Shown one piece after another: positions 1-64,000 of a stretch of 64,000 bases of DNA; position 1 is the stretch's first letter, and the number at the start of each line of letters is the position of its first letter. The translations under genes and the position numbers were made by a program. Source of the DNA: a bacterium (lineage in GTDB: Bacteria > Hinthialibacterota > Hinthialibacteria > H5-UNCL2); the NCBI GenBank assembly GCA_015075175.1, contig JABTUV010000018.1, positions 1-64,000 on the forward strand. The letters are read 5' to 3'. The notes beneath the pieces were generated by a model. It was not told the DNA's origin. It ran no database searches and worked only from the letters and a program-made list of their open reading frames with translations.

Positions 1-651
1 CCCCTCCAATTGTTTCGGATTGAGGATGCCGTTAAAAATTTCATAATAATTGCTTAGCGTGATCAATTTTCCCTGCGAGACATCCCCCAAGTCGGGACGG
101 GTTGTCAGAAAAATAGGCGCCGGGAATTCCGGCAGAAAGTGATCGGGAAAGTCGAAGTCCAAATCAAACCGACTCAAGTCTCGTCCCGTCTGTTTTTGAA
201 CCTCGGCAATATGGAACTTTGGAAAAAGCATCCCGCCCTCGGGGTGGTTGGGATGGGGAAGCGGATAAAACCCGGCCGGCCACAGGTCTTTCTCCTTGAT
301 TTCCTCCGGAGTCATTCCGGTCAACTGATCCCAAGTCGCACCACCGGGCAATTTAACGCGGACCCCTTCTTGCACCGGCTTGCCTCGAAACATCGTGAGG
401 CCGGGTGCCGCACGATTGGCCATATCATAACGCTCCTGCAAGAGCTTTTGGTGCTCCGCCTCGACACGAGACTTATCGGCCACCATCTTATCCACAATTT
501 TCTGGAAGGATTCGGTAATGTCCACAGGCATGTAGCTAGACGCTTGATCCGCCGCCCTGGCGCCATTGCCGCCGAGACGCCAGAAAGCGAAAATTCCCCC
601 GGCTGAAAGAACCAAAACCGCGCCAACCCATGCAAGACGCTTTTTATTCAT
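1..651 (-). CDS. Cytochrome c peroxidase-like / 'cytochrome B6'-type protein, N-terminal part
   Basis: This gene is open to the window edge, so only the first 217 codons are visible. It starts at ATG 651, preceded by AAGGAGG six bases upstream. The protein begins with two lysines and a hydrophobic stretch (residues 6-24), consistent with a signal peptide or membrane anchor. A charged helical region follows, then a Pro/His-rich segment with FYPLPHPNHPEGGM and a run rich in Asp, Phe and Pro. This order recalls long bacterial proteins annotated as cytochrome B6 or di-heme cytochrome c peroxidase. No CXXCH heme motif lies in the visible part; family members carry it further downstream. The neighbouring katG suggests a shared peroxide-defence role, which is inference. 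The family name is from recollection only. Confidence 0.5.
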   Translation of the reverse strand, partial: MNKKRLAWVGAVLVLSAGGIFAFWRLGGNGARAADQASSYMPVDITESFQKIVDKMVADKSRVEAEHQKLLQERYDMANRAAPGLTMFRGKPVQEGVRVKLPGGATWDQLTGMTPEEIKEKDLWPAGFYPLPHPNHPEGGMLFPKFHIAEVQKQTGRDLSRFDLDFDFPDHFLPEFPAPIFLTTRPDLGDVSQGKLITLSNYYEIFNGILNPKQLEG

Positions 652-687
652 GGCCAGCCTCCTTTTTTCCATAGGATTGGATCACTT

Positions 688-718
688 ATTATAGATGGCC
701 GCGATATTATCACGGCAA
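688..718 (-). promoter_or_regulatory. Candidate sigma70-type promoter of the cytochrome gene
   Basis: Read on the minus strand, TTGCCG (713-718) precedes a perfect TATAAT (688-693) with a 19-base spacer. It lies 37 bases upstream of the ATG at 651. The -10 box is strong, but the spacer is longer than the ideal 17. Confidence 0.35.
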
Positions 719-764
719 AACCCGACCCCTCAAACGAAAACTCCCCAACCCGAGATCATTGTGC

Positions 765-3116
<2,352 letters not shown>

Positions 3117-3200
3117 TCAAGCGAGGTTTGGGGCCGCCGGGTGCGGACGGATCGCCCGTCCCGCACGCCAACTCTTTATTTGTCAATGAGTTGTGCACGG

Positions 3201-5022
3201 TTAGCGTGGCGCTGTCTTGACCGTCGGACGCCGGGCGCGTTCGAGCGAAGCGGTCCCGTTCCTTTCAGGCTGTTGCGCAGGCAGATCGACGACCCACTCC
3301 ACGCGGGCGCCCCTCGAGTCGCCCTTCTCCAGGTTCACTTCGCGTGTCGCCGCCGCCGATCCCGACATCACGGTCACGCGGTAGCGCCCGAAAAAGCCCC
3401 GAAACGCGAACCGGCCCGTCTCATCCGTCCGCCCGCTGATACGCGTCATCCATTCCTCGCGGATCAGCCGCCGCAGCCGGAGATACGCCGGCTTGGGCCG
3501 CATCTCGGCGTCGACCAGCCCTCCGTTCTTCCGCCACGACGTCGCGTCCGACAGGTCCCACCAGGTGATCGCTACGACGGCCGGATGCCCGAAGCAAACC
3601 CGATAGAACTTCTCCGCGAACTCCGCCTGCTTCTCCTCGTCCCACACGCCCCGATCGACCATCCCGACGACCCGCTCGCCGTCCGAGGTCGGAGTGAACT
3701 CCGTTATGTGAAGGCCCTTCCCCAACTCCGCGTATCGATCCAGAATCTCCCACGTCCGGTCCATGGGGAACCACAGGTGCGGCGGTTCATGCGCCTGAAT
3801 CCCGATTCCGTCGAAAGGCACGCCGGCCCGGACGGCCGCTTTCAGCAATTCGTAAAATGGCGGACACCCGTCGGCCATCACTTGGTAGTCGTTCACGATC
3901 AGGCAGGCGTCAGGACGGGCTTGGCGCGCCCAGCGGTACGGCTCGTCGATGGCTACCCCCTTGCAGTGAGCCGGCTCATTGACGATCTCCCAGAACTCGA
4001 TGGCGTCGCCGAACCGTCCCAGAAGGTCGAAAATCCGCGCCCGCTGCAGCTCCGGGGGCGGCATCCGGTCTCCGTTCCACGCCGGTTTGCCTGAAATCGC
4101 GTCCCACAACACCGGGTGCGCTTTCATGCGGATGCCGCGCTCCTTGCACCACTCGATCACGGTCTCGGTGTAGGCGTAGTTGGGCCGGCCGCGCTCCTCT
4201 TCATACCAGCGCCAATAGAACGGCAGCGTGGCGTAGTTGAAGAGTGCTTCGAACCGCGCCTTATGTTCCTCAGCCGGGCTCATGTCAGGCCGGGCGGCTG
4301 TACTCTCGTAGTCCCTGACGTAGTGGGCTTTTCTTCAGCCAGTCGAACGAGAAGATATTGCATCCGAAAAGGAAGGCGTGGTCGACCTGCTCGACGGAGA
4401 CTTCGGCGTCCGGAACCGGTCGGGCGCCGTTTCGCACCACGACGGTCGCATCGCGCTTGCGGTGTTGCTCGGTCGATTCGGCCGCCTTCGCCAGGGTCAT
4501 CGCCTCGGCTGCGTCCTCGCGCGCCCGGCGGCTCGCCTGCCAGCGCTCCGCGTCGCCCCGGCTGACCGTCGCATGTCTCCGTTGGGCCGTGATTTCAATC
4601 CGGTCCAGATAAAGATTGCGGTCCTCCGAGTCGGTCCTGGCGTCATTGAGAAACGAAACGGCCAGCCGGAAGACGCCCGGTTCGAGCGCAATCTGGAACG
4701 TGTAATCGCGCGCCCGGGCCGACTCGACCGTTGTCTCTCCGCGCGCCTCCCCGTCGACTGAAACCCTCATCCGCGGCCACTGGCCCTCCGCCGGCGAACC
4801 GTAGGCTCGCACCTTCAACACGTACTCGCCGGCTGCCTCAATATGCACGTAATCGCCCACCTCGCCCGCCGACCACAGGTTCCAGATGCCGGGCGTCGCT
4901 TCCGCCCCGATGGTGCGGACGCTCGCCTCTTCGGCCTCGATCACCAGCGCCCCTGCCGTCCAGGGGAGGCTCCACGCCAGCCAGCCGATTACGACCGTCC
5001 GAAATTGAAGGCTTCGCGTCAT
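3201..5022 (-). CDS. Secreted GH10 endo-xylanase with N-terminal CBM60-like module (one frameshift)
   Basis: Predicted secreted endo-1,4-beta-xylanase of about 607 residues. It starts at ATG 5022 with a hydrophobic signal peptide (residues 8-25). Residues about 26-145 resemble a calcium-dependent xylan-binding module of the CBM60 type (WPRMRVSVDG ... DRNLYLDRIEI). Then comes the GH10 entry motif HAFLFGCNIFSFD. The barrel continues in another frame with the likely acid/base Glu in WEIVNEPAH and the nucleophile Glu in LHITEFT. A short C-terminal beta domain (ISGRTDETGRFAFRGFFGRY) resembles a carboxypeptidase-regulatory fold. The frame changes once between about 4290 and 4325. Both halves carry conserved family sequence, so I read this as one gene with an indel, probably a sequencing error. 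Xylan as substrate is inferred from the family. Confidence 0.85.
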
Positions 5023-5230
5023 CCGTGCATTCCCTGTCCGTGAATTCCGAACATGAACCGAGGTCTCCCAGCGACACGCTCACGAAAGCTCGTTTCCTCC
5101 GACATGGATGGCATTCTGGCCTGGACGAAGCTCAGGATCAATGGAATTGGTTTCCGATGCGGACCGGGAGGCGGCGAGACGGACCGTCCATGGCTGCATG
5201 GCGGTTGCAACGACGGCGCGGCGCAGCTTT

Positions 5231-8200
5231 TCACGGAGTTCGCAGGTCGACCTTGTCGTTCACCAAAACCACGTGCCGCCAGACGGTCGCGTCGCTCTCC
5301 GACAGGTCGAGCGGGACCTGCGCGGGGCGGTAGCCGGGCTTGCGAATCCAGAGCGTATAGTGCCGGCGCGCGAAGCCGGCGCTCCACGTGTTGTGTGCGC
5401 GGGTCAGGACGACCACGCCGCGCGAGGTGGGATTGCCGTAGGCGTCGCGCACCTCGACTTGGGCGTCGCGCAGCGGCGAGCCGGTTTCATCGACCATGGT
5501 GAGCCGGACCACCACGCCGGGCGACAGGACGAAATTGCGGCGCGTGGGCTCGCCCGCGCGGATCACGACTCCCGTCTCCTCGCTCGGCGCCACCACACCG
5601 TCGGGCAAGTGCACCATGCAGGTCACGTCATAGCGTCCGGGTGTCACGTTCTCCAGCTTGTACTCGCCGCCCGCCAAGCTGCGAGGACCCAGCTGCGTCA
5701 GGGTGGCGCCGCTGTCGCGGTCGCGTAAAATAAAAAGCGCATTGACGCGCGAGTCCTCGCCCAGACCCATGCCGGAGATGAAGCCTGTCAGCGTTCCCGA
5801 CGGGGAGAGGGCGATGCGCAGCTCGGCCGTGCGGTCGCCGCGTACCTCGAGAGGAGCGACGGCGGTGCGCCGTTCGTAAATGGCGCGCGCGAGATAGGCG
5901 CCGGGCGAACTCGTCGATCTGGAGACTCCCTGGCGGTCGGTAGTCGCGCCGGCGGGTCGGCACGCCGGCCCGCCCCATCTCCGCCCTCGACCGGTTGCTG
6001 GAAGGCCGACTCGGAGGCCGGCTCGAGCGCCACGACCGCCCCGCGTACCGGTTGGCCGTTCTCGTCTACGACCACGCCGCGGACGCCGCCCTCCGGCAGC
6101 TTGAGGGTCACCGTCCGCTCGCCCGACTGCGGCATCTCGACCGGCTCGCTCACCGGCACGCTCTCAAGATTGCGCGCCGCATGGACGAAGTAGCGGCCGC
6201 CCGGCGCAAGCCCCAGCAGTTGGAACTTGCCCTCCGCGTCGGTGCGCGTATGGGCGACGCCGAAGCGGCGAACGTCGCCGATGTCGGCGATCTCGCCCTC
6301 CGACAGGCCGATCCAGACATCGGGCACGGGTTGGTTGCGCTTCATCACCGTGCCCTTGAGGGTGACGCAATCGCGGGCGCCGAAGTGGCAGACGGCGACC
6401 TCGCCCTCTTTCACGACCACCAGTTGGCGGGTGCGCATCTCGGCGCTGCCGAGAGGCCCGCCGGCGCCGGCCGGCCCGGGACCGCCGCGCCGTTCTCCGG
6501 GTAGCGGTGAAGCGGCCTGCGCCAAGGGCAGCGCCATGCCTTCGCCCAGGGCGGTCCGGGGTGCCAGTTGCAGGTTGGCGGCTTGCGGGACCATGAACCG
6601 TTGCGCCCCGGCTGGAGCGGCGTCGCCGCCTGGTTGCGGCGGTCGCGCGTCGCCCTCGCGCCGCTCCCCGGCGTCCCCTCGTTCCGGCGCGCTCCGGCGC
6701 CGCTGCGGCAGCTCCACGCTTACGATGTACGGGCCGGGCTCCAGATAATCCACGCGATACTCTCCCGCCGCATTCGTGTACGTCTGCCCTCCGCGCAACT
6801 GCCGGTCATTGAGCAGCCCCCCCGCCCCGCCGACGGTGACGCGCGCGTTAGGAAGCGGCTCACCGGTCACGCTGGTGACGCTGCCGGCGATGCCGCCCCC
6901 CGTCGACAGCGTGATTTCGACCTCCTCGTCGCCCGTCTCGATGCCGGAAAGCCGGCCGGGCGCGTAGTCCGTGGCCGTGACGAGAAGGTCGTAGACGCCG
7001 TACTCCAGCGGTTGATGGCGGAAGTAGCCGGTCGCGCTGGTAATGGCCTCGGCGCGATAGTCCTCTGGGAAGCCCATCATCGCCGCGCGCGCGTCATCGA
7101 GGCGCGCCCGTCCATATTGCACCCGCGCTCCCTGGACCGGGCTGCCGGACCTGGTCCTGACGAATCCGGCGATGGCGTCGCCGCCGGACAGGTAGAGATC
7201 GCGCTGCACCTCCGTCCCGCCGGCGATGCGGACAAAGCGCGCGTGGCGGCGTAGGCCGGCGCGGCGACCGCCAACTGGTAGGCGCCCTCGCGCAGGGCGG
7301 GGAACCGGAAGCGGCCGGCCGCGTCGGACTCCACCTGCGTCCGGCCCCAGGCGCTCGTGAGTTCCAGCACGGCGCCGGAGACCGGCGACTCTTTGCGCCT
7401 GTCCAGCACGCGCCCCGCCAGGCTGCCACCCTTCTGCAATTCCACCGTGACTCCCGTCACTTCCCGGCCCACTTCCACCTGAAGCCGCTCCAGATCGGGA
7501 TGGGGGAGCATGAAGGAATCGCCCCATACGGCGTCGAGTCGATATTCTCCGCGGGGAAGGCCGGACAGGAAGAAGCGGCCGTCGGCGTCGGCGGTAACCG
7601 CATACGAAGAGCGTTCCAGGCGATGGGCGGATATGATGGCGCGGGGCGCCGGCTGGCCGGTCTCCGCCTGCAGCGCGACGCCGGAAATGGCGCCGCCCCG
7701 GCTGAGTACGAAATCCACGCCCGCCGTGCCCGAACCCACCTGCGTCTTCCGGCCGCGCACGAAGCCGCTGGCTTCCGCCACCAGATCGTAGTGCACGCGC
7801 GGCCACAGCCCGGCCAGCACGAAATAGCCGCTGGCGTCGGCGATCGCCGTGATGGATTGATGGAATTCGGCCACGAGCGGGATCAACTTCTGGTCGATGG
7901 CATACAGCGTGGCGGTGATGCGCGCGCCGGACAGGGGTTCGCCGGAGAGATTAGCCCGCACCTGCCCCCGGATGGGCGCTTCCGGCAGGAGCAACACGGT
8001 AGCATCGGAGAGCGTCGCGCCCGCCAAGAGGTTCAAGCCCGCCAGGCCGGTTCGCGCATAGCCCGTCGCCTCGACTACCAGCCGGCAGGGTCCCGGCAGG
8101 AGACTGTCGAAACGGTACGCGCCGGTAGTGGACGAAATGGCCGTCGCGTCCGCGATTCCCGTGGGGCCGAACACGCAGAGCGGAACGTTGGACACGGGGG

Positions 8201-8462
8201 CGAGGTCCCCGTCGATCACGAGTCCGGCAAGTTGCGCGTGGGGATCGCCGCGATCCGCCGCGCGCGGCGCCACGGGCGGCAGGGCGAGCGGCGCGGGCGC
8301 CGAGGCCCCTTCTCCCAGCTGGGCGATGGGCGTCGCCTTGGGAATCGCCGCCGGTTCCGGCTGTCGCCAGGGAGCGGACCAATACACCGCCGCCACGCCC
8401 CCGATGAGGCACGCGACCGGCAGGATGAGCATCCAGGGTGAGATACCGCGTTTTTGGGCCAT
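5231..8462 (-). CDS. Large membrane-anchored carboxypeptidase-regulatory-like (Cna-B/CarboxypepD) repeat protein (two frameshifts)
   Basis: This is a protein of about 1,080 residues built from repeated beta-sandwich units. Each has the pattern G-x-V-x-D ... G-x-P-x-x-G-A-x-V ... T-D-A-x-G-x-[FY] ... L-x-x-G-x-Y, as in carboxypeptidase regulatory-like domains. At least eight such units are visible. It starts at ATG 8462 with AGAAAGG upstream, followed by one hydrophobic segment (residues 10-30) and a Pro/Ala-rich linker, so it is probably anchored in the inner membrane with its repeats in the periplasm. The reading frame changes near 7250 and again between about 5975 and 5890, each time resuming with clear repeat sequence. 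No catalytic domain is seen. It sits downstream of a repeat element and upstream of the GH10 gene on the same strand. A structural or binding role is inference. Confidence 0.7.
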
Positions 8463-8507
8463 GAACAAACCTTTCTGGAGTCAACCCCGCCCGCCGATGC
8501 GCCCTTT

Positions 8508-8612
8508 CGAGTACAAAAGGGCGGCGCTCGGTGGAGTACAGGCTTCAGCCTGCATCCCGGCACGTTCACCCTCTTGAGTACAAAAGGGCGGCACCCGATA
8601 GGTTGCGTCCCC
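8508..8612. repeat. Intergenic palindromic repeat, 'aggcttcagcctg' type
   Basis: Two copies of a unit starting GTACAAAAGGGCGGC flank an inverted repeat containing AGGCTTCAGCCTG. Related sequence recurs near 20028-20075 and 50270-50330. It lies between divergent genes (repeat protein and ligA). Confidence 0.6.
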
Positions 8613-8664
8613 TCTGGAATCAACGCGCCCGCATGACTATAATTACGCCATCCCAACGCGCGAG

Positions 8665-10682
<2,018 letters not shown>

Positions 10683-10841
10683 GGATCGTCCACGGCGGGG
10701 AGGCAAAGAAGCGTGGTCCAAAAGACCCCTTGCCGAAAGGTCCTTGAACGTCTAGAGTTTCGGCTTCTGGTCAAAGCCGCGCGTTGCACCCCCACCGCGC
10801 GCCCCGACCGCACATCCCGGTTTTCTCGGAGTATCCCACGC

Positions 10842-11429
10842 ATGTCTCGAATGCGCGATAACCTTGCCTTTTTCCGGCAGTTCCTGGTCCGTCCCGCCGC
10901 CATTGGCGCACTGCTTCCCAGTTCCCGATTCCTGGCCCGCGCCGTGGTCAGCGGCCTGGAGCTGGACAGCGCCCGGCTGGTGGTCGAGGTCGGGCCGGGG
11001 ACGGGCATCTTCACCGACCACGTTCTGCCCCTGCTGTCGCCGCGAACCGACTTCTTCGCTGTCGAGATCAATCCCCACCTGGCGGCGATCTTCCGCCAGC
11101 GGCACCCGGATGTGACGCTCTACGTGGATTCGGCCGTCAACGTGCCCCGCATCGTAGCGGAGCATGGCTCCCGGCAGGTCGATGCCATCATTTCCGGCCT
11201 TCCCTGGGCTTCGTTCAAACCGGAACTGCAGGACGAGCTGATGGGAGCCTTCCTGTCGGTGCTGAAGCCGGGAGGCCAGTTTGTCAGTTACGGTTACATC
11301 CAGGGGATGGTCCTGCCGGCGGCGCAGCGGTTCCGCCAGACGTTGTTGCGGCAGTTTTCCTATGTGAAGTTGTCCGGGCCGGTGTGGCTCAACGTCCCGC
11401 CGGCGTTTTACTACCAGTGCCGTTTGTGA
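10842..11429 (+). CDS. Class I SAM-dependent methyltransferase (phospholipid N-methyltransferase / rRNA dimethylase-like)
   Basis: A 195-residue methyltransferase. The SAM-binding motif I VVEVGPGTGIFTDHVL lies near residues 46-61, followed by the acidic motif II in FFAVEINPHLA and a DAIISGLPWASF motif near residue 110. Small PmtA-like phospholipid methyltransferases and KsgA-like rRNA dimethylases share this layout. The Leu-Pro-Trp after motif IV fits the small lipid-methyltransferase group better than KsgA's NLPY. The start ATG 10842 has GGAG nine bases upstream; a longer in-frame extension lacks a ribosome site. The gene follows ligA on the same strand after 159 bases. The substrate is not determined. 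Confidence 0.75.
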   Translation: MSRMRDNLAFFRQFLVRPAAIGALLPSSRFLARAVVSGLELDSARLVVEVGPGTGIFTDHVLPLLSPRTDFFAVEINPHLAAIFRQRHPDVTLYVDSAVNVPRIVAEHGSRQVDAIISGLPWASFKPELQDELMGAFLSVLKPGGQFVSYGYIQGMVLPAAQRFRQTLLRQFSYVKLSGPVWLNVPPAFYYQCRL

Positions 11430-11439
11430 AGAGTCAATT

Positions 11440-11525
11440 GGAGTGCGGCAGCTGGGGGCGGCGCGCAGCACCCCTCGATACGGCCTCCGGTCTACTCGGG
11501 GCACGGCGCTACGCAACTACGAGTA
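11440..11525. repeat. Composite intergenic repeat (CGGCAGC unit plus CCCTCGATACGG unit)
   Basis: This segment holds GAGTGCGGCAGC, then CACCCCTCGATACGGCC and a GCTACGCAACTACG end. A close relative is at 59205-59262 (CACCCCTCGATACGGCC ... CGCGCAACTAC). Both lie just downstream of or between genes. The inverted arms CCCTCGATACGG / CTCGGGG can form a hairpin. Confidence 0.55.
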
Positions 11526-11566
11526 CGAGCAAGTGCAGATTGTACGGACTGAGTCGCGTTATCAAC

Positions 11567-11890
11567 TCATCCTGCTTGCGGATAGGGCCGCACCACCAAC
11601 GTATCGCGTCCCCAAGCAGGTTTGGGCCGGAGGACCATTCCCGCCGAACACGCCTCCTCCAACCGGCAGATCTCCAGGCGGCAGTTCAGGCCGCATGGAT
11701 GCGGTCCGGAGCGCTTCCAGAGGCATTCATGCGCTCCTCCGTCCACGTAGGTTTTGCAGGTCGGGGGTGAGGAGGGACCGCGAAGAGGCAGGATGCGCCA
11801 CGGTTGGATGCTGCGCAACCACCGTCCCATCACGAACGCAAGCGCGACCACGAGGCACGGCAAAAGACAGAGGGTGCAAAAAAGAGCCAT
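11567..11890 (-). CDS. Hypothetical small membrane protein
   Basis: A 107-codon frame with GGAGG ten bases before its ATG. It begins with a hydrophobic helix (FCTLCLLPCLVVALAFVMG, residues 4-22), then a basic and Cys-containing tail with a short repeat-like stretch (CRLEICRLEEAC). I recognise no family. The ribosome site and N-terminal helix favour a real gene, but the surrounding region is repeat-rich and the tail composition is ordinary for translated GC-rich noise, so this is uncertain. Confidence 0.35.
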   Translation of the reverse strand: MALFCTLCLLPCLVVALAFVMGRWLRSIQPWRILPLRGPSSPPTCKTYVDGGAHECLWKRSGPHPCGLNCRLEICRLEEACSAGMVLRPKPAWGRDTLVVRPYPQAG

Positions 11891-12087
11891 CTCGTCTTTT
11901 CCTCCGAAGTGGTTCCGGCGGGATGTTCTCTATATAACGGGATTTTAGTCGAATTCAACGGTAATCGTCCCCGCCGCACAAAAAACCCCTCGACCGCCGA
12001 CGGCTCCGTAACGGCGACCTGCCGGTCACCGGTCTCGGGGACCTCCAGGTCCCTGATGGCGCGCCAAGTGTCGGCAGGATGCCGACA

Positions 12088-14301
12088 CTACGGCTCATCT
12101 TCCGGCCTACCCAACCGCCACTCCAGCACGTCGAAAAAGAGATCATAAGCCGTCGCGTCCTTCACCCTGCGGTTGAAGACCCAGAGCCGCTGCGGCGAGA
12201 GGAGAAACGTGTAGGGTTGATCCTCCCACAGCTTGCGATGCACGATCCGGAAGAGCTCTGCGCGCTTTTCCGGGTCCAGTTCCGCACGCGCCGCCTCCAG
12301 GAGCCGGTCCGCGTCGGGATCGGCGTACTGCTCGCGGTTGAAGCCGTCCAGGGTCTGCGAGCTATGGAACCACTCGTAGGGATCGGACTCGAAGCCGAGC
12401 AGCCACTGGCCGAAGGAGGCGTCGTAGTTGCGCTTCTTGACCCAGTCCAGCCAGAGGGCGAACTCGACGTTGCGGACGCGGCAGCGCACGCCGACCTTCT
12501 CGCAATTACGGACCATGGTGAGGGCCGCCCAGTTGTTCTGGGCGTCCGCCGCGCCCGACACGAGCACGTCGAACTCGAACACCTCGCGCCGGTCGGGATC
12601 GCCGTCCAGCGGCTCCCGCTGGATCATCCCGTCGTTGTTCAGGTCTTTTTCGCGGACGCCGTCGCCGTCCCGGTCGATCCAGCCCGCTTCGTCCAGGAGC
12701 GCCCGTGCCCGCTCCACGTCGTAGCGGTACGGCGGCAGGCAGTCGTCGTAGCCCGGTTCCTTGAAGAACGCCGGCCCCGTGATCGGCCGCGCGTAGCCGA
12801 GATAGATGTGCCGGACCGCGTCCTCCGCGTCGAAGAGGTACGACATGGCCCGTCGGCAGCGCGGGTCGGAGAAGAACGAACGCCGGTTGTTCCAGGCGAT
12901 GTACACGTAACCGGGACTGAAGAACGTGCGCGTGTAGAAGTGGCGTTGGAAGTCCTCTCGCGCGACCGCCCGCCAGAAGGTCCAGGGGTTGCCCAAGGAC
13001 ATCGCGTCCACGTCGCCCTTGCGGAAAGCCTGGAATGCCACCACCGGGTCGGTGATGATCTTGAACTCCACGCGTTGGATGGAGGGTTTCACTTCTCCCC
13101 AGTAGTCGTCCCAGCGCTCCAGGATCACGCGGGTGTGGCGCTCCCAGGAGACGAAGCGGTAGGGTCCCGTGCCCAGCGGCGCATCGCGGCGCGGATGCTC
13201 GGCCAGAGGACCGGAAAAGTCGCCGTAGTAGTGTTCGGCGACCAGCCGCAGATCGGCGCAATTCTGAAGGTTGGTGTAAATGCGCCGCGGATAGTGCCAG
13301 CGCAGCGTGAAGTCGTCCAGTTTCTCCAGTCTCACGTCGTCCACGTGGCAGGCGATCAGCTTGAAATGGGTCGTTTCGGGAAAGAGCTGGGAGAGCTGGA
13401 CCATCCCCTCCACGGCGTTCTCGCTTACGGCGAACGTGGCGCCGGCCGGGGACTGGGGGCCGGTCGCGTGCCAGCCGTCGGAGAAGGGATAACGGTTGCC
13501 GCTGTCGACGAAAAGGACCGCGTCCCAGCGCGCCACCCGGCTGGAGGGACTGTAGGCGACCGACTCGCCCGGCTCGCGCGCCAGAAAGACGACCAGGTCG
13601 TGGAGGGGTTTCCGGTTCGCGGACAGGTACAACCGACCGTCCCGGCGCGCCGCCCACAGGGCCAGCCCGCTCTCCTCCGCCAGCAACGCCGCCTCCGTCT
13701 CCGGCGTGCCGTCCATGACCGCCGGCTGCGACAACTCCGGCAGCGCCTCCCAGTCGATCGCCAGGTACTCTTCCGCCTCCACGCGCCCGTCGCCGTTGTC
13801 GGGGGGCAGGGTCTCCGCGATCCAGCCGTCCACGTATCCGCTGCGGGCGTATCCGGGAACGTCCAGCTCCATCGACTTGCGGAACGAGAACAGCACGTCG
13901 TCCGCGTCGAAGCGTTCCCCGTCGTGCCAGCGCACGTCCTTTCTCAGATACAGCGTGTAGTCCAGTCCATCGGGGGAAATTTCGTAGTGCGTGATCAGGC
14001 GGGGAATGAGCCGGTTGTGGCGATAGTCCCATTCCAGGAGATTGTGGTTGTAATAATCCTGCACGTAGGAAGCGTCGGCGCTGGTGCGCAGGAGGGGATT
14101 GAGGTAGTCGGGGTCGGCGCCCAGCCAGCGGCGCAGGGTGTTGTCGGTGCGGGGGGTGAAGGGCGCGTGGCGCTTGCCCGCCGCCCAGGCCACGATCAGA
14201 ACCACCACGAGGACGGGAACGAGCCACCGGCTCCATGCAAGGAGGAGCGGGACTTGGGCGGGCAAGCGGCGGTCGTGCAAGGGCGGCATGGTTTCCGTCA
14301 T
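12088..14301 (-). CDS. Extracellular solute-binding protein, family 5 (peptide/oligopeptide-binding, DppA/OppA-like)
   Basis: This protein of about 737 residues has the family-5 solute-binding fold. Typical pieces are LGADPDYLNPLLRTSADA near residue 55, YTLYLRKDVRWHDGERFDADDVLFSF near residue 110, LGTGPYRFVSWERH mid-protein, and the C-terminal Q-x-LLGFESDPYEWFHSSQ block. ATG 14301 is followed by one hydrophobic helix (about residues 21-42) without a lipobox Cys, suggesting a membrane anchor. Two acidic loops (NGDGRVEAEEYL and DRDGDGVREKDLNNDG) look like calcium-binding EF-type loops inserted in the fold. No permease or ATPase genes are adjacent, so it is an orphan. Peptide binding is inferred from the family. 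A weak ribosome site leaves the exact start uncertain. Confidence 0.8.
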   Translation of the reverse strand: MTETMPPLHDRRLPAQVPLLLAWSRWLVPVLVVVLIVAWAAGKRHAPFTPRTDNTLRRWLGADPDYLNPLLRTSADASYVQDYYNHNLLEWDYRHNRLIPRLITHYEISPDGLDYTLYLRKDVRWHDGERFDADDVLFSFRKSMELDVPGYARSGYVDGWIAETLPPDNGDGRVEAEEYLAIDWEALPELSQPAVMDGTPETEAALLAEESGLALWAARRDGRLYLSANRKPLHDLVVFLAREPGESVAYSPSSRVARWDAVLFVDSGNRYPFSDGWHATGPQSPAGATFAVSENAVEGMVQLSQLFPETTHFKLIACHVDDVRLEKLDDFTLRWHYPRRIYTNLQNCADLRLVAEHYYGDFSGPLAEHPRRDAPLGTGPYRFVSWERHTRVILERWDDYWGEVKPSIQRVEFKIITDPVVAFQAFRKGDVDAMSLGNPWTFWRAVAREDFQRHFYTRTFFSPGYVYIAWNNRRSFFSDPRCRRAMSYLFDAEDAVRHIYLGYARPITGPAFFKEPGYDDCLPPYRYDVERARALLDEAGWIDRDGDGVREKDLNNDGMIQREPLDGDPDRREVFEFDVLVSGAADAQNNWAALTMVRNCEKVGVRCRVRNVEFALWLDWVKKRNYDASFGQWLLGFESDPYEWFHSSQTLDGFNREQYADPDADRLLEAARAELDPEKRAELFRIVHRKLWEDQPYTFLLSPQRLWVFNRRVKDATAYDLFFDVLEWRLGRPEDEP

Positions 14302-14955
14302 GGTTGCGGACTGCTGCCGCATGGTACAGGAGCGGGCGTGGGATGCAAGCGTTGTCGGCGGGGGCGGCCGGTTTCGAGCCGCCGTGGCCTCTCGGTAGCT
14401 CTCCCGAGTAGCGAAGCGTATCGAGGGACGGCCCCGAAGGAAGGTTGTGCCTCTCACGAAGGCGCCGCGGCGGGGCCTACTCGAGGACACGGCTCGGATT
14501 CTGTGCACGAAGGGGGCGAGTCGAGGACGCGGCTTACATTTGCGTGTTCTGCTGGAAAAAAACAGTGTGCCCGTGGAATGTATTTCAGAAAAAGAAGAAC
14601 CGAGTCCGGCAGTAGCGGCCCGACGAGCTCTATTTTGATGCGAGATGTCGCTTCGGGCCGCGTATCGAGAGGACGGTGTGAGTGCTGGCAGGCCGCCTTC
14701 AGCGGGGGGCAGTCCCTCATGAGGTCTTGCCTCACCCGTAAAGGACAAGAACCGAGGCCGCTCCGAAGGCGGGTTGGGCGCGTCGAGGGCGTCCTCTCGA
14801 TACGCCGGAGTACCGGCTACTCGAGGACTCGGTTTTTCTTTCTTTCGCAACTCAGGCAGGGCCCATTATTGGGAGCAGGCGCCGATTTTCCACGGAGACC
14901 TTCGCTCGGTGTGGGGGAGAGACTGGACAATCGGCGACTGTTCCGTGCCGGCACG
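14302..14955. repeat. Gene-free region with dispersed 'CTCGATACG ... CTCGAGGAC' repeats
   Basis: No convincing gene is found here. Several fragments share the words CTCGAGGAC, TATCGAGGGAC and CTCGATACG. The block 14790-14835 is identical to 22301-22346 in 45 of 46 positions, and flanking sequence (about 14708-14890 against 22214-22410) is similar but more diverged. The 46-base core is an imperfect hairpin with GTCCTCTCGA and TCGAGGAC arms. Confidence 0.65.
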
Positions 14956-15363
14956 CTAGGGCGGGAGCACGTGCAGACCGCGCCGGCCGTTGGGAAGCTC
15001 TGACTTGCCGATGGTTTCGGACTCATGCGGGCAGGCGGGCGGCAGGATGCGCCCGTCCTTGTCGGTGACGGTGGGAGGGAAACGATAATCGCCTCCGGCC
15101 GGACAGCCGGCAGCCGGATCGAGGCCCACGAGGTAGGGCGCCAGAGCGGCAGCCGGACCGCCTTGGGGCCAAGCCGCCTCCGCGCCCGCTTGGCTTGCGA
15201 GGGCGTAGCGCTCGGCAGCCTCTCGGAGGGCCGCCAGGCGCTCCGAGCACTGCCGCCCCAGCGCCTCCTGCCGCGTCCGCTCCAAACCCTGGTAGTGGCT
15301 GTAGCCGTACAGCCCCGCGCCCGCCGCCGCCGTCAAGAGCAAGGCTACCAGTAGGATCCGCAT
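14956..15363 (-). CDS. Small pilin-like / single-pass secreted protein with CPxGGDY motif
   Basis: A 135-residue protein. ATG 15363 has GGGGAGCGGAAG directly upstream; further upstream codons lack a ribosome site. One N-terminal hydrophobic helix (residues 2-22) is followed by a Glu/Arg/Ala-rich helix and a C-terminal disulfide-prone domain CPAGGDYRF ... PACPHE. The CPxGGxY ... C arrangement occurs in ComGC-like and other pilin-like proteins of GC-rich environmental phyla. The canonical prepilin cleavage motif (G-F-x-L-x-E) is absent. It may therefore be an atypical minor pilin or simply a periplasmic protein. It is divergent from the next gene at 15507. Confidence 0.55.
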   Translation of the reverse strand: MRILLVALLLTAAAGAGLYGYSHYQGLERTRQEALGRQCSERLAALREAAERYALASQAGAEAAWPQGGPAAALAPYLVGLDPAAGCPAGGDYRFPPTVTDKDGRILPPACPHESETIGKSELPNGRRGLHVLPP

Positions 15364-15506
15364 CTTCCGCTCCCCTCGGATGGCTTTGGGGTTAGAACGT
15401 AGGACAGGCCGTGCGGCAACGCAAGCGACCGCTGGAAGGAGAACGTCTTTTCGCCGGATCAGCCCCCCTCGACGCTCCCGGCGGCTTGTGGTATTAGTCA
15501 AACCCG

Positions 15507-16764
15507 ATGAACGAACTCCGCGCCGCCCCAGTCGAGAAGCGGACTCTGGACCGCGACAGGTTCCTGGCCGTGCTGCGGCGCACGGAGCGCGAGGAGTACA
15601 GCTTCTACAACGAGCCGGTCGAGGTGGACGCGGGCGAGGTGGAGCGGCTGATCGCCGACCTCCGGCGCGAATCGCGGCGGCTGGCGGGCCTCTACGCCGT
15701 CTACCTGGACAGCGATCCGCGGGACTGGCCGGTCTCGCCCCGCCGCCTGGTCGCCGTCTACGACGAAGAGACGGTCAACTCCCGCAACCAGAAATTCGAC
15801 GAGGTCCTCCGCATCGTGGGGACCCGCAACATCCTGTCGCCCGAGTTCCTCTCCATCGACCGCTTTCTCCTGGAGAACCTGCCCAAGCTGGACTGTCTCA
15901 TCCGACCGCAGCGCATCTACGGAGACGAAATCTCGGGCGTGGCGACGCGCGAGAGCGAAATCCGCTTCTTCAACATCAGCCGCGTGCAGGACCTCCTGTC
16001 AACCGGCTACCTGGAGTCATTTTGGACCGCCGAGGTCGAGCGGCAGGTTGATACGCGGGCGTTTCTGGGCCGATTGGCCCAGTTTTCGCGCCTTCTGGAG
16101 GTGGTCAAGGAGATTCTGCGCCGCCCCTCCGCGCCCGCCTGGGACCGGCTGGACGCGGACATCGCAAAGCTGGCGCGGTTGGTTCGAGATGGGACTGGAG
16201 CGCTCCGGATGCTCATGAACCTGGCGCGAGTGCTTCATCCGCTGTTTGAGATCATCGCCAGGCTGGACGCCTTCTTCGCCCGCGCGCTGGTGGTCAACAT
16301 AGAGATGGAGGACCCCGCTCCCTACCGCGCGCTGGTGGCGACCGAGTCGTTCATCTCGTGTTCGTGGACCGCTGGACCGCGCACGACGCCCTGGAGCGCA
16401 TGTTGCGCTGGAACGGCCCTCAGCGCGAGGCCTTGTCACCGTCCTGCCCGCCTGTTTCGCCGTGCAGCTGCTCGAATACACCAAGGCCAACAACACCTTC
16501 TGCAGCTACATCAAGAGCTGTTTTACGACCGAGGGCATGAGCGGCAACATGGAGCGCAGTTACATCAGCTGGGAGCGCGGCAAGCTGCTCAACCACTATC
16601 GCAACCTCTTGTCGACGCTGGGAGTGGACCGGCCGGAGCGGCTGGTGTTCGACTGCAACCTCCGGTCGGGCGGCGCCTTCAACAAGGCGGTCAACCTCCT
16701 GAACATCAAGAAGAACAAGAACCGCCTGAAGAGCGCCGCGCGGATGCTGTCGGGCGCAGCTTAG
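15507..16764 (+). CDS. Conserved-looking protein of unknown function (two frameshifts)
   Basis: I do not recognise this protein of about 419 residues. It is largely helical and charged, with no signal peptide or membrane helix, so it is probably cytoplasmic. Notable stretches are EREEYSFYNEPVEVD near residue 32 and a Lys-rich C-terminus (NIKKNKNRLKSAARML). The frame changes near 16340, where VDRWTAHDALERMLRWNG continues in a second frame, and again near 16440, where LLEYTKANNTFCSYIK resumes. Continuity of composition across both points supports one gene with indels. Its stop is 23 bases before lysA, so the two may be co-transcribed. Confidence 0.55.
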
Positions 16765-16787
16765 CTTAAGGGAGTGGAAAAGACGGG

Positions 16788-18050
16788 ATGACGACGATAG
16801 AAGCTCTGCGATGGCCGGCGCTGGAGTATCGCTGGGGCGAGCTCCACTTCGAGGACGTACGCCTGTCGCAACTGGCGGAGGCGTGCGGCACGCCCGCTTA
16901 CATTTACTCGCGGCGCGTCCTGTGCGACAACTATCGGGCTTACGAGCAAGCCCTGGAGGGGCGGCCGCATCTTGTGTGCTATGCCATGAAGGCCAACGGC
17001 AACCTCGCCCTCCTGCGCATCCTGGCGGAGCTGGGGGCGGGGCTGGACATCGTCTCCGGCGGCGAGCTCTACCGCGCGCGCCGCGCCGGCGTGCCCGCGG
17101 ACCGCATCATCTTCTCCGGCGTCTCCAAGACCGACCGGGAAATCGAGGAGGCGCTCACCGCCGGCATCCTCATGTTCAACGTCGAGTCGGCGCAGGAACT
17201 CTCCGTGATCGCCGACATCGCCGGCCGCCTGGGAAAGGTCGCCCGCATCGCCCTGCGCGTCAATCCGGACATCGATCCGGGAACCCATCCCAAGATCACG
17301 ACCGGCATGAAGACCAACAAGTTCGGCATCGACGTGGCCGAGGTGCACGATCTGTATCTGGATGCGGCGCGCGATCCGCGCCTGTCCGTGGTGGGCATCC
17401 AGGCGCACATCGGCAGCCAGATCACCAGCCGCCGCCCGCACCACGACGCCTGCGAGCGGTTGTGCGCGCTGCTGGACAAGCTTCGCGCCGAAGGGGTGGT
17501 CATCCGGTATCTGTCGCTGGGCGGCGGTCTCGGCATCACTTACCACGACGAGCAGCCGCCGGAGATCGGCGCGTTCGTGGCCGACTTGTGCGCCATCGTG
17601 GGCGACCGCGACGTCACGCTCATCATGGAGCCGGGCCGCTCGCTGGTCGGCCATGCAGGCGTGCTCCTGTCGCGCGTGCTTTACACCAAGTCCAACGACT
17701 GCAAGAACTTCGTCATGATGGATGCGGGCATGACCGACCTGATCCGCCCCAGCATCTACGATGCCTACCATCCCATCCTGCCACTCCGGGAGAACAACCG
17801 CCCGCCCCAGTTGGTCGACGTGGAGGGACCGATCTGTGAGTCCACGGACGTACTGGCGCGCAACCGGCATCTGCCCCAGCCGCGTCGCGGCGACGTTTTG
17901 GCTATTCTATGCGCGGGGGCTTATGGGTTCTGCATGGCCTCCAATTATAACGACCATCCGCGACCCTGCGAGATTCTCATTGAGGGCGACCGCTGGCGGC
18001 TGGTGCGTGCGCGCGAGACCTACGAGGACCTGGTGCGTGGCGAGGAATGA
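16788..18050 (+). CDS. lysA: Diaminopimelate decarboxylase
   Basis: PLP enzyme converting meso-diaminopimelate to L-lysine, the last lysine step. The 420-residue length is standard. The PLP lysine is Lys68 in CYAMKANGN. Other family marks follow in order: GAGLDIVSGGELYRA, the HIGSQI loop, GGGLGITY, the phosphate-binding EPGRSLVGHAG, and the active-site Cys block GPICESTDVLA near residue 347 with CAGAYGFCMASNYN near residue 383. The start ATG 16788 follows AAGGGAG at a slightly long spacing. dapB, of the same pathway, lies 39 kb away, so the lysine genes are scattered. Confidence 0.97.
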   Translation: MTTIEALRWPALEYRWGELHFEDVRLSQLAEACGTPAYIYSRRVLCDNYRAYEQALEGRPHLVCYAMKANGNLALLRILAELGAGLDIVSGGELYRARRAGVPADRIIFSGVSKTDREIEEALTAGILMFNVESAQELSVIADIAGRLGKVARIALRVNPDIDPGTHPKITTGMKTNKFGIDVAEVHDLYLDAARDPRLSVVGIQAHIGSQITSRRPHHDACERLCALLDKLRAEGVVIRYLSLGGGLGITYHDEQPPEIGAFVADLCAIVGDRDVTLIMEPGRSLVGHAGVLLSRVLYTKSNDCKNFVMMDAGMTDLIRPSIYDAYHPILPLRENNRPPQLVDVEGPICESTDVLARNRHLPQPRRGDVLAILCAGAYGFCMASNYNDHPRPCEILIEGDRWRLVRARETYEDLVRGEE

Positions 18051-18539
18051 GTTTCCGCCGTCGCCAAGAGACGGTCATTTCAACCGCTAGCTGTCATTTC
18101 GACCGCTAGCTGTCATTTCGACCGCAGGGAGAAATCCTGCCCCCATGCACCGCTCTCCACCCTGTCATTTCGACCGCTAGCTGTCATTTCGACCGAAGGG
18201 AGAAATCTCCGGGTGCTTGCAAGGCCTCCCAGTACGGCGGGGAAGATTTCTCCCTCCGGTCGAAATGACACGAGCACAGGGGATTGAATGACAGGGTGCA
18301 CGGGGGATTGGTGGTGGCACGCGGCTGAGCGGTCTTGCGACTCGGGTTGTCGGTGACATGCGGATTAAGAATCAGTCTCAGGGCGGGCGAGAGGGCTGCC
18401 CTCCACGCGGTACCGTTTTCGGGGACGACCTGTGCGGCAGTCACGTGGGTCGCAAAAATCTCTATGGCCAAGACGGGAAAGGTGCGATGCTTTTTTCGTA
18501 ACCGAAGGCATACCCTTGTGTGGAGGTTGAGAGACGACC
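18051..18539. repeat. Gene-free region with tandem TGTCATTTCGACCG palindromic repeats (18073-18292)
   Basis: Half-sites of TGTCATTTCGACCG occur five times in direct orientation, spaced by CTAGC, with one slightly altered copy (TCATTTCAACCG). Two are extended by GGGAGAAATC. One inverted copy (GATTTCTCCCTCCGGTCGAAATGACA) closes a long palindrome. The rest, 18293-18539, shows no gene and no clear signal. Confidence 0.8.
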
Positions 18540-19886
18540 ATGATCCGTCGCTGGTATCCTGCCAATATGTTACTCACCCAGATTCTCGTAGCACTAATGG
18601 CCTGCACAATGGCCGTCGCGGCGCCGCTTCGATTCGTCGAGTATCCGGGCAACCCGGTACTCTTGCGAGGGCCGGATGGGACGCCGGATGACACGGCGGC
18701 CGGCCGCCCCTGTGTGATCCGGGTAGGCAATGAGCTCCGGATGTACTACATGGCGCACGGCGGCACGCTGGCGTCGATCCAGATTCGCCACGCCACCTCG
18801 GAAGACGGGATCACGTGGAACAAGGTGGCCGGGCCGCCGCTGCTGGCGGGGGATGGGAGCGGATTTGACGCATTGTACGTGACCGACCCGACAGTCGTAG
18901 TGGATAACGGACAGTACCACATGTGGTTCGTTGGCGCCGACGTCAACGCGAACATGACCTTTGGCCACGTCTATTCGACCGACGGGATTCAGTGGACTAC
19001 GCGGGAACAGGTTTTGAACCGTGGCGTTCCCGGCGCTTTCGACAACTTCACCATGAACGATCCGTGTGTGATCAAGGTGGGTGGAGTTTTCCACATGTGG
19101 TACGACGGCCGGAACGGACCCACGAGCATTGGGAATCCCACCAATTTCCTGCGCGTTGGCTATGCGACATCCACCAATGGGATCAATTGGCAGAAGCGCG
19201 GCGTTGTCCTGAGTCCCGGAACCCCGGGTAGTTTCGACGAATGGTCGGTTTACGGGCCGGAGGTCCGTTACGACGCTGGATTGTTTGAGATGTATTACAC
19301 CGCACAGAACTACGCGGCTGTGACTCAAATCGGAGTCGCCGTGTCTCTTGACGGCGAGAACTGGACCAAGGTTGGAATGGCGCTTACGCATGGAGCCGCA
19401 GGTACTTGGAATGCCTTTGCCTCTAATTTCCCCTCGGTTCTCGACACCCCCGGCGGTTTGATGATGTGGTTTTCGGGGGACGCGGTGGGACAGGGCAGGA
19501 CGGATATCGGGCTGGCGCAATTGGACGGCCGGTTGGTGCATCCCGGCAGCGTGGACCCGCAGTGGTTCGCCTTGCCGCTGGTCGCGCTGCCGCAGAACTC
19601 GGGGACCCACGGCGCGCTCATGGACCTGGATGATTTCGTCACCGACAACAGTACCATGGCGGACAGCCTCACCTTCACCGTGGTGCGGCAGAGCAACCCC
19701 GAAATCGTGCAGGTGTCCACGACCGCGCGGGGCGCCGTCTCGGCGACGGTGCAACCGGACAGGATGGGACTCAGCGGCGTGGTTTTCCGCGTCCAGAATC
19801 CCTTCGGGCGTACCGCGGACGCCCGTATGACCATCGCCGTCGGCAGTACCGGCGTTCCGATGGTCCAGTGGGAATCGCTCAAATAA
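18540..19886 (+). CDS. Secreted five-bladed beta-propeller protein, GH43/GH130-clan-like
   Basis: A 448-residue exported protein. The signal peptide (residues 10-28) ends at an Ala-x-Ala site (TMAVAAPLR). The body has repeated blades carrying DPTVVVDNGQYHMWFVG, DPCVIKVGGVFHMWYDG and GPEVRYDAGLFEMYYTA, together with YATSTNGINWQKRG and similar 'S-x-D-G-x-x-W' turns. That pattern is typical of glycosidase and glycoside phosphorylase propellers such as GH43, GH32/68 and GH130. A separate C-terminal beta domain (about residues 345-448) follows. The precise activity is not readable. The next gene downstream is a GH172 enzyme, which supports a glycan-degradation locus. Confidence 0.7.
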   Translation: MIRRWYPANMLLTQILVALMACTMAVAAPLRFVEYPGNPVLLRGPDGTPDDTAAGRPCVIRVGNELRMYYMAHGGTLASIQIRHATSEDGITWNKVAGPPLLAGDGSGFDALYVTDPTVVVDNGQYHMWFVGADVNANMTFGHVYSTDGIQWTTREQVLNRGVPGAFDNFTMNDPCVIKVGGVFHMWYDGRNGPTSIGNPTNFLRVGYATSTNGINWQKRGVVLSPGTPGSFDEWSVYGPEVRYDAGLFEMYYTAQNYAAVTQIGVAVSLDGENWTKVGMALTHGAAGTWNAFASNFPSVLDTPGGLMMWFSGDAVGQGRTDIGLAQLDGRLVHPGSVDPQWFALPLVALPQNSGTHGALMDLDDFVTDNSTMADSLTFTVVRQSNPEIVQVSTTARGAVSATVQPDRMGLSGVVFRVQNPFGRTADARMTIAVGSTGVPMVQWESLK

Positions 19887-19908
19887 GCGCCACCGTCAAG
19901 AATCGTTT

Positions 19909-20075
19909 CTGTCATTTCGACCGCTGGCTGTCATTTCGACCGCTGGCTGTCATTTCGACCGCAGGCTGTCATTTCGACCGCAGGGAGAAATCTTCGGGGC
20001 GGCTGCCGCCCTTTCGCGTCCCCGGAAGACAAACTTCAGTTTGCCACTGCAGGCTGAAGCCTGAACTCCGGGGCG
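19909..20075. repeat. Four tandem TGTCATTTCGACCG half-sites followed by an 'aggctgaagcctg' palindrome
   Basis: Four direct copies of the half-site occur between 19909 and 19992, the last extended by CAGGGAGAAATC. No inverted partner is present here. From 20028 a second repeat type with CAGGCTGAAGCCTG follows. It separates the propeller gene from the GH172 gene. Confidence 0.75.
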
Positions 20076-20163
20076 CATCCGATCGCGCTTGACGTCGGCG
20101 CGGCGGTAGTATGAAATAAGCCTCCGACGCGGTTTTATCCGATTACTCCTGGGAGGTTGGCTC

Positions 20164-22167
20164 ATGTTCAAGTTCTCTCGCATCCTCGCTGTCGCGGTCG
20201 TCTTCAGCATGGTTGCTTTCGCCGGAGCGGCCCCGATCACGTTCCAGTCGCTGGTCGCGGAGATGACGGATCTCTCGCGGCTGGCGGAGTTTCCCGATCC
20301 GCCCTACACCTGTTCGCAGGCTTCCAGCTACGACCGCCGTTCCACCGATCCGTCGGTCCTTACCGATGAGAACTGGTTCGCCAACGGCGACGCGGGGCAG
20401 TTCATCCGCACCGAGAAACACGGGGATCGCACCGAGTATGTGATGATGGACGCGGAGGGGCCGGGCGCCATCGTGCGTTTCTGGTCCGCCAACGCCAACG
20501 ACGGCGGCGTGGTGCGCTTCTACTTCGACGGCTCCGACACGCCCGCCATCGAGATGCCCATGCAAGACATGCTCAACGGCAAGAACTGGCCGTACCTGGC
20601 GCCCATCGCCGGCGTCCGCTCGCGCGGTTGGAACAACCACCTGCCCATCCCCTACGCCAAGCATTGCAAAGTAACCGCTGACAAGAATCGTTTTTACTAC
20701 CAGATCAACTATCGCACCTACGGCAAGGACGTGGCGGTCGAGACGTTCAAACCGGGCGAGGTGGAAACGCACCGCCAATTGATTGAGCGGGTTGCGGCAA
20801 CGCTGAAAAGGCCGGAGGAATTTCGTCCGGCGGGAGTTTTGGCGGGCGAGGAGGAGCTGCACCTGGTCTTGGCCGCCGGCATGAGCGGCGAGCATACGAC
20901 CACCGGGGGCGGCGCCATCGCGCGCCTGGCCGTCAACGTTTACGCCGACGACATCGAAGTCGCGCTGCGCAAGACGCTCCTCACCGTCACGTTCGACGAT
21001 CAGAAAGAGCCTTCCATCGTGGCTCCGCTGGGCGACTTCTTCGGCGCCGCGCCCGGCCTCAATCCCTACTTCGGCCTGCCGCTGGGCGTCGAGTGGGAGG
21101 GCCGCATGTACTGCAACTGGGTCATGCCCTTTAAAGACAAGGCCGTCTTTCGGTTGGTCAATCATTCCGAAAAACCCGTGGTGGTCGTGGGACGGGTGAG
21201 CCGGCAGGCGCGGCCCTGGACGGATCGCAGCATGTACTTCCACGCCAAGTGGCGCATGGAGCATCCCATTCCCACCCGCCCGCGCCAGGACTGGACCTAT
21301 CTGGCCGCGACCGGCCAAGGCAGGTTCGTCGGCGACAGCCTCAATGTCACCAATCCCGTCGCCGCCTGGTGGGGCGAGGGCGACGAAAAGATTTACGTGG
21401 ACGGCGAGAAGTTCCCCAGTACCTTCGGCACGGGCACGGAGGATTATTACGGCTATGCGTGGTGCTGTCCGGACCCGTTCACGCACGCCTACCACAACCA
21501 GCCGCGCTGCGACGGTCCGGCCAACTACGGCCAGACCAGCGTCAATCGCTTTCACATCATTGACGACATTCCGTTCACGAAATCGTTCAAGTTCGACATG
21601 GAAGTCTGGCATTGGGCCGAGACGCAGGTCGGTATGGCGGTCGTGTCGTACTGGTACGCCGGACCGGACGCGCGGGATGATTTTCCGGCCGTCACCGCCG
21701 CGGATCTGCGCGTGCCCGGGCTGCCCGGACACAAGCGCGTGAAAGACGCCCTGGAGGGCGAGGAGTTGACGGTCCTGGACAAGACGGGAGGCGTGACCGA
21801 GCGGCAGCCGCTGGACCCGTTGGAGTGGAGCCGCGGCGCGCACCTCTGGTGGCGGAACGGGGCTCCGGGCGACGTGCTGACGCTGGCGTTGCCGGTCGAG
21901 GAGGCGGGCAAGTATGAGGTCATCGCCGTCTTCACCAAGGCCCAGGACTACGGCATCATGCAGATTTCCATCAACGGGCAGGCGGCGGGCGCTCCGATGG
22001 ACTTTTACGGGCGCGGCGTCACGCACACGCCGGAGACCTCGCTGGGCGTGTTTGATCTTGTAGCCGGCGACAACAAGCTGCAGGCCAAGATCATGGGCAA
22101 GAACGAGCGCGCCGTGCCCAACTACATGATGGGGCTGGATTATATTCTACTCAAACCGGTCAAGTAA
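20164..22167 (+). CDS. Glycoside hydrolase family 172 (DUF2961) secreted enzyme
   Basis: A 667-residue secreted protein. It starts at ATG 20164 with GGGAGG seven bases upstream, and the signal peptide ends at FAGAAP (residue 23). The DUF2961 core spans about residues 40-400, with SSYDRRSTDP, MDAEGPGAIVRFWSAN and the acidic pair in AWWGEGDEKIYVDG and GTGTEDYYGYAWC. The two glutamates (WGE and TED) are 21 residues apart, matching from memory the spacing of the catalytic glutamates in the characterised bifidobacterial GH172 alpha-fructofuranosidase. A C-terminal beta-sandwich (about 540-667) could bind carbohydrate. The substrate here is unknown; known family members act on fructofuranosyl or arabinofuranosyl linkages. 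Confidence 0.88.
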   Translation: MFKFSRILAVAVVFSMVAFAGAAPITFQSLVAEMTDLSRLAEFPDPPYTCSQASSYDRRSTDPSVLTDENWFANGDAGQFIRTEKHGDRTEYVMMDAEGPGAIVRFWSANANDGGVVRFYFDGSDTPAIEMPMQDMLNGKNWPYLAPIAGVRSRGWNNHLPIPYAKHCKVTADKNRFYYQINYRTYGKDVAVETFKPGEVETHRQLIERVAATLKRPEEFRPAGVLAGEEELHLVLAAGMSGEHTTTGGGAIARLAVNVYADDIEVALRKTLLTVTFDDQKEPSIVAPLGDFFGAAPGLNPYFGLPLGVEWEGRMYCNWVMPFKDKAVFRLVNHSEKPVVVVGRVSRQARPWTDRSMYFHAKWRMEHPIPTRPRQDWTYLAATGQGRFVGDSLNVTNPVAAWWGEGDEKIYVDGEKFPSTFGTGTEDYYGYAWCCPDPFTHAYHNQPRCDGPANYGQTSVNRFHIIDDIPFTKSFKFDMEVWHWAETQVGMAVVSYWYAGPDARDDFPAVTAADLRVPGLPGHKRVKDALEGEELTVLDKTGGVTERQPLDPLEWSRGAHLWWRNGAPGDVLTLALPVEEAGKYEVIAVFTKAQDYGIMQISINGQAAGAPMDFYGRGVTHTPETSLGVFDLVAGDNKLQAKIMGKNERAVPNYMMGLDYILLKPVK

Positions 22168-22539
22168 CGCCGGCGACCCATACGTGTCGCATGCGGGCCC
22201 CTTGTGCTGCACCCCAGGGACAGCCTCTCACGAGGCTTCGGCCCACCCGTGGCGAATAGATACCGATGCAGCACCGAGGGCGGACTGGGTACATGGAGAC
22301 CGTCCTCTCGATACGCCGGAATACCGGCTACTCGAGGACTCGGTTTCCCTCTCTTTCACGATTGTGCCACGGCCTGTTTTAACGACAGGCACTGATTTTC
22401 GGAACAGGACCTTTCCTCTTGCCAGCATCTTGCGCCGAAAATCGGTGGCTGTCCCTCGCCTTCTGTTCCTCCCCCGCGCATTGACGCCACCGCAGCGGGG
22501 CGCTAGGATCGTGCTCCATTTGCACAGGAGGACGCCCCC
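22168..22539. repeat. Gene-free region with second copy of the 'CTCGATACG ... CTCGAGGAC' repeat
   Basis: The core 22301-22346 matches 14790-14835 with one mismatch. Weaker similarity extends about 85 bases to the left and 60 to the right. Beyond the repeat, 22500-22539 holds the leuB ribosome site (AGGAGG). No other gene or signal is seen. Confidence 0.65.
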
Positions 22540-23615
<1,076 letters not shown>

Positions 23616-24056
23616 TGTGGAGTGCGGCAGCTTGCTGCCGCGGTTCTATGTGGACTGCGGCTGCTTGCCGCCGCGTGCTCGGCGCAGCAACCGTTGGCCG
23701 CATGGCAGGCTCTATCACCTGCAGCCGCCGCCGCAGTTGTCATTTCGACCGAAGGGAGAAATCCGGCGTTTTGCGCTGGTGACGGGAAACACCGCCGAAG
23801 ATTTCTCCCTTCGGTCGAAATGACAGGGGGCGTCGGTCGAAATGACAGGGGGCGTCGGCCGGAATGACAGCTTCATTTCCCCTCGATCACTGGGGCGTGG
23901 GTTCGTGGCGACTTTCATGCCGCGAATGGTACGATCGGCGCGCGGCAGCCTTGATTCTTGCCGTTCCACATCTGCGCACCTTCTCCGATTGACCAATATC
24001 ACAAATGGGTTATCATTCCCATTTGAGATGGTAACGCATATTCCGCGAGGTTCACC
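23616..24056. repeat. Gene-free region with CGGCAGCTTGCTGCCG and TGTCATTTCGACCG repeats
   Basis: 23617-23700 has two tandem inverted repeats of the GTGCGGCAGCTTGCTGCCGC kind. 23737-23870 holds a forward half-site with GAAGGGAGAAATC, its inverted partner, and two more inverted half-sites (the last mutated to GGCCGGAATGACAG). The final stretch before aconitase, 23900-24056, shows no gene. Confidence 0.75.
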
Positions 24057-26324
24057 ATGCTATTCGATCTGGACATGATCAAGAGCGTTTATTCCCGCAT
24101 TCCGGAGCGCACGGCCGCGGCGCGCAAGGCGGTGGGACGTCCGATGACGCTGGCGGAGAAGATTCTCTACTGCCACCTGTACGACGGCCCGGCCAAAGAG
24201 GCGTATGAACGCGGCAAGTCCTACGTCGATTTCGCCCCCGACCGCGTCGCCATGCAGGATGCCACCGCGCAGATGGCGCTGCTGCAGTTCATGAGCGCGG
24301 GGAAAAAGCGCACCGCTGTGCCTACTACCGTCCATTGCGACCATCTGATTCTCGCCAAAGTCGGCGCGGAGGCCGACCTCGCCAAGTCGCTGGACATGAA
24401 CCGCGAGGTGTTCGACTTTCTGTCCACCGTCTCCAACAAGTACGGCATCGGTTTCTGGAGGCCGGGCGCGGGCATCATCCATCAGGTGATACTTGAAAAC
24501 TACGCCTTCCCGGGCGGGATGATGATCGGGACCGATTCGCACACGCCCAACGCGGGCGGGCTGGGGATGGTCGCCATCGGCGTGGGCGGCGCGGACGCCG
24601 TGGACGTGATGGCGGGCATGGCCTGGGAACTGAAGTTTCCCAAACTTATCGGCGTGCGTCTTACGGGTAAGATGTCGGGTTGGACGGCGCCCAAGGACGT
24701 GATCCTGAAGGTTGCGGGCATTCTCACCGTCAAGGGCGGCACGGGCGCCATCGTCGAGTACTTCGGGCCGGGGGCGGCCACCATTTCATGCACCGGCAAG
24801 GCGACCATCTGCAACATGGGCGCGGAGATCGGGGCGACCACGTCGCTCTTCGGTTACGACGCCAAGGCGGCGGCCTACCTGCGCGCCACGGGCCGCGCCG
24901 CGGTCGCCGATCTCGCCGACGCCATCGCCGAGCATCTGCGGCCTGATCCCGAAGTGGAGAAGAATCCCGAACAATACTTCGATCAGGTGATCAACATCGA
25001 TCTCTCATCGCTGGAGCCGCACATCAACGGTCCTTTCACGCCCGACAAGGCCTGGCCCATCTCACAGTTTGCGCAGGCGGTCCGCGAGAACAACTGGCCG
25101 GCGGAGCTCTCTGCGGCGTTGATCGGTTCGTGCACCAACGCATCTTATGAAGATCTGGATCGTGCCGCGTCATTGGCAAAACAGGCGGCGCAAGAAGGGC
25201 TGTCGGCGAAGTGTGAGTTTCTTGTGACGCCCGGCTCCGAGCAGGTGCGCTACACCATCGCGCGCGACGGGCAACTGGCCGCGTTCCAGAAGATGGGCGG
25301 GGTGGTCCTCGCCAACGCCTGCGGCCCCTGCATCGGCCAGTGGGACCGCCACGCCGAGATGAAGGACAAGAAGAACAGCATCCTCACTTCCTTCAATCGC
25401 AATTTCAGCAAGCGCAACGACGGCAATCCCAACACGCACGCCTTCGTGACCTCGCCGGAAATCGTCACCGCCATGGCGCTTTCGGGCGATCTGACCTTCA
25501 ATCCGCTTACTGACGCGCTCACGACCGACAGCGGCCGGAAGGTGAAACTCGCCGAACCCCGGGGCGACGAGCTGCCCAAGCGCGGCTTCGCCGTCGAGGA
25601 TGCGGGTTACCAGGCGCCGGCCGCGGATGGCAGCGCCGTCGAGGTCAAGGTGGATCCCAAGTCGGAGCGCCTGCAGTTGCTGGAACCCTTTCCCGCCTGG
25701 GACGGCAGGGACCTCACCAACATGGTTCTGCTTCTCAAGGCCAAGGGCAAATGCACCACGGACCACATCAGCATGGCGGGGCCGTGGCTGCGCTATCGCG
25801 GGCACTTGGACAACATTTCCAACAACATGTTCATCGGCGCAGTCAATGCCTTCAACGACAAGACCGACTGCGTGAAGAACCAGTTGACGGGAGAGTACGG
25901 TCCGGTCCCCGCGACGCAGCGCGCCTACAAGGCGGCGGGGGTCGGCAGCGTGGTCGTGGGGGATGAGAATTACGGCGAGGGCAGCAGCCGCGAGCACGCC
26001 GCCATGGAGCCCCGGCATCTGGGCGTGCGCGCCGTGATCGTGAAGAGCTTCGCCCGCATCCACGAAACCAACCTCAAGAAGCAGGGAATGCTGGCGCTCA
26101 CTTTCGCCGACAGGTCGGACTATGACAAGGTGCAGGAAGACGACCGGATCGACATCGTCGATCTCTCGTCCTTCGCGCCCGGCCGGCCTCTGACGATGAT
26201 TCTGCACCACAAGGACGGCACGACGGACAGGGTGGCGCTCAATCATAGTTATAACGCAGCGCAAATCGAGTGGTTCAAGGCCGGAGGCGCGCTGAACCTG
26301 ATTAGAAAAAAGCAGGCGCAGTAG
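24057..26324 (+). CDS. Aconitate hydratase, mitochondrial-type
   Basis: [4Fe-4S] enzyme interconverting citrate and isocitrate in the TCA cycle. The product is 755 residues, the length of the mitochondrial-type (Aco2-like) branch rather than the roughly 900 of AcnA or AcnB. Marks in order: [35 protein letters not shown], the first cluster Cys in [14 protein letters not shown], the paired Cys in [11 protein letters not shown], and [13 protein letters not shown]. The swivel domain has [39 protein letters not shown] and [15 protein letters not shown], with the active-site Ser/Arg in GSSREH. ATG 24057 has GAGG six bases upstream. The gene is intact. Confidence 0.95.
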
Positions 26325-26340
26325 CAGCCGGGAGAGTTCT

Positions 26341-26440
26341 TGGGACAGTCACCCGCTTCCGGCGACGTCCTTCATCCAAGCGGTCGTGCGTTTTTGGAAA
26401 TAGGCGCCTGTCCCGCGCCCGAACTGGGGGCTGTCCCAAC
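26341..26440. repeat. GGGACAGTCACC-type intergenic repeat
   Basis: It contains GGGACAGTCACCC ... GGCGACGTCC (26342-26370) and further GCCTGTCCC and GGGCTGTCCC pieces, giving inverted GGGACAG/CTGTCCC arms. A related copy lies inside the 5' end of the gspK-like gene at 40451-40480. Confidence 0.5.
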
Positions 26441-26467
26441 GCGGCGCGACGGTGCGCGATGCGCACC

Positions 26468-28363
26468 CTACAGGTGGGTTCGCTGCCACATCTCAAATAC
26501 CATGAGAATCCACAGCGTGAGGTTGTGTTCGCGCTTGTTGGAAAGATGCTCACGCCAGATACGCTGGACGTAATCGGGATTGAACCAGCCGCGGCTCTCG
26601 ACCGCCTTTCTTGAAAACATCTCCTCGGCCAGGTCGCGCAGCTCATGCTTGAGCCAGTGGCCCATGGGAATGTCGAAGCCGTGTTTGGGACGGCGCAGAA
26701 GGTCGTCGGGCAGGAGGTCGCGGAAGGCCGACTTGAGAATGGCCTTGGTGTTTCGGCCGTCCAGCTTGAACTCGGCGGGCAGGCTGAGGGCGTACTCGAC
26801 CAGGCGATGATCCAGGAAGGGGACACGCACTTCGAGGTTGTGGCGCATGGACATGCGGTCGACTTTGGTGAGCATGTCGCCGGGCAGGCCGCGCACGAGG
26901 TCGGCGACCAGCGCGGCGGTGAGGGGATCGCGCCGTGCTCCCGCCGTCCAGGCCTGGCGCAGAGGCGCCGTGGGATCATAGTCGCCCAGCTCGCGTTTGA
27001 GCGAGTCGGAAAAGAGCTCGCTTCGCATGGCGGAGTCAAATTGCTCCAGCCAAGTAAGATAGCGGCCCAAGGCGTCGCGGCCATGCCCGCGCAGGAGCTT
27101 CTTGGTCTGCCGGAAGCGCTCCAAGAGCGGCGTGGCGCGGCTCTCGGGCAGCGCGCGCAGGAGCGGCACGACCACCCCCTCGCGCAGGGGACGGGGTATG
27201 CGCAGAAAACGTCGATAGTAATACTCGCCCAGATACTTGTTGTAGCCGGCGAAGACCTCGTCGCCGCCGTCGCCGGACAAAATCACCTTAACGCGCGTTC
27301 GCGCCAGCTTGGAGACATAATAGACGGGTAGCGCGGACGAATCGGCGAAGGGTTCGTCCAACTGCGTCATCATGTCCGGCAGGGCGTCAAGCAACTCGCT
27401 CGGTCCGACGGTGAACGTATGATGGTCCGTTCCCAGTCGTCGCGCCGTCTCCTCCGCGTGGGGCAATTCATCAAACAGTCCGGGGCCGACGAACCCGATG
27501 GAATACGTCGAGACGGGGCCATCCACCAGGCGCCGCATGAGTGAGACCACCAGCGTGCTGTCGATGCCTCCCGACAGGAACGCGCCTACCGGCACGTCGC
27601 TCTCCAACCGGTACTTCACCGACGAAGTCAAGAGTTCGCGGATGTTCGCCTCCGCGGTCGAGCGATCGTCGCGCGTTTCGTCCAGGTGTTCGAGGGCGTT
27701 CCAATACTGTCTGAAGGTCGCGTTTCCGTCGCGAAACAAGAGACACTGCCCCGGTAGGAGCTGCCGTACGTCCTCTAGGATGCTCTGCGGCGCGCCCACG
27801 TAAAGCGTGGTGCAATACTCCGCCAGTGCGCGCGGGTCGATGCGTCGGCCGATCCACGGCAGGGCCAGAAGCGCCTTGAGTTCAGATGCAAAAGACAGCG
27901 TTCCGCCCGCCAGGCTGTAATACAGGGGCTTCTCCCCCAGCCGGTCGCGCGAGAGAAGAAGCGCGCGCTCGTCGCGGTCCCACAGGGCGAACGCCCACAT
28001 GCCGTTCAGATGCGCGAACATGCCCAGCCCGTACTCGCGATAGAGATGGAGGAGGGTTTCGGTGTCGGAGCGCGTCCGGTACACGCAGCCCTTGCTTTGC
28101 AGTTGCGCGCGCAGGTCGCGATGGTTGTAGATTTCGCCGTTAAAGACGATGGTGAGGCGCCCGTCGGGCGTGGTCATGGGTTGATGGCCGCCGGCCGGAT
28201 CGATGATGGAGAGCCGGCGATGTCCCAACCCGAGCGGGCCGTCGATGAAAAGTCCCGAGTCGTCCGGGCCGCGATGCGCCAGCCGCTGGGTTGCCGCCGC
28301 CAGCAGCTCGCCATCGACGGGTCGTCCGCTCCTATAGTGATACCAGCCGCAGATGCCGCACAT
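26468..28363 (-). CDS. asnB: Asparagine synthetase (glutamine-hydrolysing)
   Basis: Makes asparagine from aspartate, glutamine and ATP. The 631-residue product starts at MCGICGWYHY, chosen because Cys2 must become the N-terminal nucleophile of the class II glutaminase domain. In that domain RLAHRGPDDSG, VFNGEIYNHRDLR and DTETLLHLYREYG are visible. The synthetase domain has the ATP pyrophosphatase loop GAFLSGGIDSTLV and the downstream ILSGDGGDEVFAGYNKY. The C-terminus carries KVDRMSMRHNLEVRVPFLDHRLVEY. Some relatives in exopolysaccharide or exosortase loci modify other substrates, but no such genes are adjacent. There is no clear ribosome site before the ATG. Confidence 0.9.
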   Translation of the reverse strand: MCGICGWYHYRSGRPVDGELLAAATQRLAHRGPDDSGLFIDGPLGLGHRRLSIIDPAGGHQPMTTPDGRLTIVFNGEIYNHRDLRAQLQSKGCVYRTRSDTETLLHLYREYGLGMFAHLNGMWAFALWDRDERALLLSRDRLGEKPLYYSLAGGTLSFASELKALLALPWIGRRIDPRALAEYCTTLYVGAPQSILEDVRQLLPGQCLLFRDGNATFRQYWNALEHLDETRDDRSTAEANIRELLTSSVKYRLESDVPVGAFLSGGIDSTLVVSLMRRLVDGPVSTYSIGFVGPGLFDELPHAEETARRLGTDHHTFTVGPSELLDALPDMMTQLDEPFADSSALPVYYVSKLARTRVKVILSGDGGDEVFAGYNKYLGEYYYRRFLRIPRPLREGVVVPLLRALPESRATPLLERFRQTKKLLRGHGRDALGRYLTWLEQFDSAMRSELFSDSLKRELGDYDPTAPLRQAWTAGARRDPLTAALVADLVRGLPGDMLTKVDRMSMRHNLEVRVPFLDHRLVEYALSLPAEFKLDGRNTKAILKSAFRDLLPDDLLRRPKHGFDIPMGHWLKHELRDLAEEMFSRKAVESRGWFNPDYVQRIWREHLSNKREHNLTLWILMVFEMWQRTHL

Positions 28364-28448
28364 GACGGGGCGCATGGTAGCACGCCGGGGACGGGGAGGC
28401 AGGGGCAATTTGGCGGGTCGAGCGGTCTCGCGGGCCGAAGTGCGAACG

Positions 28449-28478
28449 CAAAAAAGGCGGCCCGGAGGCCGCCTCTTT
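28449..28478 (-). terminator. Rho-independent terminator after the ferredoxin gene
   Basis: On the minus strand GAGGCGGCCTCCGGGCCGCC folds into a strong GC hairpin followed by six T. It lies about 30 bases past the ferredoxin stop and separates that gene from asnB. Confidence 0.85.
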
Positions 28479-28506
28479 CATCGTCACGCCAGGGGCGGCG
28501 AAAGCA

Positions 28507-28743
28507 TCATTCGTCGCCGTCGTTGCCGATGGACTCGACCGGACAAGCCTCCAGCGCCTCCTCGCAAACCTCGATCTCCTCGGGCGTGGAGGGCTGGCGA
28601 TACACCACGTCATGGTCGCCGCTCTCGGAGACTTTAAAGAAATCCGGCGCAATCGACTCGCAGGCGCTGCACAGGATGCAGGTGTTGTCCACGTAGTACT
28701 TGCCGGGAACGTTGTCCTCATGCCTGGCTGACTTGTCGGCCAT
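28507..28743 (-). CDS. Single-cluster [4Fe-4S] ferredoxin
   Basis: A 78-residue soluble electron carrier. ATG 28743 has AAGGAGG seven bases upstream. The cluster ligands are Cys22, Cys25 and Cys28 (CILCSAC) and Cys67 (EACPVESI). Cys60 is extra and could form a disulfide, as in Bacillus and Desulfovibrio monocluster ferredoxins. The protein is acidic overall. It is a single-gene unit bounded by its own promoter candidate and a strong terminator, so its redox partner is not indicated by context. Confidence 0.92.
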   Translation of the reverse strand: MADKSARHEDNVPGKYYVDNTCILCSACESIAPDFFKVSESGDHDVVYRQPSTPEEIEVCEEALEACPVESIGNDGDE

Positions 28744-28822
28744 GCGGTTTCCTCCTTGTCGTGTCGGGCCGGAGGCGGGAGCGATTCGCCCCCATTCCTC
28801 CATTAAGCCGAAAACCGGCTTC

Positions 28823-28851
28823 AGTTTAATCCCGGTCGCCGGCCATGTCAA
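28823..28851 (-). promoter_or_regulatory. Candidate promoter of the ferredoxin gene
   Basis: On the minus strand TTGACA (28846-28851) and TAAACT (28823-28828) are separated by 17 bases. An inverted repeat AAGCCG-AAAA-CCGGCTT (28805-28821) sits just downstream of the -10 box, in the leader, and could be an operator or hairpin. Confidence 0.5.
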
Positions 28852-28954
28852 GGGCCAGCACCGGTGCGCCCGGAAATACCGGCGGCCGCCCCGGCCCTGC
28901 CGGGGCGCACGGAAGGCCCTGACCGGCCGAAACTTGATTCACGTAACTTAAGCT

Positions 28955-28983
28955 TTGTCTTGGTCCGGGCAATAGTGTAGAAT
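28955..28983 (+). promoter_or_regulatory. Candidate promoter of the STAS gene
   Basis: TTGTCT (28955-28960) and TAGAAT (28978-28983) with a 17-base spacer lie about 64 bases before the ATG at 29047. The 28744-29046 interval otherwise holds only the divergent ferredoxin promoter. Confidence 0.45.
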
Positions 28984-29046
28984 CTCCGTCCGTTAAGGCA
29001 AGAACCGGCGCATGGCCCCTAGCTTACACATCCGGGAAAAGCACAG

Positions 29047-29436
29047 ATGAGTCTGGAACGCAGTTTCAATCTCCGGCGCCACGCGCGGCACGACGTGGCG
29101 GTCGTGGAAATCTCCGGCCAGCTGGTTCTGGACGGCATCGCCGACCTGAACCGCGAAATCCTGGTCTCCGTGCCCCGCGACAAGCCCTACCTGGTGCTGG
29201 ATGTATCCGGGGTAACCTACTCGGACAGCAGTGGGCTGTCGACGCTATTCGCGGTGCAAAGCAAGATCGTGCGCGCGGGGGGGACGATGGCCCTCTGCGG
29301 CATGCACGGGCATCTGAAGGACCTGATGCAGGTCTGCAACATCGGGGACGTTTTCGCCGCGTTCGCGACCCAGGAGGAGGCGCTGCAGCACGTCCAGGAG
29401 GAGCGGGCGCGCAAGACCGGCCGCGCCACGGGTTGA
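29047..29436 (+). CDS. STAS-domain protein, anti-sigma-factor antagonist-like
   Basis: A 129-residue single STAS domain like SpoIIAA/RsbV. The fold begins VAVVEISGQLVLDGIADLN. The phosphorylatable Ser motif is VTYSDSSGLSTLF (Ser61/Ser62), followed by GTMALCGMHGHLKDLMQVCNI. Such proteins bind anti-sigma factors when unphosphorylated and release the sigma factor, but no kinase or sigma gene is nearby, so the partner is unknown. The C-terminal 15 residues are basic and variable. Confidence 0.85.
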   Translation: MSLERSFNLRRHARHDVAVVEISGQLVLDGIADLNREILVSVPRDKPYLVLDVSGVTYSDSSGLSTLFAVQSKIVRAGGTMALCGMHGHLKDLMQVCNIGDVFAAFATQEEALQHVQEERARKTGRATG

Positions 29437-29797
29437 GCCGGCGCATGATCCCCCCTACTTGAGGGGGGAGTTACGGACTGCGACCGCAGCTGTCAATTCG
29501 ACCGCAGGGAGAAATCTTCTGCCGCGCACGCGACCCGGGGTAACGGCGGGAAAGATTTCTCCCTGCGGTCGAAATGACAGGAGCGTGCGGTCGAAATGAC
29601 AGGAGCGTGCGGTCGAAATGACAGCTCAATTCTACCGGAACCGCGACGCATTCTCCACGCAGTAATGTGCGAGGCGCGCGCCAGCCTGGAGTCGAATTGA
29701 CAGCTCAATTCTACCGGAACCGCGACAGCGACTTGGAACAGGTCCTCGTGGTTTGCAGCGGTGGATCCTCACGGTTGCAAGCACGCGCGTCCGGGTC
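29437..29797. repeat. Palindromic TGTCATTTCGACCG cluster and a 28-base direct repeat upstream of tRNA-Ile
   Basis: 29490-29624 holds one forward half-site (with GCAGGGAGAAATC), its inverted partner and two further inverted half-sites spaced by GAGCGTG. A 28-base sequence beginning GACAGCTCAATTCTACCGGA occurs exactly twice, at 29620-29647 and 29699-29726. No gene is seen in this interval. Confidence 0.8.
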
Positions 29798-29826
29798 TTG
29801 ACAGCGCCCCCGAATTGCGGCAAGGT
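29798..29826 (+). promoter_or_regulatory. Candidate promoter of tRNA-Ile
   Basis: A perfect TTGACA (29798-29803), a 17-base spacer and a weak -10 CAAGGT (29821-29826) lie 17 bases before the mature tRNA 5' end. Confidence 0.4.
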
Positions 29827-29843
29827 TGTTTTTCCTGCGCGGC

Positions 29844-29920
<77 letters not shown>

Positions 29921-30071
29921 TCCCCCAAGGCCGTTTGTCCAGCAGCCCAGCGATCACGGACCGCCGCAGCGTCCCGTTGCGCGTCGCGCGTCCAGGAACC
30001 CCGAACATGTAATAACGGAACGGTGGAAGTATCCCTTCCCCCGTTTGCGCAAGTCTCGTCCTGCTTCTCAC

Positions 30072-30689
30072 TCAATTGTTCTTCATATACCCCGGCGGCG
30101 GCGACGGCCCGAACCGGTAAATCTCGCCGTCCGAAAGCAAACCGTTGCTTGGGTCGTAGGTCCACGACCGCAGGTTGGCGACGTTGGCCGGCGTCAACGG
30201 AAACGGCAGGTATCCCGTCTCCTCGTCCTTGTCCGGCCCCAGGCTGAAAAGGAACCAATATCTCGGATCATCGACGTCCGGCGCTGTGCTGTTGACAGTG
30301 TTAAAGCGGATGAAGTCGTAGTAGACGTTCGCCGAGGAGACCAGGAAGCTCCCCGGCGTGCCGCAACGGCCGTCGCGGTCGACGTCCCGCGGGCACGTGT
30401 CCCACGGCTTGAAGAAGTCCAAAGGCAGTCGCTTGATGTACGGTACCGGCGTGGTCACGCAGTTCAATTCCTGCACCACGGCATAGCCGATGGACTTGGG
30501 ATAGTCGTGGTGGTCCACGCGGTAGGCCTCAATGGCGATGGCCAGGTTGCGCATGTCTTCTTCCACGCGGGCGATGCGCGCGCGCAATTGCGCGTGCAGG
30601 AAGTTGGGGATGGCGATCGCCGCCAGAATGGCGATGATGGCCACCACGATCAGCAGTTCGATTAAGGTAAAGCCCAAACGACGTTGCAT
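30072..30689 (-). CDS. GspG-like major pseudopilin (type IV pilin-like), copy 1
   Basis: A 205-residue protein. ATG 30689 has AGGA six bases upstream. The prepilin leader is cut at RRLG|FTLIELLIVVAIIA (Glu at +5). The helix continues to LAAIAIPNFLHAQ, then NLAIAIEAYRVDHHDYPKS as in GspG/PulG-type pseudopilins. A VTTPVPYIKRLPLDFF motif and the tail YDPSNGLLSDGEIYRFG are shared with the second copy at 43988-44746. Family knowledge: such subunits build the type II secretion pseudopilus or a related fibre and are processed by prepilin peptidase. No assembly ATPase, secretin or peptidase gene is in the window. Confidence 0.85.
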   Translation of the reverse strand: MQRRLGFTLIELLIVVAIIAILAAIAIPNFLHAQLRARIARVEEDMRNLAIAIEAYRVDHHDYPKSIGYAVVQELNCVTTPVPYIKRLPLDFFKPWDTCPRDVDRDGRCGTPGSFLVSSANVYYDFIRFNTVNSTAPDVDDPRYWFLFSLGPDKDEETGYLPFPLTPANVANLRSWTYDPSNGLLSDGEIYRFGPSPPPGYMKNN

Positions 30690-30759
30690 GTTAGTCCTCA
30701 CTCTCTCGGGCATCAGTCAAGCATCCGGCGGGGCGCGGAGCAGACCCCACCACCAATGG

Positions 30760-30788
30760 ATATTAGAGGAGCGCTCCTAGTCCGTCAA
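30760..30788 (-). promoter_or_regulatory. Promoter of GspG-like copy 1 with a 12-base palindrome in the spacer
   Basis: On the minus strand TTGACG (30783-30788) and TAATAT (30760-30765) are spaced 17 bases. The spacer contains the perfect palindrome AGGAGCGCTCCT (30767-30778), well placed to be an operator. The rest of the 30690-31030 interval holds only a GTAGTTGCGCAGCGTGCTGC repeat unit near 30980-31003. Confidence 0.55.
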
Positions 30789-31030
30789 CAATTTCAGTAC
30801 GCGAGCGTAACTTGCTGATTTAACAAAAATTACGCTTCTCATGAAGGGCGCCGGACGGGAGTCGGTCGTCCAGACTCGATCATCGCGGCCTGGCAGCGGG
30901 TTGGGCGGGGATCGTTCCAGACCCTCCCTGTGCGGTTGACTCGATATCTCGCTTTTTCTAACCTGACCACGACGGACCCGTAGTTGCGCAGCGTGCTGCG
31001 CGGTCGCAAAGAAAGGAGGGACGTGCAAAC

Positions 31031-31474
31031 ATGATCATCGCCGGGCGCGTCTTGCGCTGCCGCGAGGGACTGGCCGAGGTCCTCTTGATCCAGACCGCCG
31101 GCGCCAAACAGGAGAAAGGCTGCCACAAATGCGGTGGGCCGGTGCGATGTCCCATTCCCAGGCGCCTGAAGGTGCTTCACGTACCTACCGGGCGTCCCCT
31201 GGAACCGGGAGAAGACGTGGAAGTCGAGGTCTGGGAAGGCCCCAGCGAGTACGAGGGGGGCCATTGGGGCGCGGAACTCCTGGTCGGCGTCTTTGCGGGC
31301 CTGACGGGGCTGGGCATGGCGCAGATCGCCGCGCAACGCGGCTGGCAGGTGGTGCTGTCTCCTGCGGTCGCATTCAGCCTCGCCGCGCTGTGCGGCGCCC
31401 TGGGCGCGCTCTTCTTCGAGTGGAACTACCGCCGCCGCGCGCGCCTCTCCCGCCTGCGCACGCGGATATTGTGA
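31031..31474 (+). CDS. RseC/SoxR-reducing-system-like membrane protein
   Basis: A 147-residue protein. An N-terminal beta domain has the Cys cluster GCHKCGGPVRCP, like the CxxC region of RseC, followed by a short PGEDVEVEV strand. Two predicted transmembrane helices follow (AELLVGVFAGLTGLGMAQI and LSPAVAFSLAALCGALGALFF), then a basic C-terminal tail. RseC proteins act with the Rsx/Rnf membrane complex or in sigma-E control; no rsx genes are nearby. ATG 31031 follows GGAGG at eleven bases. The assignment rests on layout and the Cys motif, not on strong sequence identity. Confidence 0.6.
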   Translation: MIIAGRVLRCREGLAEVLLIQTAGAKQEKGCHKCGGPVRCPIPRRLKVLHVPTGRPLEPGEDVEVEVWEGPSEYEGGHWGAELLVGVFAGLTGLGMAQIAAQRGWQVVLSPAVAFSLAALCGALGALFFEWNYRRRARLSRLRTRIL

Positions 31475-31665
31475 GAGGCGCCGAACAGCCGCCGGGACCA
31501 GCGCCGATTTTGCCCGTCCCAAGCCGGCGTCACTGCGAGCGTCTCTGCGCGCAATTGACGACGCCCCCCCCAACGCGCCCCCGACCTGATTTCCTCGTTC
31601 CCAACTTCGCGCCGCAATGGTAGAATCTCGCGTTTACGACATCCTTCGCGTTTGAGGTGCGATTC

Positions 31666-33104
31666 ATGGATCCCAATGCCGTTTCCAGCCACAGTCTCAC
31701 GGTCCGCGTGGACATCAAGAACGTTCAGGGCAACTTCGCCAAGCTGACCAACGTGATCGCCGAACAGGGCGTCTCGATGGGCGCCATCGACGTGGTGCAC
31801 GTGACGCGCGACTGGGTGACGCGCGACGTCACCGTGAACTGCGGCAACGAGGAGGAGGCCAAGCGCGTGCTGGACGCCATCCGCAAGATGAAGGGCGTCC
31901 GGCTGCGCAGCTGGTCGGACAAGACCTTTCTCCTGCATCTGGGCGGCAACATCCGCGACGAGAACAAGATCCCCGTCAAGACGCGAGAGGCCCTCTCCCG
32001 CGCCTATACCCCCGGAGTGGCGCGCGTCTGCATGGCCATCGCCGAGGACAAGGACAAGGCCTACAACCTGACCATCAAGAACAACGTGGTCGCGGTAGTC
32101 TCCGACGGAACCGCAGTGCTGGGCCTGGGCGACATCGGTCCCGAGGCCGCCATGCCCGTCATGGAAGGCAAGGCCATGCTGTTCAAGGAGTTCGGGGGCG
32201 TGGACGCCTTCCCCCTGTGCGTGGACAGCAAGGACCCCGAGGAGATCATCAAGTTCTGCAAGATGATCGCGCCCACCTTCGGCGGCATCAACCTGGAGGA
32301 TATCTCCGCGCCCCGCTGTTTCACCATCGAGGACCGGCTCAAGAAGGAGTTGGACATCCCGGTGTTTCACGACGATCAGCACGGCACGGCGGTGGTCGTC
32401 TTGGCCGGACTCCTGAACGCGCTCAAGCTGGTGGGCAAGAAAATCGAGGATCTGCGCGTGGTGGTTTCGGGCGTGGGCGCGTCGGGCGTCGCCTGCTCCA
32501 AGATTCTCCTGAACGCCGGCGTCAAGGAGATCATCGGCCTGGATCGCGAGGGCGCCATATACAAGGGGCGCACGGGCCACATGAACTTCATGAAGGAGTG
32601 GTTCGCCGAGCATACCAACCCCAGGATGCTGCAGGGCAGGATCATGGACGTGATCGAGGGGCGGACATGTTCCTGGGGCTGTCGGGGCCGGGGACGTTCC
32701 CGGTGGAGGCGCTCAAGAAGATGGGGCGGGACCCGATCGTCTTCGCCATGGCCAATCCGGTGCCGGAGATCATGCCCGAGGAGGCGGCGCCCTATGCGCG
32801 CATCGTGGCCACGGGCCGCTCGGACTATCCCAACCAGATCAACAACGTGTTGTGCTTTCCGGGCATGTTCCGGGGCGCGCTGGACGTGCGCGCGAAAGAG
32901 ATCAACGAGGAGATGAAGCTGGCCGCCGCGCACGCCATCGCCGACATCATCCCGGAAGCCCACCTGATGGAGGATTACATCATTCCCAGCGTGTTCGACA
33001 AGAAGGTCGCCAAGGCGGTCGCCAGCGCGGTCGCCGACGCGGCGATCGCGACCGGCGTGGCGCGCCGCGGAAAACACCGCTCCGCAGACCAGGTGGACTT
33101 CTGA
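31666..33104 (+). CDS. NAD(P)-dependent malic enzyme with N-terminal ACT domain (one frameshift)
   Basis: Oxidatively decarboxylates malate to pyruvate. Residues about 8-80 form an ACT regulatory domain (LTVRVDIKNVQGNFAKLTNV). The catalytic part has AYTPGVARVC, GLGDIGPEAAMPVMEGKAML, INLEDISAPRCF, the metal site DDQHGTAVVVLAGLLNAL, and the dinucleotide fold VVVSGVGASGVACSK. The second frame gives MFLGLSGPGTF, VFAMANPVPEIMPEEA and NQINNVLCFPGMFRGALDV. The frame breaks at GGGG 32658-32661, where one more G restores the expected Glu-Gly-Ala-Asp-Met; a homopolymer error is likely. ATG 31666 is preferred over an upstream GTG because GAGG lies eight bases before it. Confidence 0.93.
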
Positions 33105-33142
33105 GGCTGCGGTTTCAGCTCTTCTCGCGCCTCCCGGCATTG

Positions 33143-33233
33143 CTGTCATTTCGACCGCGGGGAGAAATCTCTTGCTCCGTCGTCGCGGCTCGCGGAGAAA
33201 AAAGAAGGTTTCTCCCCGCGGTCGAAATGACAG
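33143..33233. repeat. Single complete TGTCATTTCGACCG palindrome
   Basis: Forward arm CTGTCATTTCGACCGCGGGG plus AGAAATC and a matching inverted arm ending at 33233 enclose about 35 bases. It is the cleanest two-arm copy in the window and can form a long hairpin. Confidence 0.8.
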
Positions 33234-33342
33234 CCGGATGCCGCCGGCGCGACTGCTTCTCGCGGCGGTTGACAGCCGCCCGCCGCGTGATAAACTGAGC
33301 GCGCACGCACGGGGACTATTTTCTTCTTCACAGGAGCAAATC

Positions 33343-33606
33343 GTGGCGCAGTATCAGATCATGCGATGGAAGGGCATCCCTTCGCAGGTCAAGGCGTTCG
33401 ACGGGAACGGGGAAGTCTCGGCCATGCTGTCGAATGCGTTTCAGGAATACATCGACGAGGTCGCCATGCAGGAGGGGCTTTTAGGCTCCGACGCTTATCT
33501 CGACCTCTGGACGTGGGACGAACCGGTGGAGCGACCGGGCGGCGCCCAGGAAGTGCTGGACGCGCTGGTCGCCGAGTTGGAAGCGGCCGGTCCGCGGCCG
33601 GCCTGA
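33343..33606 (+). CDS. Small 'virulence factor'-family protein (PF13769-like)
   Basis: An 87-residue protein starting at GTG 33343 with AGGAG seven bases upstream. The sequence opens QYQIMRWKGIPSQVKAFDG, continues with FQEYIDEVAMQEGLLGSDAYL and ends with an acidic helix, the layout of a short family named virulence factor in databases despite no known mechanism. No signal peptide is present. It is 46 bases upstream of the DinB-like gene and probably co-transcribed. The family call is from memory of its consensus. Confidence 0.65.
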   Translation: MAQYQIMRWKGIPSQVKAFDGNGEVSAMLSNAFQEYIDEVAMQEGLLGSDAYLDLWTWDEPVERPGGAQEVLDALVAELEAAGPRPA

Positions 33607-33652
33607 AGCTTGGACTCCGATTGACTCACAACAACGCTCAAGGAGTGTGCTC

Positions 33653-34120
33653 ATGACCGGTCAGGACGCCGCCGGAAAGTTGCGCCAGCAACTGCATTTC
33701 TTCAACAACGTCGCCGACGCCTTCGCCCCCGGGCACGGCGACTATCGCCCCACGCCCGAGATGATGACGGTATCGCAGCAGATCAACCACGTCGCGCACA
33801 CGACGCGCTGGTTTCGCACCGCCATCGACGGTGAGTTCGACATGGATTTCGAGCGGTTCCAGCGTGAATACATGCAGGTTTCCTCGCTTGCGGAGGCCCG
33901 GGACAACCTGACCGGCGCCTACGAGGACTTCGCCGCGCTGGTTTCGGCTCAAAGCGAGGCGTGGCTCCTGCAACCGCTTCCCGAAAACCGGATTCTGGGG
34001 CCTGCGCCGCGGCTGGCGACCATCGCCGCCAACGCGGACCATACGGCGCACCATCGCGGCGCCCTCTCCGTCTATTTGCGGCTGCTGGGGATCGCCCCCA
34101 AGCTGGTCTACGCGCCGTAA
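33653..34120 (+). CDS. DinB-family protein
   Basis: A 155-residue four-helix-bundle protein of the DinB/YfiT type. The likely metal-binding His residues are in QQINHVAHTTRWF (about 46-49) and ANADHTAHHRGALSVYLRLLG near the C-terminus. ATG 33653 has AAGGAG seven bases upstream; the alternative GTG two codons earlier would be too close to it. Members are often thiol transferases or metal-dependent enzymes of unknown role. It lies immediately downstream of the small PF13769-like gene and ends just before a terminator of the opposite-strand gene. Confidence 0.85.
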   Translation: MTGQDAAGKLRQQLHFFNNVADAFAPGHGDYRPTPEMMTVSQQINHVAHTTRWFRTAIDGEFDMDFERFQREYMQVSSLAEARDNLTGAYEDFAALVSAQSEAWLLQPLPENRILGPAPRLATIAANADHTAHHRGALSVYLRLLGIAPKLVYAP

Positions 34121-34162
34121 CCTCTCCGGGTGGGCGGGGCATCCTGCCCGTGCGGCGGGGTG

Positions 34163-34192
34163 AAACAAAAACGGCGGGCAACGCGCCCGCCG
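34163..34192 (-). terminator. Rho-independent terminator of the 34221-35327 gene
   Basis: On the minus strand CGGCGGGC-GCGTT-GCCCGCCG is followed by TTTTTGTTT. It lies about 30 bases past the stop codon. Confidence 0.9.
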
Positions 34193-34220
34193 GTTGGCTT
34201 ACTTCTTCGCGCCGTCCGAC

Positions 34221-35327
34221 TCAGCGCATCTTGACTTGCAGATACAGGTTGCGCGCGCCCGCCTTGACCGTCAGGGCCGCGTCGCGCTCGCGCAGCGTGG
34301 AAATCTTGAACACGTCCACCACCGCCTCCGCGTTCAGGGGCTCCTGGCCCTCCGACGTGTAGGTAGCCTGGATGTGCACCTTGCGCGCCTTGTAAGCCAG
34401 CTGAGTCGGCGGCAGGTACAGGCCGAGATACTGCGGATCGCCCCGCGACGGGTCGACCGGCGCGCTGACCAATTGCCCGAAACCGGCATCCTGGTCGGCC
34501 AACTTCACTTCCATGCGCCCCTCGGTGTCGATCTTGCCCAGGCTGTTGAACGCGACCGCGACCACCTCCGCGGACGGCCCGTCGCCGTAAAGTCCGCCGC
34601 CGGACAGGAGGCTGTCGTCCACAATCAACCGCGACGGCAGCACTTTCAGGTAGAGATTCACCGCGATCGGTTTCGGAATCTCCGGCGTTTGCACCGGCGT
34701 GTCATTGACCGGCACGGGCGACGGCGTCTGGGTCGCGTCGGGGATGATCGGCGTGGGGATTACCTCCGGCAGCTTGGGCTCCTCGGGCGGCTCGCTGGGC
34801 TCGTCCGGTTCGCCGGCGCCGCCGCCCGCGTCCGCCGTCTGGCTGTATTTCAGCCCCGGCGAGTAGAGCTGGAGGACCAGCGAGGCGTCACGGGGAACCG
34901 GAGCGGTTCCGCCGGCCAGGTCTTGCGTTACGTCCACGGCCAGCAGGATGGGGCCGCCGGCCGGGCCTTTCACGCGCGGTTGGACTTCACCTGCGGCGCG
35001 CGGGGCGCTGTGGCTGCTCATGGACAGAACCACGTTCACCCCGTAGTTCAGCGGCTCGACGGCGACCGACCCGGTCGCGTCCACCAGGTACGCGCCGACT
35101 GCGATGCTGAACGTGTAAAACCCCGTCGGCTGCCCGTAGACGGTCGCTGATGGCGCCGTGGGATGCAAGTGGGCAACCTTATTGATGAGCGGCGGGTGAA
35201 CGTCCCACTTCTCCAGGTCGCTGACGTCGGACAGGCTGTTGGTCGCCGCGAGGGCCAATCCTACGATGGCCAAACCCAGCGCCAATCCCGCCAACCCGAC
35301 CGCCGCGTTCTTAACCCTTGTCTTCAT
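34221..35327 (-). CDS. Hypothetical secreted protein with Pro-rich linker
   Basis: A 368-residue protein starting at ATG 35327. The signal peptide (residues 8-28) ends near LALAATNSL. Two beta-rich domains are separated by a long Pro/Glu/Thr linker (about residues 165-220, EPDEPSEPPEEPKLPEVIPT). The first has repeated Val/Leu strands of the kind seen in pilus-associated or immunoglobulin-like domains. The last (about 230-368) resembles a cohesin-like or bacterial Ig-like fold, without a motif I can name. It has its own promoter and terminator, so it is a single-gene unit next to the pseudopilin operon; a link to that system is only suggested by location. Confidence 0.6.
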   Translation of the reverse strand: MKTRVKNAAVGLAGLALGLAIVGLALAATNSLSDVSDLEKWDVHPPLINKVAHLHPTAPSATVYGQPTGFYTFSIAVGAYLVDATGSVAVEPLNYGVNVVLSMSSHSAPRAAGEVQPRVKGPAGGPILLAVDVTQDLAGGTAPVPRDASLVLQLYSPGLKYSQTADAGGGAGEPDEPSEPPEEPKLPEVIPTPIIPDATQTPSPVPVNDTPVQTPEIPKPIAVNLYLKVLPSRLIVDDSLLSGGGLYGDGPSAEVVAVAFNSLGKIDTEGRMEVKLADQDAGFGQLVSAPVDPSRGDPQYLGLYLPPTQLAYKARKVHIQATYTSEGQEPLNAEAVVDVFKISTLRERDAALTVKAGARNLYLQVKMR

Positions 35328-35538
35328 ATCCCGTCCACTTCCTTCTTCGTCCCACTTGCCTTTTTCGGCATCCGCCTGAACCAGGTTCAAGCGTTTTTCG
35401 ACTCTAAACCTAGTATATCAGGCCCCCGCTCCGACATCACAAAAAAGTTCTAACCGACTGAAATTGAAAAAGATGCTGACAATAGGACGTTGCGCCTGGG
35501 AGTCCTCTGGCCCTACCCAGATTATACCGCGCGGCGCG

Positions 35539-35567
35539 ACCCTAACAAAGCCCTCACGCCGCGTCAA
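35539..35567 (-). promoter_or_regulatory. Candidate promoter of the 34221-35327 gene
   Basis: On the minus strand TTGACG (35562-35567) and TAGGGT (35539-35544) are separated by 17 bases, about 210 bases upstream of the ATG. The long leader shows no obvious structure. Confidence 0.4.
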
Positions 35568-35611
35568 GAATCTCTTGACCGAACTCGTAACAGTAATTAA
35601 TATCAACAATA

Positions 35612-38600
35612 TCATTGCGCAAAGCGCAGGAAGATGGACTCCATCACTTTCTGGGACAGGACCATTTCGTCTCGGTCGGGCGAGAGGTCCACGATCTGGC
35701 CGCGCGAGATGACGGAGAAGACCAGCGAGCGGGTGGTCGCCAGGTTACAGACGCGGGCGAAGGACATGGTGAGATCGGCCTTGTCGACCTGGCCCGGGAA
35801 TCGTGCTGACAGCTCGTCGTAGAGCTCTTGTGAGAAGAGCACGGGCAGAAGGTCCGCGACGGTCTCGTAGGGACCGTCGTCGGAGCCGCGCTCGCGGTAG
35901 GCGGACTGAGGTTGAGGGTCGAAGCGGCCGTCGCCGTCGCTGTCGAAGGCGCCGAAGACGCCGTCGTGGCCGACCAACCGCCGGCCCAGGAGCACGTGGC
36001 GGGCGACGATCCAGTTCCAGTCGGCGCGCTCGGCGGCAGGCAGCGTGGGCGGCGCCCAGGGCAGTGCCGACAGCACCGGCAGCGGCGCCGTGTTGAGGTT
36101 GATCTGGCCGGGGATCATCCGCCCCTCCGTGCGCGAGCCGGTCAGAAAAGCGAAGTTGGGCGAGAGGTCCGTCAACCCGAAACGGCCGAAGGGCTTGCCG
36201 TTGTGCACGTTGACCAGGTAGCCGGGGGATGCCAGGCCGCCGTTCTTGACGGGTACGTAACGCTGCGTCTTGGCGTCCCGGTCCAACCCGAAGTTGTGCG
36301 TGGCGGTCGCACTGTAGGGCTGGGAGGGACTGCTCCACAACTCGCCCGTGAAGGGGTCGAAATCGGGCAGGTAGAACGGGTTGGGCGCGCCGGGCGTGCC
36401 GGTGCGATAGAGGTACTTCCGGTCGCCCGTATCAAAATCGCCCACACGGGTCACTTCGACGTAGTCGAAGTAGAAGCCCGGCTCTTCGTCGTCGGGAATG
36501 ATACGGCCCGCCAGGTCGCGCGCCGCCCCGTCGCACACCAGCTCCAGCGTCAGGTCCCCCTGCTGGCGCGGATACCAGTAGAAGACCACGTTGCCGTGGT
36601 GCATCTGCGCGCGCGTGAGGCGATCCACGGGATTCACGTAGAGGTCCTGGGCCGCGTCGTCCTGCAAGGGGGAGAGGAGATGCCAATTCAGGTCGGTTCC
36701 CGGCGCGTCCGGGATGACGACCTGCCCCACGGGACGGTTTAATACACCGAAGACGCGTACCTGGTAGACGGCGTCCGGCGACATGAGCGTGGCCAACCGC
36801 GCCGAACCCTTCCAGAAAAAGCCGATGCGAATGTTGTCGGAGACGTGGGTGGGAGCGAAGTACATGCCCAGGCGGCGACCCAGTACCGCGTCCTGCGAAT
36901 CCGTGGCGCGCCCACCCAGAAAGCGCATCCGGTCGAGGTTGGTTCCCGCGGGCCGGTCCGCCTGGAGGGCATAGAAGCGCATGGTGGGCGTCTCGGGCGA
37001 GACGTAGGAAACGCGCCGGCCCGCCGCCTGCTCGACGCTGGTGTTAAACCGCAGCTCGCCCGGATCACGCCGCTCCTGCGCCGTGAAGCCCAACCGTCCG
37101 GTCGGCTTGAGCGCATTGAGGCGCGAGGTGAAATATTTCATCCGGTCCACGGGGACCAGGTTCACCCCCGTGCCCGCCACCGGCCCGACCAGTTGCACGA
37201 TGCCCTCGCGCGGGCTGATGTCCAACCGCTCGCCGCTGAACTTGCCCGCGCCCACGGCTACCGGGTTGGTCAGAAACAACTCCGAAAACGCCATGCGCAA
37301 TCCCGACTCGGACACCGCCTCGTTCACGGCCACGTTGATGGTGGTGTTGTAAAACGCCTCCAGCACCGACAACTTGGTCCGGTCCGGCACGATCAGGAGA
37401 TAGTTGCGAAAGTCAGTCGGATTGTTGGGATCAAAGGGCGGGATGACCGCGTTGGGTCCGATCACGTACTTGTTGGTCGCCTGGCCGGTGACCCATACCT
37501 GCCAGCCCGATACGTCTACCGGCAGGCGCGACAGGTTGATCAACTCCAGGTATTGCATGTCCTTGGCGAAGAGGTCCACGCTGTCAAAAGAGAAGTCCTG
37601 CAGGTCGTGCTCGCCCCAGGCGCCCGTGCCGTGTTTGCCCTTGTTGCCCAGGTCGGCGGGAATCTCGATGTCGATCTCCAGTTTGCCGCCCGTCAGGTTG
37701 ACGTTGTCCACGGTGAAGGCGTTGAAATCGGCGCCGCGCACGGTGCGATTCCAGCCGCCCAGCGCCAGTACGTCCGTGTCGTTGATCTTGATGGCCTTCT
37801 GCAATTCCGTGGCCACCGCGGTCGTAAACGGATCATAGGTGATGGGGCCGGTGGTAATCACAACGTCGTAGACGCCCTCGGGCACGTTCTCCCAGGTCCA
37901 GCGGGCGCGCTCCGGCTGCGGGTTGGGACGGTCGCTGGGCGAGGGCGGCTCGCTCGCCGGTTTCTTGTACGGATCGTTGATGACGCGATAGTAGGCGCGG
38001 TTGACGGCCCGTGGCGCATTCGCATCGTAGAGTTCCCGCTTGTAGGGCGTGATGCGCAGCGCCCCGCCGGCCAGCGAACGCTCGGTCGTCTCCCGGCTCC
38101 AGGAGGTGTCGTACCAGTACTGGGTTCCCGTCGGAAGCGTGTCGTCGGCCGCGCCCTCGGTGAAGTCGCGGGAGTCCTCGAACGTGTCGGCGTTCTCCGC
38201 CTCCAGGTGGATGACGGGGGCGGACATGATCTCGTTGAGGCGCACGCCCTCCAGGCCGGTATAGACGCCGACGTGGTTGAGGTTGAGGTAGGGGATGCCG
38301 CTGGTGTCGCCCTCGCGCATGGGAGGCAACCCGCCGTCCGCCGGCGAGGTGAGCGGGATGGGAAGTTGATCCGGCGTGGTCCCCAGAAACGCGGCGAAGC
38401 GCTGGAAAGGATAACTCACGTGCCTCCCGCTGTAACCGTACAGGCGGGCGATGGTGGGCGGATCGAAATTGCCGACCGGCTGGTCGATGTAATCCACCAG
38501 GTTGACCAGGTAGGGATACTCGGGAGGGTCCTCGTCGAAGCGGCCGTCCTCGTCGTCGTCCCAGGCGGCGAGGTAAGGCTCGCCGAACTCGTCGGTCAGG

Positions 38601-40542
38601 CCGTCCCAGTCGTTGTCGATGCCGTCGTTGGCCCAGCCGAGCAGGGCGATGGCGTCCAGCGCGCGCTTGACTTCGGGATCGTTGAAATCGGTTCCGCCGT
38701 CGCCGTCGTCGTCGATTCCCTGCACCCCGGGATAGCCGTCGCCGTTGGCGTCGCCCCAGGGGTCTTCGTTCACGCCCCACTCGGGATCGTAGCCGACGTT
38801 GCCGTCACCGTTGATGTCGCCGTCGTCGTCGATCAGCCCGTCGCGGTCGTCGTCCTGGCCGTTGCCCTCGCCCGGCTCGTCCACGCGCCCGTCGCGGTCG
38901 TTGTCGATGCCGTCCGAGGAGAAGAGCGGGTTGAACGTGTCCGACTCCGGGCCGCTGGCCCAGTCGCCGTCCGGCCGCCCGTTGCCGTTGTGGTCGTCAC
39001 GGTCGGGATTCCAGTCGCCGTCGTTGTCGATCTGGATGGGCAGCACGTAGTTGATCCCACCCAGGCTGTTGGCGCGCGCGTGATAGGTTAAGAGGAGCGA
39101 GGGATTGATCAGGCCGGGCGAATACGGCCCCTTGAGCGGATCGTTGATGACTCTGCCGCAGCCGGAGAAATCTGCGGCGAGCAGCTCCAGATGGTGACCA
39201 GGTTGCGCACCTTGTCGAAGGTGGTGGTATTGCCGAAGGCCAGGTCGGTGCGAGAGAAGCCGGGTACCAGCGCCAGCTCGTCGATGGAGCCGAAATTGTT
39301 GTCGTCCCGGCGGTTCCACTCGGAGGGTTCGTCGATGCCTTCGCCCTCCTCGTCGGTGAGGCCGTCCGCGTCGTTGTCCAGCCCGTCGCCCAGGATGTCC
39401 GTGAGGGTGATGTTGAACATGCCCTGGCGCGGGGCGCCGATGTAAATTTCATCGAACTCGTCGATTTCGCCGTCGCCGTCGTCGTCCAGACCGTTGAAGC
39501 CGACGTTGGGCGTGTTGTTGCCGTTGTCGTCGCCCGGCCCGCCGGGCGCCCCGTCCGTGCCGTAGCGATAGGTGAGGATGTTGCGCACCAGCGTCTCCGC
39601 CTGCGACGCGGGCCAGCCCAGGTTGATGAACATGCTGACCGCGTCCAACTCGAAGGTGTCGATCCCCTCGTTGTAACGCAACGAGAGGTTGCCGAAATGG
39701 TTGAGGTTGAGCAGCCCCGAGTGGTCCACGACCCCCGCGAAATCGCCGTCGTCGTCGACCAACCAGTGCATCTTGAGATAGGCGTCGGTGCGCGGGTCGG
39801 CGAGGTAGGCGCCGGCGCCGCGGTTCACGAAGGTTTCGTCGGGCGGCTGATAACCCCCGTCCTCGTCGATCAGGCCGTCCTCGTCGTCGTCGAAGTCAAA
39901 CAGCGGGTTGTAGCCCGGTTGGCCCTTCTGGACACCCATGTTGTCCTCGTCGGTGAGGCCGTCGCCGTCGTCGTCGATGCCCAGAAGGCCCGGGGCGGTC
40001 TGGGTGTCGAAGCCCATTTGCACCGAGAGGTCGCCGGGGGGGTCCTCGTCCAGCCCCTGGGGCAGATAGTACTCGGGATCGGCCATGCCCTCCGCGAATC
40101 CGGGAACCGGCAGGAGCCGCGCGGGCGTGTAGCCGCGCGAGGAGAAGACCGAGTCGCGGTCCAGCCGCCCGATAAAACCCACGTACCAGCTGTCCATCTT
40201 GGAGTCATAGGGGCGCGGTTCATCGCCGGAGTAGGGAATGTTGTCGGGACCATTGGCGAGCGCGTAGAGCGAGGTGTTGGTCTTGCGCAGGGCCGCCTCG
40301 GAGACGTCCTGGACGCGCATGAACCGCTGGAAGCTGCGCGAGGTCGCCAGCTCCAGCCGCGCCGCCGCCAGAAAACTGAACGCCACCAGCGCCATGATGG
40401 TGAGAATCGCCAACACGCTGATCAGGGCCACGCCCGAGCGTCCAGGATGAGGGACAGTCACCCATTTTCCAGGTGACGTCCGCGGATGCGGGGCGGAGCT
40501 GCGCGGAAAATTGTTGACTGTGCCTTCCACGGCTCGCCTCAC
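35612..40542 (-). CDS. Giant GspK-like minor pseudopilin with acidic calcium-loop repeats and a lamin-tail-like segment (one frameshift)
   Basis: This protein of about 1,640 residues starts at GTG 40542, overlapping the previous stop as GTGA. A leader of about 36 residues precedes the prepilin helix GRSG|VALISVLAILTIMALVAFSF. GspK hallmarks are DHSGLLNLNHFGNLS (near residue 255), the second LNLNHVGVYTGLEG, and the C-terminal GQINLNTAPLPVLSALPW (near 1480). Between them lie about a dozen acidic loops of the form GIDNDxDGxxDE. Near residues 765-1020 a LNEIMSAP ... YLELINLSRLPVDVSGWQVW pair resembles a lamin-tail domain, interrupted by a beta-rich insert. Normal GspK has about 320 residues. The frame changes near 39190; sequence on both sides is continuous. 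Role inferred: tip subunit of a type II secretion or pilus-like fibre, with calcium binding. Confidence 0.8.
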
Positions 40543-41554
40543 TTTCTCGCGTTGGCCGGCGCGACCGAAGTCTGCATCATGCGCGGGCGCTGGGTGCGAT
40601 TCTCATCCGCCAGCCAGACGGAGATGGTGACCAGCATGGGCAAATCCGACAGGATGTCCGCGTCAGTGTCGGGCGGGCGGCCCAACTCCGAGTTGACGAT
40701 GGCGGGATTGGCCGTGTCCCAGTTGTTGACGGTGCGCAGGTTGCCGTCCCCGTCGCGGAAGGTGTAATGGATGTCCAATCCGACCACGTCGTCGGCCAGG
40801 TCGGCCAGCGAACCGGCGCTGGAGGCGAATTGCGTCTCGTCCGACAGATAGGGCACGTCCAGGCCGGAAGGCTCCCGATACGTGCCGAAGGTGCGCAGGC
40901 TGCCGCCCTGCATGCGAAACACGCGAAAGCGCTCGCGCAGCGGATTGGGATAGAGGGGCGAAATCCCGTAGCCGATCTCGACGATGTCCAGGTCGCCGCC
41001 GTTGGGCACGGGCGCGGTGAAGTTGATGATGTCCATGGGAATGGTGGCGGATCTTCATCCACCATGAAGTCGCCGTCGTTGTCGATGCCGTCCCAGGGTC
41101 CTCGTCCATCCTGCCGTCGCCGTCGTTGTCCACGTTGAGATAGGTGACGGTGATGACGCCGAGGGCATAACCGCGGGTGGGATCCTCGCCCAGCGTCTGC
41201 ACCACCGAGCGGCCGATGTGCCGGCCCACTGAGCGATAGCCGACGGGCTGGGCGATGCGCAGAGTGTCGCGCAGGAAGGGATCGGGGCCGGGACTGGCGG
41301 CGCGGATGCGCTCGGTCACGCGCGTCAGGATGCTGCGCCCGCGCTCCTCGACGCTGGTGCGTTGGCGCGCACGCTCGCGCGCGTCAAGCCGGACCTGAAC
41401 GTCAGAAGCGACAAACCCACGATGATGGACAGGATGGTGATGGAGATCATCACTTCCACGAGGGAAGCGCGAGGAAGGGGATAGGACGTATAGGACCTAT
41501 GGGACCTATGCGACGCGCGACCGGAACGCTGAAGGACAACGGAAACCGCATCAT
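40539..41554 (-). CDS. GspJ-like minor pseudopilin (several frameshifts)
   Basis: ATG 41554 overlaps the previous stop as ATGA, and its own TGA overlaps the next gene's GTG. The prepilin helix is in RASLVEVMISITILSIIVGLS. After this comes DARERARQRTSVEERGRS, then ILTRVTERIRAASPGPDP, as in GspJ/PilW. Two acidic loops (NVDNDGDGRMDED and a MVDEDPPPFP segment) precede a beta domain with NFTAPVPNGGDLDIVEIGYG and RFRVFRMQGG, close to the GspJ pattern. The reading frame changes near 41475, 41395, 41100 and 41045. The N-terminal leader is encoded by a 9-base tandem repeat (41481-41510) giving Ile-Gly-Pro units. The total would be about 338 residues. Confidence 0.7.
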
Positions 41555-42894
41555 CGTTTGGTCCTCGCGCCGACCGGCAGGATGCCCGACAGGACGTAGC
41601 GGCCCAGGTAGGGTCCTGTCGATGCGGCCGTCAGATCGTCGTCCAGGCCGTTGCGCGCCTCCTCGTCGGTCCAGCCGTCGCCGTCCTCGTCCTCGCGGTC
41701 GCCGCCCCAGGTGATCTCGATGCGCACCAGCCGGTAGCCGGGCATGGGATAGGCCAAGAGGTCCTCGTCGATGAGGCCGTCCAGATCGTTGTCCAGATGG
41801 TCGTAATACTCCTCGTCGATGCGGGCCGCGCCCAGGAAGTAATCGTTATCGTTGTTGAAGCCGTCTCCGCCCTCCGAGACGCGCCCCACGAAGATACGCC
41901 AGGAGTAGTTCTGGTAGGGCCGCCCGAACGGCATGGGGCAGAAGGGAAACGAGGCCAAACGGGTGTCCTCGTCGATTCTGCCGTCGTGGTCGTCGTCCAG
42001 GCCGTTCCAGACCTCCTCGTCGATGCCCTCGTCGATCCTGCCGTCGCCGTTGTTGTCCAGGCCGTCGGCCAGCGCCTGGCCGAGGAGGTTTCGGGGCGAG
42101 CCGGGTTCCCCGTCGCCGTCCTGATCGACGCCGTCGCCGGGCATGAGCGCGCGCCGCGCCATGTACTCGCGGGTCGCTCCCGCCGGCGGGATGAGCACGA
42201 GCACCGAGGCCAGCATGGTGTCCTCGTCGCGCAATCCGTTGCGGTTGTCGTCGCGCCCGTCCGCGTACTCCTCGTCCACGGGTGGCTCCGGATCATACGA
42301 GAGATCGCCGTCGTCGTTGGCGTCGCCGTTGTCGTCGATCGCTCCATCGCGGTCGTCATCGATGCCGTTGGGAGCGATGTAGGGATTCAGGTTGGGAAAG
42401 CGGTCGAAGCCGCGCTCGTGGTCGGCCTCGGGCATGCCGTCCCAATCGACGTCCTTCCAGCCGTCCTGGTTCCAGTCTTGGTCGGGCGGGCCGGGATTGG
42501 TCGAGTAGAACTGCTTTTCGCCGGGCAGCGCGTTGTCGTCCATGCCGTTGCCCGGCAAGGGAATGGCCGACAGGAAGGGCGTGTTGGGGTCGGGGTAGCC
42601 GACCACGCCCGGCACGTCGCCCATGAAGCGCTCGGCGGGAAGCGGCCAGGGGATGTTGGGATCGGCGCGCATCTGGTAGAGCAGGTGGGCGGAGGGATCG
42701 GCCTTCAGCGACTCGATGATGCTCTGGGCCAGAAAGGAGGCGCGGGTGTTCTGCTCCACGCGCAGGGCGACTTCCGCGCCCTTGGGAAAAATCTGCAGCA
42801 CCGCGATGAGTCCCGCGCCCAGGACGATCACGGCGATCATCACTTCCAGAAGGTTGAATCCCGCCGGTCGGGAGGCGCAACGGGAGCGCGTCAC
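41551..42894 (-). CDS. GspI/PilV-like minor pseudopilin with acidic calcium-loop repeats
   Basis: A 447-residue protein starting at GTG 42894, which overlaps the upstream stop as GTGA. Prepilin site: RPAG|FNLLEVMIAVIVLGAG with Glu at +5. Residues about 100-440 contain about nine acidic loops such as GIDDDRDGAIDD, GLDNNGDGRIDEG, GLDDDHDGRIDED and HLDNDLDGLIDED, placed within an otherwise beta-rich pseudopilin body (REYMARRALMPGDG, SWRIFVGRVSEGG). GspI is usually about 120 residues, so more than two thirds here is extra. The loops resemble EF-hand or thrombospondin type 3 calcium loops and, without the Cys, MopE-like motifs. The frame is intact. Confidence 0.78.
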   Translation of the reverse strand: MTRSRCASRPAGFNLLEVMIAVIVLGAGLIAVLQIFPKGAEVALRVEQNTRASFLAQSIIESLKADPSAHLLYQMRADPNIPWPLPAERFMGDVPGVVGYPDPNTPFLSAIPLPGNGMDDNALPGEKQFYSTNPGPPDQDWNQDGWKDVDWDGMPEADHERGFDRFPNLNPYIAPNGIDDDRDGAIDDNGDANDDGDLSYDPEPPVDEEYADGRDDNRNGLRDEDTMLASVLVLIPPAGATREYMARRALMPGDGVDQDGDGEPGSPRNLLGQALADGLDNNGDGRIDEGIDEEVWNGLDDDHDGRIDEDTRLASFPFCPMPFGRPYQNYSWRIFVGRVSEGGDGFNNDNDYFLGAARIDEEYYDHLDNDLDGLIDEDLLAYPMPGYRLVRIEITWGGDREDEDGDGWTDEEARNGLDDDLTAASTGPYLGRYVLSGILPVGARTKR

Positions 42895-43653
42895 CGATAC
42901 ACCCCGATGGGCAGTTCGTCGTGCCATGGACTGTTCTTGCCGTAGGGGTAGGTCTTGATGCGGCCGGTATTGCCGAGCACGGTGATGGTGTGCACCTTGC
43001 GGCGCGTCTGCATTTCGGCGGCGTCCTTGTCGGTCACGCCCACGCCCACGCGGCCCCGGATGTTGCGCAACTGGCCGCTGCTGATGAGGGCGTAGTCGTA
43101 GGGGACGTTGCGGCCGCCCAGTTGCAGCGGATCGCTCTTGAGCGCCAGGTGGAGGGAGAAGGAAGTCTGCGAGGCCTCGACGCGCCCGCCGGCGGAGATT
43201 TCCGTCACGTTGCCGGCGGCGTTGAACACCACGTAGAAGATGGCGGCCGGTTGGTTGGAGGGGAAAATGCTGTTATTGTCGCTGTGCAGGAGGCCCAGGG
43301 CGCAGTTGACGTCGGCGATGTCCACGAAGCGGGGCAGGGTGATGATCTCGCCCAGGCGGCGCGAGTTGTTGGTCCAGGCGCGGCCGCGGCCCTCGTCGAT
43401 CTTGCCTTCCAGCCAGAGTTGTTCGTTGCGCAGGTCGATGGCCACGCGCCGCTCCAGCCCGCGCGTAATCGCCGCCTGCCGCGCCGCCGACAGCACCGTC
43501 GTGGACGACCGTGGTCGCCTCGCTGAGTTCCCGACCCCGCCCGTAGTACACGAACGAGCCGATGCCCAACCCGGTCATGATACCGACGATGGCGATCACG
43601 ACCATGAGTTCCATCAACGAGTAGCCGGACCCTCGACCGCGCCCGCCGGTCAT
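42891..43653 (-). CDS. GspH/FimT-like minor pseudopilin, first gene of the operon (one frameshift)
   Basis: This protein of about 253 residues starts at ATG 43653 with GAGGAG seven bases upstream. Prepilin site: GSG|YSLMELMVVIAIVGIMTG with Glu at +5. The second frame carries LSAARQAAITRGLERRVAIDL, as in GspH/FimT where a helix precedes the first beta strand, then a VVFNAAGNVTEISAGG strand motif. The frame changes near 43500. Its TGA overlaps the GTG of the GspI-like gene. Unlike the other three minor pseudopilins it has no acidic loops. It leads an H-I-J-K order typical of type II secretion minor pseudopilins. Confidence 0.75.
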
Positions 43654-43704
43654 CGCTAGTCTCCTCTAAATCAGCGACTTACATGCACTCATCGCCGTGG
43701 AGGA

Positions 43705-43733
43705 AGCCTATCATGGGCGCGCTCCGGTGTCAA
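43705..43733 (-). promoter_or_regulatory. Promoter of the minor-pseudopilin operon
   Basis: On the minus strand TTGACA (43728-43733), a 17-base spacer and TAGGCT (43705-43710) lie about 52 bases before the GspH-like ATG. The four genes overlap by 4 bases each, so this one promoter could drive all of them. Confidence 0.5.
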
Positions 43734-43812
43734 TTTTGGCGCGGAATGAAGGCGGACCAGGCGTAGCACTCCCTCGCGGTCCATAAGTTTGCAACCGAGA
43801 CGAGGATGGAGA

Positions 43813-43946
43813 TGTCATTTCGACCGAAGCACCCTGTCATTTCGACCGAAGCACCCTGTCATTTCGACCGAAGGGAGAAATCTCATCCGGACTTCCGATC
43901 GTGCGGCACGCGACGCTGGATTCCTCCCTTCGGTCGAAATGACAGG
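43813..43946. repeat. TGTCATTTCGACCG repeat with three forward half-sites and one inverted
   Basis: Three direct half-sites spaced by AAGCACC, the last extended by AAGGGAGAAATC, face one inverted copy ending near 43946. The 43654-43987 interval has no gene; it also holds the operon promoter at its left side. Confidence 0.8.
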
Positions 43947-43987
43947 CTTGTCTCCGAGTGTGAAAAATTGAATCTGCACCCCGGAAC

Positions 43988-44746
43988 TTACGGCCCCACG
44001 CGATAGATGTCGCCGTCGCTGATGATGCCGTTGCTCGGATCGTAGGAGAGATCGTCCAGGGCGCGCCGCAGTCCGCCCATGGCGTTGACGGCGTTGACGA
44101 TTCCAAGGTCGGTTCCCTCGATGTAATGAATCACTCCCCGCTCGTTGATGTCGCCGAGTCGCGCGGGCGAGCCGCTGTCGCTGGCGGTGGAAAGCGGGTT
44201 GGGATTGTTCGTCCCCACGCCCGGCCGCCCCACGTCTTTGAAGAGGTCCTGGTCCGGACCGAACGAGGTGAGTACCCACCCGTTGGCGCCGTCCTTGGCG
44301 TTGCGATAGCAGTAGGTCAATATGTCCCGATAGCCGGGAATGAAGGGGTCGTGGGGCAGGGCGGCGATATAAGGGACGGGCGTGGTCAGCGTGTCGAAGT
44401 CCTGGCCGGCGACCTTGCCGCCGCCGCGCACGCGAAAAGCGTAATAGCCCGGCGCCAGCGGTCCCAACACCGCCGCGATGGCGGGGTCCTGGTTGGCCGG
44501 ATTGTCCGTGCCCTCGGGATAGTCCAGGTGATCCACGCGATAGGCCTCGATGGCGGTCGCCAGGTTGCGCAGGTCGGCGTGGACGCGACCCACGCGCGCC
44601 CGAATCTGCGCATGCAGAAAGTTGGGGACGGCGATGGCGGCCAGAATCCCGATGATGGCGACAACGATCAGGAGTTCGATGAGCGTGAAGCCCTTGGCGG
44701 CGCGGCGCAGATTCATGGAGCGGTGTTCGATGGAACGGATCGGCAT
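43988..44746 (-). CDS. GspG-like major pseudopilin, copy 2
   Basis: A 252-residue protein starting at ATG 44746 with GGGAG upstream. Leader and cleavage: AAKG|FTLIELLIVVAIIGILAA, Glu at +5. It continues with IPNF-type VPNFLHAQIRARVGRVHAD, NLATAIEAYRVDHLDYPEG and LTTPVPYIAALPHDPFIPG. The tail YDPSNGIISDGDIYRVG matches copy 1. Between them is an insert of about 70 residues with an acidic, Asn-rich stretch. It is transcribed from its own promoter, separated from the H-I-J-K operon by a repeat, and probably supplies the main fibre subunit for it. It could instead belong to a different pilus. Confidence 0.85.
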   Translation of the reverse strand: MPIRSIEHRSMNLRRAAKGFTLIELLIVVAIIGILAAIAVPNFLHAQIRARVGRVHADLRNLATAIEAYRVDHLDYPEGTDNPANQDPAIAAVLGPLAPGYYAFRVRGGGKVAGQDFDTLTTPVPYIAALPHDPFIPGYRDILTYCYRNAKDGANGWVLTSFGPDQDLFKDVGRPGVGTNNPNPLSTASDSGSPARLGDINERGVIHYIEGTDLGIVNAVNAMGGLRRALDDLSYDPSNGIISDGDIYRVGP

Positions 44747-44799
44747 GTCGGTGTCTCCCTTGGTTTTCGTTTGTATACTATAGGCAACAGCCGATGGGC

Positions 44800-44827
44800 A
44801 TAGTGCACTGCCAGGTAGGTTTGTCAA
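44800..44827 (-). promoter_or_regulatory. Candidate promoter of GspG-like copy 2
   Basis: On the minus strand TTGACA (44822-44827), a 16-base spacer and CACTAT (44800-44805) lie about 54 bases before the ATG. Confidence 0.4.
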
Positions 44828-44865
44828 GTAAATTCCTGCCTTCGATTGGAAAATTCTTGACCAAG

Positions 44866-44883
44866 TTGAGATTCAAATCTCAA
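44866..44883. promoter_or_regulatory. 18-base inverted repeat, possible operator
   Basis: TTGAGATT-CA-AATCTCAA has perfect 8-base arms. It lies between the DtxR-family gene and the GspG-like copy 2 promoter, 39 bases upstream of the -35 box. Its size and AT-rich symmetric form fit an operator of a dimeric winged-helix regulator such as the neighbouring DtxR-family protein. It lacks a T-run and so does not look like a terminator. Confidence 0.45.
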
Positions 44884-44929
44884 TCAATTTAGGGAGTGAT
44901 GAACTTGGATCAAGAAAGTCGGAGGTGAC

Positions 44930-45496
44930 TTACTCTTTCAGGGTCTCCAGGAAAGCCTCGGTTTCGGCGCCGATGCAGCCATCGTAACGCACGCAGGGGA
45001 GGCAGGGGTCGGCGGGATCGCATTGTGGCCGGAAGGTCGCCAGCTCCTCTTTCAGTTGCCTCAAATGCTGCTCGTCCTGGGCCAGAAATTGCACCAGCTT
45101 GAGCAACGCGCGCATGGTACAGGGGGACAAGAGATGCTCCATTTTGCAGGCGTCCTCACGGGCCGCCTTGGATGGAACGCCCAGGATGTCTTCCAGAAAG
45201 CACTCGATGACGAGGAAGTTCCGCTCCACCATGCGCGCCAGGCGCGATCCCTCTTCGGAGAGGTCCAACATGCGGTGCACGTCCTCGATGATCCAGCCAC
45301 GCTCTTTCAAAAGCTGCATGGCCTTGGAGGCTGCGCCGCGTGTAACGCCGAGGTATTCGGCCACGTCCGTGGCGCGGGCGTAACCTTGACGCTTGCGCAC
45401 GTGCATCACCGCCATGAGGTAATGAGCCGAGGAATGGGTCAATTCGGCGTTCTCGAAGGCGCGCCAGACGGAGCTGTCGTTGGCTGCGACGGTCAT
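44930..45496 (-). CDS. DtxR/MntR-family metal-dependent regulator with a C-terminal Cys cluster
   Basis: A 188-residue repressor-like protein with AGGAGG eight bases before ATG 45496. Residues 20-85 form the winged helix (ATDVAEYLGVTRGAASKAMQ). The dimerisation and metal domain has the family motif EDACKMEHLLSP (Cys117, Glu120, His121). Instead of the C-terminal SH3-like domain it ends with Cys159, Cys165, Cys168 and Cys174 (C-x5-C-x2-C-x5-C), which could hold zinc or an iron-sulfur cluster. No transporter gene is adjacent, so the metal and targets are unknown. A nearby inverted repeat at 44866-44883 is a candidate site. Confidence 0.85.
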   Translation of the reverse strand: MTVAANDSSVWRAFENAELTHSSAHYLMAVMHVRKRQGYARATDVAEYLGVTRGAASKAMQLLKERGWIIEDVHRMLDLSEEGSRLARMVERNFLVIECFLEDILGVPSKAAREDACKMEHLLSPCTMRALLKLVQFLAQDEQHLRQLKEELATFRPQCDPADPCLPCVRYDGCIGAETEAFLETLKE

Positions 45497-45518
45497 TTTT
45501 CCGTCCTCCTGGCTCTAC

Positions 45519-45546
45519 TTTATCATCCCACGGGCGATGCCGTCAA
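45519..45546 (-). promoter_or_regulatory. Candidate promoter of the DtxR-family gene
   Basis: On the minus strand TTGACG (45541-45546) and GATAAA (45519-45524) are separated by 16 bases, just before the ribosome site. Confidence 0.3.
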
Positions 45547-45649
45547 CCGCAACAGGCGCGGGAGAAACCGGCGGGTCACCCGAGAGGCCGACGCCGGGGA
45601 CAGGCGTCGACTTCGGCGGCGCAAGTCGCGCCATAACGGGGGATTCCAG

Positions 45650-46659
45650 TCAAGATCGGCGACTGTCCTGGGCCGTCCAGCGCAGGGCCATTTCCCGGTC
45701 GAGTGCGATTCGTGCCTTCAGCGTCGCCAGGTCGGGGAAGCGCTCCTCGCCGCGGATGCGCGGCCCCAGTCCCACTTGCAGCATCCGGTCGGCCAGCTCG
45801 TGCGGCCCATCCAGCAGATGCGCCTCGACGACGTGGGGCAGAAGGCCGGCGTCCAGGTTCGGATCCAACTCTCGCTCGGTCGGGCGGGAGCCGTAATAGA
45901 TCAACGCCGGATGCCAGTTCTCGCCCTCACCGACCATGGCCCGGCCGCAGTAGACGCCCGCGGGTGGGAGAAGCAGCGAAGGCTCGACCAGGAGGTTGGC
46001 GGTGGGAAAGCCCAGTTTGCGCGCCCGGCCCGTCCCCGGAATGACCACGCCCTCGACCTGGTGTAATCGGCCCAGCAGCTTGGCCGCCTCCGCCATCTCG
46101 CCGCGCTCGATGGCGCCCCGCACGCGCGTGCTGCTGACCGGCTCGCCGTCGACCAGGTGCGGAGCCAACACGACCGCTTCCGCGCCCAGCTCCGCCAGGA
46201 TGTCCCGCAGCCGCTCCGGCGTCCCCTGTCGGTTGCGCCCGAAGTGGTAGTTGAACCCGACCACGGCGACCCGGCAGTGAAACCGTTCCAGGAGGACCGA
46301 CTGCACAAACTCCTCGGCGGACAGGTCGGCAAAGTCGCGCGTGAAACTGGGCGAGACGAGATAGTCCACGCCCATCCCCGCCAGGAGGTGCAATCGCCGA
46401 TGCGGGGTGAGGAGCAATCGTGGGGGCCGCGCGGGGTGGAGGATGCTCTGGGGATGATTGGCGAAGGTGAAGGCGAGCGCGGGCAGGCGCAACTCGCGCG
46501 CCGCTTGCACCGCGGCGCCAATCACCTCTTGATGGCCCAGGTGCAGGCCGTCGAAGACGCCCAGGGCGCACGCTGCCGCTCCGGCAGCCTCCAGCCGGGG
46601 AAGGCGTCGTCGTCGACGTAAACCACGCGGGCAGGAAACGAATGCGCGCTTTGCACCAT
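45650..46659 (-). CDS. ribF: Bifunctional riboflavin kinase / FAD synthetase (one frameshift near the start)
   Basis: Converts riboflavin to FMN and FAD. The FAD synthetase domain shows ALGVFDGLHLGHQEVIG and FTFANHPQSIL, DYLVSPSFTRDFADLSAEEF, VVGFNYHFGRNRQGT and VSSTRVRGAIERG. The flavokinase domain shows VIPGTGRARKLGFPTANL and the PAGVYCGRA strand, with HVVEAHLLDGPHELAD later. ATG 46659 begins a short N-terminal piece (HSFPARVVYVDDDAFPG) in another frame. The frame changes near 46590-46605 just before the conserved block. The total of about 336 residues is slightly longer than usual. Confidence 0.92.
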
Positions 46660-46715
46660 GGTAGACCCGTCAGAGCTGCTGCCGACGGGCGGAAACTCCC
46701 CCCATGCCGGTCGGC

Positions 46716-47297
46716 TCAGACCACCGGCCGGGGCAGGGCCTGATGGATTTTCTCCAAGAGCTCCCGGTCCTTGAAGGGCTTGACCAGCGAGTCGTTGGCC
46801 CCGGCCATGGTAAGCCGGTCCACGTCGGACGGTTCGGAGGCCAGCGCGATGACCGGTGTGGCGGACGTGAGCGAATTGTTCTTCAGGCTGCGCACGATGT
46901 CCGCATCGCCCGGCATCGCCGCCTGCACGACCACGTCGGGACGCAGTTCGGCGACCTTCAGGCCCGCCTCGAAACTGCTCCGGACCATGTGAAGATCGAC
47001 GTGCTCCTCCTCCAGAATCTTGGCGATGCGCGCCAGCGTGTCTTCGTCCCGGTCCACCACCAGGACGATCGGTCGCTCGCGGTTGCGCTCCTGGCCCTTG
47101 GTAGCCATCGAGTGCTTGACCACGAACTCCTCCAGGTCGCGCCTGCGGATGCGGTAATGCCCGCCCGGCGTGGTATAAGCCTTCATCTGGCCGGTCTTGA
47201 TCCAGTTTTTTATCGTATTGGGAGTGACGTAGCAGTAGTCTGCCGCGTCGAACGTGGTGAGCAAGGCCTTTTCTCCCTTGTCGCTCTTGGGCGCCAT
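46716..47297 (-). CDS. Excisionase/BldC-type HTH fused to a degenerate receiver domain
   Basis: A 193-residue protein. Residues 14-60 form a MerR/excisionase-like DNA-binding domain (FDAADYCYVTPNTIKNWIKT, then TPGGHYRIRRRDLEEF). Residues about 76-190 form a response-regulator receiver (RPIVLVVDRDEDTLARI). The conserved Lys is in SLVKPF (Lys173), but the phospho-acceptor position in RPDVVVQAAMPG appears to be Gln125 instead of Asp, so control by phosphorylation is unlikely. ATG 47297 is chosen over an upstream TTG because AGGTGG lies six bases before it. No histidine kinase is adjacent. Confidence 0.8.
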   Translation of the reverse strand: MAPKSDKGEKALLTTFDAADYCYVTPNTIKNWIKTGQMKAYTTPGGHYRIRRRDLEEFVVKHSMATKGQERNRERPIVLVVDRDEDTLARIAKILEEEHVDLHMVRSSFEAGLKVAELRPDVVVQAAMPGDADIVRSLKNNSLTSATPVIALASEPSDVDRLTMAGANDSLVKPFKDRELLEKIHQALPRPVV

Positions 47298-47524
47298 GTC
47301 GTCCACCTTCTCGAACAAGCTATAGATTACGGTGAATCATCGTAATCTGTATTTAATGCAAATAATACCGTGGCCCAAGGGTAAGTCAAGCTCTTTCACT
47401 TTTTCGACTTGTGGGATATGATTGCGGAAACCGGATATTTCTCTTGACAGCGGTTTTTCCCCAAACGGCGGACCTTGAACTTAACTCCTTAGGTGTGAGA
47501 TAGTTAATACGGGTTGGGGGAGCC

Positions 47525-48457
47525 ATGACGACACGCAGGCGGCCGGCGTGGCCGAAACGGAAGCGCATCGTGATATGGATTTTGATCTTAATTGTCTTTT
47601 GCCTCGCTATTCCGGGTTTGCTCTCTTTTGCCGTGCTGCGGCTTCCACGGCAGGTCGTTCTGCCCAACCAGGGAGGAGCTCGCGCTCTGCTTAGGACGGC
47701 GGGATACGCTCCCGTGATCGTGACCGCGTCGGATGGAGTCCAGCTGCGCGGATACTCGATCCATCGCCCGGAGGCGCGGGGTACCGTCGTCCTGGTGCAC
47801 GGCTGGGGGCCGAACCTGGCGACGCTGGACGCGGACGCGGGTATTTCCCTGTCGCGGGGTTTGACGTGGCGGGGCTGGATTTACGGGGCATGGGGACGGC
47901 GGCGGTACCCACTCGATGTTGGGTTTTCTGAGGTCGGCGACCTGCGGTCCCTCTTCTCGCATCTACGCGCCGAGGGCCGCCTGCCCCGCCCCGTTGTGCT
48001 TTCGGGCATCTCGCTGGGGGCGACCATCGCCCTTCTGGCCGCCGCCGAGGAGCCGGAAGTCGTGGGCGTAATCGCCGACTCGCCCTTCAACCGCCTGGAG
48101 GAGGCAGTGGACCACTACGCCGCTCGTTCTCTTCCCATCATGCCCAAGTACCCCATGCGCTGGTTGACGTTGCGGCTGGTCGAGCTGCAGGTCGGCCGGC
48201 GGCTGTCGTCGCTGTCGGTCGAATCGGTGCTGCCCAAGCTGGCGCCGCGGCCCATCCTGCTTATGCACTGCGAGGGAGACTCACTCGTCTTGTGCCGGAA
48301 CTCGGACCAGATCGCGGCGGCTTATCCGGAGCATACGGAGTACTGGCGCATTCCGGGCGGCGACCATCTCTCGGCCCGCTGGCAGGACCCGGACGAATGG
48401 GAGCGGCGGGTGGATGCGTTTCTGGAGCGAGTCGCGCCCGCCTTGCGCGCGCCTTGA
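47525..48457 (+). CDS. Membrane-anchored alpha/beta hydrolase
   Basis: A 310-residue protein. A basic start and a hydrophobic helix (residues 14-38) give a membrane anchor. The hydrolase fold has the oxyanion strand VVLVHGWGPN, the nucleophile Ser in LSGISLGATIALL, the acid in LMHCEGDSLVL and the His in IPGGDHLSARW. The family (YqkD/BAAT-like) usually hydrolyses esters or thioesters; the substrate is unknown. GGGGGAG lies just before ATG 47525. It is followed on the same strand by another alpha/beta hydrolase 54 bases later. Confidence 0.82.
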   Translation: MTTRRRPAWPKRKRIVIWILILIVFCLAIPGLLSFAVLRLPRQVVLPNQGGARALLRTAGYAPVIVTASDGVQLRGYSIHRPEARGTVVLVHGWGPNLATLDADAGISLSRGLTWRGWIYGAWGRRRYPLDVGFSEVGDLRSLFSHLRAEGRLPRPVVLSGISLGATIALLAAAEEPEVVGVIADSPFNRLEEAVDHYAARSLPIMPKYPMRWLTLRLVELQVGRRLSSLSVESVLPKLAPRPILLMHCEGDSLVLCRNSDQIAAAYPEHTEYWRIPGGDHLSARWQDPDEWERRVDAFLERVAPALRAP

Positions 48458-48511
48458 TCTTGCCCGCCGTCTGAGCTAGGCTGGCGCAACGTCGCGCTTC
48501 GAGGCCGCCTG

Positions 48512-50263
48512 ATGATCCGCGCATCCTCCTTCACGGCGATGGCTGCCGTACTCCTGGCCCACCTTCCGTCCCCTTCGGCCCAGACCTGGCCGGCCGAGGT
48601 GGTCGTCGTCCAGTACGAAAGCACGCGCAAGAACGACGCCGACCTTCTGCAGTACGCCCGCTGGTACAATCCCGACGCGACCCAGCCGCGCCCGCTGCTC
48701 GTCGCCCTGCACACCTGGAGCGGCGACTACAACCAGAACGGCAGCGTCCCCTATGCCCGCTGGTGCATCGAGCACGGCTGGGTCTTCATTCATCCCAACT
48801 TCCGCGGCCCCAACAACAAGCCCGAGGCGACCGGATCCGATCTCGCGGTCAAAGACATCATCAAGGCGGTCCATTACGCGCGCACCCATGCCGTGATCGA
48901 CGACACGCGCATCTACCTGGTGGGCGTGTCGGGCGGGGGATACGCCTCGCTGCTTCTGGCAGGTAAGGCGCCCGCCCTCTGGACGGCCGTCTCCGCCTGG
49001 GTCCCCATCGTGGACGTGGCGGAGTGGTACTATGACTCGCTGGCCCTGGGGAATACCCAGTACGCCAATAACATTGTCGCGTCGGTCGGGGGAATACCCA
49101 GTCCGGGTTCGGCGGCGGAAGCCGAGGCCAACCGGCGCTCGCCGCGCTTCTTTCTGCAACATGCGACGGTCATCCCGTTGGACATCAATGCCGGCATCCA
49201 CGACGGTCACGGCAGCGCCAGCGTGCCCATCTCGCACACGCTGGACGCCTTCAACGTGATCGCGTCCCCGGCCGATCGCATCCCCGAGGCCGACATCGTT
49301 TTCATGACCACCAGCGAGACGATTCCCGCCGGATATCCCGAACCGCCCGTCGATGACCGGTACGGAACCAAGCGCGTCCTCTTGCGCCGGAGTTCCGGCC
49401 TGGCGCGCGTGACGCTGTTTGAGGGTGGTCACGAGATTATTCCGACCGCCGCGTTGACCTGGTTGTCGGAGTTCACGCGGGGGCGGCGCGAGCTGCCGTC
49501 CGTCAACGCCATTGTTCCCACGCCGACGCCGATTCCGCCCTTGCCCTACCAGCGTCAACCCGATCTCTCCATCCCCGACAATACGCCCGCGGGCGCCCTG
49601 GACCGGCTGGTCGTCACCTCGACGGCCACGCCGGCCTCCCTGGCCGTCTTTCTGCACGTCGAGCATCGCTGGGTAGGCGACCTGACCGTGACCGTGACGC
49701 ATGAGACGACCGGGAAGGCCGTCACGCTGCTTTCACGGCTGGGATCGCCCGACGTGTCGCAGATGGGCGTCTGGGCGCCCGGGATCGTGGCGCATTTCGA
49801 CGACGCCGGCGCCCCCTTGGACGCCTGGGGGCATTTCGACTTCCCCGTTCTGGGAACCGTGCGGCCGCGCGAGCCATTGTCCGTGTTCGCAGGCGAGCCT
49901 TTGGACGGAACCTGGACCATCCACCTGGTCGATCATCATTGGGGGGACGCGGGCCGGCTGGTCCGATGGGGATTGGTTCCGACCCTGGCCACGCCCACAC
50001 CCACGCCGACGGCCACGCCAAGCCCCACGGGTACTTTCACGCCCACGCCCACTCCCACCGCCACGAACACCGGTACGGCGACCCCGACGGTCACGCCCAC
50101 GCGACCCCCGGCCGAAATCTTCGATCTGAACGGGGACGGCCGCGTGGACGCCGCCGACCTGCTCATCTACCTGGCCTCGCGGCTGGACCTGGACGGCGGC
50201 GGTACGGCGGATTCCCGCGATCTCCTGCTTTTCTCGGGCCACTGGGAGATGTCGGTACGTTAG
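48512..50263 (+). CDS. Secreted alpha/beta hydrolase (prolyl-oligopeptidase-like) with P-domain and dockerin-like tail
   Basis: A 583-residue exported protein; the signal peptide ends near SPSAQTWP. Residues about 30-330 are a S9-like hydrolase with the nucleophile Ser in YLVGVSGGGYASLLLAG, a likely acid in the HDGHGSASVP region and His in FEGGHEIIP. Residues about 350-490 look like a P/Homo B domain (IPDNTPAG, WVGDLTVTVTHETTG, GTWTIHLVDHHWGDAG). A Thr-Pro linker (TPTPTATPSPTGTFTPTPTP) leads to two dockerin-type calcium loops, DLNGDGRVDAADLL and DLDGGGTADSRDLLLF. Dockerin-like tails normally bind cohesins. No cohesin is obvious in this window. Confidence 0.82.
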   Translation: MIRASSFTAMAAVLLAHLPSPSAQTWPAEVVVVQYESTRKNDADLLQYARWYNPDATQPRPLLVALHTWSGDYNQNGSVPYARWCIEHGWVFIHPNFRGPNNKPEATGSDLAVKDIIKAVHYARTHAVIDDTRIYLVGVSGGGYASLLLAGKAPALWTAVSAWVPIVDVAEWYYDSLALGNTQYANNIVASVGGIPSPGSAAEAEANRRSPRFFLQHATVIPLDINAGIHDGHGSASVPISHTLDAFNVIASPADRIPEADIVFMTTSETIPAGYPEPPVDDRYGTKRVLLRRSSGLARVTLFEGGHEIIPTAALTWLSEFTRGRRELPSVNAIVPTPTPIPPLPYQRQPDLSIPDNTPAGALDRLVVTSTATPASLAVFLHVEHRWVGDLTVTVTHETTGKAVTLLSRLGSPDVSQMGVWAPGIVAHFDDAGAPLDAWGHFDFPVLGTVRPREPLSVFAGEPLDGTWTIHLVDHHWGDAGRLVRWGLVPTLATPTPTPTATPSPTGTFTPTPTPTATNTGTATPTVTPTRPPAEIFDLNGDGRVDAADLLIYLASRLDLDGGGTADSRDLLLFSGHWEMSVR

Positions 50264-50269
50264 TCGCAC

Positions 50270-50330
50270 GGCCCGGAGTTCAGGCTTCAGGGCCTGTCTG
50301 CCATGCAAACTGAAGTGCGTACTCCGGACC
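50270..50330. repeat. 'TTCAGGCTTCAGG ... CAAACTGAAG' intergenic repeat
   Basis: CGGAGTTCAGGCTTCAGG and a distal ACTGAAGTGCGTACTCCGG form an imperfect inverted repeat, related to those near 8508 and 20028. The rest of the gap to 50475 shows no gene. Confidence 0.5.
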
Positions 50331-50475
50331 CTGCGCGGTGCGTGCAAAGAAGTTTTGCAGCGCGGAAGCGAAAATCCCGCACTTTAGTTGAAATCGGCAA
50401 ATTCGAGCGTTACCACGATAGTGTCTGCTCCGTGCACAGTATAAAAAACGCGACATTCGAGGACGTGGGACCAAG

Positions 50476-51297
50476 GTGCTAAGACTGATCGGGAATCTCT
50501 TGCGGGCGGTCGTCTTCGGGACGGGCAAGTCGGCGCTGGTCGTGCGGCGGGACAAGCGGCGCATGTTTGCGTCGCGGCGCAAGTATGAATACCTGCCGCC
50601 GCGGCGCACGCTGCACGTGCTCCTGGCCGCCGCGCTGGCGACGGGCGCTTCCGCCGGCGCGGAGGAGGCGTTCATCGCCGCGCTGGGGTCGTTTTCGACC
50701 GTTTACGAAGGGCTGGGCGAGGAGCGGGCGGGCAATATCGAGAAGGCGGCCTCGGCGCTAAACGGAATCATCCTGAAGGCCGGCCAGACCTTCTCCTTCA
50801 ACGCCACGCTGGGCCGGCGGGATATCGATTCGGGCTACGATCCGGCGCCGGCGTTCATCTACGGTGAACTGGAGCCGACGCCGGGCGGCGGCGTCTGCCA
50901 GGTCTCCTCCACCCTCTACAACGCCGCGCTGTTGTCGGGCTTCGCCATCCTGGAACGACACCGCCACAGTCAGCCGGTCCCCTACCTGCCGGCGGGACGC
51001 GACGCCACGGTCTCCTACGGCAGTCTCGACCTAAGGTTCAGGAATCCGCACGACATGCCGGTCAAGCTAGTCGCGGAGGCCCGGGATGGGCGGCTGTCGT
51101 TTGCCTTTCTTGCCCCGCGACCACTGGCGACGCGCTACCAGCTGCGCTCGCGCTCGGTCAGGGAAAGCGATCCCGACCCCGGGGCGCGGCCCGCCGAGCA
51201 GGTGGTGGTCGAGCGCCTGACGCTGGAGGGTGGCAAGGTGGTCAAGATCGAGACCGTCTCGCGCGACCGCTATCCGGCGCTGGCCAGCCGCCCGTAG
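50476..51297 (+). CDS. VanW-family protein
   Basis: A 273-residue protein starting at GTG 50476, with a basic N-terminus and a hydrophobic segment near residues 45-62. The VanW domain is clear: ILKAGQTFSFNATLGRRD, PGGGVCQVSSTLYNAALLSG, LERHRHSQPVPYLPAGRDA and VSYGSLDLRFRN. The family is found with some vancomycin-resistance clusters and widely elsewhere, and its biochemical role is not settled. No van resistance genes are nearby. It is probably exported or membrane-attached and works on the envelope, which is inference. Confidence 0.88.
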   Translation: MLRLIGNLLRAVVFGTGKSALVVRRDKRRMFASRRKYEYLPPRRTLHVLLAAALATGASAGAEEAFIAALGSFSTVYEGLGEERAGNIEKAASALNGIILKAGQTFSFNATLGRRDIDSGYDPAPAFIYGELEPTPGGGVCQVSSTLYNAALLSGFAILERHRHSQPVPYLPAGRDATVSYGSLDLRFRNPHDMPVKLVAEARDGRLSFAFLAPRPLATRYQLRSRSVRESDPDPGARPAEQVVVERLTLEGGKVVKIETVSRDRYPALASRP

Positions 51298-51299
51298 GA

Positions 51300-51335
51300 C
51301 GCGCCACGCGGCAGCAAGCTGCCGCAGTCCATAGG
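51300..51335. repeat. CGGCAGCAAGCTGCCGC hairpin repeat
   Basis: A short inverted repeat with GCGGCAGCAAGCTGCCGCAG just after the vanW stop, of the same family as repeats at 23617, 52081, 56217 and 60035. Confidence 0.6.
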
Positions 51336-51400
51336 CGATGCGCCCACCGGCCGCGTTTTTCTCTGGAGACGGGCCGCGTTTTCCTGCTATCTTTAATGCG

Positions 51401-51778
51401 ATGGACGTTGCAAAGCAGATGCGATACTGGCAGGAAGGCTCGGATGAAGAATGGTCCGTGGCGGAGATTCTCCTTGAGAAGGGGAAATACCGGCAGGCGC
51501 TGTTCTTCGGGCATCTGGCGCTGGAGAAGATACTCAAGGCGCTGGTCGTCCGGGCGACAGAAGAGATCCCGCCGCGCATTCACAATCTCAGGACGTTGGC
51601 GGAGATGACCGGCTGCAAGGTACCCAACGACGTTATGATCGAATTGCGGAATGTGGAGGCTCACCAGATTCGGGGTCGATACCCGACGGAGGGAACGCGA
51701 CTGCCGTCTCCGAAAATGGCGCGCGAGGATCTGGAGAGGATGGAGCGACTCAGGCAATGGTTCAAGAAGCAATTTTAA
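51401..51778 (+). CDS. HEPN-domain protein (probable toxin of a HEPN/MNT pair)
   Basis: A 125-residue helical protein. Residues about 8-60 hold the HEPN core (YRQALFFGHLALEKILKAL), and the motif R-x4-H is present as Arg83-NVEA-His88. In HEPN toxins this motif forms the RNase site or the target of AMPylation. Its 3' end overlaps the nucleotidyltransferase gene by 22 bases, which ties the two together. ATG 51401 is used; a longer reading upstream lacks a ribosome site. Related HEPN/MNT pairs act as toxin-antitoxin modules in which the MNT enzyme neutralises the HEPN protein. Confidence 0.85.
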   Translation: MDVAKQMRYWQEGSDEEWSVAEILLEKGKYRQALFFGHLALEKILKALVVRATEEIPPRIHNLRTLAEMTGCKVPNDVMIELRNVEAHQIRGRYPTEGTRLPSPKMAREDLERMERLRQWFKKQF

Positions 51779-52080
51779 GTACCGTGAAGCGCTACCTGGC
51801 CGGCTTGCCGCAGTACGGCATCCATCCCCGTCGGGCGATTCTGTACGGTTCTTTCGCCCGCGGGGAGGAGCGCCAATACAGCGACATTGACTTGATCGTG
51901 ATTGCTCCGGAGTTTGACGAAGCGCCGGACATGGAGACGGAGAAGAAGCTGTGGGTAGCAACCGGGGGAGTGGACGACCGCATCGAGCCGATCGGCTGCG
52001 GCGTGGAGGAGTGGGAAAGAGACACGTGGGTTCCCATTCTGCAGATCGCGCGGCAGGAGGGGATCGAGATCGCGGCGTGA
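51757..52080 (+). CDS. Minimal nucleotidyltransferase (MNT), probable antitoxin
   Basis: A 107-residue pol-beta-type nucleotidyltransferase. The motif GSFARG (residues 31-36) is followed by SDIDLIV with Asp43 and Asp45 as metal ligands. The third acidic residue is probably in GVDDRIEPIG (near 73-78). In characterised relatives this enzyme adds AMP to a residue near the HEPN active site. The start ATG 51757 lies inside the HEPN gene, giving a translationally coupled pair. Confidence 0.88.
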   Translation: MVQEAILSTVKRYLAGLPQYGIHPRRAILYGSFARGEERQYSDIDLIVIAPEFDEAPDMETEKKLWVATGGVDDRIEPIGCGVEEWERDTWVPILQIARQEGIEIAA

Positions 52081-52229
52081 TATGGACTGCGGCAGCTTGC
52101 TGCCGCGCGCAGCACGCTGCGCAACTACGGCGTATTATCCCCCCACCCCCCCCTTGTTAAGGGGGGAGCGGCGGCAAGCAGCCGCACTCCATACTGGGGG
52201 GGAGCGGCGGCAAGCAGCCGCAATCCAGA
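52081..52229. repeat. Cluster of CGGCAGC / GCTGCCG hairpin repeats
   Basis: Three inverted repeats of the TGGACTGCGGCAGCTTGCTG type in a row, with a GCAGCACGCTGCGCAACTAC piece and CCCCCCTTGTTAAGGGGGGA as a separate perfect palindrome near 52146-52166. They fill the gap between the convergent MNT and sdhB genes. Confidence 0.7.
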
Positions 52230-53005
52230 TCAGGCGGCGTCGCCGGCGACGGCGTGCGGCGGCTCGGCGGCGATTTCCGCCCGCAACAACTCCCGGTTCA
52301 TCTCCGCGATCACCCGCACGTCGATTCCCTTGGGACACACCGCCTGGCACTCGTAGTAATTGGTGCAGTTGCCGAAGCCTTCCGCGTCCATCTGCCGCAC
52401 CATGTTGAGCACCCGCTGCACCCGCTCGGGCCGGCCCTGCGGCAGATGCTTAAACTGGGAAACCTTGGCGCCCACGAAGAGCATGGCGGAAGCGTTCTTG
52501 CAGGCCGCCACGCAGGCCCCGCAGCCGATGCAGGCGGCCGCGTCCATGGCCCGTTCCGCCTCGACTTTGCCGACAAGAATGGCATTGCCGTCCGGCGCGC
52601 TGCCGGTATTGACGGAAATGTAACCTCCGGCCTGCATGATGCGGTCGAAGGCGCTGCGGTCCACGATCAGGTCTTTGATCACCGGAAACGCGCGCGCCCG
52701 CCACGGCTCGACGTAGATTTCCTCCCCGTCCTGAAAGCGGCGCATGTGCAACTGGCAGGTCGTGGTCAGGGGGTCCGGCCCGTGGGGGACGCCGTTGATG
52801 ACCATCCCGCAGGCCCCGCAGATGCCCTCGCGGCAATCGTGGTCGAAGGCGACCGGATCCTCGCCCTTCTGCAGAAGCGACTCATTGAGCACGTCCAGCA
52901 TTTCAAGAAAGGACATGTGCTCGGAGACGTTGGGGAGCTCGTAGGTCACCATGCGGCCCGCGTCGCTTGCGTCCTTCTGGCGCCAGATGTGGAGTTTGAC
53001 GCGCA

Positions 53006-53006
<1 letters not shown>
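52230..53006 (-). CDS. sdhB: Succinate dehydrogenase / fumarate reductase iron-sulfur subunit
   Basis: A 258-residue electron-transfer subunit. [2Fe-2S] ligands are in [12 protein letters not shown] with a further Cys in TTTCQLH. The second domain has [14 protein letters not shown] and, further on, [17 protein letters not shown] for the [4Fe-4S] and [3Fe-4S] clusters. The proteins and gene order C-A-B match the type B (b558-like) succinate:quinone oxidoreductases of epsilon/delta-proteobacteria and Bacteroidota. ATG 53006 overlaps the stop of sdhA by one base (TAATG). Confidence 0.95.
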
Positions 53007-54900
<1,894 letters not shown>

Positions 54901-54904
<4 letters not shown>

Positions 54905-55575
54905 CTCCATGCCTCCCGCCGTGTCGGGAATCCAACCAAGACACCCCCAGGGAATCGGGATGTAGCCGCCGCCAGCGCGATGCCCAGCACCGGCCCGATC
55001 CTGTTGATGATGGGGTTGTAGCGGTCGTGATTCAGCCCCAGCGACTGAAACATGCTGGTGGCGCCGTGATAGACGTGAAGGCAGAGGATGAGCATGGCGG
55101 CGACGTAGACCAGCGAAATCCACCAGACTTTGAAACTGTGGACCGTCAGGAGATAGAGATTGCCGGTATAGAGCTCCGGGTTGGTTACCTTGAAGGTCAA
55201 GTGGGCGAGATGGTAGATGAGATAGAGCCCGATTCCCGCGCCGCTCCAGATCATGGTGCGTGAGGCGGCGGTAGCCCGCACGTAGCGGCGGTGACGGTAG
55301 TCGATGGGGCGCGCCGCCAGGTTCTCCAGCTTCAGCTTGATCCCCACGTAAATGTGCAGGGCCAGCATGATCATCAACACGATGCGCACCAGCCACAGAA
55401 GCGGTCCGAGATGGCGGAGCTTCTCGGCGTAACCGTTGAAGGCTTCCGGTCCCAGAAAGATTTGCAGGTTGCCGAGCAGATGGCCGACCACGAATCCCAC
55501 GAGCACCACGCCCGTAACGGCCATGACGGCCTTGTAGATGATGGACAGGTTCCAGGTTCTGACGACGGCGTTCAT
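54901..55575 (-). CDS. sdhC: Succinate dehydrogenase cytochrome b558 subunit (one frameshift near the end)
   Basis: A membrane anchor of about 225 residues with five predicted helices, starting at ATG 55575 (GGAGG eight bases upstream). Helix 1 is [21 protein letters not shown] with a heme-ligand His; further His residues are in [29 protein letters not shown] and [17 protein letters not shown]. This matches the b558/type B di-heme family. The last codons need a frame change at the five-C run 54944-54948, giving GYIPIPWG then [13 protein letters not shown]. Its TGA overlaps sdhA's ATG. It is the first gene of the sdhCAB operon. Confidence 0.9.
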
Positions 55576-55783
55576 GCACACCCCCTCCCCGCGCGGAAGC
55601 GGCGCGGGAGTTCGAGAATCGCAGCGGCGACGATGACCCGCACAAATTCGCCGGCAAGTATGGGAAAGAGGTTGCGGCCCGTCAATGATTTTATTGGACA
55701 GGTGCTTTTATCACCCGATTCATGTTATCTTGAGGCGGATCAACCCTCGCGCCATGTCAAGCTCAAGCAAAGGAGGACGCCTC

Positions 55784-56211
55784 ATGGAGGCATTCGGCAA
55801 GGGAGACAAGGGAGGGATGGTGCTGGGAGGGACGCTGTTGCGTTTGGGTCTCGGTGTGCTCTTTGCCGTCGCGGGCCTCAACAAGTTCATCGGCGGCTAC
55901 TTTGCCTTCGCGGAGGGGATGACGACGAACTTCGCGGAGACGTGGTTGCCGGCCTTCGTGGTCATCCCGTTCGCGTATGTATTGCCTTTTCTGGAGGTGG
56001 TGGTCGGCGCACTCCTGGTCGTCGGGCTTTTCACGCGGCTGACGCTCGTGGTCACGGGCCTGCTTTGATCGTGCTGGCGTTCGGCACTGATGCTGCAGGG
56101 CAGGCCTCGGTGGTATCCGCAAATCTCACCTACGTGCTGATGGCGGCGGTCGCGCTGGGGATGCTGGGAGAGGGGAATCCCTACTCGCTGGACGCCCTGC
56201 GGTGCAAGTGA
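55784..56211 (+). CDS. DoxX-family membrane protein (one frameshift)
   Basis: A protein of about 142 residues with four membrane helices, starting at ATG 55784 after AAGGAGG. Helix 1 is LLRLGLGVLFAVAGLNKFIGG, then TWLPAFVVIPFAYVLPFLEV with the conserved Pro-Glu and VVGALLVVGLFTRLTLVVTGLL. A T-run at 56064-56066 appears one base short; restoring it gives GLLLIVLAFGTDAAGQ, continuing to LTYVLMAAVALGMLGEGN. DoxX-like proteins are linked to thiol and redox stress in some bacteria. It diverges from sdhC. Confidence 0.82.
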
Positions 56212-56216
56212 CTCTT

Positions 56217-56333
56217 GTGGACTGCGGCAGCTTGCTGCCGCGCTCTACGCTCCCCGCTTGACCAAGCGGGGACCATGCGCCGTAGTTGCGCAGCGTGCTG
56301 CGCGCGCCAGCAAGCCGGCGCAGTCCAAATCCG
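56217..56333. repeat. Composite CGGCAGC-type repeat
   Basis: GTGGACTGCGGCAGCTTGCTGCCGC is followed by CCCCGCTTGACCAAGCGGGG (a perfect hairpin) and GCGCAGCGTGCTGCGC. It separates the convergent DoxX and rsmG genes and may serve as a bidirectional terminator-like element. Confidence 0.65.
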
Positions 56334-57041
56334 TCACCCGCGCAGGGGGCGCTTGTGCGGCACGCCGGTGCGGCGGGGGTAGCGGTCGGGGGTGGGGGCG
56401 ACTTTGTCGACCACGACCAGGCTGCGGGTGTGGGGAAGGCCGGGCAGGCGGTACTCCTCGATTCGCACGACTTCTCCGCCCAGTTGGCGCAGGGCGTGCA
56501 GGGCCTGGCGCGCCTCCTCACGAGACGATTTGCCCTTATAGGCGATCATGCGCCCGCCCACGCGGAGGAAGGGCAGCCCCAGCTCGGCCAGCACGCCCAG
56601 GTTGTCCACGGCGCGCACCACGACGCCGTCGAAGCGCTCGCGCAGGGCGGGATCGCGGCCCGCCTCCTCGGCCCGGCCTAACCGCACCTCAAGATGGGTC
56701 AATCCGTGCGCCTCGGCAAAATGGCGCGCGAACGTCAGCGGTTTCTCGCGCGCGTCCAGGAGAGTGAGGCGCATTTCCGGGCACACGACGGCCAGCGGCA
56801 GGCCCGGCAGGCCCGGCCCCGAACCCAGGTCCAGCCAGCGTCCGCTCCATGCCCACTCCGCCAAGCGCACCAGCGGATAGAGCGAATCCACCAGGTGCAA
56901 GACCGCGAACTGCCGTCCGTCGCGCGTGCCCGTCAGGTTGCCGGGATAGTGGCGGACTTCGCGCGAAAACGCTTCCAGGACGGGCAGGACCTGGGCGCGG
57001 CCGGGGAAGTGCTCCTTGAACCAGACGGCAAAATCAAACAC
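56334..57041 (-). CDS. rsmG: 16S rRNA (guanine527-N7)-methyltransferase
   Basis: A 235-residue methyltransferase that modifies G527 of 16S rRNA. Motifs seen are NLTGTRDGRQFAVLHLVDSL, the SAM loop WLDLGSGPGLPGLPLAV, LLDAREKPLTFARHFAEAHG, VVVRAVDNLG and GGRMIAYKGKS. The C-terminus has the common TRSLVVVDKV. It is 3 bases downstream of dapB, so the two form a unit. No parA/parB (often near rsmG) is seen here. Confidence 0.93.
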   Translation of the reverse strand: MFDFAVWFKEHFPGRAQVLPVLEAFSREVRHYPGNLTGTRDGRQFAVLHLVDSLYPLVRLAEWAWSGRWLDLGSGPGLPGLPLAVVCPEMRLTLLDAREKPLTFARHFAEAHGLTHLEVRLGRAEEAGRDPALRERFDGVVVRAVDNLGVLAELGLPFLRVGGRMIAYKGKSSREEARQALHALRQLGGEVVRIEEYRLPGLPHTRSLVVVDKVAPTPDRYPRRTGVPHKRPLRG

Positions 57042-57044
57042 GCT

Positions 57045-57791
57045 TCAACCAAAGAGAAGACGTTCCAGTCCGTAAGTCAGGCCCGGCAAGGCGGCGACCT
57101 TGCGCACGGCCAGGATCACGCCGGGCATGAAGCAGTTGCGGTCCAGGCTGTCGTGGCGGATCACGAGCGTCTGGCCGGCGGCGCCGAAGACGACCTCCTG
57201 GTGGGCGAGATAGCCGGGCAGGCGCACGCTGTGGATGCGCAGACCGGAGGCTTGACCGCCGCGGCTGCCGGGCAGAGTCTCCTTCTCCGCGGCGCCGGTT
57301 TTCCAGGGGATGTCCGCGCGCGCGGCGGCGACCAGCTCGGCGGTCTTCAGCGCCGTGCCGCTGGGGGCGTCGGCCTTGCCGTCGTGATGCCGCTCGATGA
57401 TCTCGCAGCGATCCATCCACGGCGCCGCCTCCGCCGCAAACCGCATCATCAGGATGGCGCCGATGGCGAAATTGGGCGCGACCAAGAGGTTCTTCTCGAT
57501 CCGGGCGCACAGCTGCGAGAGTTCCTCCAATTGCGATGCCGACAGCCCGGTGGTTCCGATGACGCCGTGCGCGCCGGCGGACAGAATCGTCCTGCAGTTT
57601 TCAAAGACCGAACCGGGATGGGTGAAATCGACGACCACGTCGGCGCGGGAGGTCCGAATGGCGTCGGCGAGGGCGTCGCCGAGATCGGTTTCGGCGACCA
57701 AGGTCATACCTTCGGCGGCGCGCACGGCGGCGACCGTCGTCGCGCCCATCTTGCCGCGCGCGCCGTTGACCAGCACTCGAATCTCGGACAT
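57045..57791 (-). CDS. dapB: 4-hydroxy-tetrahydrodipicolinate reductase
   Basis: An enzyme of the diaminopimelate/lysine pathway. The 248-residue product starts at MSEIRVLVNGARGKMG with AGGAGG upstream. The dinucleotide motif is GARGKMG (residues 10-16). DFTHPGSVFEN, the GTTGLS loop, NFAIGAILMM and the substrate motif ERHHDGKADAPSGTA are present, as is LPGYLAHQEVVFGAAGQTL at the C-terminal side. It is clustered with rsmG rather than with lysA. Confidence 0.95.
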   Translation of the reverse strand: MSEIRVLVNGARGKMGATTVAAVRAAEGMTLVAETDLGDALADAIRTSRADVVVDFTHPGSVFENCRTILSAGAHGVIGTTGLSASQLEELSQLCARIEKNLLVAPNFAIGAILMMRFAAEAAPWMDRCEIIERHHDGKADAPSGTALKTAELVAAARADIPWKTGAAEKETLPGSRGGQASGLRIHSVRLPGYLAHQEVVFGAAGQTLVIRHDSLDRNCFMPGVILAVRKVAALPGLTYGLERLLFG

Positions 57792-57799
57792 GGACACCC

Positions 57800-57936
57800 T
57801 CCTCGTAGCGCCGGCATCCTGCCGGCTTGCGTGTGGGCATCCTGCCCACACGCTTAGATTGCGCCGATCCAGATTCTCCCGCCGAAGCGTGGGGACGAGA
57901 CGTCCCCACGCGAGCCGGCAAGATGCCGGCGCTACG
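57800..57936. repeat. GTAGCGCCGGCATCCTGCCGG-type inverted repeat
   Basis: Nested hairpins: GCCGGCATCCTGCCGGC, GTGGGCATCCTGCCCAC and GTGGGGACGAGACGTCCCCAC. The outer arms GTAGCGCCGGCATC and GATGCCGGCGCTAC enclose the whole block of about 130 bases between argJ and dapB. Confidence 0.75.
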
Positions 57937-59122
57937 TTACGTGTGATACTCCGCGTTGATCTTGACGTAATCGTACGTCAAGTCGCACGTGTACGCCGTG
58001 CAGCGGGCCGAGCCTAAGCCCAGGTTGACGGTGAACTCGACCTCCGTGCCCGCGACCTGTTGGGCGGCGACGGCCTTGTCGTAGGCCAGCGGCCGGCCCG
58101 CCTCGATCACATGCTGGTTGCCGATGGTAAGAGATCTTCTCCTGGTCCACCGGGACGCCCGCGCTTCCCACCCGCGCCATGATCCGGCCCCAGTTGGGAT
58201 CGCCGCCGAACAGCGCCGTCTTGACCAGGCAGGAGGTGGAGACGTGCCGGGCGATGGTCTTGGCCTCGTCGTAGCTGCGGGCGCCCACGACATTGATGGT
58301 GAGAAAGCGCGTAGCGCCTTCGCCGTCCAGAATCAGTTGCCGGGTCAGATCCGACAGTACCCAGGTCAAGGCCTCGGAAAAGGCACGATGATCAGGGCCG
58401 CCTTGTTCCACCGGCGGATTGCCCGCCAGGCCGTTGGCCAGGACGATGACGGTGTCGCTGGTACTCTGGTCGCCGTCCACGCTCATCACGTTGAAGCTCT
58501 TTTCGACTCCCTCCACCAGGCATTCGTGCAGCAAGGGAGGGGCGATGGCGGCGTCGCTGGTGAGAAAGGCGAAGGTCGTGCCCAGGTTGGGATGCACCAT
58601 GCCCGCGCCCTTGGCGATGCCCGCGATCGTGACCGTCCGGCCGGAGAGGACGGTCTTCTTGTAGCTCTCCTTGCGGCAGGTATCGGTCGTCAGGATGGAA
58701 TCGGCGACGTAGCCGTGTTCGTCCTCGCCCAGTTCGGCCAGGGCCAGCTGGATGCCGCGGCGGATTTTGTCCATGGGCAGTTGCGCGCCGATGATGCCGG
58801 TGGTGGCCACGGCCACGTCGTGGGTGGGCACGCCCAGTCCCTGGGCGACCTGTTCGGCCATGGCCAGGGCGTTGCGTGCGCCTTCGGGGCCGGTACATAC
58901 ATTCGAGACGCCCGAGGAGGCGACGATGGCCGACAGCCGTCCGTCCGCCAGGTGGGCGCGGCACAGGTCTACCGCCGCGCCGCGCACGTGATTGAGGGTG
59001 AAGAGGCCCGCCGCGCTGGCGGGAACCTCGCTGGCAATGAGTCCCACGTCCTTGCCCTTGCGCTTGATGCCCACGTACACTCCGGAGGTCTTGTATCCGG
59101 CGGGGCGGGTCAAAATGCTCAT
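57937..59122 (-). CDS. argJ: Bifunctional ornithine acetyltransferase / N-acetylglutamate synthase (one frameshift)
   Basis: Recycles the acetyl group in arginine synthesis. ATG 59122 has GGAG eight bases upstream. Conserved parts are AGLFTLNHVRGAAVDLCR, ATTGIIGAQLPMDKI, and GIAKGAGMVHPNLGTTFAF; the Thr of the latter is the autocleavage and nucleophile position. MSVDGDQSTSDTV and FGGDPNWGRIMARVG follow. After a frame change near 58130 come AVAAQQVAGTEVEFTVNLGLG and CDLTYDYVKINAEY. The total of about 395 residues is standard. Confidence 0.94.
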
Positions 59123-59204
59123 GGCGACAGCTCCGAGAGTCGAAACTTAAGCACGTGATATTACACGAATGAGCGTGCGGCTCAAGCCTACGCTGGCGAC
59201 GGCG

Positions 59205-59262
59205 CCGCACCCCTCGATACGGCCTTCGGCCCACTCGGGGCGAGGCGCCGCGCAACTACAGT
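59205..59262. repeat. CACCCCTCGATACGGCC repeat
   Basis: Second copy of the element at 11466-11520, with the shared CCCTCGATACGGCC and GCGCAACTAC ends. Confidence 0.6.
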
Positions 59263-59326
59263 TCCGGGGCGGACCTGCCGAAAACTGTTGCGGGCGAAAA
59301 GTCTGGGTTTTCCCGGGGGGACAAGC

Positions 59327-60034
59327 ATGGACGGGGTATCTCTCACCGCGGCCTACGAGCGTCAGGCGTTCTCGCTGTCGGCCAATTATCAACTGCAATC
59401 TGAGCAACTGCTTCTGACCGGCCAGCCGGCCGGGGAGGGGCGTGGCTCGGGCGACGTGCTGGCCATTGGATCGTCGGAGACCCTCAACCTGTCCGTGAGC
59501 CTGGAGATCGTGGTCGAGCGGGCCTACGCCCGGCTGCAGGGCCGGCTGGGGGCGGAAGGCGTGCCCACGGGCGACCTGCCGGCGCGGCCCGACCTGGGGG
59601 ATTACTCCCCCGAGGCGGTCGCCGACCGCATCGTCGGTTTTGCGACCGGCTTTCTGGGAGCCTATCTGGAGAACCATGCCGATGAACCCCAAGACGAGGC
59701 TGTCTCGGCCTTCCAGCAGTTGATTCGCGACGCCATCGAGGAGGGCTTCCGGCAGGCGCGCGACATCCTCAACTCGCTCTCCGCGCTGTCGCCGGAGATC
59801 GGCGGCGTCATCGACGAGACCTTCCAGTTGACCATGCAGAAGCTGGACGAGTTTTTCGCGCGGCTGCGGGGCGAGGGGTCCGGCGGCGATGTGGTGCAAT
59901 TGTCGGGCGGCCCCCTGGCCCAGCTGGAGTATTACGAAGATCGGACCAGCATTTCGCTGTCGCTGACCTACACGCGCCAGAGCCAGCTGGTGGAAGTCGC
60001 CGCGCCCGGCCAGAGCGTTGATGTAACCACGTAG
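59327..60034 (+). CDS. DUF5610-family protein
   Basis: A 235-residue protein starting at ATG 59327. No signal peptide is seen. The centre (about residues 85-180) is a helical segment with VADRIVGFATGFLGAYLENH and IEEGFRQARDILNSL and then EIGGVIDETFQLTMQKLDEFF, matching my memory of the DUF5610 consensus. The N-terminus is Leu/Gln-rich, and the C-terminus has alternating strands (SISLSLTYTRQSQL). Function unknown; it is followed by a repeat and a tiny basic protein. Confidence 0.65.
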   Translation: MDGVSLTAAYERQAFSLSANYQLQSEQLLLTGQPAGEGRGSGDVLAIGSSETLNLSVSLEIVVERAYARLQGRLGAEGVPTGDLPARPDLGDYSPEAVADRIVGFATGFLGAYLENHADEPQDEAVSAFQQLIRDAIEEGFRQARDILNSLSALSPEIGGVIDETFQLTMQKLDEFFARLRGEGSGGDVVQLSGGPLAQLEYYEDRTSISLSLTYTRQSQLVEVAAPGQSVDVTT

Positions 60035-60132
60035 TCTGGAGTGCGGCTGCTTGCTGCCGCATGGCGCGAGCGCGGCAGCAACAGCCGCAGTCCACACGTG
60101 ATCGCGGCACAAGCAGCCGCAGTCCACACCGT
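60035..60132. repeat. CGGCTGC/GCAGCCG hairpin repeats
   Basis: GAGTGCGGCTGCTTGCTGCC opens the block and two GCAGCCGCAGTCCACAC ends close it. It is of the family also found at 23617, 51300, 52081 and 56217. Confidence 0.7.
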
Positions 60133-60220
60133 GATTCCGTGCAAAACCAGTGACATACCCGACCGGGGCCGCTACAATCCGCCGCCTGTCAAGGCCAGTA
60201 CGCATGGAGGACCATGATTC

Positions 60221-60313
60221 ATGGGTCAACAACTGCGCAAGCGCAAGCTGCTGCCCAAGCGGCGTCGGCGGCGCGAGAAGCGAGTCAAGGCGCGCCGGAA
60301 GGGTACGGCGTAA
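60221..60313 (+). CDS. Tiny Arg/Lys-rich protein (30 residues), possible ribosome-associated peptide
   Basis: ATG 60221 follows GGAGG ten bases upstream and reads 30 codons to TAA. About half the residues are Lys or Arg (LRKRKLLPKRRRRREKR), ending RRKGTA. Very short basic proteins of this look include the AURKAIP1/COX24-like and bTHX-like ribosomal proteins. The size, the ribosome site and the extreme composition favour a real gene over chance. The exact family is not certain. It lies alone between repeats. Confidence 0.55.
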   Translation: MGQQLRKRKLLPKRRRRREKRVKARRKGTA

Positions 60314-60390
60314 GGTCAGCGCCTAATTTTGCGGGTAGCTTTGCCAATTGTGACAAATCTTGCGGAAAAATTAGGCGCTGACCCTAATTT
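60313..60390. repeat. GGTCAGCGCCTAATTTT inverted repeat
   Basis: Arm GGTCAGCGCCTAATTTT (from 60314) and its inverse AAAAATTAGGCGCTGACC enclose about 35 bases. It can fold into a long hairpin and may also stop transcription of the tiny gene and of the convergent FAH-family gene. Confidence 0.8.
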
Positions 60391-60396
60391 TCCCCA

Positions 60397-61290
60397 TCAG
60401 GCGTCGGGCAGTTCCAGGCCCTTCTCGGTGGGTTGCCAGATGACCGGGTTGCGGAGCGTGCCCAGTCCCTCGGCATGGCACTCGACCACGTCGCCGGCGG
60501 TGATGGGGCCCACGCCTTCCGGCGTACCCATGCTCACCACGTCGCCGGGAACCAGCCGCATGGTGCGCGAGATGAACGCGAGCACCTCGCCGATGCCGAA
60601 CACCCACTGTTCCGTATTGCCCCACTGGCGCGGTTCGCCGTTGACGGAGAGGCAGAGCTGGATTTGCGGCGGCCAGCCGAACTCGTCGGGCGTAACCAGC
60701 CACGGCCCCATGGGGCCGAAGGTGTCCGGCCCCTTGGCGCGGGTCCAGGGCCATTTCTTCTCCTGGTCGGCCTTCTGCACGTCGCGCGCGGTCACGTCGT
60801 TGAAGAGCGTGTAACCCGCCACGAACAGGTCGGCGTCGGCCGGCGCAATCGCCTTGCCCTCGCGGCCGATCACGACCGCGACTTCCACCTCGTGCTCGAT
60901 GCGGCCCAGCCCGACCGGGATTTCCACCGATTCGTCCGGGCCGATGATGGAGAGCGGATTCTTGAGGAAGATCATAGGCTCGGCGGCGACCTTGTGGCCC
61001 ATTTCGGCGGCATGGGCGGCGAAGTTGCGCCCCAGGCAGAAGATGCGCGGGGGACGGGCCATGGGCGACAGAAAGCGCACTTCCTCGGCGACCGGCTGCG
61101 CGTGCGAGAGGAGATTCTGCCAGTCGGCGGGATTGCGCACGACCGAGCCCAGCACGTCCTCGAAAGCGAAGGGACCCGGCCGGCCCAGCCGGCGGGCGAG
61201 CGCGGGCGACAGGTCGTACCACTGCTCGTCGCGCGACGCCGCCAGGAATGGAGCCGGATTCTTGTCAATCGCGCAACGAGCCAGCTTCAT
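60397..61290 (-). CDS. Fumarylacetoacetate hydrolase (FAH)-family protein
   Basis: A 297-residue protein starting at MKLARCAIDKNPAPF (ATG 61290). The FAH core has IFCLGRNFAAHAAEMGHK, PMIFLKNPLSIIGPDE, the metal-binding acidic pair in IEHEVEVAVVIGREGKAI, and LFNDVTARDVQKADQEKKW. KGPDTFGPMGPWLVT and MGTPEGVGPITAGDVVECHAEGLG complete the usual pattern. Members act as 2-hydroxyhepta-2,4-diene-dioate isomerases, acylpyruvases or oxaloacetate decarboxylases; which one cannot be decided from sequence alone. Confidence 0.9.
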   Translation of the reverse strand: MKLARCAIDKNPAPFLAASRDEQWYDLSPALARRLGRPGPFAFEDVLGSVVRNPADWQNLLSHAQPVAEEVRFLSPMARPPRIFCLGRNFAAHAAEMGHKVAAEPMIFLKNPLSIIGPDESVEIPVGLGRIEHEVEVAVVIGREGKAIAPADADLFVAGYTLFNDVTARDVQKADQEKKWPWTRAKGPDTFGPMGPWLVTPDEFGWPPQIQLCLSVNGEPRQWGNTEQWVFGIGEVLAFISRTMRLVPGDVVSMGTPEGVGPITAGDVVECHAEGLGTLRNPVIWQPTEKGLELPDA

Positions 61291-61575
61291 CCGTTCCGCC
61301 CCCCCATCCTGCCCAAGTCCCGGGTGGCTCGGGCATTTCTGTCCGAGGGACGGGCAGGAAGGCCTGCCGCCCCTCCCCCACACACACCAAGGGCATCATG
61401 GCAAGCCGTCCGCCCGATTGCAAGTCCGGCGGTAACGACCATCCCGGTCGGCCAATCCGCAAATTCCTCTGGTTTTCGCCGTTCCGCGCGGCTAACGTGC
61501 GGGGTTGGGACGCGGGTGCGCCTCCGACCATGACGATGACCATCAGCGCCAGGAAAGGACTGCCGGTACGCTGCC

Positions 61576-62763
61576 ATGACGCCTGAGCAGATCAGCCACA
61601 TCATCAACGAGCTGGGCGAGGATCGCGCGCGCTACTACAACGCGGCCGCCGCGCCCATCATGCAGACCTCGATCTTCACGTTTCCCACCACCGAGGAGCT
61701 GGCGGAGGGACTGTCCCACAGTTTTGAGCGCAACGTGTACTCGCGCGGCCAGAATCCCACCAACCAGATCCTGCAGAAGAAGCTGGCGGCGCTGGAGGGG
61801 ACGGAGGAATGCCTGCTCTTTTCCTCCGGGGTGGCGGCGATCTCGGCGGCGGTGTTGAACGAGGTCGGCGCGGGGGACCACATGGTGATGGTGGACAAGG
61901 CGTATGGGCCGGCGCGCGCGCTGGCGGGCAAGTACCTGGCCCGCTTCGGCGTCGAGTGCAGCCTGGCCGACGGCAAGGACCCGGAGGCCATCGCTGCGGC
62001 CTTCCGGCCCAACACAAAGGTCCTCTATCTGGAGACGCCTAGTTCCATGGTGTTGGAATTGCAGGACCTGACGGCGTGCGCCGAGCTGGCGCGGCGGCAC
62101 GGGGTGGTTACCATCTGCGACAACACCTACGCGACTCCGCTCTATCAACGGCCGGCGGAGCATGGCATCGACGTGGTCGTGCACTCGGCCAGCAAGTACC
62201 TGGGCGGTCACAGCGACCTGGTGGGAGGGGTGGTGTGCACGGACGGCGAGCGGGCGCGGCGCATCTTCGCCGGTGAATATCTGACGCTGGGCGGCGTCAT
62301 GCCTCCCTTCCACGCCTGGCTGATCCTGCGCTCGCTGCGAACCCTGCCCCTCCGCATGGAGCGTCACGCCGCGACCGCTTTGCGGCTGGCGCAGTGGTTG
62401 GAAACGCATCCGCGCGTGCTCGCCGTGCATCATCCCTTTCTTCCCAGCCATCCTCAATACGAGCTGGCGCGGCGGCAGATGCAGTCGGGCACGGGACTCT
62501 TCAGTTTCGAGCTGGATGCGCCCGACCGGGAGGCGATCTTCAGCTTCTGCGACCACCTCAAGTGCTTCCACCGGGCCATCAGCTGGGGCGGCTACGAATC
62601 GCTGGTTTGCCCGACCGCGGCATCCTACAATCGGCAGGCGCAGCCCTCCCCTTATCCGTGGAACCTGATCCGGCTGCACGCGGGGCTGGAAGACCCGGAC
62701 CTCTTGCAGGCGGACTTGGAGGCGGCGCTGGCCATGGTCCCCGCGACGGCGGCGACGGCGTAA
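61576..62763 (+). CDS. Cys/Met-metabolism PLP-dependent enzyme (cystathionine gamma-synthase / beta-lyase family)
   Basis: A 395-residue enzyme. The PLP lysine is in VVHSASKYLGGHSDLVGG. Also seen are YSRGQNPTNQILQKKLAALEG, ECLLFSSGVAAISAAVLN, YLETPSSMVLELQDL, and TICDNTYATPLYQRPAEHG. The C-terminal domain has ISWGGYESLVCPTAA and LIRLHAGLEDPDLLQADL. Family members include MetB, MetC, MetY and methionine gamma-lyase; substrate choice cannot be read with confidence. No other methionine gene is adjacent. Confidence 0.92.
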   Translation: MTPEQISHIINELGEDRARYYNAAAAPIMQTSIFTFPTTEELAEGLSHSFERNVYSRGQNPTNQILQKKLAALEGTEECLLFSSGVAAISAAVLNEVGAGDHMVMVDKAYGPARALAGKYLARFGVECSLADGKDPEAIAAAFRPNTKVLYLETPSSMVLELQDLTACAELARRHGVVTICDNTYATPLYQRPAEHGIDVVVHSASKYLGGHSDLVGGVVCTDGERARRIFAGEYLTLGGVMPPFHAWLILRSLRTLPLRMERHAATALRLAQWLETHPRVLAVHHPFLPSHPQYELARRQMQSGTGLFSFELDAPDREAIFSFCDHLKCFHRAISWGGYESLVCPTAASYNRQAQPSPYPWNLIRLHAGLEDPDLLQADLEAALAMVPATAATA

Positions 62764-62995
62764 CAGCCCGTTGGAGAAGTGGGCCGGGCGCCCCTGTCGG
62801 GCGCCGGCGTCCCACCTGCGTATCCTGTTTCCCAACATTCCCGTCGATTGCCTCCCGCGCGCGCCGGACGGGGGTCGCCGCAGCTTCATAAATCTTTGAT
62901 TTTGTGCAATTGCGTGCCGCGCGTCGACTGGCACGGGCCGTGCTCCACCCTCACCGGCTGTAGCCACAGGAACAACACTTGAGTAGGAGGAACCA

Positions 62996-63544
62996 ATGAA
63001 GATCGCACGGGGAAAAGTTCTCGCCTTACTGGTCGCGGTCGGGACGGGCGGACTGCTCCTGGCGGCGGCGACAGGCGATGCGCAACGCGAAGGCAGCGCT
63101 CGCGGCAAGCTGCGGGTCGGGGTTTACGACTCGCGCGCCGTCGCCCTCGCCTACGCGCCGTCGCGCTTCAATCCCGCCAAGGAGAAGCTGGCGGAGTTCA
63201 AGGAGGCAGAGGCGAAGGGCGATACCGACCGCCAGGCGCAGCTGAAGGCGTGGGGCGAATTGCACCAACAGCAGCTGCACTGGCAGGGCTTCGGACGCTA
63301 TCCGGTGGACGACCTGTTGAAACACATCGAGGCTGAATTGCCGCGCATCGCGCGCGAGGCCGGCGTGGACGTGATCACAGCCAGCCCGGACTATCTTGGA
63401 GCCGACGTCGAGCTCGTGGACGTCACGGAGAAGCTGGTCGCGCCGTTCCAGCCGAACGAGCGGACGATCAAGTGGATCCGGGATCTGAAGAGGCAGCCGC
63501 CCGCGTCCTTTGCGACGCTGGCGCGGATGAAACACGACGATTGA
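62996..63544 (+). CDS. Secreted OmpH/Skp-like hypothetical protein
   Basis: A 182-residue exported protein; ATG 62996 follows AGGAGGA. The signal peptide spans about residues 8-28. The mature part opens LRVGVYDSRAVALAYAPS, has a charged helical stretch (AKEKLAEFKEAEAKGDTDRQ, then LKAWGELHQQQLHWQGF) and ends with ELPRIAREAGVDVITASPDY and a VDVTEKLVAPF strand. This resembles the OmpH/Skp layout, with a shortened helical part. The chaperone role is not certain. I could not match it to a named family. Confidence 0.55.
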   Translation: MKIARGKVLALLVAVGTGGLLLAAATGDAQREGSARGKLRVGVYDSRAVALAYAPSRFNPAKEKLAEFKEAEAKGDTDRQAQLKAWGELHQQQLHWQGFGRYPVDDLLKHIEAELPRIAREAGVDVITASPDYLGADVELVDVTEKLVAPFQPNERTIKWIRDLKRQPPASFATLARMKHDD

Positions 63545-63875
63545 ACGGCCGCCGGGCGTTCACCGGACCGCCCGCCTCGCTCCGGCAGGGCGGGCGATTC
63601 ACTGGCAGTGGCGTGCCAGACGGCACCTCGGCGCCGGCGAACAGGATCTTCTTGACGGGCAGGCCGAGCCGCGCTGGAGGGACGACGGTCCTCTCCGGCG
63701 CGTCGCGCTACGGCGAGATTGCGTAGAAGACATCATCTGCCTTCTCAACATCTTGTGCCAGCCAGCCCGTCCGCCCCCAGTATCTTGCCGAGTTCTCAGC
63801 TTGGTTTCCGAAAGCGAGGCGAGTACAATGGAGGATGGTGACCGATATAAATAAAATATAAAGACAATTCTGTTC
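63545..63875. other. Gene-free region upstream of dnaE
   Basis: A hairpin CGCCCGCC ... GGCGGGCG (63569-63596) follows the 62996 gene by about 25 bases without a T-run. The sequence becomes AT-rich toward 63841-63870, where ATATAAATAAAATATAAAG could hold promoter elements for dnaE. No gene is seen. Confidence 0.4.
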
Positions 63876-64000
63876 ATGACCTCAAGCGTTCTCGATTTGT
63901 CCATCTCCATTTGCACACCGAGTACAGCCTCCTGGACGGGGCCTGCTGCATCAAAGGCAAGAAATCGGGCGACCCTTCCCCGCTGTTCGCGCAGGTCAAG
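63876..64000 (+). CDS. dnaE: DNA polymerase III alpha subunit, N-terminal fragment (one frameshift)
   Basis: Only the start of the gene is in the window. The PHP-domain opening RFVHLHLHTEYSLLDGA (with the metal-binding His-x-His) is read in the frame starting at 63893, then CCIKGKKSGDPSPLFAQVK runs to the edge. The likely ATG is at 63876 in a different frame, so one base is out of register near 63890. Such a short N-terminal extension before FVHLH is normal for DnaE. The replicative polymerase role is from family knowledge. Confidence 0.85.
   Translation, partial: MTSSVLDLSISICTPSTASWTGPAASKARNRATLPRCSRRS

What the first reader, a model, noticed from the sequence alone, without database searches (positions are those of the whole stretch)
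35612..40542. A GspK-like pseudopilin of about 1,640 residues with lamin-tail-like and acidic-loop insertions
The protein has GspK hallmarks at both ends: a prepilin helix, LNLNHFG and GQINLNTAPLPVLSALPW. It is about five times the family length. Inserted between them are about a dozen GIDNDxDGxxDE loops and a LNEIM ... YLELINLSRLPVDVSGW segment resembling a lamin-tail domain, itself split by a beta-rich insert. In type II secretion GspK caps the pseudopilus and contacts substrates, so an enlarged tip could be a calcium-dependent substrate or surface recognition device. I know of no described pseudopilin of this size and build.
Basis: partly seen in the sequence, partly recalled or inferred. 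Interest (0 to 1): 0.8.

Follow-up and report, generated by a model that had tools for sequence, protein, structure and literature searches.

The report
Giant modular GspK-type filament-tip protein
In a little-studied bacterial lineage, the protein expected to cap a type II secretion-like filament is four to six times the usual size and appears to carry calcium loops and a sugar-binding-like module nested in a lamin-type domain, so the filament tip may be a recognition or adhesion head.

Summary
The gene at 40542-35612 (minus strand) encodes a 1,643-residue GspK-like prepilin with ten DxDxDGxxD loops (shuffled mean 0.3). The frame change near 39180 is almost certainly a sequencing or assembly error: eight relatives read from helix to C-terminus in one open frame of 1,773-2,275 codons, all 14 held genomes of the class carry the family, and neighbouring window genes are broken the same way. 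The gene ends an H-I-J-K minor-pseudopilin cassette that stands apart from ordinary T2SS operons with normal GspK in the same genomes. Folding supports the lamin-tail guess (lamin A/C, Z 9.0, 106 of 113 residues). The 'beta-rich insert' splitting it folds like CBM6/35/36 carbohydrate-binding modules (Foldseek E 6e-4, Z up to 9.3). The helical part of the N-half finds ETEC GspK (3ci0_K, Z 6.8). Smaller GspK+LTD proteins (636-1,572 aa) occur in other lineages, several in filament operons, so this class has enlarged an existing architecture. Best reading: a modular tip pseudopilin, calcium-stiffened, presenting an LTD/CBM-like head for polysaccharide or surface recognition. Calcium and glycan binding are inferred, not shown, and the models have low average confidence. 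New variant of a known kind.

The parts
35612..40542 (-). Giant GspK-like minor pseudopilin gene (K); GTG start at 40542 overlaps the stop of J (GTGA); frame change near 39165-39185
40249..40440 (-). Prepilin N-terminal helix (G^VALISVLAILTIM..., no Glu at mature +5, as in GspK)
   Evidence: NCBIfam T2SS_GspK E 2.8e-7; hhalign to ordinary GspK 98.1%; AF2 helix
39184..39714 (-). GspK alpha-domain (LNLN...ILTYRYG...FGSIDELALVPGF...LVTIWS)
   Evidence: VIA-align to 3ci0_K Z 6.8, 80 residues, rmsd 2.7; alignment A3; T2SSK_1st over cut-off in relative L086
39949..39975 (-). DxDxDGxxD loop 1
39865..39891 (-). DxDxDGxxD loop 2
39460..39486 (-). DxDxDGxxD loop 3
39352..39378 (-). DxDxDGxxD loop 4, at the position shared with relatives outside the class in A3
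38879..38905 (-). DxDxDGxxD loop 5
38828..38854 (-). DxDxDGxxD loop 6
38687..38713 (-). DxDxDGxxD loop 7
38591..38617 (-). DxDxDGxxD loop 8
38534..38560 (-). DxDxDGxxD loop 9
38216..38260 (-). Lamin-tail-like domain, first strand (RLNEIMSAP)
   Evidence: VIA-align lamin A/C 1ifr Z 9.0, 106 of 113 residues, rmsd 3.2; Pfam LTD in relatives
37556..38224 (-). CBM6/35/36-like jelly-roll module nested in the lamin-tail-like domain
   Evidence: Foldseek 2cdp_A E 6e-4 prob 1.00; VIA Z 8.0-9.3 to MiXBM, CBM86, CBM36, CBM35 over model residues 18-240
37130..37558 (-). Lamin-tail-like domain, remaining strands (QYLELINLSRLPVDVSGW ...)
35744..36109 (-). Second GspK helical (T2SSK/HHH) domain GQINLNTAPLPVLSALP..., including loop 10 at 35918-35944
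   Evidence: T2SSK weak in the window, over cut-off in relatives L044, L086, L174; helices pLDDT 80-90
40539..41470 (-). GspJ-like pseudopilin (J), read across three apparent frame changes; 2 acidic loops
   Evidence: tblastn with class J proteins and three-frame translation
41551..42927 (-). GspI/PilV-like pseudopilin (I), 458 aa, 6 acidic loops
   Evidence: TIGR02523 E 1.2e-8; tblastn 3.8e-46 to class I
42891..43653 (-). GspH-like pseudopilin (H), one apparent frame change
   Evidence: N_methyl 3e-5; GspH E 2.2e-5
43988..44827 (-). GspG-like major-pilin-type gene upstream of the cassette, same strand
   Evidence: TIGR01710 E 1.2e-15

Best explanation
The gene encodes a modular minor pseudopilin of GspK type, read here as the cap of an H-I-J-K tip complex of a type IV filament (T2SS-like). 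The GspK core (prepilin helix, alpha-domain, second SAM/HHH domain) is kept. DxDxDGxxD loops are inserted in and after the alpha-domain, and a lamin-tail-like domain that itself carries a nested CBM6/35/36-like jelly roll is inserted before the second SAM/HHH domain. Likely working: the helix anchors the protein at the filament tip with I and J, calcium in the acidic loops (also present in I and J) stiffens the outsized tip, and the LTD/CBM-like head projects forward to bind polysaccharide or another cell-surface or matrix ligand, so that filament assembly presents a recognition head. Shown: the single chain, the conserved cassette, the GspK-type helix, the fold matches of the models. Inferred: tip position, calcium binding, ligand class.
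For: 14 of 14 held class genomes carry it; eight relatives are single open frames of 1,773-2,275 codons. Pilin-type I and J genes sit just upstream of K where the contig shows it, with an H-type gene in most. GspK-type N-helix. Alpha-domain: 3ci0_K is Foldseek's top hit (E 2.8, weak) and the only chain with Z >= 2 (Z 6.8). LTD: HMM in 8 of 8 members, fold Z 9.0-9.3. CBM-like insert; the only PDB sequence hit of the insert profile at E < 10 is 1w9s (E 7.5, not significant), from own knowledge a CBM6. Compact relatives with T2SSK and LTD in one chain, some in operons with E, F and pilins. Precedents: GspK/XcpX binds Ca2+ (PMC6211770); modular tip pilins with lectin or vWA modules (PMC9934059, PMC8179133).
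Against: Average model confidence is low (pLDDT 50-53; the LTD/CBM strands reach 70-80). Z of 7-9 for a jelly roll can be shared by non-carbohydrate domains (Eph receptor ligand-binding domains also appear at 7.2-7.7). No Pfam CBM profile matches the insert. No sugar-binding residues were identified. The window's own sequence is below the curated cut-offs for GspK, T2SSK and LTD. No engine genes adjoin the cassette, so its filament partner is unknown. About 220 residues after the LTD core remain unassigned.
Confidence: 0.55

Rival explanations
1. The enlarged tip is a substrate receptor of a type II secretion system: it selects exoproteins in the periplasm and the filament pushes them through a secretin.
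For: GspK belongs to the T2SS tip complex (PMC6211770); the class has several secretins per genome and complete T2SS operons.
Against: All 14 class genomes have at least one ordinary GspK match and most have two or three loci, some inside complete T2SS operons, while this cassette lies apart from any secretin. The head folds like glycan-binding modules.
Confidence: 0.25
2. The insertions are bulk without a specific ligand: they only change the size or stiffness of the tip, for example to fit a wide secretin or set filament length.
For: XcpX/GspK has been proposed to control pseudopilus length (PMC6211770); loops and linkers vary in number and length between genera.
Against: The LTD-like domain is recovered in all eight aligned class members and outside the class, and the nested insert keeps its motifs.
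Confidence: 0.12
3. A relative of the Verru_Chthon pseudopilin cassette (TIGR02600 protein A, 1,296-position model) with an unrelated, unknown role.
For: Similar plan: a very large protein with a prepilin-like start in a pilin cassette; the N-terminal 49 residues match TIGR02600 at E 0.0014.
Against: Only the generic helix matches, 16.6 bits against a cut-off of 332; no genome among 386 searched passes the cut-off.
Confidence: 0.05
4. Two separate genes or a decayed pseudogene.
For: Frame change near 39180 and further ones in J and H.
Against: Uninterrupted relatives; a malic-enzyme-like gene at 31657-33104 is also split, pointing to indel errors in this assembly.
Confidence: 0.03

Closest known systems
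GspK / XcpX, minor pseudopilin of type II secretion (PDB 3CI0, 5VTM)
   Same: Prepilin helix without Glu5, LNLN/INLNTA motifs, alpha-domain fold (3ci0_K Z 6.8), place after H-I-J, a calcium-binding precedent (PMC6211770)
   Different: 4-6 times longer, up to ten extra DxDxDGxxD loops, inserted lamin-tail-like domain with nested CBM-like module; not in the T2SS operon
Modular tip pilins of Streptococcus sanguinis (PilB with vWA, PilC with lectin)
   Same: Functional module grafted on a pilin and placed at the filament tip by modelling (PMC8179133, PMC9934059)
   Different: Built on a GspK core; modules nested inside one another; the most extreme modular pilin cited there is 860 residues
Lamin tail domain (PF00932; lamin A/C 1ifr)
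   Same: Fold, INEVM...YxELxN...DxSGW signature
   Different: Interrupted after the first strand by a jelly roll; sits inside a pseudopilin
CBM6/CBM35/CBM36 carbohydrate-binding modules
   Same: Jelly-roll fold; EAE start, W-x-F-x-N-x-P-x-G-x-Y-D-V-V middle and D-x-I-E-L end (signature compared from own knowledge)
   Different: No Pfam profile match; ligand residues not identified; nested in an LTD
Verru_Chthon cassette protein A (TIGR02600)
   Same: Very large protein with a prepilin-like start in a pilin cassette
   Different: Only the first 49 residues match

Membership tests
GspK (NCBIfam NF037980 / Pfam T2SSK, T2SSK_1st) | Score over curated cut-off | tested here: not met
   Window: 30.4 of 130 bits (NF037980), 10.5 of 24.2 bits (PF03934). 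Met for T2SSK by shorter relatives L086, L174, L044 and for T2SSK_1st by L086
GspK (NCBIfam NF037980 / Pfam T2SSK, T2SSK_1st) | Class III prepilin helix without Glu5 | tested here: met
   G^VALISVLAIL; hhalign to ordinary GspK 98.1%, E 1.1e-13
GspK (NCBIfam NF037980 / Pfam T2SSK, T2SSK_1st) | GspK alpha-domain fold | tested here: met
   3ci0_K Z 6.8, 80 residues, rmsd 2.7; moderate only: model confidence low, Foldseek E 2.8
GspK (NCBIfam NF037980 / Pfam T2SSK, T2SSK_1st) | Encoded with GspH-, GspI- and GspJ-like pseudopilins | tested here: met
GspK (NCBIfam NF037980 / Pfam T2SSK, T2SSK_1st) | Sits at the tip of a T2SS pseudopilus with I and J | not testable with these tools
   needs protein work
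Lamin tail domain | Pfam cut-off in the window protein | tested here: not met
   13.2 of 34.3 bits; met in relatives L171, L174, L178
Lamin tail domain | Lamin Ig-like fold | tested here: met
   1ifr Z 9.0, rmsd 3.2, 106 of 113; 3gef_A Z 9.3
CBM6/35/36 | Jelly-roll fold | tested here: met
   Foldseek prob 1.00, E 6e-4; Z 8.0-9.3
CBM6/35/36 | Sequence profile match | tested here: not met
   no Pfam CBM hit; PDB profile hit 1w9s at E 7.5 only
CBM6/35/36 | Carbohydrate binding | not testable with these tools
   needs a binding assay
EF-hand / TSP3 / dockerin calcium repeats | Pfam profile match | tested here: not met
   no hit at E up to 10; loops are DxDxDGxxD
Verru_Chthon cassette protein A | TIGR02600 cut-off of 332 bits | tested here: not met
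   16.6 bits, N-terminal 49 residues only

The most novel reading that the evidence does not exclude
A whole bacterial class carries a separate, calcium-stiffened minor-pseudopilin tip complex (H-I-J-K) whose K subunit, of 1,600 to 2,200 residues, is a glycan-recognition head built by nesting a carbohydrate-binding module inside a lamin-tail domain inside GspK, used for attachment to or sensing of polysaccharide rather than for ordinary protein secretion.
Probability: 0.35. Interest if true: 0.78.

Novelty: new variant of a known kind. Interest (0 to 1): 0.6.

Why it matters
Modular pilins are known, but the most extreme example cited in the survey found here is 860 residues (PMC8179133), and that survey used the IPR012902 N-terminal signature, which GspK-type helices such as this one do not match (no N_methyl hit). 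A GspK of 1,643 to about 2,200 residues with nested lamin-tail-like and CBM-like modules, present in all held genomes of a class and with graded shorter relatives in other lineages, shows how the cap of a secretion filament can be turned into a recognition head. It also gives a handle on an open question, what the GspK alpha-domain and tip are for, through compact relatives (636-799 aa) that are small enough to express and solve.

Tried and rejected
Viral contigs: no relative. PDB sequence searches with the K profiles found no GspK. Profile-profile comparison of the N-half with ordinary GspK aligned only the helix, probably because insertions break the local alignment; the fold comparison was needed for the alpha-domain. 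The 389-aa protein downstream (34221-35390) is not detectably related to the conserved downstream protein of the other class genomes (hhalign probability 5.9%), so it is left out of the cassette. EF-hand/TSP3/dockerin reading rejected (no profile hit). Verru_Chthon A considered and not supported. The second insert (about residues 1175-1400) was not assigned: the fold list is dominated by the LTD and CBM-like regions and no further prediction job was available. Class identity was not established: two held genomes match public records titled 'Candidatus Omnitrophota bacterium' and 'bacterium'; a link to Hinthialibacterota is a guess from memory.
Full report
Observation. On the minus strand two overlapping open frames, 39109-40542 (477 aa) and 35612-39319 (1,235 aa), give a 1,643-residue protein when read through a frame change between LVTIWS and LLAADF at about 39165-39185. 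Read in that way it has a prepilin helix (G^VALISVLAILTIM), LNLNHFG, ten DxDxDGxxD loops (0.29 expected from 300 shuffles, maximum 2), LNEIM...YLELINLSRLPVDVSGW, and GQINLNTAPLPVLSALP.

Frame change. In the same class of genomes, eight relatives run from the prepilin helix to the C-terminus in a single open frame of 1,773-2,275 codons without an internal stop; others are cut by contig ends. The window's J gene needs three frame changes and H one, and a malic-enzyme-like gene at 31657-33104 is also split. The simplest reading is indel error in this assembly; real decay is not excluded without reads.

Conservation. The profile of the family finds it in 14 of 14 held genomes of the class at E <= 1e-10. 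Pilin-type I and J genes (the I proteins with about 6-12 acidic loops, J with one to four) lie immediately upstream of K where the contig shows it, and an H-type gene before them in most loci. In the window a GspG-like gene precedes H (44827-43988). The loops are therefore shared by the presumed tip trimer I-J-K.

Not the ordinary GspK. A query with the K of a class T2SS operon (L168: ATPase, F, pilins, K, secretin of 1,002 aa) matches all 14 genomes, mostly in open frames of about 423-684 aa and in most genomes at two or three loci. The window's genome has two such loci (G000:C1 and G000:C6). No engine gene adjoins the giant cassette. It is thus an additional tip complex.

Is it GspK? By curated cut-offs the window protein is not a member: NF037980 30.4 of 130 bits, T2SSK 10.5 of 24.2. 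By build it is GspK-like. The N-helix aligns to ordinary GspK (hhalign 98.1%, E 1.1e-13). The low-confidence model of the N-half (mean pLDDT 52.5) has 3ci0_K, ETEC GspK, as its top Foldseek hit (E 2.8, weak) and as the only chain with Z >= 2 (Z 6.8, 80 residues, rmsd 2.7). Shorter relatives with the same order of motifs do pass cut-offs: L086 (T2SSK_1st 34.6, T2SSK 27.6), L174 (T2SSK 35.4, LTD 35.5), L044 (T2SSK 24.8). In alignment A3 an acidic loop of the type DGIDNDGDGxIDExxEGxDxPxEF, before DxPFxTxxEL, is shared by most class sequences and by the six from outside the class.

The inserts. Between the alpha-domain (ending in ITVYS/LVTIWS) and the second SAM/HHH domain (INxNTA) the window protein has about 1,000 residues. 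The model of the C-half (mean pLDDT 50.3; strands of interest 70-80) matches lamin A/C (1ifr, Z 9.0, rmsd 3.2, 106 of 113 residues; 3gef_A, Z 9.3) over model residues 6-391, spanning a nested domain at 18-240 that matches carbohydrate-binding modules (2cdp_A Foldseek E 6.0e-4, prob 1.00; MiXBM Z 9.3, CBM86 8.5, CBM36 8.3, CBM35 8.0). The nesting is also visible in sequence: compact relatives L174 and L086 go from INEVM to YVELYNP or WIELFNP without the jelly-roll insert, while L170, L171, L178 and the class carry it in varying length. Pfam LTD is found in all eight aligned class members below cut-off (best E 3.3e-6) and over cut-off in L171, L174 and L178. Cautions: Z of 7-8 is common for jelly rolls, Eph receptor domains also appear, no Pfam CBM profile matches, and the only PDB sequence hit of the insert profile, 1w9s, has E 7.5.

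Spread. Searching 386 genomes, the family profile also hits eight outside the class. GspK-like proteins of 636-1,572 aa with LTD signatures lie next to pilin genes, and in L171, L174 and L044 in operons with E, F and further pilins. Named records: L043, 'Candidatus Aerophobetes bacterium', and L044, 'Candidatus Omnitrophota bacterium'. GspK with an embedded LTD is thus a wider architecture; the class has enlarged it (direction of change inferred, no tree was made).

Mechanism. Shown: one chain in relatives, conserved cassette, GspK-type helix, lamin-like and CBM-like folds by model. Inferred: assembly at the tip with I and J as in the known I-J-K trimer; calcium in the loops (precedent: three Ca2+ sites and a Kd of 26 uM in XcpX, PMC6211770); glycan or surface binding by the head (precedents: PilC lectin and PilB vWA modular tip pilins, PMC9934059 and PMC8179133). 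Rivals are T2SS substrate selection and bulk without ligand.

Literature. No held paper was found that joins 'lamin tail domain' with 'type II secretion'; the one paper with 'lamin tail domain' and 'pilin' is about haloarchaeal biofilms; the term Verru_Chthon is in none. The library holds open-licence papers only, so absence there is weak evidence. Verdict: a real, class-wide, outsized variant of a known kind, with a testable recognition-head hypothesis.

Noticed in passing
window 31657-33104 (+): Malic-enzyme-like gene split across two frames (VIEGRT / VIEGADMFLGLSG), which supports indel errors in this assembly.
   Followed up: partly
window 30072-30713 (-): A second, isolated GspG-like pilin gene (TIGR01710 E 5.9e-14) with one acidic loop, away from the cassette.
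   Followed up: no
G005:C6:191920-192411 and G007:C377:7265-7753: Secretin-domain matches lie in open frames of 3,549 and 2,170 aa, far longer than an ordinary secretin.
   Followed up: no
L168:7229-9226 and L101:178-2196: Ordinary GspK proteins of this class carry long glycine-rich inserts between their HHH domains.
   Followed up: no
G000:C1 about 275,800-279,000 (L164:5767-8970): An ATPase plus T2SSF pair with no pilin or secretin recognised within the 18 kb read; a candidate engine for the orphan cassette.
   Followed up: partly
L042:6386-8503: The I-type pseudopilin candidate of G005 is about 706 aa with 12 acidic loops, larger than in other class members.
   Followed up: no
window 34221-35390 (-): 389-aa protein with a signal-like hydrophobic start downstream of K; not related by hhalign to the roughly 430-aa protein conserved downstream of K in other class genomes.
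   Followed up: partly
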